NCBI RefSeq assembly: GCF_964340395.1
Contig: NC_135559.1
Location: 19,539,150 to 19,603,149 of the forward strand
Length of the DNA stretch: 64,000 bases
Direction of reading: 5' to 3'
DNA from: Glandiceps talaboti
Taxonomy: Eukaryota; Hemichordata; Enteropneusta; Spengelidae
The notes beneath the pieces are model-generated. The model made no database searches. It saw nothing but the letters and a program-made list of their open reading frames with translations, and had not been told where the DNA came from. The number at the start of each line of letters is the position of its first letter. Within the stretch, counting starts at the first letter, position 1. Below, in pieces: positions 1 to 64,000 of the stretch. Made by a program: the position numbers and the translations under genes.

Positions 1-960
1 TGCTTCGGGTGATCGTCAATTTTCATCAGATTTAGGAGTACAATGTCATTATTGTCAACTTCGATAGTAGTGTAGGTTCTCTAATAATTTCAGAAAATAC
101 TTTAATATGTTAATAAAAGTAGATTGTCGGGCGCGATCGTGATCGTAACTTCGAATTCCGTACAGCAGTGTGTTAGTGTGGTACGGTGTAGCTAACACAC
201 AGTGGGTGACTTACAGTCGGCGATACTATTGTGAAATGAACGTACTTGTACAGTGTGGTTGTGAATTTGTAATTTAATGTACGATCGTAAATAGTATCAT
301 TTGGGCATGGATATTTTCTTCAGAATCACCCTGTTTTGAAAGATGTCTCAGTTTTTGTGGTCATACATCATAACACCAACGTCGAACATTTACCGCCGTT
401 TTGATGACTTTTAACGTGAATATCATGATGTTTAACGGATGGAATTGGATCTAATTATAACAGCAAGAGAGGCTCAGAAATTATTTGTGAATAAATAACC
501 TGGCTAACAATATATAAACTAAGAACTTACCCGACGTCACATTTACCAATTGCAAAACAACAGTGAAAAGTGTTGTCAGGAGAAAGTTTGAGAGCGCAAT
601 TGGTAGCACAATCATGGTCCGTGAAAAGCTGACTGAATGGTTTCGTTCGAGTGCGAGTGGTTGCAGAGGATTCTATATGTACCGATGAGCAAGTATTTAA
701 GGTGGAAAAAGAAGTACTTAAAATAAATGCCTAATCCAATAAAAAATTATAGGAACACATAACAAATCATGCTAATCCTTTCTTTTTAACAAAGCAAACC
801 TGTGTAAACAACTTGTCATTGTATATGACTTCATGGGTGGTCGTATTTATTCTAAACGTTGTTGTGTGGTGAAGTGGTACTGTGTCTATGTGACGGCGCT
901 GCGTAATTAACTTTAGGGTCATGAATCAGGAACTAACCTGACAAAATATAAAAAAATACA
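1..960. other. No gene recognised
   Basis: AT-rich sequence with stops in all frames. I found no ORF, splice-bounded exon or repeat that matches elsewhere in the window. Confidence 0.5.
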
Positions 961-991
961 ATTTGCAAAATGATATCCGTCCGTCCATCCA

Positions 992-992
<1 letters not shown>

Positions 993-1024
<32 letters not shown>
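993..1024. repeat. (CTGT)n microsatellite
   Basis: About eight CTGT units, preceded by degenerate GTCC and ATCC units. Confidence 0.9.
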
Positions 1025-1035
1025 TCGTCTGTCGG

Positions 1036-1228
1036 CTTGATTATTATATATAATCTCCCGCTATTCCGAATGAGTGCTACGTCATCGAGGACGAATGATT
1101 CCTCTCAAGTCGGCCGTATCCCTCCGAGCCGATCGTAGACAGACATAGGGGAATCATGAGTCCGAGATGACGTAGCACGAATGAGAAATACTGGGAGATT
1201 ATTTATTTATTATATACATAGACCCACT
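1036..1228. mobile_element. Foldback MITE-like element, copy 1
   Basis: The two ends are inverted copies of each other. The left half reads AATCTCCC, a gap, then GAATGAGTGCTACGTCATC; the right half reads GATGACGTAGCACGAATGAG, then GGGAGATTATTTATTTATTA. A second diverged copy lies at 2543-2732. There is no coding capacity. Such structures are usually non-autonomous DNA transposons; the superfamily cannot be assigned because no clear target duplication is visible. Confidence 0.7.
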
Positions 1229-1239
1229 ATTTTTTTTTC

Positions 1240-2200
1240 TATTATGACGACAATTTTAAACTAAAATATTCCGAAACTTATGCTGAACGCGCATCAATTT
1301 TACGAAGTGATGGGGCTACAGCACTCAGCTGTTCATTCATCAGTTTTCAGAATGTAGACGCCATTGAGACAGTAGTCTATCAGCTAGCCCTCGGATGTTC
1401 TTCCGATAAAATACGACACACAGCCGAACAATGCTATCGAGGATGGAACATCCGAGGTCTAGCGAATGTCATCAGGATATAAATAACTGCCAATTAGAGA
1501 ACCGTATTAGCGACAAGCACAAACAGAGGACAATAGCTAAATTTTCATGCATATTCATCTTAAGGAGGGGCTTGTAAAAATTAACCACCAAGGCGTTAAC
1601 TAAAATGTGTGAATGACAACGTCTACACACTCATCAAACACAATTACCATAAACTGATAAGTCATAGTAATAATATAAATGTATTTGTCATCACCTACAT
1701 GCAGAGATTGAATATATCAAAGTATATATATGCATATATGGCCCAACCCACCGCTTATCGTAATCGCAATGGAATGTCCGGTCTGAAAATGACATTTGCT
1801 AGACTGTTCGGGCAAGCCCTCACATGCGAACTTCGTTCGCTTATAGCTATAGCATCGAAAGAAAGCCCGAACGTCTAGCAGCAAGACTATTGAGACAGCT
1901 GCCGTCGCTACTACTACTACTAACGTATATGTTGAGATCAGTAAAATTACACCACAGACTCTCAGGTAGGGAACATTTTTCCAAGGACGGGACGATTATC
2001 AAGAGCAGTGATTAATTCTTTGATAAAATATAGACACTTTCATCGGAAAAAATGAGTCATATCGAGAGACTGACTAACGAACGGATGCCTACTAGTACTA
2101 CACCGGTTATGCATAGAACTTGGCTCAGAGTCATACTCTAAAAACATCAACATTGGCAAGTTAAAATGTCGACAACATTGTGAAATTTTCAAAAACACAC
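1240..2200. repeat. Direct duplication, unit A
   Basis: Together with the adjoining foldback element this forms a unit repeated at 2543-3145. Matching parts are 1244-1320 with 2751-2830, and about 1905-2195 with 2877-3140. The stretch 1330-1890 is absent from the second unit, so it was inserted in A or lost from B. That stretch holds two small inverted repeats: CTCGGATGTTC near 1388 paired with 1447, and arms at 1798-1817 and 1862-1882. No gene recognised. Confidence 0.7.
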
Positions 2201-2435
2201 TGTCAAAAGACATTCAAAAATTCTATCAATAGTTGACTTTAACGGACAACGATTTCACTGTGTTGCGCAACTATCACAACTGGAAGTTTTTACGATGTTG
2301 ATGTTAGCATGTCTACGTACGTTAGTGGCTGTACGAAAGGCGATGTGTCCATAAGAGGTGTATTTGTTCACTGTTTACACTGATGATGATGGTCGATGTT
2401 CGGCAAACCATGAATAGCAAGGAAACCATATTTTC

Positions 2436-2436
<1 letters not shown>

Positions 2437-2489
<53 letters not shown>

Positions 2490-2490
2490 C
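2437..2490. repeat. (CAA)n microsatellite
   Basis: About 18 uninterrupted trinucleotide units. Confidence 0.95.
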
Positions 2491-2542
2491 GTAACTGTAC
2501 AGGTTGACGACGTTATACTTTGACGTCACACCCTGGGAATAT

Positions 2543-3145
2543 GAGGGTCTATGTATATAATAATATATATAATATCCAGGTATTCCTCATTTCTCATCGC
2601 GGATGAATGATTCCCCTTACGTCACCTACCGACTCGGAGGAATACAGACATAGGGGAATCATCATAAGTTCGACATGACATGGCACGAATGAGAAATACA
2701 GGGAGACTATTTATTTATTACATACATAGAACCACTATAGTTTTCTAGCATGATGACAATTTTAAACTGAAATATTCTCAAAATTTTCGATGAGGGTGCA
2801 TTAATTTTTTTGAAGTGAAGGGGCTTCCTAGAATTTAATCAGCATTGTGACCAGTGTTGCCGGTCGCTAATACAATACTACTAACTTATATGTTAAGATA
2901 AGTAAAATCACACCACAGACTTTCAGTTAGGGAATATTTTGTCAATGACAGGACGTTTGTCAAGAACAGTGACTTTTTCGTTGACAAACCACGTAGTTTT
3001 TCATCGGAAAAAATTAGAAATATGGAGAGACTGACTAATGAACGGATACCGGTTATGCAAGTCTTAGAACTCGGCTCATACCTAAAAACATAAACACTGG
3101 CAAGTTAAAACATCGAAAACATTGTGAAGTCTTCAAAATATGGTG
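2543..3145. repeat. Direct duplication, unit B, with foldback MITE copy 2
   Basis: A second copy of the foldback element (2543-2732) is followed by the same flank as in unit A. It shares the phrases CACCACAGACT, TTCATCGGAAAAAAT and GGCAAGTTAAAA in the same order. Divergence is substantial, so the duplication is not recent. Confidence 0.7.
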
Positions 3146-3231
3146 GCGCAGAGATGACAAAGGAACAATAGATTTGTGGAAGAAATAATTAATTTTTTGA
3201 GAGCAAAATATTCAATACAAGGAAAAAAAAG

Positions 3232-3284
3232 TTCTTTCATAGGACAAAACATTATTTTTCATTGGAAAATGTCCTATGAAAGAA
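3232..3284. repeat. Perfect 15-bp hairpin
   Basis: TTCTTTCATAGGACA at 3232-3246 is matched exactly by its reverse complement at 3270-3284, with a 23-nt loop. No gene or terminator context is evident. Confidence 0.8.
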
Positions 3285-3289
3285 ATTTC

Positions 3290-3950
3290 CTGACCACCAA
3301 GAACCCGAGTAAGGCTCTGGTACTAAGCAAGTTAACACGGTTAGTAGGACTACTAGTGTGATAAACCTCGTGTTGTGCTAATTTTGCACCTGCCTACTGC
3401 TCCACTGAGAGAGCGAGCCTTAAAATGTAGTACTCCACTCGACACAAGTTTGTCAGAGGAAACCACACAGATGAGAGTTCTAAGACTATTACATGTGTTT
3501 TTAATGTAAAATATCGTTACCTACAATGCTACAACAATCTGACTAGCTATTAAGCTTAACTTTTTAGAGATGTATTACAGCAGTGCAAAAGTAGAAGGTG
3601 TTGTGGAAATATTGTTAGTAAACTTGTCTTTGAAATCTCTTTGTTCGTTCTAACCTCCAATTTTCAAAGAAAATGGTCGAGATGAACATCATCTTTCATG
3701 GGCACTGACGTGTGTGTGTGTGTGTGTATGTCTACCTGTGGGCAAGGTATTTAAAAAACTACAGCATCAATTCTAATGAAACTCACTACACATCGTGGAT
3801 GTGCAAACGACAAGAACTGATTAGATTTTAGTAAATATCCAATAAAAATTAATTTTACATTTGCATAGTCAATTCTTAAGACTGTATTCTGTAAATCCAA
3901 TATATTTGGTACATACGTTAACCAATAGAAAATGCATATGTCCTCTAAAT
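3290..3950. other. No gene recognised
   Basis: Contains only a short TG run near 3712-3727. No supported coding sequence. Confidence 0.5.
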
Positions 3951-3954
3951 TTTT

Positions 3955-4540
3955 CTGATGTAGCTTTTAGTTTTAATTAGTAATTTGCATAATTACTGAT
4001 TTTCAGTAATTAAGCTATCTAAAAAATGCACACTCCAAATTCTGCACAATTTGACGTCATACATGTGATAGAGCCTGTTTGCATGTAGTATTTAGTTTTA
4101 AAATGAGTAATTTATATAATTGATCATTTTTCGGCAATTATGCTATATCTTTAGAATGCAAGGTTCATATAATGTGTACAAACAACAACATAGCGTGCAT
4201 ATCTGTGAAGTTTGTTCATATATAGCTTTTAGTTTTAATGCATCATTTGCATGAACTAATTTTCGGCAATTTCGCTGTATCTTATGAATGCAAGCTTCAC
4301 ATTTCATATAATTAACAATTTTCTGATAATTAGACCATATCTTAGAATGCAAGCGTCTAATTTAACATATTTTGGTACACCATAAACCTAACATCAAAGT
4401 GAACAAGTGTACTTTAAAGCTTGTTGATATAGCTTTTTTAATGGAGGGTTTTATGTAGTTTTGTAATGTGCAATTTGCATAAATAATCATTTATGATAAT
4501 TAGGCAATATCTTTAATGGAATGTAAGCTTCAAATTACAA
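3955..4540. repeat. Diverged ~130-bp tandem repeat
   Basis: At least four decayed units follow one another. Each has TAGCTTTTAGTTTTAA or a variant, then ATTTGCATAA, then a TTTTCGGCAATT-like block, then a TATCTTTAGAATGCAAG-like end. The units start near 3961, 4087, 4224 and 4430. This looks like an old satellite-type array. Confidence 0.75.
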
Positions 4541-4559
4541 TTCATTTAGTACATACATG

Positions 4560-5960
4560 GATGGTATTACCTGTGTTTAGCAATGGCAACTAAGGAGGAA
4601 ATAAGCAACAAGCAATCTTGTTGACAAATCCAATATGGCGTCAGTGAAAGCGCCCTCACACAGCAAAAATTAGAAATACAGTTGGCTTCCTTCAGTGACA
4701 ACTGAGTACTAGAAGGCTTGATATCTTTCTTCTATTTTGTTGTTAATACTTTTTCATTGTATATTACTCCATAAATATTTAAGGACATTACTTCATTAGT
4801 GTGAGAAGTGTAAAAATGTGAAAAATGGTAGTAAAAATAGACCAGGAGCCACATTTTAATGAAATAAATATGAAAATATTGATCTGTTGTAATTCAATTA
4901 AATATACAAATTCAAAAATAATTTAAAGTATAGTTATTTTGTTATATACGATAAAATGCACAATTATAAAACCCACTCTCTCACCTCTGACCCATTTGAA
5001 AAAAAAATCTTTACCTGTTGCTTCCAGAATACCTTTCGTCTATAGCAATGCCATATATTGAACACATTCATGGAAAATCCAACTTCTTGACATATGATTT
5101 ATTAATTTTCATTGTAAACATTTCTTACGCATTTATATAAACCCAGAGTGATTTATTTAATAATTTCTCTATAAACAATATTTATATTTTAGTCTTGCTG
5201 ACTGATAGTGAGTATAGATGTAGAGGCCAAAATCAGAGATTATGGATAATCCATGGATTACACATTTGACAAGATATTGAACAAAGGTTATGGCTGGATT
5301 TTGACAAAATATTGGTGGAAAGACTGTGTATGACACAGTGATTAAAAAAAGTTCAATGTAAACGCATCCATATTATAGGTGACACTAATGTTTATATTTG
5401 TAAATTTCACCGATAGTTTTGTTGCCATGGAAACGTATCTTCAGGGAAATGCAATGATTTGGCAATGTATAGCTGAACATGGTAACCATTCATTATTTTA
5501 TCACCAAAATCTAATGAATTAGTCCTTGTGTCATAATAGTTTGCACAACACTCCATCTATTATTAATTTTTATTTTTTTCAAATGACAATTTATTTTTAA
5601 ATATCACCGATTTTATTGCCATGGTAACCACAAATCTTCAAATTCTAATGAAGTTGTTTGTGTGTGTGTCATAGATAATCTAGCCGCAAAACTGTCAAAA
5701 AAGAGAATAATTGCATATTTTTTAAAGATGTCCTGTCAAATTTGTAATCAGTGGATTGTTCTGATTTCTATTTTAGAGAACACATACATGTACCTGTATA
5801 TTACAAATAGTATTAAAATCCTCATTCATATAGAGAAGGTAAAATTTGATGAGTGTTTTGATTGACTATAATGTCTTATTGGTAAATATACAATGTACAA
5901 CTTCAAATGAGAAAAAGAAACAATTTCAAATAATAAATTGATATATAATTATTGCTGTAA
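4560..5960. repeat. Dispersed repeat B, copy 1
   Basis: Collinear with 60600-61570 over many blocks, including TTGTTGACAAATCCAATATG, GTTGGCTTCCTTC and TTAGTGTGAGAAGTGTAAA. Contains several TTGCCATGG(T/C)AAC motifs, which are near-palindromic. No reverse transcriptase, transposase or ORF is recognisable, so its class is unknown. Confidence 0.75.
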
Positions 5961-8110
5961 ATAAAAAAGAGCAAATATTGTGTGCATGCATTTACATGTT
6001 ATCACTGCAAATTCTATTTTATGATCAGGAGTTTATCTCGATTATGATGTAACAACTGAAAGTTAAATTCAAACTTGCACAGCTCACATTTGTATCATAA
6101 ACAGTGTGAATGGGAAGTTAGACAATTTTTTTTTCGCATTTTCATGAGTTCATTGGAGGTGGATGTCAGAGGAATCATGTAGTTTTCTATTATTTACCAA
6201 AAAAAATATGTAAATGTAACTGTAAATTTTTTAATATGATATAGCTTGATTTATCAAGAAGTTGCTAACTTTTATTGGTGTATTACTCACCTGGCCTTCA
6301 GTTGTAACTTAAGTTACATAAAACTTCACTTTCACTATTTATTTTTGCCCTAACAAGCCATGTTGCCTATTCTTCATAGTGTGAAATCTTAAAACATCTC
6401 TGACATACGCTGAAAAACGACTTCAGCAGCTTTAACTGGACAAATGCATTGATGCTCAGCTCTACCAATGACTCACAGCATATTGACGTGTGATAAAGGC
6501 TGGATTGATTGGGAGGGTAATAAGTGATTGAATAATATACATGTGATTAGCTTGTACTTTCACTCTTCTCTTCATGACACTTCAAATTTTGCATGGGTAC
6601 AGTCAAAGAACAACCTGCACTTGCAGTCACAGCTAACCTCTAGGTTACATAAGAAGATTGGTGAATATACCAGTAACAGTAACAAACACACAACTGCACC
6701 ACAAGTGATAACATCACACCATGCCATTGTACAGGACAGTGATACAATCTATCAATTACAAAACCATTAAGAACAAAATGTGACAGATGATTTGAACTGC
6801 TCAGTCTATACTTTCTTTGTAGAAAGGACATGCCATTTTACTACATTTTAGCTTTACCTACTAAATTTGTATACATGAAATATAAATCACATATCAGCTT
6901 CATCCCTGACCTTTCTTTATCTTTGACAATAATAGTTAATATATATGTTGATGCTGAAGTATTTCCACTATCTTTAAAGATTTCTTTCAATAAGTGCTTA
7001 CCTCTATTCTCAGTGTTTTGACCACTATGGTATATGTGTCCCTAGTATGTAGTATATATGATACCATGACTATCTGTGATTTATTTTCAAAGTAGAAATG
7101 ATGATCTTACAACATAAACAGAATCTACATATATTGGATGACTATCTTGTGTATCTTCACTGACATCTGACAAAACAATGTTGAACTTGAAGCTTGTCAA
7201 CAATATTCAAACAGAAACAGTTGTAGCCTGTACCATGGAAGTGGTTGATACATGTACTTCTATGCCTGTACTGAATACTTTACTAGCACAAACACGACAT
7301 TTTTTTAAAAACGAGTTCCATGAAATTCAAATGACATTGCCCTTCTCGCTCAGCATACCATAAATCGAAACCACAATAGTGTCACTGGCACCAAATGTTG
7401 AAGATGTTGTCAGTCGATGTGTAAAAATAAAGTGTAGTGACGATACGAAAATCGTCGATACACACGTAACACCACACATTACGGGAAAAAACTCAAACGA
7501 CAGAAAAAATACTCAAGACATATAACACCACAAAATATGATGATAAAATCACAAGGAATACATCTAAAGAGGTTTCAATAACTTTAAAATTGATTAACAC
7601 GTCAAAAATTGACTTCAAAATTACATTTCAGGGTCACAAAGCTAACTTACTGAGATTTTGAAATTATTTCCTCCACCTAAGTTGCCGCAAAGGTCGTACG
7701 CGAAACACAGGTGAAATAGACAGGTCACTTGATGCTGGCATGCGCAAAAGTATGTAACCTTAACTTATTTATAACACATTGCAACGTAAAGCACATAGTA
7801 TTTTTTCATCAACCGTAGAATGGATAATCTGATTCTGTAGAATTGTCTTCGATGAAGACATGTTCATCAAATTTGTCTTTCAATTTTTTTTTAAATGTTT
7901 CAAATATGGTTTCCACTGGTCTCCAAGAATGTCACAGTAACTCGTTCTGTTGTTTACTATAAATTGTTTGCTTTTCAGGTGTTCCACTGCGTGTGTAGGG
8001 CTTTATGTACTCTGTACGGTCCCGACTCTATATAACATAACAAATAATGTGCAATAAATTGAACTTGCGTCAGTGGTTTGTGAGAAACGTACAACACAGA
8101 CAGGCAGACA
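5961..8110. other. No gene recognised
   Basis: Short open stretches at 6528-6770, 6830-7021 and 7178-7363 show no family resemblance and no supporting context. I do not call genes here. Confidence 0.5.
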
Positions 8111-8115
8111 GACAA

Positions 8116-8165
8116 ATACATACATACATACATACATACATACATACATACATACATACATACAT
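8116..8165. repeat. (CATA)n microsatellite
   Basis: About twelve tetranucleotide units. Overlapping Met/Tyr/Val/Cys-rich minus-strand open frames here are translated microsatellite. Confidence 0.95.
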
Positions 8166-8169
8166 TCAA

Positions 8170-8325
8170 AATGATACACACACATACACAATTTAGTTTG
8201 ATTAGAAATTGGTTGGATGTCAAATTCTCACAACTTTCATATAATTGTTTCAAATTTTATTGATATAAACAAAGAGTAACAATCCAAGATGCTTTGTTTC
8301 AAGCCATGATCTTAATATCTAACAC

Positions 8326-8361
<36 letters not shown>

Positions 8362-9275
8362 GGTATGTCATGGAGTCGCCTTGACCAACTGAGGTGGGGA
8401 GGAAGACAATTGTAACATACATTCAAACCAACACTTACATCCTTACTGATACAACAGACATTCAAACACATTACAGTCATCAACTTTACCAACAACACAA
8501 ATATCAGAGTTAATACAGTTGTGCAACACTCACTCATAGACTCACCAACCCTTCAAACAAACACTAAGATATTTATTCCAGAATGAGAAATCCCACTGAC
8601 GGGAATTAGTTGAGATTTGATCAACAAGCAAAAAACCAGCTAACGCAGAGAATCAAAGGCAAAAACTAAAGGCAAACAAGACATATTGTCAGAAGGCAAT
8701 ATCCAGAGGCTGTAACACATAACAATTGCCAGAAGGCAGAAATAAAAAGCAATTGTCAGAAACCAACATTACCACTTAAAAATTGTCCAAAACAAGAAAA
8801 TAAATAAATACTGACAGAGTAATAGCAAAACTCCTCAATTACAAACAAATACACCTCAACAATCCCCCCTGTCATTAAGCATACAATACTAAAACTCTTT
8901 CGAGCCCAGAATCATACAAACAAACATATATTACCAAACTAGTTCAGAGGCCACATTATGATATAATACCCTGTTAAAAAACAAAACAAGATATCAAATT
9001 ACTAAACGAAACAAAAATATGAAAGTTAAAAAAAGGAGCCTTAAATGCAAAAGTGAAAAGAAAAAACTTCAAACAACCACAACAGAAAACAAAAACAAAT
9101 TAAATAATGACAACACACAAAACTATTTACATCATGATCTTGGCAATTAACAATCGATGAGGAAAAATAACTAATTGCACATGTTCTATTGTATTCCAAT
9201 AAATCTCTGTAAGAACAAGAATATCAAAACTTTGCCCATACAGAAGGCATTCAGTTTAATTAAATCTGGTTATAC
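8170..9275. other. No gene recognised
   Basis: Low-complexity, A- and CA-rich on the plus strand, with a TTTTC tract at 8325-8360. No supported gene. Confidence 0.5.
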
Positions 9276-9279
9276 ATAT

Positions 9280-9460
9280 GTTACGGGAAACAGCAGGAAG
9301 GATTATTGCTAATTACGCATAAAAGCCCGAGCGCGTCAGAAATTCCAGATATTTTGTTGGCACTGACAAAGTCCGCTCTTGGTACCAAAACAACACATTT
9401 TAACCTGGAAGTAGTGGAATCTTGGAGTCCAAACCATCATCAAAGAGAGACGGGTGACGT
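9280..9460 (+). pseudogene. Relic of the sulfotransferase 5' flank
   Basis: This segment is a diverged copy of the block 250-370 bp upstream of the sulfotransferase start codons at 20892, 41283 and 54740. Shared landmarks in order are AGCAGGAAG, AAAGCCC, a CAGAA-TTC box, TTTTGTTGGCACTGACAAAG with a two-base difference, AATCTTGG-like spacing and CCAAACCATCATCAAA. No sulfotransferase coding sequence follows it, so it is either the orphaned leader of a lost gene copy or a transposed fragment. It marks a fifth locus of the family, lying about 11 kb upstream of the first copy with coding sequence. Confidence 0.65.
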
Positions 9461-9689
9461 AAAAGTAAATACACGTTATGTGCATTCTCTTCTCCAATAA
9501 CCAACTCCATATAAACCAACTCCGCATTGCGTACACGTTGAAAACACCATACCGGTGTACACACACCTATGCATGTTTCAAGTGACACTAAGTTAACACC
9601 ATAGACACTTTCAATCAAACAACCATTACTGCTGTAATACGTGTTTGTCATTCGGTAACGTTAACATATAAAGACCGAGTCGCTATTGT

Positions 9690-9915
9690 TGTCTGTGAGG
9701 AATGAGGTATGACGTGACGGGCGCCCTCACACAACCGTCAACCCCTCTCAGAGAGAATTGGTGTCTGGAATTGGGTGGACTTGATTTAGCGACCCCGGTC
9801 CACCGGGGTCACGACCGGCTTACGTCGTCACATGCTCGGGATAGTTCGGTTGACGAATCCAATCAAGAGCCGGCTGACAGTGCTCACTTATTCAAATATG
9901 ACATCTCCCAATAGA
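9690..9915 (+). other. CpG-richer patch with a 70-codon open frame
   Basis: Unusually GC- and CpG-rich for this window. It contains a perfect hairpin, GACCCCGGT with ACCGGGGTC, at 9791-9810. An ATG frame (9702-9914) runs through it, but the peptide matches no family I recognise. It could be a promoter-type CpG patch, a first exon, or chance. It lies just downstream of the sulfotransferase 5'-flank relic. Confidence 0.3.
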
Positions 9916-10781
9916 TGTCATGAAACTTGTACAGCTACTCTAAAATTATATTTCAACTCTTAGCTTAAAGTGCAAGGACATTATTTTGTTAATGTAAGTA
10001 CAAACATAAATATAAATTTCCAGATGACGTTTATCGCTCATCACCGCCATGTTCGACCATCGACCGATAAAGACCAAACGCGAAATCCTTCAGACAATAA
10101 AATCAAACGAGATCATATAGAAATTTAAAGAAAATATGGAAAACAATCTAGATACTGAAGAGTATATTTAATCAGTCAATCAATGACTCTAATCGTTACC
10201 CATCACATTTGAAATTTGAAATAGCCATATGGAAAGGTTAATATAAAACAATCTTTGCCAAGTCCATCTTTGTGACTCAATGAATGGCAAAATATTTGTT
10301 ACTTTAAAATCATGTTTGTTATTGTACATTATTTAGCTTTTATTCGATGTACTGTTACAAACTGTTACAATATTGTTTCACATTGATTTTTCAAGTAGGA
10401 AGCCATGATATAATTGTGTTATAATTTAGTATTCCAAAATAAGTACCAAATCCTCATCCATATGGTCACTTTAAGGCAAGATTGTATTCCATTGCTATCG
10501 CATGTAGGTAGGCAGGTAGGTAGGTTAACGCCGGATAGGTTGGCAGATGGATGGATGGATGGATAGGAAGATGAACGGATTTCGTAGGATGAGGCGTGGG
10601 ATGGTTACTCGGATAAACTTTAGACAGGGCTGTACAGCTAGCCCAGGTTCCGATGTATTTTTTTTATTTGCTACGGCTTTCCTTTCGGCAAAGAAGTGAC
10701 GTGATGAAGGTATACACATTTAAGATATATCGACCAATCTGCCGTAAGTGGCGCTATACTGATTACCCAAACACGGTCATC

Positions 10782-10817
<36 letters not shown>

Positions 10818-11400
10818 GGGGGGGAGGATATGTATTCGATGGATGTAATTTGTTAGTCACATATTTTTTGTAATGTCATTTTACCTTTGACTCAAGGATT
10901 GTGGACATTGCTTAAACATAGAATAGGTAAACGCCCATTTCGGTGATTGAGTGACCACTGGCACTTGGATACAACCCCATTCAACTTCATATGCGAGTAT
11001 CATGGGAGTATTTATTTGGGAACATATATAATATGATGTAGTCTTAGATTTGCATGTAATTATCGTTGTGCACACAGATCTAGAGGTACTTCCATCTCGA
11101 GAGCTATTAGCTCGAATTCAGTGACACCATGCCATAAGACGTACTCAATGTTTTGCCTAGATAGTATAATAGATGCAACGTTTTCTTCATACCTAAGCTA
11201 GATGAGATACTAATGGCAAAAGAGGAGTTTCTTTGTTCTTTTTGCCAAATGTAACAAGAAAGCAATGTTGCACGCATCAGAAAAACTATTCAAATGAAGT
11301 AAGATTTAATAGTAGCACACATTATAAAAAACATGTTATAGCTGGCACCTTGTGCACGTTGAAAAATGGGAGAACGCGAGCTGAGAACCATTGATACTGT
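9916..11400. other. No gene recognised
   Basis: Contains short GGTA/GTAG and ATGG microsatellites (10505-10565) and a TTTTC, poly-T, poly-G tract (10780-10826). No supported gene. Confidence 0.5.
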
Positions 11401-11401
11401 T

Positions 11402-11763
11402 TAGAAAGTTTAATAATAACGTTATTTATATAGCGTTTTCCCACTCTGCTGAAAGGTTTTACAATTATTACCCTTGTCACAGATATATAGCGTCCCAATG
11501 GCCCATTATTTCCTCAACTCTCAGGAGAGCATACAATCCATTGCAGCCTCTATAAGCGCATATGGTTAAAGCATTCACATTGCAGCCTCTATCCTACCAG
11601 GTCCCCAATTATACACCTGGGTTGACTGAGGCACAGTCATTGTTCACATATTGCCAAAGGACTTTAGCCATTCAAAAACAAACGGCAGCGACGATACTTG
11701 AATCTGTAACCTGCAAATTCCAAGCCGGCCACTCTAACCATTCGCCCATCATGACTCAATGAC
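11402..11763 (-). mobile_element. tRNA-derived SINE, minus orientation
   Basis: Same family as 34385-34762 (plus strand) and 51426-51785 (minus strand). Read on the minus strand, it has a tRNA-like head with a GGCGAATGGTTAGAGTGG-type A box and a diverged B box. The body contains the shared blocks CCTTTGGCAATATG and GGCTGCAATGGATTGTATGC. The tail ends in GCTATATAAATAACG followed by an ATT-rich run. The head is the most decayed of the three copies. Confidence 0.8.
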
Positions 11764-13479
11764 ATTTTGTCATTTTGAGTAGTGAATGGATACAATTGCC
11801 GTTGCTTTAAGTTTAAAGTTGTCACATAATCGTAGAACCTTAAGCTTGATCGACAGAAAGGCGTTGCTGGGACGGAGGTGCTGATAGCTGCATACGCAGT
11901 TGACTAATCTCATTCTTCGACTGTCAATGTTTTAGCTTGAGTTCTAACTGACTGCGTTCTCTCAAGCTCGTCGATGTCGATGTGTTTAACTTCAGCAGGT
12001 TGAGGGACCCCATGTGTGTGGCATGTCCTACCGCGAACTTTAATTGTACATATGTTGGTGTCGAAATTGTGCGGTGGCCCCTTGCAGCCAGGACTGTTTC
12101 ACCCAATAATGTTCCTTAATGACATCCAGTACATTTCGTCTTGCCTATTTAAATGATTTGACGGACTGTGCAATGTGAATGTAAAAATAAATTTGACTAT
12201 GATTGGTGTGACCTCTCTGATTGATGTTTATCGAATGAGTACGTAACTAATCTGAATATCAAGGTGTCCGGCACGGAGGGCGCACTTCTATCCTGATTAC
12301 CAATTTCGAGCACTCCCCAAAATACAAAACCGTTAATGCTTTCGAAACGCCTATAATACATTGTACATTTGTAATTTTCAGAAGCAATTATTTCAAATGT
12401 AACTTTATTTCGCTTTCTCAGAGATAAACCTAGGCAACACTTATTTTTTAAGACTTGTCTAATCGCTTTAAAGAAGGAATAGATACTTGTGATCTTTCGG
12501 CGGACAAAAAAATTACAATCGAAATTTACAATCGCCAATAGCCAGACGGGTAGCATAGTTTAATTTAGTATATAGCTTTTTTATATCATAACATCACTCT
12601 CTAGGAACTTACAAATTCTTCAAGTTGAAGTCACAGTTATTATGAAAATGGGAAAACTTTCTAAACAAGATGATATAAATGTTTGCTAAAAAGTACATTT
12701 TGTTCGACATATCCATGGCTTTATATAATCGCATGTATTCAATAAACACAGAAGCCAGTTTTGAACAGAGAGAGAATATGTACTTGCAATTAACTGGAAG
12801 GTGAACCGTAACAGAGAGTTAAATATCACAGATGACTTCAAGTGACAGGCTTTACAAATCTAGTATTATGACTATATTTTCTTTTAGGGTGTGTTCCTTT
12901 ACTACAGCCTCTAAATTCCTAACTTTAGTCGGCGTGTCAATATAATCTAAACTGAATGGAACATGTTGAGTACATACCGTTATATGTAAAGAGTCACGAA
13001 CCCTGAAAAAAACTTACAGGGGATATTTAAAAGACAGGTACTTTGTTTGTTTGTAAAGGTGGGTCTCCAATTTCCTCGGTCAAGTCACAGACCCTATCTC
13101 GATTTCACGTTCCGAAAATCGCGAGAACAAAATTGATTATTTGTCCTTTTCCCTGTGGTCAAGTGTACGTCTTTGATGAGTAGATGAGGAACACGACAGC
13201 AGGTAAACATAAACTAAATAAACAAGAGAAGTGCTCGAAGACTGGCGAATCCCGTCAACACACAAACGTGCTACATTGATGATGTTTAGGTTGTCATTTA
13301 CTAGTATATCTTGCAATATGTTATCATGGGGACAATTTGGTGGAATGTGAATGGTAAATATCACACATTCTACTGCAGCGATTACAATGAAACTTGAGCA
13401 ATACCCGCGTTCATTTTTAATGCCTGGATTGTTTTATATACTTAGCAGACTGCAATAAGTCAACTACCATAACACCGAC
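11764..13479. other. No gene recognised
   Basis: A 119-codon minus-strand frame at 12197-12556 is the longest open stretch. It has no recognisable domain, paralogue or signal, so I treat it as chance. Confidence 0.45.
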
Positions 13480-13650
13480 CCGTATAGTTTGAAGCCTATC
13501 TAAAGTATGTAGAGTAAATAATTACAATGTAAATATACCTTTCAGTTGTGTACTGCCGACTGAGGACACGGCATAAAAAATGGCGAGTTATTATCTTTTA
13601 CATATCTACATTCTTTACTAATCACGGTGTTTATCTACAATGTAAAACAA
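13480..13650. repeat. Dispersed repeat C, copy 1
   Basis: Collinear with 37800-37945. Both carry a CAGT(T/C)GTGTA-TG block, TGAGGACA(C/T)(G/A)GCATAAAAA, and CGGTGTT(T/C)ATCTACAAT. Non-coding. Confidence 0.65.
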
Positions 13651-14077
13651 TACCAGGCCTAGGTTTACGTTTTTCGACATTTTCATTTGGCAATATGTTG
13701 TTAAATTAGACATGGTATTTGTCCTAATGTTACCTGTAGGGGAACGCCATTTTGTGTTCATGAGGTGATTTAACATATAAATGTTGCGTGATTGCCGAGA
13801 AACCTCATATTTAAACTCTATTTTACCTCCACATTGATGTGCAACTGTGACTTTAGTAGCTATGCAAAACAGTGAACAAATATTTCAATTGGCTGTGGCC
13901 AATTCAAAGTCACAAGGCAACAGGTTGATCGAACACTGTCACATTTTAGTGTATATGAATGCTGGAAATTGTAAAAAAAAATAAAAAAAATAGGGCTGCT
14001 AAAATAATATTATTCCATTAAATTGATAATCCGGACATAAACTTTTTTTTTTATCAATGTTTTCCGTTGATGTATTT

Positions 14078-14430
14078 CTCTCTTTATTGACTGAATAAAG
14101 ACATTTTGTACCTTCTTCTCCTCTTATCTAAATTAAAACACCCCTAATCTCATAATTAGCCGGGTCCAGATACCACGAAAATTTAATTTATCTCTTATCT
14201 ACTGGGTGATTATCACACCAGACAAACACTCAAACATGGACATTATCAAGGAAGACTCTCTTCTATACTAGTTAATGCATGAATGAGTTTAATAATCTCC
14301 CTGAAGATAAGAGATAAAGCAAAGTATTAATGTAACCGATCTGTTGGCAATTATGAGATTATGGGTGTTTTAATGTCAATAGGAGGAGATGAATAGACAA
14401 GATGTCTTTATTCAGTCAATACAGAGTTAA
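14078..14430. mobile_element. Large foldback element
   Basis: Arms of about 85 bp at 14078-14162 and 14346-14430 are inverted copies. Both contain TTGACTGAATAAAGACAT, ATTAAAACACCC and TAATCTCATAATT in reverse-complement orientation. Secondary inverted pairing of TTTATCTCTTATCT lies inside. No ORF; probably a non-autonomous DNA element. Confidence 0.7.
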
Positions 14431-14599
14431 TTACAGCGAGAAAACTATCCAGGTAAGGAAGAAAAACATTTGATATCACCACAAAAATCACAAGATTATT
14501 GATCAATATCACACACACCAAATAAGTTTTATTTTACCTCAAAAATTAATCATTCAATCGATCGATCAATCATACAACCAATAATAAATAAATTACAGT

Positions 14600-15230
14600 T
14601 ACATGCTCGCTGCACCCTGCGTTCTTACCTCTGACCTTTTGTGTTGCAATAGGTGGTTGGACTCAAAATATACCATCTTGCAAGTCATCGCACGTTCCTG
14701 CTGCCCTCTGTAATTGTATGATTGCATACTGTGACCCGCCGGAACCTAGTACTAGATAGGTACTACCATAAATAAGACTGATATGATCTGATTCTGCATA
14801 CCCGATAGTGTCTAGGTGTGGTACTGTCTTTATTCAGGAAACCGAAAAGGTAAGATTTTCTGAATTTAGAAATAGATGGACCAAATTATATTTTGTAGAG
14901 GATATAAGACATCATCATATCCCTCGCTATGCACGTCTAAATATTTCAGCAGCCTTTTCGCCTTCACTATTATCTTTTTTTACAGATTTGTGTACACGGA
15001 CTTCATGCCAAGAACGGGTTTATCAATAATTGACAGATCAACACACCTTTGTCAGCCATCAAATACCGACATTGCTGCTTGTAACAACATTCAAACTGTA
15101 CGTACAATCCTAGATGTGATTGGCGAAATGTCATCAGGCTAGGGTGTATGTATTCGGTACAGTTGGAATTATTTTTTCCTTAAATTGGGTAATATTTAAT
15201 GGGTTTATGACAGTAGAATTTCTTTTTGAA
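14600..15230. repeat. Dispersed repeat A, copy 1
   Basis: Collinear with 26440-26970, with 27850-28227 continued at 32404, and with 48660-49300. Landmarks are CCCGATAGTGTCTAGGTGTG, GGAAACCGAAAAGGTAAGAT, TATATTTTGTAGAG, TCAATAATTGACAG and ACCGACATTGCTGCTTGTAA. It includes a splice-donor-like AAAGGTAAGA, but the open frames are short and broken between copies, so I do not call it an exon. Confidence 0.75.
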
Positions 15231-15372
15231 ATTCGTAAGTTGAGCTCGAGAACGCGTCCTCTTATGAGTTGGTCGTTCACTGCATGCTCAGACGGTGAAT
15301 GAATATTATTAGTCACTTGTTTATGATGTCTTCATAACTGTATAAATTTTATGTTTTGATCAGAATGCCTTC

Positions 15373-15538
<166 letters not shown>

Positions 15539-15539
15539 A

Positions 15540-17085
15540 GACTTTTTTAAACATTCAAACCTAAGGAGCAGTCATTTACCTTGTAGTCTTCAAAATTATT
15601 TCATTTATCAACCACATTAATTATGAGGCAGTCAAAAACCGAGCAAACGTATACGTATGTAGCTAACATGGGGGATGCTGTTTCTGGCCAAAATTAGAAT
15701 CAAGATTGAAAGATAAAACCCTACTGACTAAGTATCTCCAAGTACAGCCCAATGTGAGACATTTTCGCAAAGCCCACATGTATTTGTAAAGGAATCTGTC
15801 ATTGTTATGTATGGACGCTGAAGTTGATTTCCACTGTTAGTTTAATGTACTAGTAGTGCACCATACTGTACATCTCTGAAGTGGAGCGCGGGGTGGGAAC
15901 TGTATAATTACACATTATAATATATGCAGCCGGGAGGGGGGGGGGGAGCTACGAAAATTCTTTGGTTCATTTTGGGAAGGGAGATGAAATGTTTAGAGAG
16001 CGCGAGGCTGCGAATTTTTTGACCAAATAAATTCTCCCCAGTCGTACATTCTGACCCCAGTCAACGTTCAAACTAAAGCATATTTGTAGAGCTCGGCCCA
16101 CCCTACCATTATAGTAGTAGTAAAATTCATAGTAGTATTAAACTTTTGTGTGTGTGGGGGGGGGGGAGGGGAGCGTGTGCAAAACTTTAAGGGGCTATAT
16201 ATAGTTGTTCTGTAAAAATACTGTGTTTATTTTATTGATTCATAGCATTAACAATATGGATTTTCCATGGTGAGATATCAGGCATTTTGTAATCGCGATG
16301 AGCAATATAATGTGTGTTGTGAAATCTAATAATTATTTGATACCTTCACTAGTTGTTTTTGTCTTCATAGACTTTATCAATTTTATGTTTTGATCCACTG
16401 CTATAGTGAGCCTAAGTTTAGTAATTTTCGCTTCTGACTCATCAAATAACTCATCCTGAACGTAAGAAGTAGAATAAATGACTAGTTTCTTTCTGACCTG
16501 ATTTGGAACAAATTACAGACCTCACGGTACGTACGCAGTAAACCCACTGCCAAGAACTGAGATTTTTTTGTGTGTGTAAACACACAAGCCTGAACCTAAA
16601 ATTGGGTCACTGTTTTACACTCAGACGGCAGGCATCTTGCGAAGATTACTATATAATTTCAGCCATCTACTTTGATAATATTTCAGTTCGGTTGGCATAA
16701 TTACAGTCAATATATTCACTGTGAGTGCTAACACTGTCATGGTATTAAGCGTAAGTTGTAGTACAGGCTTCGACGTCCCGCTATCGCTAGCCATGCCCCA
16801 TTCAATTGCATGCCATGTGGAGACGCCATCTTGGTTTTCACGGAGATTGTAAATTGTAACCCATGGTTGCAGTAAACCGCTTTGGGGTTGTTATTTGGAA
16901 TAATAACATCATATAATTTATGAAACTGTCATTTCAAATCTAATTTCACCTATGGGAAGCAAATGACACAGTGTTATGTATTTACTGTTCGAACTTGTTT
17001 TGCGGAACGAAAAATGGGCAGATATCTGTTGATTTTTATCGTTAGCACGCCCCAAAATTCTGTCAGCATGTTGGTAAGGGACCGG
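15540..17085. other. No gene recognised
   Basis: Contains G-runs at 15937-15947 and 16157-16170. No ORF or repeat match that I can support. Confidence 0.5.
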
Positions 17086-17089
17086 TCAG

Positions 17090-17225
17090 TTTCTTCGGCC
17101 TGGGGCGGGGGACCGGTTGATTGAGAGGGGGGTCACCCTGTTTTTGAAATTGGCAGTAGGGGGGGGGGGGGTCATGCTGTTTTCAAAATTGTGGATTGGG
17201 GGGGGGGGGTTCATTGTGTTTTGGA
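17090..17225. repeat. G-run tandem repeat
   Basis: Three degenerate units of a G-run, then TC(A)(C/T)-(C/G)CTGTTTT, then AAATTG. The G-runs reach 13 bases, and several close G-tracts make the plus strand a candidate G-quadruplex region. Confidence 0.6.
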
Positions 17226-18159
17226 TTGTGATAGAAGAAAAAAATCCTTTTTCTACAATGGCATATAGCAAGTTGTCTGAAATGTGGTACATGTAAATAT
17301 TTGTTTTTCTCCCTGTTTCTTACATGAATTCTTACTTATTAGTTCAAGCATAACTATAAATATACATATACATGTATTACCTAGCTACCACACTAGTTAC
17401 AGAACATGTCATGTAAATGCTTGGCTGTTTCACAATCAGTGCTTCACTTATATTGTACTTTGGGGCAAACGTGAACTTGAAGGTTTCGTAATGGTAATCT
17501 TCATAGATAGTTTATAAAAGAAGTAAATCTAAAATGTTCCCTACTCGTCACTATGAACTTGTCAGAAGGGATTAATACACTTTCTATTTGTACACTACAT
17601 GTTATTGACATTACAAATCACCACATCTCATCAGTTTCTATTATACACTAGGTATGACCAACTAAAGTTCTCTAAGCATACCGGTGACTTTATTTACTAT
17701 ACATGCAATATTAATGCCACTATACCAATGTTACAGATCAGCCATTTTTATGTGACATGGGAAATTCATTTAAAACTTACATTTACGTTAGCTATTCGAA
17801 GCTTGGAAATATTACCTCAAAGGCTATGAATAGAAGCAAAAAACTGCGATCTGCCAGGAGAAAACGCCCAAGGACTCCCTCACCCCCAGAGGTCACTCAA
17901 GCATTCAACCAACACTCAGATGGACCAATAACCTTTTTACAGTCATAATGGTATTAAACTTTTCTTAAATATTTTCACCCAATTCTAATTTGAGATGATA
18001 GTCTTTTAAAGATGTGAAATGTTTGCCAAGGTAGTCTAAAAATGCCTTAAACTCCAAATCTCCCCTACCAACAAATCATTGAGAATGAAATAGTCCTCGC
18101 TATGCTTGGGTTTTAAGGAACTGGCAGTTTATGTTGTCATTTTCTTGATATCACTACTC
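17226..18159. other. No gene recognised
   Basis: Short open frames (17284-17517, 17599-17829, 17757-17948) lack any family resemblance. Confidence 0.5.
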
Positions 18160-18745
18160 TGATCACACAACAAAAAATGTGTCTGAGTTATGGCTTTGGA
18201 CACGAAAACTGCGCCAACAAAATCACTGCCAGGCAGCCATATCGGATTGTATCACAATGAAAATAGATATGCACATGTATGTCATATGACACTGTGCTAA
18301 TACCAACTTTGAATGAGATCTGTTCAAGCATGACTGAGTTATGGCTTTGGACATGGAATATTCGCAAACAAAATGGCTGCCAGGGAGCCATATTGGTTCG
18401 TATCATGACGAAAATGAATATGCACATGTATGTCATAGAAAACTGTCCTAAAACCACCTCTGAATGAGATCTGTTAAAGCATGTCTGAGTTATGGCTTTA
18501 GACAGGGAAAATTTGCAAACAAAATGGTCGCTAGGCGGCCATATTGGATCGTATCATGTAATAAATTGACGTGCATATGTATGCCATTATATGTTGCCCC
18601 TGTACCAAGTTTGAAAAAAATTGGTGCAGGCATCTCCAAGAAACGGCTCTGGACGGACGCACAGATGCATGGACACACAGACGCACGGACAGACGGAACC
18701 CAATCCATAAGTCCCCGTCCCGGACTTCGTCCGGTGGGGACCAAT
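18160..18745. repeat. 151-bp tandem repeat ending in a stable hairpin
   Basis: Three units start at GAGTTATGGCTTT (18185, 18336, 18487), giving an exact 151-bp period. Each contains CAAACAAAATGGC-like and GGCAGCCATAT(T/C)GG-like blocks. The array runs into an ACGGACAGACGGA segment and ends in a nested hairpin at 18711-18741: outer stem GTCCCC/GGGGAC, inner stem CCGGAC/GTCCGG, loop TTC. This architecture suggests a mobile or RNA-derived repeat family; 24165-24390 has a similar layout. Confidence 0.8.
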
Positions 18746-18809
18746 GATACTACCAGTAGATTTGCTGACCTATACTACATGTAAATAATGATGCCATTTA
18801 ACTTTCTAA

Positions 18810-19540
18810 GAACATATTTCAACCCTGTGTGAGTTATAAAGAATAGTTTCTGATACTTGATGGTGCTGTCTTGTAAAGCATGGATTAAGTTATTACTTGA
18901 AAGGGTCTGAATAGCCTAAAAATTGGCTTTAAGAGTAAAAAATCATCCAGGGCTTCTAGAGGGAGACCCCTTTGGATCCCCACATGAGATGGACATATCC
19001 CGGTTTCAAGCTCTTCCCCTCTAACTGTCAAGATGCTATCAAAGTATATTTCAGAAATATTTCAACCCTGTGTAGTTGCTTTTTACATGTTGGTGCTGTC
19101 TTTCTTGTAAAGCTTGGAAATTATTGTCTGAAAGGGTCTGAATAGTCTCAAAATTGACTTTTCAGAGTAAAAAAAACCCAGGACTTCTAGGGTGAGACCC
19201 CTAGGACCCCCCCCCCCCCCACTACATGAGGTGTACACATCCCAGTCTCAAGCTCTTCCCCCTACCTCTTACTGTCAAGATGCTATCAAACTTAATATTT
19301 CAAATAATTTTTTTCTTTTTACATGTTGGTGCTGTCTTGTAAGCTTGGAAATTATTGTTTGAAAGGGCCTGAATAGTCTCAAAATAGACTTTTCAGACTA
19401 AAAAACCTCCAGGGCTGCTAGGGGGAGACCTAGGACCCCCCCCCCCCCCATAAGAGAGATATCCATATTCCCTGCTCAAGCTTTCCAATATCTTTCACTG
19501 TCAAGATGATATTAAACTCCTTTTGGAATATATTTACACT
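18810..19540. repeat. ~235-bp tandem triplication
   Basis: Three units carry GGTGCTGTCTT at 18862, 19092 and about 19328, then GAAAGGG(T/C)CTGAATAG, then a CCAGG-CT(T/G)CTAG(G/A)G block and AGACCC. Expanding C-runs at 19207-19220 and 19436-19449 distinguish units 2 and 3. Confidence 0.8.
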
Positions 19541-20002
19541 GTGTAGTCAATAATTTCAATTATGAATAATATAAATCAATTTTATGCTAGGGGGTCTATA
19601 CTAACCCCTATTGTTATCTATATCCCTAGCTCCTTAGCTTGAATATACATATACACGTAGTGTACAATTCTTCAATTGCTGTAGGTTCATACATTATTCA
19701 ACTGTGAGAGACAGAAATAACACATCTAATGATACACACTGTTAGTGTGTTATACAAGTGTATTTACCTTCAATAATATATCATGTTAGTAAGCTCACGA
19801 TTTCAATTGGCCATATTTTGCTAAATTAGAGACATTATTTTTTTGCTTACTTTTATTTTGATATTATTAAATACAGGATAATGACACTTCAAGATATGAT
19901 GGAATTGTAATAAATTTGTGTTCTCTTAATGTCTTCATAGCACTTAAAGTTTATTTCACCCCAATTCATTGTTCTTATACGCTGGCCCAGCGTTACCTTG
20001 TT
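19541..20002. other. No gene recognised
   Basis: AT-rich spacer between the tandem array and the first sulfotransferase block. Nothing recognised. Confidence 0.5.
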
Positions 20003-20198
20003 AACAGACAAACGTATTCATTGGTTGCACACTGACTATTCATGACTCCTAAGTGCAGATTACTTTAGATAAATCGTCATGGATGCGTGAATGAAGGTGA
20101 TAATACTATGTGAACTTCGCTCAAAAACTAATTAGTTGTCAGCATAACACAATAATAATGTGTACCAAATTAAGCCGGGGGGGGGGGTTGCGCGCGCG

Positions 20199-20235
<37 letters not shown>

Positions 20236-20891
20236 CGCATCACCTAAACATAAGTGTCGATTCGGGCGCTTAAAAAGCAAACAGCAACAACAACAAAAAC
20301 ATTTTTGGTGCAGTTTCACATAATGACAGAAAAGAGGATAACACGATATGAGATCTTGATAGCATATCAAACAGTACTGTGAACAGATCGATGCAGCACA
20401 CGGAAAATCATAAATATTCAAATTTAAATTTAAAAATGTGTAAAGATTTATATATCAACCTGTGTGTCTGTCAACTATAATACTATTATGTTTCTTATAC
20501 AGGTGTTACTGGAATGAGCAGGAAGACTTATAGCCTACAAATCAAAGCCCCAGTACATCAGAATTTCGGAGACATCCTGTTGGCATTGACAAAGTCCATT
20601 TTTGATTAAAATACAACGAATTTTAAACAAGGAGTGAAGAAAGCCATTTATATCAGGGCATTCAAACCACCATCAAACAGAGAAACAGGACCACACTAAC
20701 TTCCTGGCATCCGTGACCCTTATTAGTCACGTGTTCTAAATAGTGAGTCAATCTGTTCACAAAGACAATCGTATTTTCTACAATTTCTGGCAACAAGTTT
20801 AGTTTGTGTTACGAACAAACGTCTACCTTAAAGTTAACGTTTTTACCAATACAGGTGAAATTTCGCCAGAAGAATTATAGAAGATAAGGCT
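20003..20891 (+). promoter_or_regulatory. Conserved 5' flank of sulfotransferase copy 1
   Basis: About 890 bp of upstream sequence is conserved with 53920-54739, and its 3' half also with 40730-41282. It contains CATTGGTTGCACACT, a CCAAT-box-like inverted motif, then a (CA)n tract (20200-20230). TTTCTTATACAG at 20491-20502 resembles a 3' splice site and recurs before all three coding copies. GTCACGTG near 20738 is E-box-like, and TGAGTCAAT near 20752 is AP-1-like. The splice acceptor suggests a leader intron ending about 390 nt before the ATG; this is inference from conservation only. Confidence 0.5.
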
Positions 20892-21875
20892 GTGAACAAA
20901 ATGAAACTGAAGAATAGATTGCTACAACTTTTTATCTTATCTCTTATCTTTATCTTTATCGCATATTGGATAATTGTCCGTTCTGGAGATGGAACAAAAA
21001 CAAAGTACGAACGCAATTGTCTCCAGCTGCCCCACGAGCACAACGACCAACACATGACCCAGGTAACGGACAAGCAATTATATGGCACACGAAATATCAG
21101 TCAAAGTGGTGCAAACGTTCTAATCGTCGCTGGAATGCGTAGTGGTTCTTCTTTTGTGGGACACTTCTTTCAGTCAAATCCCAACTTTTTCTATTTATTC
21201 GAACCTTTAATAGGCTTCAAGGACATCGGATCATGGCCTCGGATTTCTGTTGATGGAGTGAACACATTAGCTATGATGTATAACTGTGACTTTAGTGGTA
21301 ATGTAACATATTGGAAGAAGTACTTCAATTGGCTCACCAATGTCTGCCATTGCTTGCCAATATCTGGGAGAAACAGGTCGACGGAAATATGTCATTATTC
21401 TCTCCCTACCGATGCTGGACGTTGTTGTAAAAACGCACAACACAGGGCTGCTAAAATAATCCGTCTGCTGGATGTCAGAGATCTTATTCCGTTAATGGAA
21501 AGTCCCGATATCAACCTAAAAGTCATCAACGTGGTCCGTGATCCGAGATCAATGATGTCATCGTTGATGCCGGTTTACTACTCCAATTGGAGTTTTAACA
21601 AAAAAGAGAATAGCAAGATCCGAGATGTTGGTGACCTAAACGAGTACCTAACTGATATCTTGAAACAGTATTGTGAACAGATGCACAGAAATTATATTTT
21701 ACTAAATGCAAACACTTTATTGGCACATGCTTGGAAAGAAAATTTTATAGTATTGCGTTTCGAAGATATTGCCCTAAATCCGAAGAAGTATGCTGATATC
21801 ATGTACTCTCATGTTGGAATCGATATTGACAAAAAGGTGTATGAATGGATCGACAAAAACACAAATGCCGCATAG
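20892..21875 (+). CDS. Carbohydrate 6-O-sulfotransferase-like, prematurely truncated copy 1
   Basis: Encodes a type II Golgi-like membrane protein of the CHST1/3 family, whose members move sulfate from PAPS to the 6-OH of sugars in secreted glycans. Residues 10-29 form the membrane anchor. The 5'-phosphosulfate loop is GMRSGSSF (81-88). The 3'-phosphate site is VVRDPRSMMSS (214-224). Sequons include NVT, NRS and NWS. The start matches the intact paralogues. An in-frame TAG at 21873-21875 ends it at 327 residues, against 390-392 in paralogues, where that codon is GAG, CAG or AAG. The residue 150-175 loop differs strongly from the other copies. Either a recent pseudogene or a truncated product; loss of the conserved C-terminal SSAVINDW helix region argues against activity. 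Confidence 0.85.
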   Translation: MNKMKLKNRLLQLFILSLIFIFIAYWIIVRSGDGTKTKYERNCLQLPHEHNDQHMTQVTDKQLYGTRNISQSGANVLIVAGMRSGSSFVGHFFQSNPNFFYLFEPLIGFKDIGSWPRISVDGVNTLAMMYNCDFSGNVTYWKKYFNWLTNVCHCLPISGRNRSTEICHYSLPTDAGRCCKNAQHRAAKIIRLLDVRDLIPLMESPDINLKVINVVRDPRSMMSSLMPVYYSNWSFNKKENSKIRDVGDLNEYLTDILKQYCEQMHRNYILLNANTLLAHAWKENFIVLRFEDIALNPKKYADIMYSHVGIDIDKKVYEWIDKNTNAA

Positions 21876-22088
21876 CACCAACATGGTGGTTTTGGGGAAA
21901 GGAGGAACTCGTCAGCTGTGATCAACGATTGGCAGAATAGAATGACCTTTAACCTTGTGAAGAAGATCCAGAATTATGCTGTGTGTCGGGAATATATGAG
22001 TCAACTGCAGTACAACTTCGTTGAGAATGTATCTATGTATAAGAATGAAAGCATTGGTTTACTGAACCTACTTGGAAACCAAAATTAA
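21876..22088 (+). pseudogene. C-terminal coding remnant beyond the premature stop of copy 1
   Basis: The frame continues open after the TAG for 70 codons and ends at TAA 22086-22088. It encodes the family C-terminus: HQHGGFGERR, SSAVINDWQNRMTFNLVKK, and an end resembling the intact copies. No frameshift or second stop interrupts it, so the nonsense change is the only visible lesion. GERR is shared with the remnant at 46182, whereas the two intact genes have GTAK. Confidence 0.85.
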
Positions 22089-22154
22089 AAACTATAAACA
22101 ATGAAATTTATTTAGGTGACTTCATAATTTATGTTTAGAATCAATCTGATTGGA

Positions 22155-22466
22155 TATCTTTACTTACCTCTTTTTCCATCGTTTGGTGTCGTTTGTTTTG
22201 TACCGGGTGATCGCCGCCTTCCCACATCTAACCCTGTGTAATAGAAAATCGCGCTTTTGAGTAGTCAGTCAGGATGGCAGTTGTGGTCACTGGAAAAAGA
22301 AAAGAAAATTAAAAAAAAGATGTGTGCTGATTGGTTGAAGACACCTTTCAAGATCCTTAAGATTCAAACAAGCTTTCTATTATACAGGGTCAGATGTGCG
22401 ATAGCAGCGATCACCTAGAACAAATCAAACGACACTTTGGGTGGAAATAGATGTAAATAAAGACAT
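22155..22466. mobile_element. Foldback element behind sulfotransferase copy 1
   Basis: Inverted arms of about 90 bp at 22155-22246 and 22375-22466 share GGTGTCGTTTG, GGTGATCGC and CACATCT-ACCCTGT in opposite orientation. The spacer is about 130 bp. Only the left arm is present behind copy 2 (42505-42605), so the insertion predates the duplication. The right arm supplies an AATAAA (near 22456) that could act as a polyadenylation signal. Confidence 0.75.
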
Positions 22467-22688
22467 ATAGCCGCCTTCACCACATTGAACTTTAATCAGA
22501 TGGGTTTATTATAGTCAGACACCTCTCCCCTTACGTCATAGTTATAGTTAAACTATTTCTATGATAATTTCTTCATTGTAATGTTAATTATCACTTATTA
22601 TGCAATGTTTGACGCAAATCATGGGCCTCTTTAGTTCAAGACAAAATGGCCAAGAAGCCATTGTTTCATTCATGTATCATTATTTCTG

Positions 22689-22953
22689 GTAGTCACGTAG
22701 ACTGTCGACAGTCGCTCGCGCCTTTTTTTCCTATGTTTTATCTAAACTCCGGTCCGGCGCAACACTAGTATAATCGCAAACTGATTTCGAGGGCCGAATT
22801 GCGAAGGTTTCTCGGGCCTTCGGCCCTCGATCACTCGGGCCTTCGGCCCTCGATATCAGTTTGCGATTAGACTAGTGTTGCGCCGGATCGGAGTTTAGAT
22901 AAAACGTAGGGGGAAAAAAGGCGCGAGCGACTGTCGACAGTCTAGTAGTTACG
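22689..22953. mobile_element. Long-inverted-repeat element with 9-bp target duplication
   Basis: The element (22698-22944) begins TAGACTGTCGACAG and ends with its reverse complement. Arms of about 100 bp are nearly perfect, sharing GTCGCTCGCGCC, TTTATCTAAACTCCG and GGCGCAACACTAGT. Flanks are GTAGTCACG (22689-22697) and GTAGTTACG (22945-22953), a 9-bp direct repeat with one mismatch. Long arms with a 9-bp duplication fit a non-autonomous Mutator-like element. The centre has two copies of a GGGCCTTCGGCCC palindrome. Confidence 0.85.
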
Positions 22954-23494
22954 TTATAGCTACACATTCACACAATCACTGAGATTATCTCATACATAAA
23001 ACGTCATATACAAGATACCCTGGCATAATACACTCAAAAACTTAAAACCAACAACCAACCAATGGGAATCAGTTTAAGATCAAATAAGTCTTCTTTGAAG
23101 ACAAGCTATCCTACATTTCAGCAAATAATATGGCCAACCGGTCATTATCGCGAAGGTCAAGAAACAAAGAAACAGAGTGACATGCAAATGTCAATGTCTG
23201 CTGAGAAAGCTCCTAATATTGGTGTTGACGCTCAAGGAAGGTCTCTATTGGCATGTATTAAGCTTTCAGCATTAGCACACAAACAGTTAATATGACCATC
23301 ATTCGACCAGTATCACCAATGTCTTTAAACAAAGTATTGTAGATAATTGTACGTGGACTACTGTTTTTGGCATTTGTGGCGGCTTTGGTTAAAATCGGCC
23401 AAAGTAGCTGAGGGATGTACATGCACAATTCGACCTGTTTTTTTTTGTTAAATGACCTTGAAGTTCGAGGTCAATGTCAAAGTATCATTGCAAA

Positions 23495-23745
23495 GCCAAT
23501 TATGGATTACATGGGTGTAGATACTAAAACGAGGCAATATCTGTTAAGCATCCATAGATGTGGGAAAAATGTTATGGATTACATGGGTGTAGATACTAAA
23601 ACGAGGCCTGTATCTGTTAAGCATGCATAGATGTGGGAAAACCGTGACGTTTTACACTGTATGACTTATGACCTTGGAAATCAAATCATCAAAGCAAAGG
23701 GCAAAATAATTGATATCATTAGAAAGCGTATTGATAAATAGAAGT
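23495..23745. repeat. Two 72-bp tandem units, partly matching an inverted copy at 42690-42850
   Basis: GGATTACATGGGTGTAGATA recurs with a 72-bp period. From about 23570 the sequence (CATAGATGTGGGAAAA, then GCAAAGGGCAAAATAATTGA, then AGAAAGC) is found in reverse complement behind sulfotransferase copy 2. This shows an inversion or independent insertion within the duplicated blocks. Confidence 0.75.
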
Positions 23746-23852
23746 AAATACAGTATTTCTTTACGAAATTTGATTGATGAGTGTTTGAGTGTTTGAAGGT
23801 AATATCAGACTTTACTGGTATACGGTAGCATGTATTATGATATAGTGAGGAG

Positions 23853-23854
<2 letters not shown>

Positions 23855-23929
<75 letters not shown>
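23855..23929. repeat. (TA)n microsatellite
   Basis: About 37 uninterrupted TA units. Confidence 0.95.
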
Positions 23930-23934
<5 letters not shown>

Positions 23935-24067
23935 ACTACTATCACATGTTTGCTGTTGTAACAGTTTTAATTTTAAGAGTTGTATTGGCATGTTTTGGTC
24001 AATAAAATAAATGCTGACTCTTAAGTTGTTGGATTTTATTTCAAGATGGGAAGTTTGGAAAAGGAAC

Positions 24068-24069
<2 letters not shown>

Positions 24070-24151
<82 letters not shown>

Positions 24152-24164
24152 AGAGAGAGAGAGG
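24070..24164. repeat. (GA)n microsatellite
   Basis: Long GA tract with one G-run interruption. The flank AATGCTGACTCTTAAGTTG is shared with the GA tract at 47465, so both derive from one duplicated locus. Confidence 0.95.
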
Positions 24165-24390
24165 GAATCCAATATGGCGTTCAGGTCACGTGACCAGCCC
24201 AAAATATTCCTGGGTCAGGTGTACAAGTACTCATTGTCCCCGATAACCTTACCAAGTTTGAAAGGTTTACGGGTAACTATTTCCTAGTTCTAGCTTGACA
24301 AAAAACGGCAGAAGAAGAAGAAAGAAGAAGAAAACCCCTAACAAAAGCAATAGGGGCCAGCAGCCATGGGCTTGGGCCCCTAATAAATAT
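24165..24390. repeat. Dispersed repeat with terminal hairpin
   Basis: Carries AATCCAATATGGCG and GGTCACGTGACC, then an AGAAG-rich tract. It ends in a hairpin with arms AGGGGCC (24352) and GGCCCCT (24375-24381). The layout resembles 18160-18745, and the ATATGGCGG/TCACGTGAC blocks also occur at 43590-43620. Confidence 0.55.
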
Positions 24391-25673
24391 AACCCAGTTA
24401 CTGCATGCCATGGTCGTCCGTCAGACCAGCTGTCTTGAAAGCAGCTTTATTGTTATGCAACTTATTCAGGGGGAGGGGGCACAAATGAAACCAGAAAACG
24501 TTAGTTCTTATCTTGTTTCCAATATTTTCAATACACTGGTATAATATAATAGCCGGGATAAACCATCCCAGGGGTGGTTTATTGCTTAATTAATATGCCT
24601 GGGACAGTTGAATACTGTTTTCCTACACTTCAGTGCACATCGTACATCGCCCTCATTACAGAAACCCCATGCCAAATGTTTTACCATTCAGATAATGTAA
24701 TATTTAGTTGTCAATCATCTTGATATTGTTGTGGCTATTTTAAGTTATAATCCTTATTTCTAAGTGTAGGCTTAAAATGGGGTAAAATAGTAACACCTGA
24801 AAAGCTACTATAAACGTAGCCATTAGTTGGGATTACACTGTGACCTTTCCAATTTTATAACAGCTGATTAGGTTGTACCACTACCAGCAGGACGGATATA
24901 TGGGAACATACATTGTCGAGTCGTCGTAATGTCAAAAGCGATTGAAGTGCTTAGAACTCCTAGTGATACCACACAGATCAAGTCCCTTGCACAAGATTGA
25001 ACAGCAATTTGGGTAGAACAACAGTATATATTATTTGCTCATTTTGACCCTCAGTGACAGTGTGGTTACATGTAACTGTATGGTGTGTATACCTAATAAA
25101 TGCGTGTTAAATAATTTATAAATTGTTACATCTACAGAGAGTGTATATTCAGGTACGGCATATTCACCCACACACTGACTGACCTGATTTCACAGCATAA
25201 CCAACTTAACTAAGTACCCCGGGCTAAGTACTTTGTCTGGCATACACTGTGGAATATGAACATTTAGATAAAAATGAATAAATATATAATGAGGGGAGAT
25301 TGGCATACATTTTTACAGAATGTTGAAGGCTGTTTCAAGTTTTCACCAACGTAACGTTTATTACATATAAGGACATCCAACATGTTGTTCATATGTAATG
25401 AATCATATTGAGTGCTTTGCGGTCCCGTGTACATTTTGCTCCTTACTGATCATCAATGCACTATTGTTATTATTCACTAATAAAGTGTATTTGTTATATA
25501 CTACTATGTGAATATTATGGACATATTCAGAACTTATGTAGTCCGTAAGATATGGCATTCACTTCATGCTATCAGCAAGTATTGGAAGACTGATAGGGCT
25601 GAACAACATGCCCTACATTATAGTCTAACATTTACCTGTTGAAAATACTGGTACAATACTTTGGTGTTTATTT
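24391..25673. other. Duplicated non-coding block
   Basis: 24680-24925 matches 47640-47840, including AAAGCTACTATAAACG and AGGTTGTACCACTA. 25440-25670 matches 43665-43870, including AACTTATGTAGTCCGTA. No gene recognised in either version. Confidence 0.6.
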
Positions 25674-26090
25674 GCTCACATTCCAATGTACCTATACTAT
25701 CAATACTTCAAGGTTGTAACGCAATGGTTTTTATTGCTCACATTCCAATGTACCTATACTCTCAATACTTCAAGGTTGTAAGGCAATGGTTTTTATTGCT
25801 CACATTCCAATGTACCTATACTATCAATACTTCAAGGTTGTAACGCAATGGTTTTTATTGCTCACATTCCAATGTACCTATACTATCAATACTTCAAGGT
25901 TGTAAGGCAATGGTTTTTATTGCTCACATTCCAATGTACCTATACTATCAATACTTCAAGGTTGTAACGCAATGGTTTTTATTGCTCACATTCCAATGTA
26001 CATATACTATCAATACTTCAAGGTTGTAACGCAATGGCGTATATTTGCTCACATTCCAATGTACCTATACTATCAATGACTGATTATGGT
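25674..26090. repeat. 62-bp tandem array, about seven units
   Basis: GCTCACATTCCAATGTAC starts at 25674, 25736, 25798, 25860, 25922, 25984 and 26047. Units are almost identical, differing at single sites. The matching locus near 43885-43980 has only about one and a half units, so expansion occurred in this block after duplication. Confidence 0.95.
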
Positions 26091-26439
26091 TGAGTCTTGA
26101 GTTTTTCACTGCAACATACTAATCAAAATTTAGTGGAAATCATGTAGTGAACACCTTATATGTATGTTTATACATACGTTCGTTGAGTTTCAATAGATAA
26201 ACGTTCCAGATAGAATAACAAAATGCACTTCAACATCGGATAATCTTTGTAGAAAAACTATATATTATCGATGTTTATGTAGATTATATAATAACTTTCT
26301 GGACCCCCTTTTATTGACAGTGGGACAGCTATGAGTATAAATTCTCAGTGGCCCCACTACAAACCACAGGGAGTGTGTATATTTTGTATATTTATTTATT
26401 TATGAGCTTTTATTACATTGATGGTAAATGGAGACTGGT

Positions 26440-26970
26440 ATCAAGTATGTATGTATACAGTGACCCGGGAGAACCTAGTCCAAGGTGCTACTATATACAG
26501 GACTGGTGGATCTGATTTGACATACCCACCCGTGTCTATGTGTTGTACTGTCTGTCTGGAAACCGAAAGGTAAGCTTTGCTGATATCCTTTCTGAATGCT
26601 GAAATAGATAACCCAGTTATATTTTGTAGAGAAAATAAGACATCAACACATTCGACCCCTTCCCATCTACTTCTACAGATTTAGCAACCTTTTCCCCTTC
26701 ACTATAAATGTTTTTAAACGGATTGCAGGGCGCCAACAGCGGGTTTCATCAATAATTGACAGATCAACTTACATTTATCAACCATCGAATACCGACATCG
26801 TTGTTTATAAGAACATTTCAACCGAATTTGTTAGAGTTGGAATTTCTTTCTTCATAGATTGTGGAAATATGGCACAGACGTATGACAGTCGGATTTGCTA
26901 GGTTTATTCACTATTCATATTTATATGGATATGGTAGATATTTTATGAATCACCATTAGAATCTTTAATA
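26440..26970. repeat. Dispersed repeat A, copy 2
   Basis: Diverged relative of 14600-15230 and 48780-49380, with GGAAACCGAAAGGTAAG, TTATATTTTGTAGAG and TCAATAATTGACAGATCAAC in order. Non-coding. Confidence 0.7.
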
Positions 26971-26973
26971 TGA

Positions 26974-27032
<59 letters not shown>

Positions 27033-27060
27033 ATGTATGTATGTATGTATGTATGTATGT
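26974..27060. repeat. (CTGT)n followed by (GTAT)n microsatellite
   Basis: Two adjacent tetranucleotide runs that switch unit near 27031. Confidence 0.95.
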
Positions 27061-27355
27061 TGTGATTATTTAGTACTTTCATATACATTTGATATTTTAC
27101 ATACGTACATATATATACACACATAGAGTTTTATTCTTCTTTCGCCAAGTAGCGTGCTCAATCAGCTTGGAGAGCAATACATACGTAAAATGAAAGAAGA
27201 CGAGTTTGCTATTTCATTGTGGGTTTACACTACGGTCCGTGTCACCTGAAGGATCATCAGAAGTATGGGTGGGCTCGCTGTCTGTGTATATACATGTAGT
27301 GCGAGCGTATGTGGAAAGCCTTCTTCTACCTCCACCTAGAGGCCAAACTCGAACA

Positions 27356-27571
27356 TTAAGAAATGAACTTGAGAGAAATAGCTGGGATCTCCGGATCCAT
27401 GCCTGCATCCCGGTTTAGGGCGGGCTTCCTTTGATGAATAAATATGCCTTCCTTCAACCTGCATCTGTACAGTTTCTCTTCTTCATCCATGATTTTGACA
27501 TTCTTCATGCCACACTTATGTTGTGACTTCATCAAGTGTTTTTCATATTGCTGATATAATGGTTGACGCAC
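27356..27571 (-). pseudogene. Possible GIY-YIG endonuclease C-terminal fragment (Penelope-like)
   Basis: The minus-strand frame reads RLKEGIFIHQRKPALNRDAG. It resembles the end of the GIY-YIG endonuclease domain of Penelope-like retroelements, where a Glu in E-x-I-x-I and an Asn in LNRD are conserved. It is short, lies on the strand opposite to the Penelope-like reverse transcriptase relic at 44420-46115, and has a partial paralogue at 48125-48230. Homology is inferred from pattern memory only. Confidence 0.4.
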
Positions 27572-28227
27572 ACTGATAAGTTCTCTTTAGCGAATGCCCG
27601 GTGGTGGTGGTCTAGTCGTCTTACTCAGTTACTTACTTCAGAAAGACCACTAATGTATGGTATATCAATAGAGATGTGTTGTTGCCCTGTGTCTGGGTGT
27701 CTGTGTGTCATGCCTTATGTCTTTCTTCTTTGGTATCGTCAATGACCAAGGTTATAGCCATTGCTCCTCAGCTCTGTCTTGATGTGTCCAATTTCCTCCT
27801 TTTCGTCTCATCTTCGTCAGTTACTGGTGTCTTTGGTCATGACATTAGTGTTCTCACCTCTGATTTATGTTATAATAGGTGGTTGTACTCCCAATTTACC
27901 ATCTTTATTGAAATCATTATGCAAACCAGCGCATATATGCCTACTGCCTTCTGTAATTGTATGATTGTATACTATGATGGGCCCCGAAACCTAGTCCTGG
28001 GTACTACCATATATAGGACTGATGTGACCTGATTTGACATACCCGATAGTGTCTAGGTGTGGTACTGTCTTTATTCAGGAAACCGAAAAGGTAAGATTTT
28101 CTGATATCTTTTCTAAATTTAGAAATAGGTGGACCAAATTATATTTTGTAGAGGAAATAAGACATTATCATATCACTCCCAATATACGTCTACATATTTC
28201 AGCAGCATTTTTCGCCTTCACTGTAAT
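27360..28227. repeat. Duplicated block, left part (paralogue of 48123-49036)
   Basis: Near-identical to 48123-49036 apart from small indels; includes repeat A copy 3 up to the LINE insertion point. Short shared open frames (for example from 28034 and from 48843) reflect recent identity and do not indicate a conserved protein. Confidence 0.85.
28218..28227. repeat. LINE target-site duplication, left copy
   Basis: TCACTGTAAT, repeated at 32394-32403 and present once in the empty paralogous site at 49027-49036. Confidence 0.9.
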
Positions 28228-31200
28228 TGTAATTGTAATTGTAATTGTAATTTATTTACCCATCACAAAAAAAAAAAAATACATAACAATTGAAAGCATA
28301 TAATACACAATGTGTGCATAATTGTATCAGAGCGGGCGAGAGGCTAGAAAATAGTTTCTATAACTAATCTAGTCTAGCCACTCAAAACTCATACACTAGT
28401 ATAAATATTACAATGAAAAAAAAAGATCAGGTGACTGCTGCAAAAACTCACAAACTACATACTGTACATGAAAAATGAAAATGAAAATGCGCGAAAATTT
28501 TACATATTTACAAGAAGAAACTCTTGAATTTGTGTCTGCTTGGGTGACTGCGAATTGTATATGGAATGTTGTTCCATATCTGTGAACCAGTGAACTTGAC
28601 AGAAGACTGACCAAAATTACTCTTGTATTTTGGTACATGGAGGTCTCCTCTCAATTTCCGCCTAGTATCAGGACAATGTTCGATATTCGAAAAGTAGTCC
28701 TTGAAGTGTGGCGGAAGTTTATCGTGTAGTACATCATGAACAAAAATTCCAATCTGATAGTCAAACTGTTTGTATATATCAAGAATACTGAGCTTTTTAA
28801 ATAAAGGTGCCGTATGTGCATTACATTTACTTTCCGTAATGACACGAACAATCCTTTTCTGTGCAAGTAAAATCTCTTTGATATATGTTTTACACGAACT
28901 TCCCCACACTTCAAGGCCATAGGAAATGTGTGGTAATACAAAGGTATTGTACAACATTAGGAGAGTTGAACATGGGACCAGTTGTCGAAGCCTGTAAAAT
29001 ATTCCAGTAAATTTACAGATCTTTTTCTTTACGTCTACAATGTGAGTTTTCCAAGTTAAATTACTGTCTAGGTGAATCCCAATGAACGATGTGCTGTTAG
29101 CTTCTCTAACCACCCTGTCATTAAGAGTTATAGACCCAATTACTTCTTTACTGTTTTGTTTACTTCTAATTACCATGTGTTCTGTTTTATTTACATTCAT
29201 AGTCAGTCGGTTAGCATCACACCATTTATTTACCTGATGAAATTCAACATTAGCTAGATTGAGGGATATATTGTTATGGGTTTCCTGGATAGAATGAAAT
29301 AAGTTTGAATCATCTGCATAAAGCTTAAAATTGAAAAGATTGGAGGAATTTGGAATGTCGTTTATGTATATCAAGAATAAGATAGGTCCTAGGATTGACC
29401 CCTGAGGGACACCACAGGTAATATTTAATCTGCTTGAAGCTATATTATTGATGCTGACATACTGACTCCGTGAATGCAAATAACTAGAGAACCACTTGAG
29501 TGGTAAACCTCTGATTCCGTAATGTTCAAGCTTTGCAAGTAAAATATTATGGTTTACAGTATCGAAAGCCTTTGAAAAATAGATAAAAATACCAAGTGTT
29601 GAATTTCTCTTATCAAGCTCTTCTTGTAAAGATTGAATCAAACTAATCAAAGACAATTTACAACTGTACTTCTTCCGAAAACCGTATTGATGGTCATATA
29701 AAATGTTAAATCCCTCTAAGAAATTCATCAAATGTTTGTTTGCAATTCTTTCAACAATCTTGCTGATAACAGGTAAAACGGAAATGGGTCTATAGTTTCC
29801 AGGTTCATTTATCTGACCCTTCTTATAAAAAGGTAACACTTTGGCTACTTTAAGGAGTTCTGGAAAATGACCTGAACAGAAAGACAAATTAATAATGTGA
29901 CATAGAGGGTTTGATATTTCCTCTCTACCTTCGTGGATTAACTTGCAAGGGATGTCATCAAAACCTGTTGCTTTGCGTATATCCAATGCAGAAATAGTAT
30001 TGACAATATCAAGTTTGGTAACAGGGTAAAAGAAAAAGGAATGAGGAACTTTCTCACCCAAGAAGTCGTGAAACGTTGTGTTCGGGGAAGTGGGTATTTT
30101 ATTAGCGAGATGTACATAAAAATTATTAAAATCTTCCGTAATATCATCCAGGCAAGTGTGAATTACTTCTGAACCATTACAGTTAATCTTCAATTGTCTT
30201 GGAATAGTTAACTGTTTGTGTTTTGATTTACCAATTAATTCGTTTATAACTCCCCACGTCTCCTTTATTTTGCCATTATTAAGTGAGAAAACATTTGCAT
30301 AATAATGGCATTTGCTTTTCCTTAGAATAGTGGTGAGAACGTTCCGGTATTTCTTGTAATGGTTATATAACGTTACATTGAAACGACTGTTAATGACCTT
30401 CTTAAACAGCTTGTGTTTTGTTCTAACTGACTTAAGTATTCCAGGTGTCAACCACGGCTTGACTCGTTTCTTTTTCTTTGAGGTACGTATACACTTCAAA
30501 GGAGCATGTTTGGCAATGATATCTTTGAACCTATCAACAAAATGTTGTAAAGCTAAATTTACATCTTTGCATTGCAAAACCTTTTCCCATGTTTCAGCAT
30601 TCAACTCATCTCTAAATGCCTGCCCATTAAACTTTGAATAGTCTTTTATCAATGTTGTAACTCCAGTTGTGGGTGGTGTTTTCACTGAATTAAAGAATAT
30701 AAATATCTGAAAATGATCTGAGATGTCAGCAGTAATAGTACCTGAAGAAATGGACCTGTCAGCTATGTTTGTGTACAAATGATCTATGGTAGAACTTGAA
30801 TTCTGTGTTTTCCTAGTAGGAGTACTTATAGTTTGTTTAAAATGAAAACATGCAAGTGTATCAATAAGTTTGCGGGCACTAGGGTTCGTTTCTTTGCTCA
30901 CATCAATGTTGAAATCTCCAATAATAACACATCCGCTATATTTTCTTTCACTCTCACTTATATAATTTTCTAAACTCTCTACAAAGTCGTTAACATTAGA
31001 ATGTGGTGGTTTATACACAGCCCCAACTAGGAAAAATCTATTTTCAAGTTCTACTTCGATCCACAGAGTTTCTGTATTTGTAATTGTAACATTGCTCAAC
31101 ACAGTATATGACAAAGACTCGTGTATATACATTCCTACTCCTCCACCTTTACCTTGGTCTCTACAGTTAACAACAAAAGAATAACTAGGCATATTATACA

Positions 31201-32393
31201 TGTCTTTGTTTGACACTTGCCATACTTCAGAAAGAGCGATAATTCGAAATTGATTTCGCAAAGAGTGTTCATATAGCATATTGAAATTGTCATAGTTCTT
31301 GTTAAGTGATCGAACATTGATATGTGAGACGGAGAAAGCGTTCTCTGTATTGCTGAAAGTTGTGTTGAATTTAGCTAGTGAGTATTCCGCACAGCTGATG
31401 TCAAAAATGTCTTCTTCAGTGATGTTGTTATTCACTGGCATAAGTGAAAGAGAAATTCGATTACCTGATAAGGATTAATGACGGAAAGCGGGAAGAGAGG
31501 ATACATTGGTTTAGACAATTTTGATAAGGTCATGTTCATTTCTGATATTGATTACGGTAGTTGCGTCAAACTTCTTTCCGTAGATAAAGCCGTTTCTTGT
31601 CCACAGGTATTTATAGTTTAAGGCCTTTCGTTTTTCATTCGCAGACTTCAGTAGTTTTCGTGTTGTTGGTGTTAGGTTTTCATTTATGTATATTCTGTTC
31701 TTCTCTGTATAGCCAAGTGTGTCAGTAGTTGTGTTGATTATTTTCTTGTTATTTTTATAGACGGAATCACGTATCTTTCTGCCAGAGAACTTGACAATGA
31801 TTGGTCTTGGTCTCGGTTTCGGTGTGCTTGGATCCCTCTCTGTGAATTTGCGGCCAATTCTATGGGTGACTTCGATATTATTTGGGGTGATGCCTGGGTC
31901 GATTTTCTGTAGTACCCTAATGACAGTTGCGTCGGTGTTTTCATTGGCTTCGTTGGTTTCTGGGATTCCATGAATTTCAATATTTTCTCTCCGGCTATAT
32001 TGGTTTTGATCTTCAAGAGCTTTCTCTCGATCGGCCACTTGTTTAGTGAGTTCTTCATTCTTTTCCTTGGTTACTTTGTTCTCGCTTTCTACTGTGGCAA
32101 TTCTTGTTCTGAAGTCTTCAAAGAGTGAATTGAAGTATTCTAGCGAGGCAGATGTAGTATCCTGGCATTCCTTTATGTCATTGACACTTTTCAGAAGTAC
32201 TAGTATGTAGCTAACCTGGAGGCTGATTTCAGTGAGCCGTTGATCAATGGAGACACCAGATGTTGCTGAAGCTTGTGTGGTTTCCTGATTTGGTTCAGTA
32301 TTTGGTGATCCTGACGGAAATCGCTTTTTCTTGCATTTTTGGCACAAATGCAAGTCACCCTGAGTAAACGTAACACCCCTAGATTTATCACAG
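28228..32393 (-). mobile_element. CR1/Jockey-superfamily non-LTR retrotransposon, 5' truncated
   Basis: A 4166-bp insertion on the minus strand carries ORF1 and ORF2, 69 bp apart and in the same frame. Its 3' end, at the left, has a short A-rich stretch and a microsatellite tail of ATTACA units. It is flanked by TCACTGTAAT duplications. The paralogous empty site at 49027 continues directly into TATTTTGTTGTATATA, matching the right flank (CATTTTGTTGTATATA). Tandem-unit tails rather than poly-A fit CR1/L2/Rex1-type elements; the precise clade needs a tree. ORF2 is uninterrupted, so the insertion is fairly young. Confidence 0.92.
28508..31441 (-). CDS. LINE ORF2: AP-endonuclease and reverse transcriptase
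   Basis: 977 residues, the usual length for this class. The N-terminal third is an apurinic-type endonuclease: SHINVRSLN near residue 40, ALSEVWQ with its catalytic Glu, IIGDFNID, and a SDH box. The centre is reverse transcriptase: GNYRPISVLPVISKIVERI, YGFRKKYSC, FSKAFDTVNH, CGVPQGSILGPILFLIYIND and LYADDSNLF, with YADD at 708-711. It nicks target DNA and copies the element RNA in place. The motif A residue before FSKAFD, normally Asp, is Tyr 621 (TAT at 29579-29581), a single-base change that should abolish polymerase activity. The C-terminus is the conserved WNNIPYTIRS-type tail domain. Confidence 0.95.
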   Translation of the reverse strand: MPVNNNITEEDIFDISCAEYSLAKFNTTFSNTENAFSVSHINVRSLNKNYDNFNMLYEHSLRNQFRIIALSEVWQVSNKDMYNMPSYSFVVNCRDQGKGGGVGMYIHESLSYTVLSNVTITNTETLWIEVELENRFFLVGAVYKPPHSNVNDFVESLENYISESERKYSGCVIIGDFNIDVSKETNPSARKLIDTLACFHFKQTISTPTRKTQNSSSTIDHLYTNIADRSISSGTITADISDHFQIFIFFNSVKTPPTTGVTTLIKDYSKFNGQAFRDELNAETWEKVLQCKDVNLALQHFVDRFKDIIAKHAPLKCIRTSKKKKRVKPWLTPGILKSVRTKHKLFKKVINSRFNVTLYNHYKKYRNVLTTILRKSKCHYYANVFSLNNGKIKETWGVINELIGKSKHKQLTIPRQLKINCNGSEVIHTCLDDITEDFNNFYVHLANKIPTSPNTTFHDFLGEKVPHSFFFYPVTKLDIVNTISALDIRKATGFDDIPCKLIHEGREEISNPLCHIINLSFCSGHFPELLKVAKVLPFYKKGQINEPGNYRPISVLPVISKIVERIANKHLMNFLEGFNILYDHQYGFRKKYSCKLSLISLIQSLQEELDKRNSTLGIFIYFSKAFDTVNHNILLAKLEHYGIRGLPLKWFSSYLHSRSQYVSINNIASSRLNITCGVPQGSILGPILFLIYINDIPNSSNLFNFKLYADDSNLFHSIQETHNNISLNLANVEFHQVNKWCDANRLTMNVNKTEHMVIRSKQNSKEVIGSITLNDRVVREANSTSFIGIHLDSNLTWKTHIVDVKKKICKFTGIFYRLRQLVPCSTLLMLYNTFVLPHISYGLEVWGSSCKTYIKEILLAQKRIVRVITESKCNAHTAPLFKKLSILDIYKQFDYQIGIFVHDVLHDKLPPHFKDYFSNIEHCPDTRRKLRGDLHVPKYKSNFGQSSVKFTGSQIWNNIPYTIRSHPSRHKFKSFFL

Positions 32394-32437
32394 TCACTGT
32401 AATCATTTTGTTGTATATATATTTTTAACGCCAACAA
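31511..32437 (-). CDS. LINE ORF1: coiled-coil RNA-binding protein, 5' truncated
   Basis: An open frame of 308 residues. From the N-terminus it has a Cys-rich remnant (DCDKSRG then LCQKCKKKR), probably half of a zinc finger. A coiled coil at about 95-145 follows (ESENKVTKEKNEELTKQV). Then comes an RRM-like region starting YSRRENIEIHGIPE and a basic C-terminal domain (IIVKFSGRKIRD, YINENLTPTTRKLLKSA), typical of LINE ORF1 nucleic-acid chaperones. The first 14 codons, including the only Met, lie outside the element, to the right of and within the target duplication (32394-32437). The native start is therefore missing. Confidence 0.9.
   Translation of the reverse strand: MLALKIYIQQNDYSDCDKSRGVTFTQGDLHLCQKCKKKRFPSGSPNTEPNQETTQASATSGVSIDQRLTEISLQVSYILVLLKSVNDIKECQDTTSASLEYFNSLFEDFRTRIATVESENKVTKEKNEELTKQVADREKALEDQNQYSRRENIEIHGIPETNEANENTDATVIRVLQKIDPGITPNNIEVTHRIGRKFTERDPSTPKPRPRPIIVKFSGRKIRDSVYKNNKKIINTTTDTLGYTEKNRIYINENLTPTTRKLLKSANEKRKALNYKYLWTRNGFIYGKKFDATTVINIRNEHDLIKIV
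32394..32403. repeat. LINE target-site duplication, right copy
   Basis: TCACTGTAAT again, immediately before the CATTTTGTTG flank. Confidence 0.9.
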
Positions 32438-33130
32438 CGGGTCCGTGTCAATAATTGACAGTTTAACGTACCTTTGTCAGCCATCAAATACCGACGTTGC
32501 TGCTTGTCACAATATTCAAATTGTACAATCTTTGATGTGATTGGCGAAATACCATCAGGTTAGTGTGTATGCATTCGTTAGATTTTGAATATTTTTTTTT
32601 CGATAAATTGGAGAAATATGTCATGGATTTAATTTATGACAGTAGAATTTGCGAGGTTTCTTCACAATTCAAATATTATAGTATTATAGTAGGTGATAGT
32701 AGTAATTCATGAATCAAAATTAGAATATTTAATATCGGTTAAATACCAAATACACATTAGCAAATGTGGAATTCTGGACAAAAAGTAGTTGACATCGAGT
32801 TTGACCCCACTCAATGAAGAAAAATTAGACAATATATACAAATAGACAACAAGATAAACTTACAAATAATAAAGAGATGGCAACGATACATAATGACCAT
32901 GATATAGAATTCAAGTAATGGCTATGTATGTATCCTCTGCTTCCAATTTGCATGTAAATATAACTAATATTACATGACTGTATATGTACAGTGTGCCAGT
33001 ATTTAGATAGTTAAGTTTAGTGATAAACCTTACTCCCAACTCTCAACTAAAGGATAGGGCTCAAAGTTTACAGTGCATTGAAATGACCAAACATTAATGT
33101 ATAATACAGAGCTATTTATTGTAAACTAAT
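32404..33130. repeat. Duplicated block, right part (paralogue of 49037-49780)
   Basis: Resumes the paralogy interrupted by the LINE. Near-identical to 49037-49780. It lacks about ten bases (around ACGGACTGCA) just right of the insertion that all other repeat A copies keep. Confidence 0.85.
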
Positions 33131-33715
33131 AGTTAAACTGTCACTATACGAAAAGGCATATTTAACCTCCTTGATTGGGGATGGGTAAAGGTGGGTTAAA
33201 TTTCAAGGGGTATATTTGTCCACATGAAATAGTTACTACTGTCTCCTGTCTTTATCAGGGGTAGAATATGAGTGTCAAAGTACCACATATTTAACTTTGT
33301 TTGCTCACATACACCAGGTGGTAAACTTGCCACTTTTTTACACTGTTTAACACGGCTGGTAAACATGACACAGTACCACCTTTACCATGCCTTTATATCT
33401 ACGAATAGATAATGGTAAACTGTGATGTTTGTATGAAGTACATTAGTCAATCCTTTCACGACCCCTTTCAATGGGGGTATATTATGGTTTATATGCATAT
33501 ATTACAACAAGTCACAGTCTTTACATTTACCTCATACTAACTAGTCGTAAATCACAAGTCACATTTCCACCTTTATCCAGAAGGATTACATTACCATATG
33601 TATCACAGATTTACACACTGGTTAAACTATTGTTGTATGCGCTTATACATTTGTATGACAAAAGCCCACGTTTACTATACTAACTAACCTTGGAAAAAGG
33701 CATGGCAAATCCTGT
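33131..33715. other. No gene recognised
   Basis: AT-rich. Scattered early decayed units of the following tandem array may be present. No coding support. Confidence 0.45.
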
Positions 33716-33719
33716 ACTC

Positions 33720-34345
33720 TTTCCTATCTGGTGTATTGGCAAGTTTAACCCCATGTTTACACTCACCATACAGGTGTCTGTATGCGCTAATACATTACCG
33801 TAGCAAACGTTGGTGTTTTACCTGCTATCTACAATTGGCAAAGGAGATGCAAATACTGTACTTGTTCTTATCTGATATATTGGCAAGTTTAACCCCATGT
33901 TTACACTCCCCATACAGGTGTCTGTATATGCGCTAGAACATTCGTGTAACAAACGTTGGTGTTGTACCTACTATCTACAATTGGCAAAGGAGATGCAAAT
34001 ACTGTGCTCTTTCCTATCTAATGTATTGGCAAGTTTAACCCCATGTTTACACTCCCCATACAGGTGTCCGTATGCGCTAATACATTACCGTAGCAAATTG
34101 TTGTACCTGCTATCTACAATTGGAGATGCAAATACTGCACCCCTTCCTATCTTATGTATTGGCAAGTTTAACCCCATGTTTACACTCCCCATACAGGTGT
34201 CTATGCACTAGAACATTCGTGTAACAAATGTTGGTGTTGTACCTGCTATCTATAATTGGCAAAGTAGATGCAAATCTTGTACTCTTTCCTATCTTATGTA
34301 TTGGCAAGTTTAACCCCATGTTTACACTCCCCATACAGGTATCTG
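33720..34345. repeat. Tandem array, five units of 134-146 bp
   Basis: TATTGGCAAGTTTAACCCCA begins units at 33732, 33878, 34024, 34158 and 34298, each followed by CCATACAGGTGTC and TACCTGCTATCTA. Open frames across it are repeat translations. Confidence 0.9.
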
Positions 34346-34384
34346 TATGCGCTAATATAGTGGTTAGAACTCAGATTTGTGGAA

Positions 34385-34762
34385 TCATGATGGGCGAATG
34401 GTAAGAGTGGCTGGCTTGGAATCTGCAGGTTGTACATTCGAACCCCATCACCACCGTTTGTTTCTGAGTGGCTAAAGTCCTTGGGTAAGATTTGAGCCAC
34501 GACTATGCCGCAGTCCACTCACCTCTGTATAATTGGGGTCCTGTTAGGATAGCGGTTGTGATGTGAATGCTTTAATCATATATGCTTATAAAGGCTGCAA
34601 TGGATTGCATTTTGTATGCTCCCCAGGGAGTTGAGGAAGTATAAAAGGGCCACTGTGCTGATATAGCTCCAAGCCAGGGGTAATAATTGTAAAGGGCTTG
34701 GGTGGGAAAGCGCTTTATAAAAACTAATATTATGATTGTTATTATTTTTATTATATTTACTA
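34385..34762 (+). mobile_element. tRNA-derived SINE, plus orientation
   Basis: The head resembles a tRNA: GGGCGAATGGTAAGAGTGG (A-box region) and GTACATTCGAACCCC (B-box region). The body has CCTTGGGTAAGATTTGAGCC, TGTATAATTGGGGTCC and GGCTGCAATGGATTGCA. The 3' end is GCGCTTTATAAA with an ATT-rich tail. Two minus-strand relatives lie at 11402-11763 and 51426-51785. I cannot assign a named central domain. Confidence 0.85.
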
Positions 34763-35479
34763 AAATTATTATTATGCATGGGATCCAAATGCTAAGGACC
34801 CCTTGCATAATAATAATACTAATGCATTATTTTGTGATGCTAAGCATGATCCCACATGTGATGTTAGCATAATTGATATGTTATCATCGTAGAATGGCAG
34901 TGGCGGGATGTGGTAGCAGTGGGATTTGGAAATGGTGACAGCAGTGGCATCATGCTAACGTCACAAAATAATGCAAAGTTAGATAACAAAATGAGTCAAA
35001 GTAAAATGTGATCCTCTCCAAATTTACATTTTCACAACGAACAGATTTGTAAAAAGTGTCCGCTCCCCATTACCCCGGTTCTCCACCTTGTAGTTTTGAT
35101 TGAGAAGGCTCCCTAGCAGTTTGTATTTGACAATGGGCAACATAAGCTTTACAAAATATGTGAATTCCTGGAGAAGGGTGGATAGTTTTGTGAATACATT
35201 CATGCAATGGCTTAGCTTTGATGAATAAGTTTCAGTCATTCTAGCTTGCCATACCCAACCAGTAAAAACGTGTAATTTTTTTTTAATTTATCCATCACAG
35301 ACAAAGGCATACACATTTTCCTATGTTGAAGCTATCTTTGCATTTTCTATTTTCAAACTGAAGGCTAGGCATAAGAACTTCATATATGTATATTCCACCA
35401 CCAGTGTTGCCGCCATGGCTTGTAGCCAATGCTTAATTGTTGCATGCTGAAATGTGTGTCCACTTCTTCATACGCTAAA
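34763..35479. other. No gene recognised
   Basis: Contains ATT-rich sequence and repeated TGATGCTAAGCAT-type phrases near 34835. No coding support. Confidence 0.45.
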
Positions 35480-36240
35480 AAGTTTCTTTTTGATCCTATT
35501 CAGAGAAATGTGTCAGGTTTTCCTCAAATGTCACTGGACAAGGCTGATGGTAAGGTAACTCCCTTACTATCTGGTGAAAGTAGTTTCGCAAGATGTCTTA
35601 TCAATGCTGCTATGTTCTTCTTAAGTGTACAACCAGTTTCCAAATAACAAGGGCAAAGATCTAAGTGGATGTTGCAGTATGTCTTTAGATCCATCTTCCT
35701 AGTTGTGTGTATCTGATTCGGTAGAATTCGACCACAACGATGATCATCTCTTTTGAGAATTCTGATAGAATGATCTTTGCTTTTGATTTCATGGTGCTGA
35801 AAGACTTTAGTTTTCATTTTTGAAGTCTGACTGAATGAAGAACCTGTCTTTGCTTTTGCTCCAAGGAACTCATTGCTGGCAGTCTCTCCTATTTCTTGAA
35901 AAGTGAGCAAATCATTTTGTAATCCTTAGGTGCAGATCATCAACAGCACTTGATTCAAAAAGATTGATTCAATAATCTTAGAGAATATCACCAACTGTTT
36001 GAACATTGTGTTAATCTTTCTGAATATGTGAAACAAGCGTATACAGTAAATGAACAGCTGGCTTGATGATGATGACTTTTTTTTTTTATTTGGATTATAT
36101 TCTTTTGAAACTGATGTAATTCAACGGCATGATTTTCATAATATGCAAAGTTAGACCCCTTCAAGTACATTTTGTGGACACCTTCATAAATGGTTTTGTG
36201 GTGCTTCCTTTCACCACAGGTTGTCTTGCCGTTCATTTAA
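35480..36240 (-). pseudogene. Decayed ORF of an uncharacterised multicopy family (tentative)
   Basis: The minus-strand frame 35524-35910 (128 codons) reads LLTFQEIGETASNEFLGAK, then MKTKVFQHHEIK, then ILPNQIHTTRKMDLKTYC, and ends in LKKNIAALIRHLAKLLSP. The order resembles large uncharacterised proteins that occur in many copies in marine invertebrates. More minus-strand open pieces follow at 35988-36236 and 36273-36608, separated by stops. I cannot name the family or its function. Confidence 0.35.
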
Positions 36241-36929
36241 GAATATGTGTTATTAACCCTTCTGCTATCACATCAGCTTCTATTGTGAGATCTGCAGACC
36301 CGCATCTTTGATATGCTTTGCTTCACGTGGTCATTGGTCTGTATATGTCTGTATATTTTAGCTCTAAATGAACTGACCGTCTTATTGGTTGTTGCATTAA
36401 TGTGATCAAACCATGTAATGATTTTTTTATTTCCAGCAGATGCTGATTCCTCAGTAGGTTGGGGTGATATGATTATTAAAAAAAATGACTTCTTCAGCAA
36501 AATTGAAGTGGGGTTATAACAGGGTTGGGTTGACATGACCGTTTTAGTCCTTATATCAGAGCTTACTATGGGATATTTTAGATATCCTTGGTTATTACGA
36601 ACATGCATGCATATGCATGTATGTCGCCATCTACAAATAGTTGATTTTTACAACAAATATGGTTGCTATTTAGTCAGGAACCACAAGAATCCTTTCACAT
36701 CTGTCCCATGATGTGTACAATCGTGTAATATTACCTTGGTATAAGATTATTTTGCACAGAAATTGGCAACACTTAAATACTACAACTCGTACGCATCTGT
36801 GATTTGCAAGAAAAAGCTTGATTTTTGGAATTATGACCAGAAGATCAGGGCCAAGGTCAAATTATATTATACTAACAGAAATATCGTATTTGATAATATA
36901 GGGGTAGACACTTGAATTGTGTCTCTATG

Positions 36930-37017
36930 TAGTATAGTTCACAAGATATATATGAACATACCAAATTCAATCCACCAGGCCATACCACAGGGGCTTCAAA
37001 TAGCCGTATTTGTTTTT

Positions 37018-37087
<70 letters not shown>

Positions 37088-37560
37088 GTTTACTTTTTCG
37101 TTTGCAACGATTTGGGGGTTTTTTGGGTTATAGTTTCGGGGTTTTTTTCGTTTTCAAAGATATATTTCCCTACAAGGACAAGGTGCCATGAAATAAAGAA
37201 ATAATTAGAAAAAGTGGTGTTGTATTTTGTTGTTCTTTTGTTGGTTTTAAAAACCACCTTTCACTATGACTAAATTATTAATTATTTATGAGCTTGTTCT
37301 ACTGAGCGCCCTGAACCATTGCCCCTTCCGCGGTCCAACTCACCATATTATTATGTAAATTAGTCTATTATGGTGAGTGGGGACAAGGAAGGGTTACCGG
37401 TTGAGGGCGCTCATCATCTAAGGTCAATATCGGGACAAGGAAGGTTTACCGGTTGAGGGCGCTCATCATCTAAGGTCAATATCACTCTTATCACTATAAT
37501 ATGAATAGTGTTTAGTAAGCATGTATAAGTGAATTCAAAACACAACAACTTTCGTTTAGC
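36930..37560. repeat. Duplicated segment D, copy 1, with (GT)n tract
   Basis: ATATATATGAACATACCAAA, then CCACAGGGGCTTCAAA, TTTGCAACGATTTG, TATATTTCCCTACAAGG and TTTGTTGGTTTTAA all recur in order at 38490-38740. The (GT)n microsatellite at 37020-37086 is specific to this copy. Confidence 0.85.
37284..37413. mobile_element. Foldback element, copy 1
   Basis: Left arm GTTCTACTGAGCGCCCTGAA with CAACTCACCATA; right arm is the reverse complement (TATGGTGAGTGGGG, GAGGGCGCTCA). A fuller relative is at 38761-38914. A 52-bp segment covering the right end is tandemly duplicated at 37380-37431 and 37432-37483. Confidence 0.8.
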
Positions 37561-37599
37561 TAACAGATGATAGATTCGTCACCTGAAGGCCTTTGTCTT

Positions 37600-37760
37600 T
37601 TACTTTTACTTACCCCCCCCCCCCCCGAATAATTTTGATTATAGTTATTGACATGGTATTTTCATGTCACAGTGGTTCTATAATTATGAACACACTCATA
37701 TGCTCATACAAATAACATGCTTTTCACAAGGACACCCATATAATGGCCCTTCAAATTTAC
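37600..37760. repeat. Repeat fragment shared with 60480-60600
   Basis: A C-run, then AATAAT(T/C)TT, TATTGACATGGT, AGT(G)GTTCTATAAT and CATACAAATAACATGC occur in the same order at both places. Confidence 0.7.
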
Positions 37761-37799
37761 CATATGACACATATGGTTAGTTTGAATCCGCATAAGGCG

Positions 37800-37945
37800 T
37801 GTAATAAGGTAAGGAAATACAATCTAAATACACCATTCAGTCGTGTATTGTTGGTTGAGGACATAGCATAAAAATAGTAAGTATCTATTGCATATATATA
37901 ATCCACATTTGTTTTCTATACGGTGTTCATCTACAATATTTACAG
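37800..37945. repeat. Dispersed repeat C, copy 2
   Basis: Partner of 13480-13650, sharing TGAGGACA-AGCATAAAAA and CGGTGTTCATCTACAAT. Confidence 0.65.
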
Positions 37946-38480
37946 CAATATCATCGATCAAGATAGGGTACTTGTATGAGTGTGTTGATCACTGTTATCA
38001 AATACCTATAATCACGTCCCAATGTATTACTATGGAGAAATCACGAGCTCTACCCGGGCAGTTATTTTCCATATCACGGACCGGCACACTATGTCAGGTG
38101 CTGGAATATTGGACAACATTCTTTCCCGTTGCTATACGCCTTGTTCATATGCGTATTGCAAAACTTTTTGGCATCCTGTACTAGTACGCTATCACAGCGG
38201 AAGCCAACGATATTCAAAAAGTAGCACCAGGAAAGACTTGTTTCACGGCATGCTTCATCATATTTTTTATTACATTTTTCTTATTGGTCGATCGTGGCAG
38301 GCATGCTGTTCATCATGGCAGGTATTCAGCCGTATACAACGTCATTTCTCCAAAACATCTGTTGCATAGTCAAATTATAATACCTTTATTAAATGCCAAA
38401 CCCTGTGTTAATTTTTGTTTCATGTTTCCTCATCTTTGTGCGTTTGTGTGTTTCGCGCGACTCGAGTGATACATGTACAT
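37946..38480. other. No gene recognised
   Basis: An open frame at 38022-38369 (115 codons) has no family resemblance or supporting context. Confidence 0.45.
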
Positions 38481-38940
38481 GCAAGGAGCTCGAGATATAT
38501 ATGAACATACCAAAATCAATCAACCATACCACAGGGGCTTCAAAATAGCCCTATTTGTTTAGGTTTTTTTTGTGTATTGGTAACTTTTTCTTTTTGCAAC
38601 GATTTGTTATTCTTTTATAGTTTCGTTTTTTTCCTAAAAATATATTTCCCTACAAGGTGCCATATAATAAAGAAATTATTTGAAAATCTTGTGTTGTATT
38701 TTTTGTTCTTTTGTTGGTTTTAAGAAACTACCTCTACTACGTATACGTCTACGTTAATTATTTATGAGTTTGTTCTACTGAGTGCCCTCAACCATTGGCC
38801 CTTCCGCTGTCCCACTCACCATGTTATCATGTAATTAGTATATTATGATATTATGGTGAGTGGGGACGAGGAAGGGTCATCGGTTGAGGGCGCTCAGTAG
38901 AACTAACTCATAAATATTTAATAAGGTAGTCATAGTAAAG
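38481..38940. repeat. Duplicated segment D, copy 2, with foldback element copy 2
   Basis: Second copy of 36930-37560, without the GT tract. It includes a foldback element (38761-38914) with 60-70 bp arms. It begins TTTATGAGTTTGTTCTACTG and ends with the near-exact reverse complement. Confidence 0.85.
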
Positions 38941-40729
38941 CTGATGTATTACAACCAACACACGAAGAGGTTAAAATTGATCTAGAAAAAATCCACTAGA
39001 TTTCAAATCATTACTTTATTACATGGGACCTTGTAGGAAAAAACTAATATGGCCAATTTCAAGCCCCTGTGGCCATACATGTCATGAGGTCTTGGCATAT
39101 GTCGAAATTTACAACGACGGTCGATTTACTTTCAGTTTAATGTCCCTTAAACTCTCTAAAAATGTTCAAATTATTTATTGTAAACGTATTTTAGCACTTC
39201 AACAGGTACACGATAAAACCTTTATGGCCAAGGTATTGTGACAGTTGAGTGGAAAATCAGTATTGTTTTGTCGAAAACGAGATACAGGATTCAACACAAA
39301 TAGCCTATTTAAAGAATAATAGCAAGCATTTGGATCAAAATTTCAAAAAGTTATTCAGTGCGATGTGGACATTTTTATCTATGACAACTGTAATTTAAAA
39401 AAAAACCACGAAAATTGCGTTGTACAACGTGAACAATGTGAAAAAATATTAAAAAATAATATATACAGGGTTTTAAATTTCACAATAACGTAAATAAACT
39501 ATGCTTTAAATTTAATGTTTTTGATGTTACGATGAACATTAAAGAGACAGACACTGAAAATGTTTTGTCAATATCTTTTTTTTGAACAAAGTTACAAAAA
39601 TATATCTGCATTAAAGAATTGGATGAAAAATAACCTGGACAACAACCTTAAGATTAAATATTTCTTCCATTCCATATTATAACATCTAAGGTCAAAATTA
39701 CTTTTATAACCATATGAAGAATATTGTTTATAGTAAGTATGTATAAGTGAATTGAAAACACAACAATGATAGACGCGTCAGCAGAAGGTCTTTATCTTCT
39801 AGTTTTAGTTATCATTTTTGTGACATTTAAGAGCTCTTAGTAATGAGATAATATAACATGGCATGTCTAATGTTGTCATTTAATAAAATCTACTAATCTA
39901 CATGACCTTAAACAAGTGTCTCTTGTTTCCATTCGGTTTATTGCTTAGTCCAGTGATGAATAGTTAAGCAAATTAAGCAAATTGTAATGCTATGTGCACT
40001 GTGATAGACACAGGGTGAGCAGTTTTTAAAATGCAGCAGGCATATTTTAGGTCCACATCTTCCTTGTTTGCATTAGGCCATATTTAGTACGACATTATGT
40101 TATTTATAAACATATTTGTAGCTGTACACTCGCTTGGACATTCGATTTGAATACATACGAATACATACTCTTAAAGTTGTCAACTCAAATCTGACATTAA
40201 GATATAATTCATTCTGAGGAATGGTTCGATGATGAGGGAGCACAGACAAGTAAAGCCTTCTGACATGTCTGTGGAGGGAGGAATCCTTACCATGCATGCA
40301 TGTTCTAACATTGCTAGAATCGAAGACAATTGTGCCGGTAGTCTGTCATTTGAGTTAGCCCACAACCCTGTATGGAAATCGAGTGGTATGGAGAAACTTA
40401 CCCCAAAATATATTCTCTCCAAAATCCGAAATTACTTATTTTCGAACCATTTCCAAAAAATAAAAAACTAACAAACAAAAAGAAAAACAATATATATTGA
40501 ATTTTAATGATATGTCCTCCTTGAAATTTTTTGTAAAACCAAAATAAATGAAGTAAACCTAAATAATCTCAAATAAATGAATTAAATAATGTTAACATGG
40601 AATTCATCGAAAAATTTAACATAAATGGTTAAAATTAGTTTGTAACTGCGAAAAATACAGCCAGAATAAGAATAATACTTTTGGCCATAACGTCTTGCCA
40701 TACCCTGCCAGCATTATCTATGGTAGGAA
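38941..40729. other. No gene recognised; partial segment D copy
   Basis: 39680-39810 matches 37460-37600 (ACATCTAAGGTCAA, GTATGTATAAGTGAATT, AACACAACAA), a third partial copy of segment D's right flank. Open frames at 39023-39241 and 40229-40471 are unsupported. Confidence 0.5.
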
Positions 40730-41282
40730 GTGCCGTGAGCTGAAAACATGACATAATGTCAGAAAAGAGGATATTGATGACATATCAAACAGTACTGTGA
40801 ACAATAGCAACTCAAGGTAAATTATAAAACAAATATTTAAACTTAAAGATATGCAAACATGTATATAACAACCTGTGCATGATGTCTATCAACTATGTGT
40901 ATTATTTTGTTTCTTATACAGGTCTTACTGGAGTGAGCCTACAAGTCAAAGCCCCAGCACATCAGAATCTCGAGGACAGTCTAATGGCACTGATAAAGTC
41001 CATTCTTGATACAAATACAAGGAATTGTGATGAATAGGGACGAATAAAGCCATTTATATCAGGGCGTTCAAACCATCATCAAACAGACAAGCAGGACGAC
41101 ACTTACTTCCAGGCATCTGTGACCCTTCTAAATAGTGAGTCAATCTGTTAACAAAGATTGTTGCGTGTTGTCAACAATTTCAAGTATCAATTTACGTTAG
41201 TTTTAGGAGCAAACGTCTCCCTTTATATTTTACCAGTACATGGTGGTGAAATTTCAACTGAAGAATTATAAACTACAAGGGT
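40730..41282 (+). promoter_or_regulatory. Conserved 5' flank of sulfotransferase copy 2
   Basis: Shares with copies 1 and 3 the phrases CAAACAGTACTGTGAACA, TTTCTTATACAG (acceptor-like, ending 40921), GCCCCAGCACATCAGAATC and AAATAGTGAGTCAATCTGTT. The further-upstream CA-repeat part seen in copies 1 and 3 is missing. Function is inferred from conservation. Confidence 0.5.
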
Positions 41283-42461
41283 ATGAATAAAAATATGAAA
41301 GTTAAGAAGATATTGCTGAAACTTTTTGTTTTGCTATGGGTCATCGTCATCGCATACTGGACAAGTGTACGTTCTTGTGATAGAACAAACACACAGTACA
41401 ATCGCGATCGGTTCCCAATGTTCAAAGAGTCGATGTACAACGAAAAAGTCATGACCCAGGTAACGACGCAGAAATACGGCACACGAAATATCAGTCAAAG
41501 AGGTGTAAACGTTCTAATCGTCGCTGGAATGCGTACTGGTTCTTCTTTTGTTGGGTACTTCTTTCGTTCGAATCCACACTTTTTCTATTTATTCGAACCT
41601 TTATTAGGCTTCAAAGACATCGGAATATGGCCTCGCATTTCTGTAGACGGAGTGAACACGTTGGCCGTGATGTATAACTGTGACTTCAGTGGCTATGCTA
41701 AACATTGGAACAAATATTTCAATTGGCTCTCGCCAAAGACTAGAGGCAAAAAATCGATCGAACACTGCCACGCTTTAGGCTATAGCAATGTTGGAAGTTG
41801 TTGTAAAAACGCACAACACAGGGCTGCTAAAATAATCCGTCTGCTGGATGTCAGAGATCTTATTCCGTTAATGGAAAGTCCCGATATCAACCTAAAAGTC
41901 ATCAACCTGGTCCGTGATCCAAGAGCAATGATGTCATCGTTGATGCCGGTTTATTACTCAAAATGGAATTTTAACAAAAAACAGAATAACAAGATACGAG
42001 ATGTTAGTGACCTAAACGAGTACCTAACTGATATCTTGAAACAGTACTGTGAACAGATGCACAGAAATTATATTTTACTAAATGCAAACACTTCATTGAC
42101 ACATGCTTGGAAAGAAAATTTTATAGTATTGCGTTTCGAAGATATTGCCCTAAATCCGAAGAAGTATGCTGATATCATGTACTCTCATGTTGGAATCGAT
42201 ATTGACAAAAAAGTGTATGAATGGATCGACAATAACACAAATGCCACAGAGCACGAACATGGTGGTTTTGGAACAGCAAAGAAATCGTCAGCTGTGATCA
42301 ACGATTGGCAGAGTAAAATGACCTTTAACCTTGTGAAGAAGATCCAGAATTATGCTGTGTGTACGGAATATATGAGTCAACTGCAGTACAACTTCGTTGA
42401 GAATGTATCTATGTATAAGAATGAAAGCATTGGTTTACTGAACCTACTTGGAAACCAATGA
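41283..42461 (+). CDS. Carbohydrate 6-O-sulfotransferase-like protein, intact copy 2
   Basis: 392 residues in one uninterrupted coding exon, close to the usual size of CHST1/3-type Golgi sulfotransferases, which sulfate the 6-OH of Gal, GlcNAc or GalNAc using PAPS. It is a type II protein: anchor at about residues 10-28 (LLKLFVLLWVIVIAYW), then a short stem. The 5'-phosphosulfate loop is GMRTGSSF with R84. The 3'-phosphate site is LVRDPRAMMSS with R211. A C-terminal FEDIALNPKKYADIMYSHVG block and SSAVINDWQSKM helix follow. Two Cys pairs (ending SCC near 169) may form disulfides. The stop TGA is new: about 20 bp present in copy 1 after GGAAACCAA is deleted. Acceptor substrate unknown. Confidence 0.93.
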   Translation: MNKNMKVKKILLKLFVLLWVIVIAYWTSVRSCDRTNTQYNRDRFPMFKESMYNEKVMTQVTTQKYGTRNISQRGVNVLIVAGMRTGSSFVGYFFRSNPHFFYLFEPLLGFKDIGIWPRISVDGVNTLAVMYNCDFSGYAKHWNKYFNWLSPKTRGKKSIEHCHALGYSNVGSCCKNAQHRAAKIIRLLDVRDLIPLMESPDINLKVINLVRDPRAMMSSLMPVYYSKWNFNKKQNNKIRDVSDLNEYLTDILKQYCEQMHRNYILLNANTSLTHAWKENFIVLRFEDIALNPKKYADIMYSHVGIDIDKKVYEWIDNNTNATEHEHGGFGTAKKSSAVINDWQSKMTFNLVKKIQNYAVCTEYMSQLQYNFVENVSMYKNESIGLLNLLGNQ

Positions 42462-42504
42462 AATCCATTTAGATGACTTCATAATTTATGTTTAGAATCA
42501 ATCT

Positions 42505-42605
42505 GATTAGATGTCTTTATTTACCTCTATTTACATCATTTAGTGTCTTTTGTTTTGTTCCGATTGATCGCCGTCTTCCCACATCTAACCCTGTGTAATA
42601 GAAAA
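42505..42605. repeat. Single arm of the foldback element behind copy 1
   Basis: Matches 22155-22246 (TTACCTCTATTTACATC, GATCGCCGTCTTCCCACATC), but no inverted partner follows, so the element was truncated here. Confidence 0.75.
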
Positions 42606-42689
42606 TTTCGTTCGAATCTCGCGCTTTTGAGTAGCCAGTCAGGATGATGAATTTACGTAGTTGCGGCACAGGAAAAAGAAATTAAAATT

Positions 42690-42850
42690 TGAAAAATAAC
42701 AAGCATGCATAGAAATGTCCGTATGTTGACACCTATGTTATCAATATGCTTTCTAATGATATAAATTATTTTGCCCTTTGCCTTGATTGCCAAAGTCATA
42801 GGCATAAAGTGTGTAAAACGTCATATTTTTCCCACATCTATGGACTAGTC
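42690..42850. repeat. Inverted copy of 23570-23745
   Basis: Reverse complement of the 72-bp-repeat flank in block 1, with GCTTTCTAATGATAT, AATTATTTTGCCCTTTGC and TTCCCACATCTATG. Confidence 0.75.
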
Positions 42851-43179
42851 TAGTGTTGAGCTTGGGCGGGGTTGGGGGTTGGAAATCCTCGAAACCGAAA
42901 ATCTACTGACGTAACTTCCAGTAAATACATTATAAATATGAACCTGCTGCCATCTATCTACCATCTATCTACCTGTATAGTCTCACTGCACCTAGTCGCG
43001 AAGCAGGCCAGGCATGAAACATGCTCTACTCAATAAACCACTTCAAGTTTATACCTTGATTCAAACAGGCTGTTTATTCATTACTGTATACTTTCAATGA
43101 GCCGATCAATGTACAAAGTATCCCTAGAAACGAGTAGCAGATAAAATTAAAGCTGTAAGAAGCGATTGTGGGGTCTTCT

Positions 43180-43640
43180 ACATGCCAAATTGTAAGGGTA
43201 TCGATACGCTGGTTTCAGAGAAGAATATTTTAAAAAAAGATTGGAGGAAAATCAAATATGGCCACCACTGGATTTTTTAAATCAATGATTGCATGAAACT
43301 ATGAATTTACATTGTTTAACGTTTACAAATTTTAAAGTAGTCAAATAGTTGTTGATTCTATTTGCCAAAATGCAAGTCAATCAGTGCAGTGTTTTGGAAA
43401 AATTGTCATTTTTAAATTTTCGTAAAATCCAATATAGCCGCCATAGCGGTCGACCGACTGCAACACTTTTCGCAAACTTGAAAGGCATCACTTAGATGAT
43501 GCTATACAAAAATGATCACACCAAGTCGACAGCTCGTTCTGGAGAAGAAGATTTTTAAAGGAAAAATGTTTTTTTTTCGAAAATCTAATATGGCGGCCAA
43601 GGTCACGTGACTGCACGCGGTTTTATTACAAACTTTAAAG
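43180..43640. repeat. Diverged repeat with CCAATATGGCGGCC-type blocks
   Basis: Three irregular units each end in AATC(C/T)AATAT(G/A)GC(C/G)GCC-like sequence followed by variable text. The last carries AAGGTCACGTGAC, as at 24170-24195. Non-coding. Confidence 0.55.
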
Positions 43641-43659
43641 TAGTCAAGTAGTTTATTCT

Positions 43660-44411
43660 ATTTGATCATCAATGCACTATTGTTATTATTCACTAATAAA
43701 TTATATTAGTTATATACTACTATGTGAATATTATGGACATATTCAGAACTTATGTAGTCCGTACGATACGGCATTCACTCCATGCTATCAGCCAGTGTTG
43801 GTTAAGAAGACTTATAGGGCTGAACAACATGCCCAAAACGTATATTACCTATTGAAAATACCGGTACGATACTTTGGTGTTTATTTGCACACATTCCAGT
43901 GTACCTATACTATCAATACTTTAAGGTTGTAACACAATGACGCTTATTTGCTCACATTCCAATGTACCTACCTTATCAATAACTGATTATTGTTTGAGTC
44001 TTGAGTTTTTCACTGCAACATACTATTCAAAATGAAAGTGGAAATCATGCAGTGAACACCTTATATGTATTTATACATACGTTCGTTCAGTTTCAATAGA
44101 TAAACATACATTGGATAATCTTTGTAGAAATACTACATATTATCAATGTTTATGTAGATTATAATAACTTTCTGGACCCCCGTTTGTTGTCAGTAGGACA
44201 GTTATGAGTATAATACACACGTAAAATGAAAGATGATTAGTTTGTTATTTCACTGTGGGTTTACACTACGATCCATTTCACCAGAAGGGTCAGGGTCATC
44301 AGGAGTATGGGTGGGCTCGCTGTCAGTGTGCATACATGTACACTGTTACAGTAGTGCAAGCGTGTGCGGAAAACCTTCTTCTACCTCCAACCAGAGGCCA
44401 AACTCGAACAG
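43660..44411. repeat. Duplicated block, paralogue of 25430-26340 and 27185-27355
   Basis: Collinear with block 1, but lacking most 62-bp units and the 26341-27160 insertion. Paralogy stops abruptly at AGGCCAAACTCGAACA (44396-44411), where the Penelope-like relic begins, and resumes at 48123. Confidence 0.8.
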
Positions 44412-44419
44412 AAAGAATC

Positions 44420-46115
44420 GTACGGCTTTAAATGAAGAAAAACTCCACCCCCAGATTGTTGAAATGTCTTCAAATGACCAAGTGCGAGGACGATTTCCTA
44501 CATGTTATCGAGAATATAAAATTGAGAAACATTAAATGTGAATTTCTATCTAAGCTATGCAAAGATGCAAAAACTATTAAACAATCAGAATATATATTCG
44601 TCCCGGCCGACAAAACTAACAACCACTACAAGTTCCAGAAGGAAGAATATCCCAAACTGTTAAAATGCATTACCACAGCGAAATACAAAAGAACCCCCCC
44701 CCCACCTCACAAACCAACCAAATCGATGTCAAAGCAAAATGTATCGCAAAAAAACTTCAACTGGAAGACAGAAGAGAGTCTCTCGCAAAGGAACCAGCAT
44801 TCATCACTGTAAAGTCTTGTTATGTGGATGCGTATATGATTGTGTGAGTGGGTTGATACTAGAGATAGACACAGTAGACAGTGTTTGCTATTTGAATGCT
44901 TACTACGGTATGAATACTTTATTCACATATGTACAGATGATATAAGGATCAGTTACACTTTGATGAGGAGGTGGTATGTGGATCTTTAAGTCATTAGGAC
45001 CACTTGGTGGTTGAATGTTTATTTGTGGATACTACAATCATAATCAAGGACCAGACTATAGAGAAAACTTCCCTAACCACGTACAGTGTAGACTCATCAA
45101 CCCCACCAAATAAAAGCGAAATCGGTGTAATAAGCAAAAACATACTCAACCGCATCAGCAAGGACATCGTTAAAGCCACCAATACCAACCAATAGAAAAT
45201 CACTAATTCCATCATAGAATGGTTCACGTCTATCACAATAAACAATCATGCTCCTTCCTCGTGTTCGATGTGGTTGAATTCTACCCATCAATTACCCAGA
45301 ATCTCCTAGATGAAGACTTGACTTTGCATCGAGATTTACAACAATCACGAACAGAGAAAAAGAAATAATCATGCATACAAAGAAAACTTTACTCTTCCAT
45401 GACGATTTCACCGGTACCATGGCACAAGTTCAACCCACCATACCTATTCGATATCACGATGGGCTGCTATGACGGAGCAGAAACTTGCGAACTCATAGGC
45501 ACCTATCTACTTAGTAAAGTAAGCCATATGTTTGACGTGGTGGGGTTATAAAGAGATGACGGCTTGGCCATACCCTGCAACCATTCACCATCGAAAGCAA
45601 ACAGAGTGGCCAAACAGCTACCTTCAGAATTTAAGAAACTCGGCCTCAGAATCACTACTGACCAAAGTATCAAAATAGCCAATTTCCTCGACGTCAACTT
45701 CAACTTGAACGACGGGTCACACCACCCATACGCCAAACCTAACAGCACCACCGGTACCCACTACGTCAATAAGAAATCAAACCACTCCAATACCATAATT
45801 AAGGCCACACCCAGCCCAGTAAACCCAAAGACTATCCAGTTATGAACAACAATTCATTGCCACTACATCCACCTACCAAGATGCACTCAATGGAGCTGGA
45901 TAAAATCACACGCTCACATTCTCCCCAAAACGTCATCTGATTTAACCCACCCTACAACAAACATATGTCGCAACTAATGTCGGTAGCAAATTTCTGCACC
46001 TCAGACAAACACTTCGGATTGGAGAGGGATTTAGCGATTTCACTTAACATAAATTTTGCGTGGGTACCAAGAAAAACAAAATTGAAACTCTGCTATTCTT
46101 ACACTGATTTATCGT
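44420..46115 (+). pseudogene. Penelope-like retroelement reverse transcriptase relic
   Basis: Pieces in several frames line up with Penelope-like reverse transcriptases. In order they are FVPADKTNNHYKFQKEEY (44600), IDVKAKCIAKKLQLEDRRES and EPAFITVK (44725-44815), CRLINPTK (near 45090), SEIGVISKNILNRISKDI, SCSFLVFDVVEFYPSITQ (45250, motif A region), RDDGLA (45552, motif C), IANFLDVNFNLNDGSHHPYA (45675), and FNPPYNKHM (45940). The Tyr of YRDD is replaced by TAA at 45549-45551. A further stop replaces Trp in the IWFNPPY block. About 235 bp (roughly 44815-45045) interrupt the domain. No GIY-YIG domain follows, so the element is dead and 3' truncated. Confidence 0.85.
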
Positions 46116-46129
46116 TATCGCAAGGAACC

Positions 46130-46496
46130 TATTAACATACATATTCATTGGTTGCACACTGAATATTCATGACTCATAATTGCTGATATCATGTACCCTC
46201 ATGTTGGAATCGATATGCACAAAAAAGTGTATGAATGGATCGACAATAACACGAATGCAGTAAAGCACCAACATGATGGTTTTGGGGAAAGGAGGAAATC
46301 GTCAGCTGTGATCAACGATTGGCAGAATAGAATGACCTTTAACCATGTGAAGAATATCCAGAATTATGCTTTGTGTAGGGAATATATGAGTCAACTGCAG
46401 TACAATTTCGTTCAGATTGTATCTACGTATAGGAATGGAAACATTGGTTTACTGAACCCATTTGGAACCAAAATTAAAAACTATATAATCAACTAA
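46130..46496 (+). pseudogene. Sulfotransferase remnant: upstream flank fused to C-terminal codons
   Basis: 46130-46180 matches the upstream flank of copies 1 and 3 (ATTCATTGGTTGCACACT). From 46182 the sequence jumps straight to the C-terminal coding region, in frame: ADIMYPHVGID, KKVYEWIDNNTNA, then FGERRKSSAVINDWQNRM. The anchor and both PAPS-binding motifs are absent, so no enzyme can be made. One base is missing near the end (GGAACC against GGAAACC), shifting the tail to KIKNYIIN before TAA at 46494. The 3' flank (CTCTCCCCTTACGTCATAAT) matches that of copy 1 near 22525. Confidence 0.9.
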
Positions 46497-46519
46497 ATCC
46501 CTTTAGCTGAGGTCATTTA

Positions 46520-47629
<1,110 letters not shown>

Positions 47630-48122
47630 GTTTACCTTTTAGACAATGAAATATTTAGTTGTCTATCATCTGGATAGGCTGTTTTAAGTTATACTCCTGA
47701 AACGGTGTAAATTAGCAACTCCTAAAAAGCTACTATAAACGCAGTCGTTGCTTGGGATTGCACTGTGACACTTTTTATTTTGAAAAAGCTAATAAGGTTG
47801 TACCACTAGCAGCAGGACAGATATAAGGGATCACACATTGTCGAGATGTTGTAATGTCAAAAGGGATTGAAGTGTGGTAGAACGAATAACACATTGTGTA
47901 TTCATAGAGAATTAGACGATTTTGGCAAAAGGCAAGTATCAGGAATAAAGCACATTCAAAACATAGAGTATCACGCGTAATTGAATGTTCATGGACTCTG
48001 AGTTCATACTTAGCGATGACATTCCTACTCATAGAGTCAAAAAGATTCTTGGAAGCGAATCCTAAAGTTTCACCAAAGTCTATTCAGAGTCGTCAATGGA
48101 CTATTGTCCGAGACACGTGAAC
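47630..48122. other. Duplicated non-coding block
   Basis: 47640-47840 is the paralogue of 24680-24925. The rest shows no gene. Confidence 0.55.
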
Positions 48123-50766
<2,644 letters not shown>

Positions 50767-51225
50767 ACCATGGAACCATGACCCTGTCATGTATTCAGAG
50801 GGTCTTCACAATGTTGGCCCTGTCGAGTATTCACAGGGTCATCACAACGATGACCCTGTCATGTATTCACAGGGTCTTCACAGTGTTGACCCTGTCGAGT
50901 ATCCACAGGGTCATCACTGTGATGACCCTGTTATGTATTCAGAGGGTCCTCAAAGTGTTGGCCCTGTCGAGTATTCACAGGGTCATCACAAAGATGACCC
51001 TGTCATGTATTCACAGGGTAATCACAATGTTGACCCTGTCATGTATTCACAGGGTCTTCAAAGTGTTGGCCCTGTCATGTATTCACAGGGTCTTCAAAGT
51101 GTTGGCCCTGTCATGTATTCACAGGGTCATCATAGTGATGACCCTGTCATGTATTAGCAGGGTCTTCACAATGTTGACCCTGTCATGTATTCACAGGGTC
51201 TTCAAAGTGTTGGCCCTTCACAGTT
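50767..51225. repeat. 36-bp minisatellite with an inverted repeat in each unit
   Basis: About 12 units of the form CCCTGTCATGTATTCACAGG followed by GTCTTCACAATGTTGG. In each, GACCCTGT can pair with ACAGGGTC. Variation is confined to a few positions: CATG or CGAG, CTTC or CATC, AATG, AGTG or ACGA. The 36-bp period keeps two plus frames open (50778-51254 and 50789-51157), encoding 12-residue repeats. I regard these as non-coding. Confidence 0.95.
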
Positions 51226-51425
51226 TGCAGCCCATTCCATACTCAGAAAAGTAAAAAGTATACTTATTGTTTTATCAATTTGTCCTTAAAAATCAGAATA
51301 TATTACAGTTGTTGCAACGTAATTCACACTCACCATCATAAAATGGAAAATAGTTTCATGGTTTACTGTTATTCAAATATACATTTACAATCACAATGAA
51401 TACTTTGTCTAGTTTGACATTTCAG

Positions 51426-51785
51426 ATAATAATAATAATAATAATAATAACAATAATGCAAATTTATAATGTGCCTTTCCTCCGGAGAGCTCAAGGCACT
51501 CAATTATTACCCGTGGCAAGGATCAATGGCAGCAAAATGGCCTGTTATACTTCCTCAACTCCCTGGGGAGCATACAATCCATTGCAGCCTGTATAAGTGC
51601 ATAGGATTCAAGCATTCACATTGCAACCTCTATCCTACCAGGTCACCAATTATACAGCTGGGTTGACCGAGGCACAATCATGGTTCAAATCTTGCCCAAG
51701 GACTTTAACCATTCAAAAACATATGGCAGCAATGGGGCTCGAAGCCGTCCATGCTAACCATTCACCCGTCAAGACTCATGACAAT
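51426..51785 (-). mobile_element. tRNA-derived SINE, minus orientation
   Basis: Best-preserved minus copy. On the minus strand the head is ACGGGTGAATGGTTAGCATG followed by GGCTTCGAGCCCC (B box). The body has CCTTGGGCAAGATTTGAACC, CCAGCTGTATAATTGG and GCTGCAATGGATTGTATGC. The tail is a clean (ATT)n run at 51426-51451. Confidence 0.87.
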
Positions 51786-52350
51786 TTTAGAATCATGACC
51801 AAATTTCATTCCAGGACTTAGTTTTAGAAATTAAATATACTAAAATTACTTGCATCATCCATATGATAAGAACAGACAGGCATTTTACCTTGAATCAACC
51901 CACATGTATATGTCAGTTAGTGTTAGAACTTAGAGAATGTTTCCAAGCAACCTAAAGAAGACATTAATTTAAGTGCCACTGACATATATTGCTTACATTA
52001 TGTGAGGTACCCCATATGATTTTAAAAATTTAATGAGATCAATGAAACAATAAAATTTCTAGACAATTGTAGGTCCCTAATATTTGAGAGACATCTGACT
52101 TAAAATATCACATTTTTAAACCCTATTTTGCATATCACTTATGGGATCATCAAGTAATTAATATCTCTTGATCTGTACAACCTCAGAAACATCCCTCTGG
52201 AATTTTAGCCAAATAAACCAAACAATGTTGAGATTTTGACCAAAAAGACTTACTGTTACTTCCCATTTGCACATCACCGATAGGATCACCATGTCACAGG
52301 CAATCATTGTGTACACACCCCTATCAACATCTTCATCAAATTTCAGGCGA

Positions 52351-52524
52351 TTCCACCCAGTGGTTTTTGAGTTCAAATTGTTGCTTTTTTCACACATACA
52401 GAGAATGCTACTATGTTTACAGTTTTATAATATGAAAATCAAAATAAAAGCCTGGCAAACAAATGATACTAAATTAATTCCACCCAGTGGTTTTTGAGTT
52501 CAAGTTGTTGCTTTTTTCACACAT
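52351..52524. repeat. 80-bp insert flanked by 47-bp direct repeats
   Basis: TTCCACCCAGTGGTTTTTGA and its following 27 bases occur at 52351-52397 and again at 52478-52524. Between them, 52398-52477 is an almost exact copy (two differences) of 52776-52855. Confidence 0.9.
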
Positions 52525-53919
52525 TTTTTTATCCAAAATGCAGGCCTGCTGTGTGATAATTTGAATTGAAACACTTTCCCGGCTATATACCCGAAGTAAG
52601 ATCACTACTACCGGAGGAGGGGGGGGGGGGGTAATGATCAAGCAACTGATTCAACGGTTTTTGACTTTGTCATTAACACATACACCCACACAGACAGACA
52701 CTTCTCCATGCCTATAGCACTATTGAACTTTTTAGTTCAGCTGTGCTAAAACGTCACTAAAGCACCACCTCATCTACAGAGAATGCTACTATGTTTACAG
52801 TCTTATAATATGAAAATCAAAATGAAAGCCTGGCAAACAAATGATACTAAATTAATGAATTAAATCAGATAAAAGAACAAGGTACTTTCAGAGATCCAAC
52901 TCTCAATTAACTACTGATACATGTAGTCATACAAGGATGGCCAGCAAACAAGGTGCATATGAGCCGTTACACAGTGTTTCACGCTGTTGCGATCATCATG
53001 ATCAGACGACTAAAGGTATATTTCCAAATTGAAAGTGGCTGGTGAAAGAATCATATCCCAACACACATTATATTGCACATCATGATTACAGAATGTATTA
53101 CATCTCACCATGGAAAATCCATATTGTTAATGCTATGAACCAATAATATTATTTTAATAACACTGACAGATACAGCTTATTTTTCGCTTAAATTTGAGGA
53201 GTGACTTTGATTTATGATAAGGGATAGGCTGATATCTATTTATGTACATGTCAGTCAAACTAGTTACACCTACCTTGAGTGTAAAGTCTATTACAATACG
53301 TTTACCCATTGGTTGAAACTAAGTCATTCGCCATCTAATTGGAATTCAATTTTTTCCTAACTCGCACAAACCTGTTTGCAGTGTTAGACTTCATAAGGCT
53401 GAGTAGCGAAGATGGTGATGCGAATTCGCATCGACGGGGAGGTTTTCGAATTGAAAATGACACCAGTGCAGTTTGTTGGCTGGTAAAATGTTCGACACGA
53501 CATCCACTGCTGGTTGAAGAATATATGTAACGTTTTAAATCAGACAGGACATGTATCAGGAGGACGCCATTTCACATAGAACTTTTACAAGATGGAAAAC
53601 TTATGAAAAATATTATTAAACCAGTATCCTGACATCGTTTATTATACCCTAGGTGTGATTACCTCGTACTAAAAGTGGGCGGATTTCTATCGATTTGTTG
53701 TGCCACGTCATGCCCGATGATCGACTGGATATTAATGAAGACGTTGTCCGGTTCGCTTCCCTGTGATGTCTCTTTGATTCGAGCCTAGTGGCACAAATGT
53801 TGCAGTGTCTATACAGACATAAATGAGTGATTGGTATTCACCCTCTGAGCAAGCAGTAAACCCCCAAACCCCCCCCCCCCAATTTTAAAAATCAAATAGT
53901 TCTCCCCTTAACAAACAAA
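52525..53919. other. No gene recognised
   Basis: Contains the donor-like segment 52776-52855, a G-run (52617-52631), and a GAACT-TTTT-AGTTC hairpin near 52725. The open frame 53339-53530 is unsupported. Confidence 0.5.
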
Positions 53920-54084
53920 CAAACATATTCATTGGTTGCACACTAACTATTCCTAACTCCTAAGTGCGGATTACTTTTATCTTCGCTCAAAAACTAATCA
54001 GTTGTCAGCAAAACACAATAATGATATGTTTATCAAATTAAGTTAGGGGTTTGTGAGACCCACTGGCGCATGCATGCACACACA

Positions 54085-54140
<56 letters not shown>

Positions 54141-54739
54141 ACATCGCATCACCTAAACATAAGTACCGATTCCGGAGCAAAAAACAAACATTTTTGGTGC
54201 AGTTTGACATGACAGAACAGAGGATATTGCGATAGGAGATCATGATTACATACTAAACAGTACTGTGAACAGGTCATGCAGCACGTACATGGATAATTAT
54301 AAATATTCAAATTTAAAAATGTGTAAAGATTTATATACCAACCTGTATATCTGTCAACAATGAATACTTTTATGTTTCTGATACAGGGGTTACTGTGAAG
54401 AGTAGGAAGAATAATAGCTTACACACCAGAGCCCCAGCACATCAGGATTTCGGAGACATCCTTTTGGCATTGATCAAGTGGATTAAAATACAACAAATTT
54501 GAACAAGGAGTGAAGAAATCTACTTATATCAGGGCGTTCAAACCATCATCAGACAGAGAAGCAGGACGACGCTAACTTCCTGGCATCATTGACCCTTACT
54601 AGTCACGTGTTCTAAATAGTGAGTCAATCTGTTCACAGAGACAAGCGTATTTTGGACAGTTTAAGGTACCAATTTTAAGTTAATGGTTTACCAATAAAGG
54701 TGAAATATCACCAGAAGAATTTTATAGAATATTAAGTGT
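53920..54739 (+). promoter_or_regulatory. Conserved 5' flank of sulfotransferase copy 3
   Basis: Collinear with 20003-20891: CATTGGTTGCACACTAAC, the (CA)n tract at 54076-54139, CGCATCACCTAAACATAAGT, the acceptor-like CTGATACAG ending at 54386, AGTCACGTGTTCTAAATAGT, and the ATG context. Similarity with copy 1 is stronger here than either shows with copy 2. Confidence 0.5.
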
Positions 54740-55912
54740 GTGTACAAAATGAAACTTAAGAATAGATTGCTAAAACTTTTTCTCTTCTTATCTGTCATCT
54801 TTATCGCATATTGGATAATTTTCCGTTCCAGTGATGGAACAAAAACAAAGTATCAACGCAAATGGCTCCAGCTGTTCCACGAATGCAATGACCAAGATAT
54901 AACCCAGGTAAAGGTCAAGCGATATGGCACACGAAATATAAGTCAAAGTGGTGCAAACGTTCTAATCATCGCTGGAATGCGTACTGGTTCTACTTTTGTG
55001 GGAAACTTCTTTCGTTCAAATCCGAAGTTTTTCTATCTATTCGAACCTTTATTAGGCTTCAAAGACATCGGAACATGGCCTCGCATTTCTGTAGACGGAG
55101 TGAACACGTTGGGCATGATGTATACGTGTGACTTTAGTGGCTATACAAAACATTGGAACTACTATTTCAACTGGCTCTCGCCAAAGTCTAGAGTCAACAG
55201 GTCGATCGAACACTGCCACTCTTTAGGCTATAGCAATGCTGGAAGTTGTTGTAAAAAAGCGCAACACAGGGCTGCTAAAATAATCCGTCTGCTGGATGTC
55301 AGAGATCTTATTCCGTTAATGGAAAATCCAGATATCAATCTAAAAGTTATCAACCTGGTCCGTGATCCAAGATCAATGATGTCATCGTTGATGCCGGTTT
55401 ACTACTCCAATTGGCTTTTTAACAAAAAACAGAATAACAAGATACGAAATGTTGGTGACCTAAACGAGTACCTAACTGATATTTTGAAACAGTACTGTGA
55501 ACAGATGCATAGAAATTATATTTTACTAAATGCAAACACTACAGTGACACATGCTTGGAAAGAAAATTTTATAGTATTACGTTTCGAAGATATTGCACTA
55601 AATCCGAAAAAATATGCTGATATCATGTACTCTCATGTTGAAATCGATATTGACAAAAAAGTGTATGAATGGATCGACAATAACACAAATGCTGCACAGC
55701 ATCAACATGGTGGTTTTGGAACAGCAAAGAAATCGTCAGCTGTGATCAACGATTGGCAGAATCGAATGACCTTTAACCTTGTGAAGAAGATCCAGGACTA
55801 TGCTGTGTGTCGGGAATATATGAATCAACTTCAGTACAAGTTCGTTCAGAATGAATATATGTTGAAGAATCGAAACATCCGTTTACTGAACCCACTTGGC
55901 ACCCAAAATTAA
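54740..55912 (+). CDS. Carbohydrate 6-O-sulfotransferase-like protein, intact copy 3
   Basis: 390 residues, single coding exon, same family and predicted Golgi topology as copy 2. Anchor at about 10-29 (LLKLFLFLSVIFIAYWII). The 5'-phosphosulfate loop is GMRTGSTF with R81; note Thr in place of Ser at the last hydroxyl. The 3'-phosphate site is LVRDPRSMMSS with R208. Conserved FEDIALNPKKYADIMYSHVE and SSAVINDWQNRM follow. The central variable loop (SPKSRVNRSIEHCHSLGYSN) resembles copy 2, not copy 1. The C-terminal end is the most distinct of the three. The ATG is supported by alignment of the anchor across copies. Acceptor glycan unknown. Confidence 0.93.
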   Translation: MYKMKLKNRLLKLFLFLSVIFIAYWIIFRSSDGTKTKYQRKWLQLFHECNDQDITQVKVKRYGTRNISQSGANVLIIAGMRTGSTFVGNFFRSNPKFFYLFEPLLGFKDIGTWPRISVDGVNTLGMMYTCDFSGYTKHWNYYFNWLSPKSRVNRSIEHCHSLGYSNAGSCCKKAQHRAAKIIRLLDVRDLIPLMENPDINLKVINLVRDPRSMMSSLMPVYYSNWLFNKKQNNKIRNVGDLNEYLTDILKQYCEQMHRNYILLNANTTVTHAWKENFIVLRFEDIALNPKKYADIMYSHVEIDIDKKVYEWIDNNTNAAQHQHGGFGTAKKSSAVINDWQNRMTFNLVKKIQDYAVCREYMNQLQYKFVQNEYMLKNRNIRLLNPLGTQN

Positions 55913-57034
55913 AAAAGAGTAAAAACCCTTTAGATGACTTCATAATTCGTGGATGTGATAATCAGATCGTTTTGTTTTATTTTGATGTATTTGTTTTTTA
56001 TATTAGCTTAATGTCATTCCGGGGATTAAATTGTCCATAATGTATGGAATCTTCAGTAATTACTGGGGGGGGGGGGGGGGGTCAGGACTAGGATGTTCCG
56101 TAAAGTATTACGTATCCCCCAGTTCTGTCTTGCTAAATGGTAACATGACCCTCCCCTTGTTGAAATAATTTCAAAATATTGTTTTAAAAGGGCTGTCAGA
56201 CATGAAAGAGAATGCTAGTCCAGAATCAATTGTTTAAAGTCTCCCTCGCAAGCTTCAAATTTCATATAGTTTCATATAATTAATCTTCTATTTAGAAGGT
56301 GAATAATTTATAAAAGCTTTAGCTCAGAATTTTGCATTCCAACAGTGTGTGTAGGAACAGAAATCTAATTAAGGGAGGCATTCCGTTTAAATCTGGTTAA
56401 TTGATGAAATATTTATCTGGTTAATTGATCACGATGAAAGACAGTCAGCCTTTATAACAGGACGTTATCTAGGAAACTGTATTAGAGTCACTCAAGATAT
56501 CATTAACTATACAAAATTAGGACGTGCCCGTATGGTAATAGATACCAGCAGTGTAGAATGGGCGTTTATCTCTAAATATTTGACTACATTTAACTTTGGT
56601 ACTTTAGTTCACACTTTTAACAATGTTCTTAGTAGTTGCGTTATGAATCCTGGACTAACTATATCAAAAGGGGTGAATCCTTTGTCACCAGATCTGTTCA
56701 TTCTTTGTTTAGAATTGTGGTTGCAATAGCTTAAAATGATAAAGGGTATCAACATTTTGGGTGAGAAAGTTAGTAATTCTGCTTTTGGTTTATTACATTC
56801 TTCCTGGCAGATGGGAAATCTGTACATGAACCTCCCTTTTCTCCTCATGAGTGTTCAATTTTGCTTCTATATCTGGTCTCTTTTTAACTCATTATAAAAC
56901 AGAAGCAATGTGATTGGGCAAATGGCGACATAGACTAGAGGAGCCATTTGGTATATCAGCTGGCCACAATCTCCACAACCTCCTCTAAACATCGTAGGAA
57001 TATTTTTCTCTTACAACTCAGAGCGTGCCTAAAA
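55913..57034. other. No gene recognised
   Basis: Contains a G-run at 56065-56081. The open frame 56532-56729 has no recognisable features. Confidence 0.5.
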
Positions 57035-57720
57035 TTGCCGTTATTTCCCCCGATTTTTCTTTGCTTTTATTGGTGCTGGTATAATTATGTTATTCTCCAT
57101 TGTAGTTCTTCATTCAGCAGGAAATACTCGAGACCTAAGGGTTGTCATTACTCGTCTACGACTCGTAGTACAATGACCACTTAGGTCACTCGTGTTTTCC
57201 TTGGCAGAACGAAGAAATATTTTGGGGAATATTATCTAAATACAATAAACACACATTTGTTATCAGATTTAGATGCATCAACAAACTACTCAATCAAACA
57301 TGTATAGCAATAATCAGGACACTGCATAATAAAAACATATGGCACGTAGTTGTTTAATTTCCAGATATGTCTCGTTTTATATTTCACACACGTCTCTCTG
57401 TTGTACAGGACATAAAGACTTAATTGTAATTTTGTACACCCTGAAAAGTATTGAATAACATGGGGGGGGGGGGTAAAACGAGTCCGTGTAGTTGTACAAT
57501 AAAATATATACCACAATTAGATGTTATTCCCAATTTCTTCGTTCAGCAAATGAAAATATGAGTGAACTATGGAGCCGTTTTCACTACGAGTCGCTAGAAA
57601 AGTAGTGACAACCCTTAGGTCACGAGTATATTCCGGCTGAAAGAAGACAAATATTGAAGAATAACATAATTATATCAGTGCCAGTAATATCAAAGAATAC
57701 TCGGGGAAAATAATGGCAAT
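57035..57720. mobile_element. Nested foldback with ~145-bp outer arms
   Basis: The left arm (57035-57180) and right arm (57570-57720) are inverted copies sharing ATAATTATGTTATTCT, TTCAGC(A/C)GGAA and GACCTAAGGGTTGTCA. Within the left part, 57108-57215 folds on itself (GACCTAAGGGTTGTCATT with AATGACCACTTAGGTC). A related small hairpin is at 62736-62850. No transposase. Confidence 0.75.
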
Positions 57721-60479
57721 GTTGAACGTTTTGACTCATATTTTGAACACACAGCATAACCAGTGACGTGGACACCAGTTGTCTTGACAAAGACGTGCTT
57801 TGTCGTGACGTAGAACGACCAGAATATATCTTCCATATTTTTATTCCAGTTGGCTTTTACATGGTATAATAAATAATATTCGGGTCCATACCTTAAAATC
57901 AGTGCCCAATTTGATCGTTTTTTCTAAGACAACATCCACCTCTAATTAACATGTACAACGTCTAATTATAGGTACTTTAACATTTTTTTTCAGAAAAAAT
58001 AATAAGACTGGGTTAGATCTAATACAACTGTAAACACCAGTGGAAATGATAAGGTCAAATACGTTTTCGAAATACATAAAAAGGAGAGTATGACATTAAA
58101 ATCAACTGTATTGAATTAGGCCTGGTCTGTATTTTTTTTATATTTGAAACTATATCTGTGCCAACATAATTCGCTTGTACAGTATACATATACAAGTATA
58201 TACTTGTTCATAACATTACTTTTTGTTTACGGTCCTACATTTATGTATTTGTAGTAATTGTAGAATCACCACTGCTGTAAAAATAGTGTATTGAGTGGTC
58301 AGTATACATTTAAAGCCATCCGTCATCCTTTCATAATATCGAACTATTTGTTAACACGAACAATACAATGTGGTTATTAATAAATGGTATGAATAGACTT
58401 GTGTGTTGTTTCTGCGTTATACAGACCAACACTCATGTGAATAAAACCATGTATATGCATACCAACATCACAAGTTATCAATTTATCACAAAAAATTACA
58501 TTTGCTAACATGCAATCTGTAAATATGCTCAATACGAAATCATTGAAGTTATTGCTCGACATACAAGTGTCACTCATTGCTACACAGCATGGTGATACCA
58601 GGACATCACATTTTTAGACAAGTCAAATGTGCCCTATAGGAAATTCATGGCATTATAATATTTCAACTATTTTGTGAGCAGATCGATATTTATTTTCTTC
58701 TATAAGGCTGACTATGAATCAGCAATGAACCAAATTAAGTGCGGGCTGTAAAGGGACATTACATGGAAATTCAAGTCATGTTAATTATCTGAAGAAAACT
58801 ACTGACGCCATTAAAATCATCAAATTCAGGAGTAATCTTTTTTTCAGCAGAAGTCTGTTTCTACTACACTGCACAAGAATAGCAATGCTTATCACTTGTA
58901 GTTCGGGTAAGGGATCCTGTTGTGTCTGTCGTGTCTCTTTTAATTTTAGTGTTGAAACGTGTCCTTGTTCATGTAAAAAAAAAATCCATGTCCCATGAGT
59001 GAAACACCAAGACAATTTCGATTTCCATGTAACATTTTTCATTTCACATCAGAACGTTTACTGTATAATTACCCACAATGCTGTTTGAAATTTTAACAAA
59101 ATATATACTGTAGTCTCCAAAACCAATATCCCTGGGTTTTTGCCTTGTATGTGTTTTTTACACATTTAATGTACAAGGATTATTAATGCCTTCCTGTGCC
59201 GAGCCTGTTAAAAACTATGAATCAAAAGTGCATTTATGTTACTGAACATGTGTAACGAGTTCACAACCCGTCAAGCTGTACCTTCTCTTTAAAATCCGTG
59301 TAATCGCGTGTTTGTTCATAAGCGCTATTTATTCCTAATTGACATATTACTTCAAACAGAATCCCCTTTCATTAGATATCTTCTGCAACATCATCATAAC
59401 ATTTCATCATAGACAGTGCCATGGAAGAAGGCTGCATGTGTCCGAACATTTAACCACATGAAATCCAATTATTATACGAACAAAATGTTTCAAATCATTT
59501 TCACTCAGTATAAAAGAAAGCAATCACCACAAGCAAACTTTCTAATAGATCTACCCAAACAGAGACAGTATTAAAAATAGAATAATGATATTCGTATTAA
59601 AGCTTTGGAATGTTCATTTTCATAAATAAGCTATTCTGATACTTGCTGACAGTTATTTATCTCATGTTTCAAGCCTTACTAAATATCAAATTTTCAAAGT
59701 TTGACATATTTATTTAAAACATTTACCTTTACATATCCCCATTCTTGTTTTTGAGAATGAAGACTGTATCGGGAGTTTTAGTGTAAAACTATTTTCTAGC
59801 TGATTGTATTCAACATGAAATGAAACCTATGCCTGTAATGAAAATACAGCTAAAATGATGTTGGTTTAGTTTTTCACTCATCTGACATGACATTTTTAAA
59901 CACACATACACACAGACAACTTCTAATGTGGCCTTTCTAGTTCTAATGTAGTCAATTTCTAAACTATCGTTTGAGATAAAATGTAGCAATGTTAGTAAGA
60001 TGTTTGTCGAGCCAGACGACGTTTTGTTTTCAGGTCACGTGATTTATAATTATCAGGCATCATTTCTGTATCATCATTTCTGTAAAGTTTTCAGAATTTC
60101 TCGGAGAATTTCTTGAAGCCACACACCCTTGGAAGTCAATTGCAAATTTCTTCCAACGGCATATTTGTGGAAAATTTATTTTGCATTGTAATTTTTAGGG
60201 TTGATGTATTACTGATTGCATTGTCTTACCAAGCTTTTACAAAGCAATGCTAGAATGTGGGAGTGAAATTAACCCTTGCAACCTTTATTCTTGTACAGCA
60301 CATCAAGTGATTTGGAATAATTCAGAAATTCTTGTCAACAAAAAGAAGTTTTCGACTATTTGTTTGCCTGCCTAGCCAAAAATGTTGCTTTCTTTGCAAA
60401 ATATAGTACTGGCATTTGACTGTTGCTAAGGGCATGGTTATAGTAGTTGACTATAATCATGGGTTTTCAATGACTAAGC
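57721..60479. other. No gene recognised
   Basis: Mostly unique AT-rich sequence with no repeat match elsewhere in the window and no ORF above 85 codons. A promoterless spacer or a distant intron are both possible. Confidence 0.45.
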
Positions 60480-61570
60480 AATGGTTAGCCCCCCCCCCCC
60501 CAATAATCTTCCTTATAGATATTGACATGGTTCTTTTATGTAGTTCTATAATTTATAAACACGCTTATATGTTTCATACAAATAACATGCATTTTACATA
60601 TTCACCTGTGTTTAGCAACGGCAATAAAGTAGGAAATATGCAACAAACAATATTGTTGACAAATCCAATATGGCGTCATTGAAAAGCGCCCTCACATCTC
60701 GAAAATTAGAAAGATAGTTGGCTTCCTTCGGAGACAATCAAGTACTAGAAGGCCTAGCTTAACATCCTTCTCCTATTTTGTCACTTTGATATTTGTTCAT
60801 TGTATATTATTCATGAAATATTTAAGGACATTACCTTATTAGTGTGAGAAGTGTAAACTGTGAAAAAAATGCACCAAGAGCCACTTTTTCATTGAAATAA
60901 ATATAAATATTTATTTATTGTAATTAAAATAAAAGTACAAATTCAAAAATGAAGTAAAGTATAGTTATGTTGTTCTGTCAGATAAAATACAAATGTACGC
61001 CTCACACTTCCAATATTTTGTTGCCATGGCAACCTCATATCAGAATACATTGCATCTATAACAATGCTATAACTCAAATGTATTCATAGGAATTCAACTT
61101 CTTGATCATAGAAAGATTTTTAAACATTTCTTTCTCATTTGATTACTCTCAACATGTCTTAATTAATCTTTTCTCTGTCAACAATATTACATTTTAACCT
61201 TGATGACAATGATGATAGAAAGAGGTCAAACTTGTCAGATAAAATACAAATATACGCCTCAGACTTTCAATATTTTGTAGCCATGGCAACTATATATCAG
61301 AATGCATTGCATCTATAACAATGCAATAACTTTAACTTATTCATAATGCACGTTCTCGTATTTAATTTAGAGAACATTAGACCGGCACATAAGAAATAAT
61401 ATTAAAATGATTATCATGATATAGTGAAGATACTATCTAAACAATATTTTGATTGACTTTCATGTGTTGGTAAGTATACACTGTACAAACCAAAGGAGAG
61501 AAAAAGAATCAATTTCAAATAAAAATAAATACCCACCATAATAATTACAATATCCGATTGTTGCTGTAAA
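60480..61570. repeat. Dispersed repeat B, copy 2
   Basis: Partner of 4560-5960; its first 120 bp also match 37610-37740. Internally, GTCAGATAAAATACAAAT followed by TTGCCATGGCAAC occurs twice (about 60980 and 61235), so a ~250-bp unit is itself duplicated. Confidence 0.75.
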
Positions 61571-62735
61571 TAGAACAAATATGGTAGTCAAAATTTGTGA
61601 GATCAATAAAATAATATGTTATATTAGATATGGAGATAAAACAATATCAAACCAAAACAAAATACCCTCCATGCAATCAACATCAAGACTGATTTTTGTG
61701 AAAAGAAAAAAAAGAAAACCATATTATTTTAAGATCTTTAAAGGTAACATGCATTTACATTTATCCATTTAAATGACACCATTGTCAATTTATGATGTAC
61801 AACAATGTTCGACCAACTGTATCTCTTAGCCTATCTCAAACTGTGCTACAACTACATGTACCTACTATAGCAGCATGTTTCTCTATTGATCACATGCAGT
61901 AAGAGACATTGAATACTTACCAATATCTCACCCAATTCTAAAGCACGTTTTTTTGTGAGCAAGATTTTCAATTTCTGTAACATTGTGAGAGACATCATGT
62001 GATACATGGTTAGCAGAAATGAAATATTTGAGTTTTGCAGGCAAGACAATGCAGCCCAAGAGGACAGTGACCTCATCTGGTGATCGCAAGTTTGTGATAA
62101 GCAAGTTGACAACTTAAAATACCTTATGGCAATGAAATTGTGCTTTACATACGCTATTTAAATGCACATTAAAGAGTGGCTGTCTCACACAGTTATGAAA
62201 TTACATGGCATGCTTAAGCTCACTGCCTGCTGCTACAAACTGTGAGTGACTCTCTTTCACATCTTCCAGTGTTCTGGGGTCTGTCTTCTTTTGGAAGTCT
62301 TGCTAGTTCATTTGTAAACAAACACCATAAGCAATATTATTTGCCTAAATTAAGAGCAGGACAATTTAACAGTGCAAGACATGTGATGCAGTAAAAGCGA
62401 TTTACATGTATTTACATGTACAACATGTAACAAATCATGAATCTAAAGAGTTTTCACATCACTAATACAGAATGAGGTGTTCATCCAGGAAATTCAATAT
62501 TGCTAGAAATGATGTTTGTGTAGGGAACATGAAATGGCAATATTAAGAACTGTAAAATTCATCACCTTTTTATTGGCAATAGTATTCTTTGCAAAGTAAG
62601 TTGTTACTGTATCGAATTACCGACAGTTATAAAGGCCTGGCACAATCTGATGTAAACATTATTATGCAATTAATTACAGTTTATTGTGAGTTTTATCACC
62701 TACAATAGAAATTATTATGAATCAATCATTTCAAA
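61571..62735. other. No gene recognised
   Basis: AT-rich, with short unsupported open frames on both strands. Confidence 0.45.
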
Positions 62736-62850
62736 CTTCATTCAGCAGGAAAATACTTGTGACCTAAGGCGTGTCACTACATGTACTTGTGTATCGACTT
62801 ATTCACAAAGACCCCTTAGGTCACTCGTATTTTCCCTCACTGAACGAAGA
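62736..62850. mobile_element. Small foldback element
   Basis: TTCAGCAGGAAAATACTTGT then GACCTAAGGCGTGTC pairs with GACCCCTTAGGTCACTCG then TATTTTCCC. Relative of 57108-57215. Confidence 0.7.
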
Positions 62851-63126
62851 AAAATATTGTGGAAAAACATCAAAATATACACAAAACCTACTCAAAGTCA
62901 TGTACATGTAACCATGTATTAGTATTGAATGAATACACACCATTTGGTCCAGATAATCCATAGATCTTTGTCAAGAATTCATAATCACCTGTCATCCAAA
63001 CTACAACAGTCTTGTCTCTACTAGAAAAAACAACATTACAATGATCTTTACAAGCATTAATTGAATTGATTAATTTCATAATTAATTGAACAATTAACCA
63101 AGTTATTATTATTTCAATAAATCCGC

Positions 63127-63202
<76 letters not shown>

Positions 63203-63312
63203 ATGTATGTATATATATATGTATGTATGTGCATTATGTATGTATGTATGTATGTATGTGTGTGTGCATGCGTGCGTGCGTATGTAAGTATGTATGTATG
63301 TATGTATGTGAT
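63127..63312. repeat. Compound (TA)n, (TG)n, (TATG)n microsatellite
   Basis: TA at 63127-63150, TG at 63151-63186, then several TATG and GTGC blocks to 63312. Confidence 0.95.
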
Positions 63313-63366
63313 GAGGAAGTGCAATAATGATTGAACAAACAAACAAACGAATTCACGAACAAAGAA

Positions 63367-63525
63367 ATGAATGAATGAATGAATGAATGGATGAATGAAT
63401 GTATGAACAAATTAAGTAATTAATGGATGGTTGGATGAATGAATGAATGAATGAATGAATGAATGAATGAATGAATGAATGAATGAATGAATGAATGAAT
63501 GAATGAATGAATGAATGAATGAATG
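63367..63525. repeat. (GAAT)n microsatellite
   Basis: About 30 GAAT units in total, split by a 50-bp interruption near 63395-63440. Confidence 0.95.
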
Positions 63526-64000
63526 TACACTTTGTAATTCTTAGCGGAGTTTTGTTATATTTTGCAAGTTGCCGGGGATACTTTGCAATTCGACAGAATA
63601 TATTAGAAAATATGTTTTCGCATGACATTTACATGGAATTTGTGAGATTCGCCGCCACTGAATGAATTGATTTGACTTATACCATCAATGTTTGAGATGT
63701 GCGTGCTTTAGTGAGCTGTGCACTATAGGTAGTAGTTCATCATTTTAAATCTAATAGATAAGGGATTTCATAGTTGACCATTAGAGCCGGGAATGAGTTC
63801 ATGAGTTCTGATTTAGATGAAAGACAGAAAAAAGGGGAGAATAACGTCTCCCCAATCCCTTTCTTTAAAATAATGAAATCTTATCCCCATTTCAATTAAA
63901 TCATTATTTTGAATATTTCAATTTTGAACTTGTTGAATGTTTTATAATAGCACAGCCAAATGTTGTTGTGGCCACTATATATAACATTACAACTTTTTTT
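63526..64000. other. No gene recognised
   Basis: AT-rich end of the window. Nothing supported. Confidence 0.5.

Follow-up and report, generated by a model that had tools for sequence, protein, structure and literature searches.

A LINE insertion and its paralogous empty site within a tandem sulfotransferase region of Glandiceps talaboti

The strategy of reading an insertion against a paralogous empty site is reportedly to be credited to Le et al. In comparisons of this kind (RESites), the flanks of an element are aligned to a paralogue that lacks the element to show the insertion and to set its boundaries, as described in excerpts of two reports (PMC2213677; PMC4067079). The CR1/L2 groups of LINEs include elements with an ORF1 of the LINE-1 ORF1p-like kind, for example type II, which comprises coiled coil, RRM and CTD (2yko-like), with or without a PHD (PMC4120745, in part). 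LINEs with short repeat tails have also been described, and UnaL2, the L2 LINE of the eel, ends in TGTAA repeats, for which slippage in the course of reverse transcription has been proposed (PMC3747384); the hexamer ATTACA, which forms the tail of the element described here, does not occur in that paper, the one searched for it.

In the window analyzed here, i.e., the whole stretch of 64,000 nucleotides (64 kb), the ten-base sequence TCACTGTAAT is found on the plus strand at 28218 (28218..28227, at the element 3' end), 32394 (32394..32403, at the element 5' end) and 49027 (49027..49036, a lone unduplicated target), and has no further occurrence on either strand. The interval between the first two copies (28228..32393) comprises 4166 bp and carries LINE domains on the minus strand, so that the original prediction of a 4166-bp LINE between these two copies was right in its coordinates and in the nature of the element. 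The proposed flank alignment was carried out with 27360-28227 and 32404-33140 joined and compared with 48123-49786: it is continuous through the site, with 1440 of 1507 ungapped columns identical, which bears out the claim that 49027-49036 is a single target without the LINE. The signs of a deletion at 49 kb that had been named beforehand, element bases or removed flank, were absent, the 49-kb copy showing zero element bases and zero flank loss at the site. A chance match is excluded, since both ends carry an exact ten-base repeat and the alignment of the paralogous flanks, with some gaps, covers 868 bp (27360-28227) on one side and 737 bp (32404-33140) on the other. A LINE insertion of which the 49-kb copy displays the empty state, and which postdates the split of both copies, is thus supported. 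Filled and empty states are both present in the window as had been claimed; the sites are, however, paralogues and not the pre- and post-insertion alleles of the earlier wording.

The minus-strand 3' tail of the element consists of ATTACA units (TGTAAT on the plus strand) at 28222..28252, counted as 5.2 copies by TRF, one unit being common to tail and target. Within the target copy at 28218..28227, TCAC is certainly target, whereas TGTAAT is either target or tail unit. On the element strand, the junctions read ...ATTACAGTGA followed by CTGTGATAAATC... and ...ATTACA ATTACA followed by GTGAAGGCG. As ATTACA serves both as target and as tail unit, the target duplication is 4-10 bp long, with GTGA as its minimum and ATTACAGTGA as its maximum. 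At the other end, the siblings likewise have GA immediately before the truncation point, which makes two 5'-end bases ambiguous. The element ends, which had been announced as exact, therefore carry an uncertainty of 6 and 2 bp. For the 3' end of the LINE (28222-28420), the predicted RNA fold surpassed that of each of 200 shuffles (z -3.75, for one sequence only), and this end is a candidate recognition hairpin for the reverse transcriptase.

Siblings of the element were searched for in the 590-Mb genome (47 contigs). With the 5'-terminal 894 bp as query, 15 places matched, namely the copy itself, three near-identical siblings (C8 and C27 at 99%, C5 at 98% over partial length) and 11 places at 64-71%. 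The 3' 573 bp gave at least 41 scored matches, at least 35 of the 41 (own copy included) being at least 92% identical and at least 26 starting past the first query base, as expected from 5' truncation; with 40 of 129 candidates scored, these counts are lower bounds. The ATTACA tail is visible in 27 of 30 loci (own copy included), the remaining three being relatives at 74-78%. C8 and C27 differ from the copy at 28228..32393 by 0.53 and 0.75%, respectively, and both begin at one common point, some 328 bp beyond its own 5' end. Their ORF1 starts MPKCNDCDKSRG, with MPKCND preceding CDKSRG, whereas the copy at 28228..32393 starts inside the sixth codon of ORF1. Taken together, the start of C8 and C27 further 5' and the own start within codon 6 identify this copy as truncated and lacking the start of ORF1. 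We take the LINE family to have been recently active.

Two minus-strand frames make up the coding content of the copy: ORF2 (28508..31474; 988 aa between stops) and ORF1 without its first six codons (31511..32392; Baculo_FP_2nd). Profile searches placed Exo_endo_phos (E 1.1e-13) and RVT_1 (E 3.9e-31) in the same ORF2, and ORF2 matched solved non-LTR reverse transcriptases, best 8c8j and also R2 proteins. The structure 8c8j is labelled RNA-directed DNA polymerase, and we take it to be human LINE-1 ORF2p. ORF1 matched the LINE-1 ORF1p structure 2yko weakly (E 0.00081); neither ORF1 of this copy nor that of C8 gave a match to PF02994, by which Pfam represents L1-type ORF1, and no PHD model in Pfam matched the Cys-rich ORF1 start of C8. 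The self-comparison lists zero matches of at least 100 bp between the two ends of the element that could represent LTRs. The element thus shows the features of a non-LTR retrotransposon, namely RVT_1 without LTRs, an APE-type endonuclease in the same ORF, a target-site duplication against an empty site, and copies that are truncated at differing 5' points but have the 3' end in common, and by its sequence the element is a young copy of an APE-type LINE family. In the window, no second copy of the LINE proteins was detected at E up to 1, and Rfam (gathering threshold) and tRNA scans gave no matches. Among viral contigs, five stretches fitted a pattern for ORF2 relatives and none was confirmed.

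The first Asp of RT motif A is catalytic. In the copy at 28228..32393 this motif reads FIYFSKAFD, a Tyr replacing the first Asp of 8c8j, R2 (9nl3) and the siblings C8 and C27. Moreover, the copy is without 12 bp and 13 bp that are present in all three siblings (C8, C27 and C5), and the 13-bp deletion accompanies an altered C-terminus of ORF2, which spans 988 residues as compared to 999 and 1000 between stops in siblings. Both ORF1 and ORF2 frames are open in C8 and C27, and C5 is split into three frames of at least 150 aa. Stop-codon accumulation was simulated for the copy, and the sibling comparison takes the place of that simulation. Given the ORF2 lesions, the missing ORF1 start and the Tyr in motif A, the LINE copy is predicted to be inactive, and probably is.

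The length of the target duplication was also compared across the family. In the 18 siblings that could be read at both ends, anchored matches had a mean of 3.33 bp as compared to 3.11 bp in mismatched pairs (permutation p = 0.26), a weak test, as the compared window lies inside the tail in at least five of them (the interrupted-tail siblings L034, L043, L051, L054 and L055). These 18 were taken from 30 loci; the 12 that were dropped comprise the own copy, eight with the 5' end outside the fetched stretch and three distant relatives without the GTAAATAA landmark. Two siblings that inserted into other repeats have paralogous empty sites: for L045 (G000:C8:27675455-27675748), 28 places cover nearly all of the joined flank, all eight examined are empty, and comparison with them gives a duplication of 3-4 bp, while for L040 nine places span the join and the four examined give 2-3 bp. 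Joined-flank searches for L042 and L048 returned only themselves. As the siblings showed no long duplications in the weak test and two resolved sites lie at 2-4 bp, either a repeat of 10 bp is exceptional in this family, or a 4-bp duplication stands beside an ATTACA that was present in the target by chance or guided the insertion. L045 also carries an extra ATTACA, i.e., a tail unit, between target and truncated 5' end, which is absent from all eight empty copies examined and possibly represents a template jump or filler.

Four related units are present on the plus strand of the window: the filled unit F (left part 27360..28227, right part 32404..33140), the empty unit E (48119..49786; 95.6% identity with F in 1507 ungapped columns), and the LINE-free units C14 (14621..15221; near the target, about 84.5% identical to both F and E) and D26 (26472..26971; 74-75% identical to F and E, with some bases missing just right of the target). 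A genome search with 582 bp from the left flank of the unit found seven matches, of which four are these units (100, 94, 79 and 78%) and three are partial and located elsewhere (70-78%). The remaining matches between the two blocks, sulfotransferase genes included, are 73-89% identical and changed in order, apart from one 38-bp repeat match at 92%, and the homology partner changes at 27360-27362. Because the unit stands out at 95.6% from surroundings of mostly 73-89%, these comparisons date the time at which the unit of about 1.6 kb split or was last exchanged, and not one block duplication.

A clean empty site alone is insufficient to order insertion and split, because a precise deletion between the target copies leaves an identical site. 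The LINE could then predate the split, the 49-kb copy having lost it via recombination between the 10-bp direct repeats, which yields the same single clean target copy. However, C14 and D26 are likewise LINE-free, and the private divergence of the LINE, 18 of 4154 columns (0.43%) against C8 and C27 or 12 of 3568 with C5 added, is far below the divergence of F and E, which differ in 67 of 1507 columns (4.4%); even the nearest sibling is only 0.53% different. When polarized by C14, the F/E changes comprise nine specific to F, eight specific to E and two unclear. The LINE (18/4154) differs from the F lineage (9/567) with Fisher p = 0.003, 567 being the F-C14 column count and the three-way count at most 567, and from half of the F-E differences (33/1507) with p = 1.2e-8. 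The 0.43% is an upper limit, as private changes may partly predate the insertion and the LINE could be younger, and unit divergence could have been altered by gene conversion between units. Deletion at 49 kb was thus rejected on the empty C14 and D26 and on the age test, and such a loss must be regarded as very unlikely, the least probable of the readings weighed here. Insertion after the F/E split is supported by the low private divergence and the empty C14 and D26. The earlier dating consequently stands as to the order of events and has to be narrowed as to the reference point, at which the units of about 1.6 kb diverged or last exchanged sequence, instead of the duplication of the whole mosaic block.

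The heterozygosity of some marine animals is high enough to cover an identity of 95.6%. The units at 28-33 kb and 48-50 kb could in this case be two haplotypes, true alleles that the assembly misplaced in tandem, and the abrupt beginning and end of the unit would fit. We consider this highly improbable, as the surroundings are far more diverged and differently ordered and two further units of the same kind are present in the window. By contrast, it is rather probable that the likeness of F and E derives from gene conversion or from a later copying of about 1.6 kb, in line with the difference in identity between the unit and the neighbouring duplicated stretches and with the partner switch at 27360-27362. 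Uneven constraint could also raise identity in the unit, yet no frame of at least 150 aa is listed there outside the LINE. Gene conversion or late copying would refine the insertion scenario and is not an exclusive alternative to it: the relation to the blocks would be indirect and the insertion still later.

The units are followed by sulfotransferase ORFs at 20.9, 41.3 and 54.7 kb, the one downstream of the filled unit being located at 41262..42461 on the plus strand. A 66-bp core on the plus strand is identical in C14, F and E (14797-14862, 28038-28103 and 48847-48912) and contains a GTAAG donor-like site; it is a candidate for a promoter or a non-coding first exon ahead of the sulfotransferase ORF. 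From this GTAAG-bearing core and the sulfotransferase ORFs downstream, the LINE probably lies antisense in the first intron of a sulfotransferase gene. A TATA-like word is found upstream of the core in two of the three units (C14 otherwise being about 84.5% identical). The first sulfotransferase ORF (20859-22136) is interrupted close to the C-terminus by a single in-frame stop (NTNAA*HQHGG) and is probably a decaying copy, whereas the 41.3- and 54.7-kb copies are open. A fourth sulfotransferase gene fragment, its 3' part only, was found at 46181-46650, and a further sulfotransferase about 8 kb outside the window (L009:8387-9555) is 93% identical to the 41.3-kb copy as compared to 80-89% for the listed pairs inside the window.

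With a high degree of confidence, we propose that an ATTACA-tailed APE LINE family inserted a 5'-truncated antisense copy by target-primed reverse transcription into one of the four units (about 0.5-1.6 kb, in a tandem sulfotransferase region) after its split from the 48-50 kb paralogue. The plus strand would be nicked after TCACTGTAAT (or TCAC), whereupon the target hexamer TGTAAT would pair with the (AUUACA)n RNA tail and prime reverse transcription; synthesis would halt inside codon 6 of ORF1, and the 5' end would be joined at the GA microhomology, the 48-50 kb paralogue retaining the unoccupied target. Full pairing of target and tail is not needed within the family, as the duplications of L045 and L040 are only 3-4 and 2-3 bp long. 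At the position of the hexamer, C14 has TATTAT and D26 TATAAA as compared to TGTAAT at the insertion site, thus TGTAAT may date from the common ancestor of F and E. That this substitution created the complement of the tail, which then primed and drew the LINE insertion, is a speculative and rather unlikely extension; if true, the pre-insertion history of the target would show tail-primer pairing choosing the site.

Compared with the described systems, the element resembles the CR1/L2 groups in having APE and RT in ORF2, an ORF1 with a weak match to LINE-1 ORF1p, a short tandem-repeat tail and 5' truncation, which provides a lead, by shared features, towards a CR1/L2-like family. UnaL2, compared by its tail only, likewise ends in short tandem repeats, although with the pentamer TGTAA instead of the hexamer ATTACA. 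The insertion offers one data point on target priming by hexamer-tailed LINEs, leaving the general understanding of LINEs unchanged, and can serve as a marker of polymorphism within the species. As in RESites, homology between the filled unit and unit E spans both sides of the insertion while the element is absent from the latter; here, however, the empty copies are located within the same gene region and 64-kb window, and siblings provide a relative age. The filled state together with three LINE-free units in one window, and siblings that date the insertion, make this a well-resolved case. Paralogous empty sites are established evidence, and with the copy at 28228..32393 a known kind of case gains a new, clean example.
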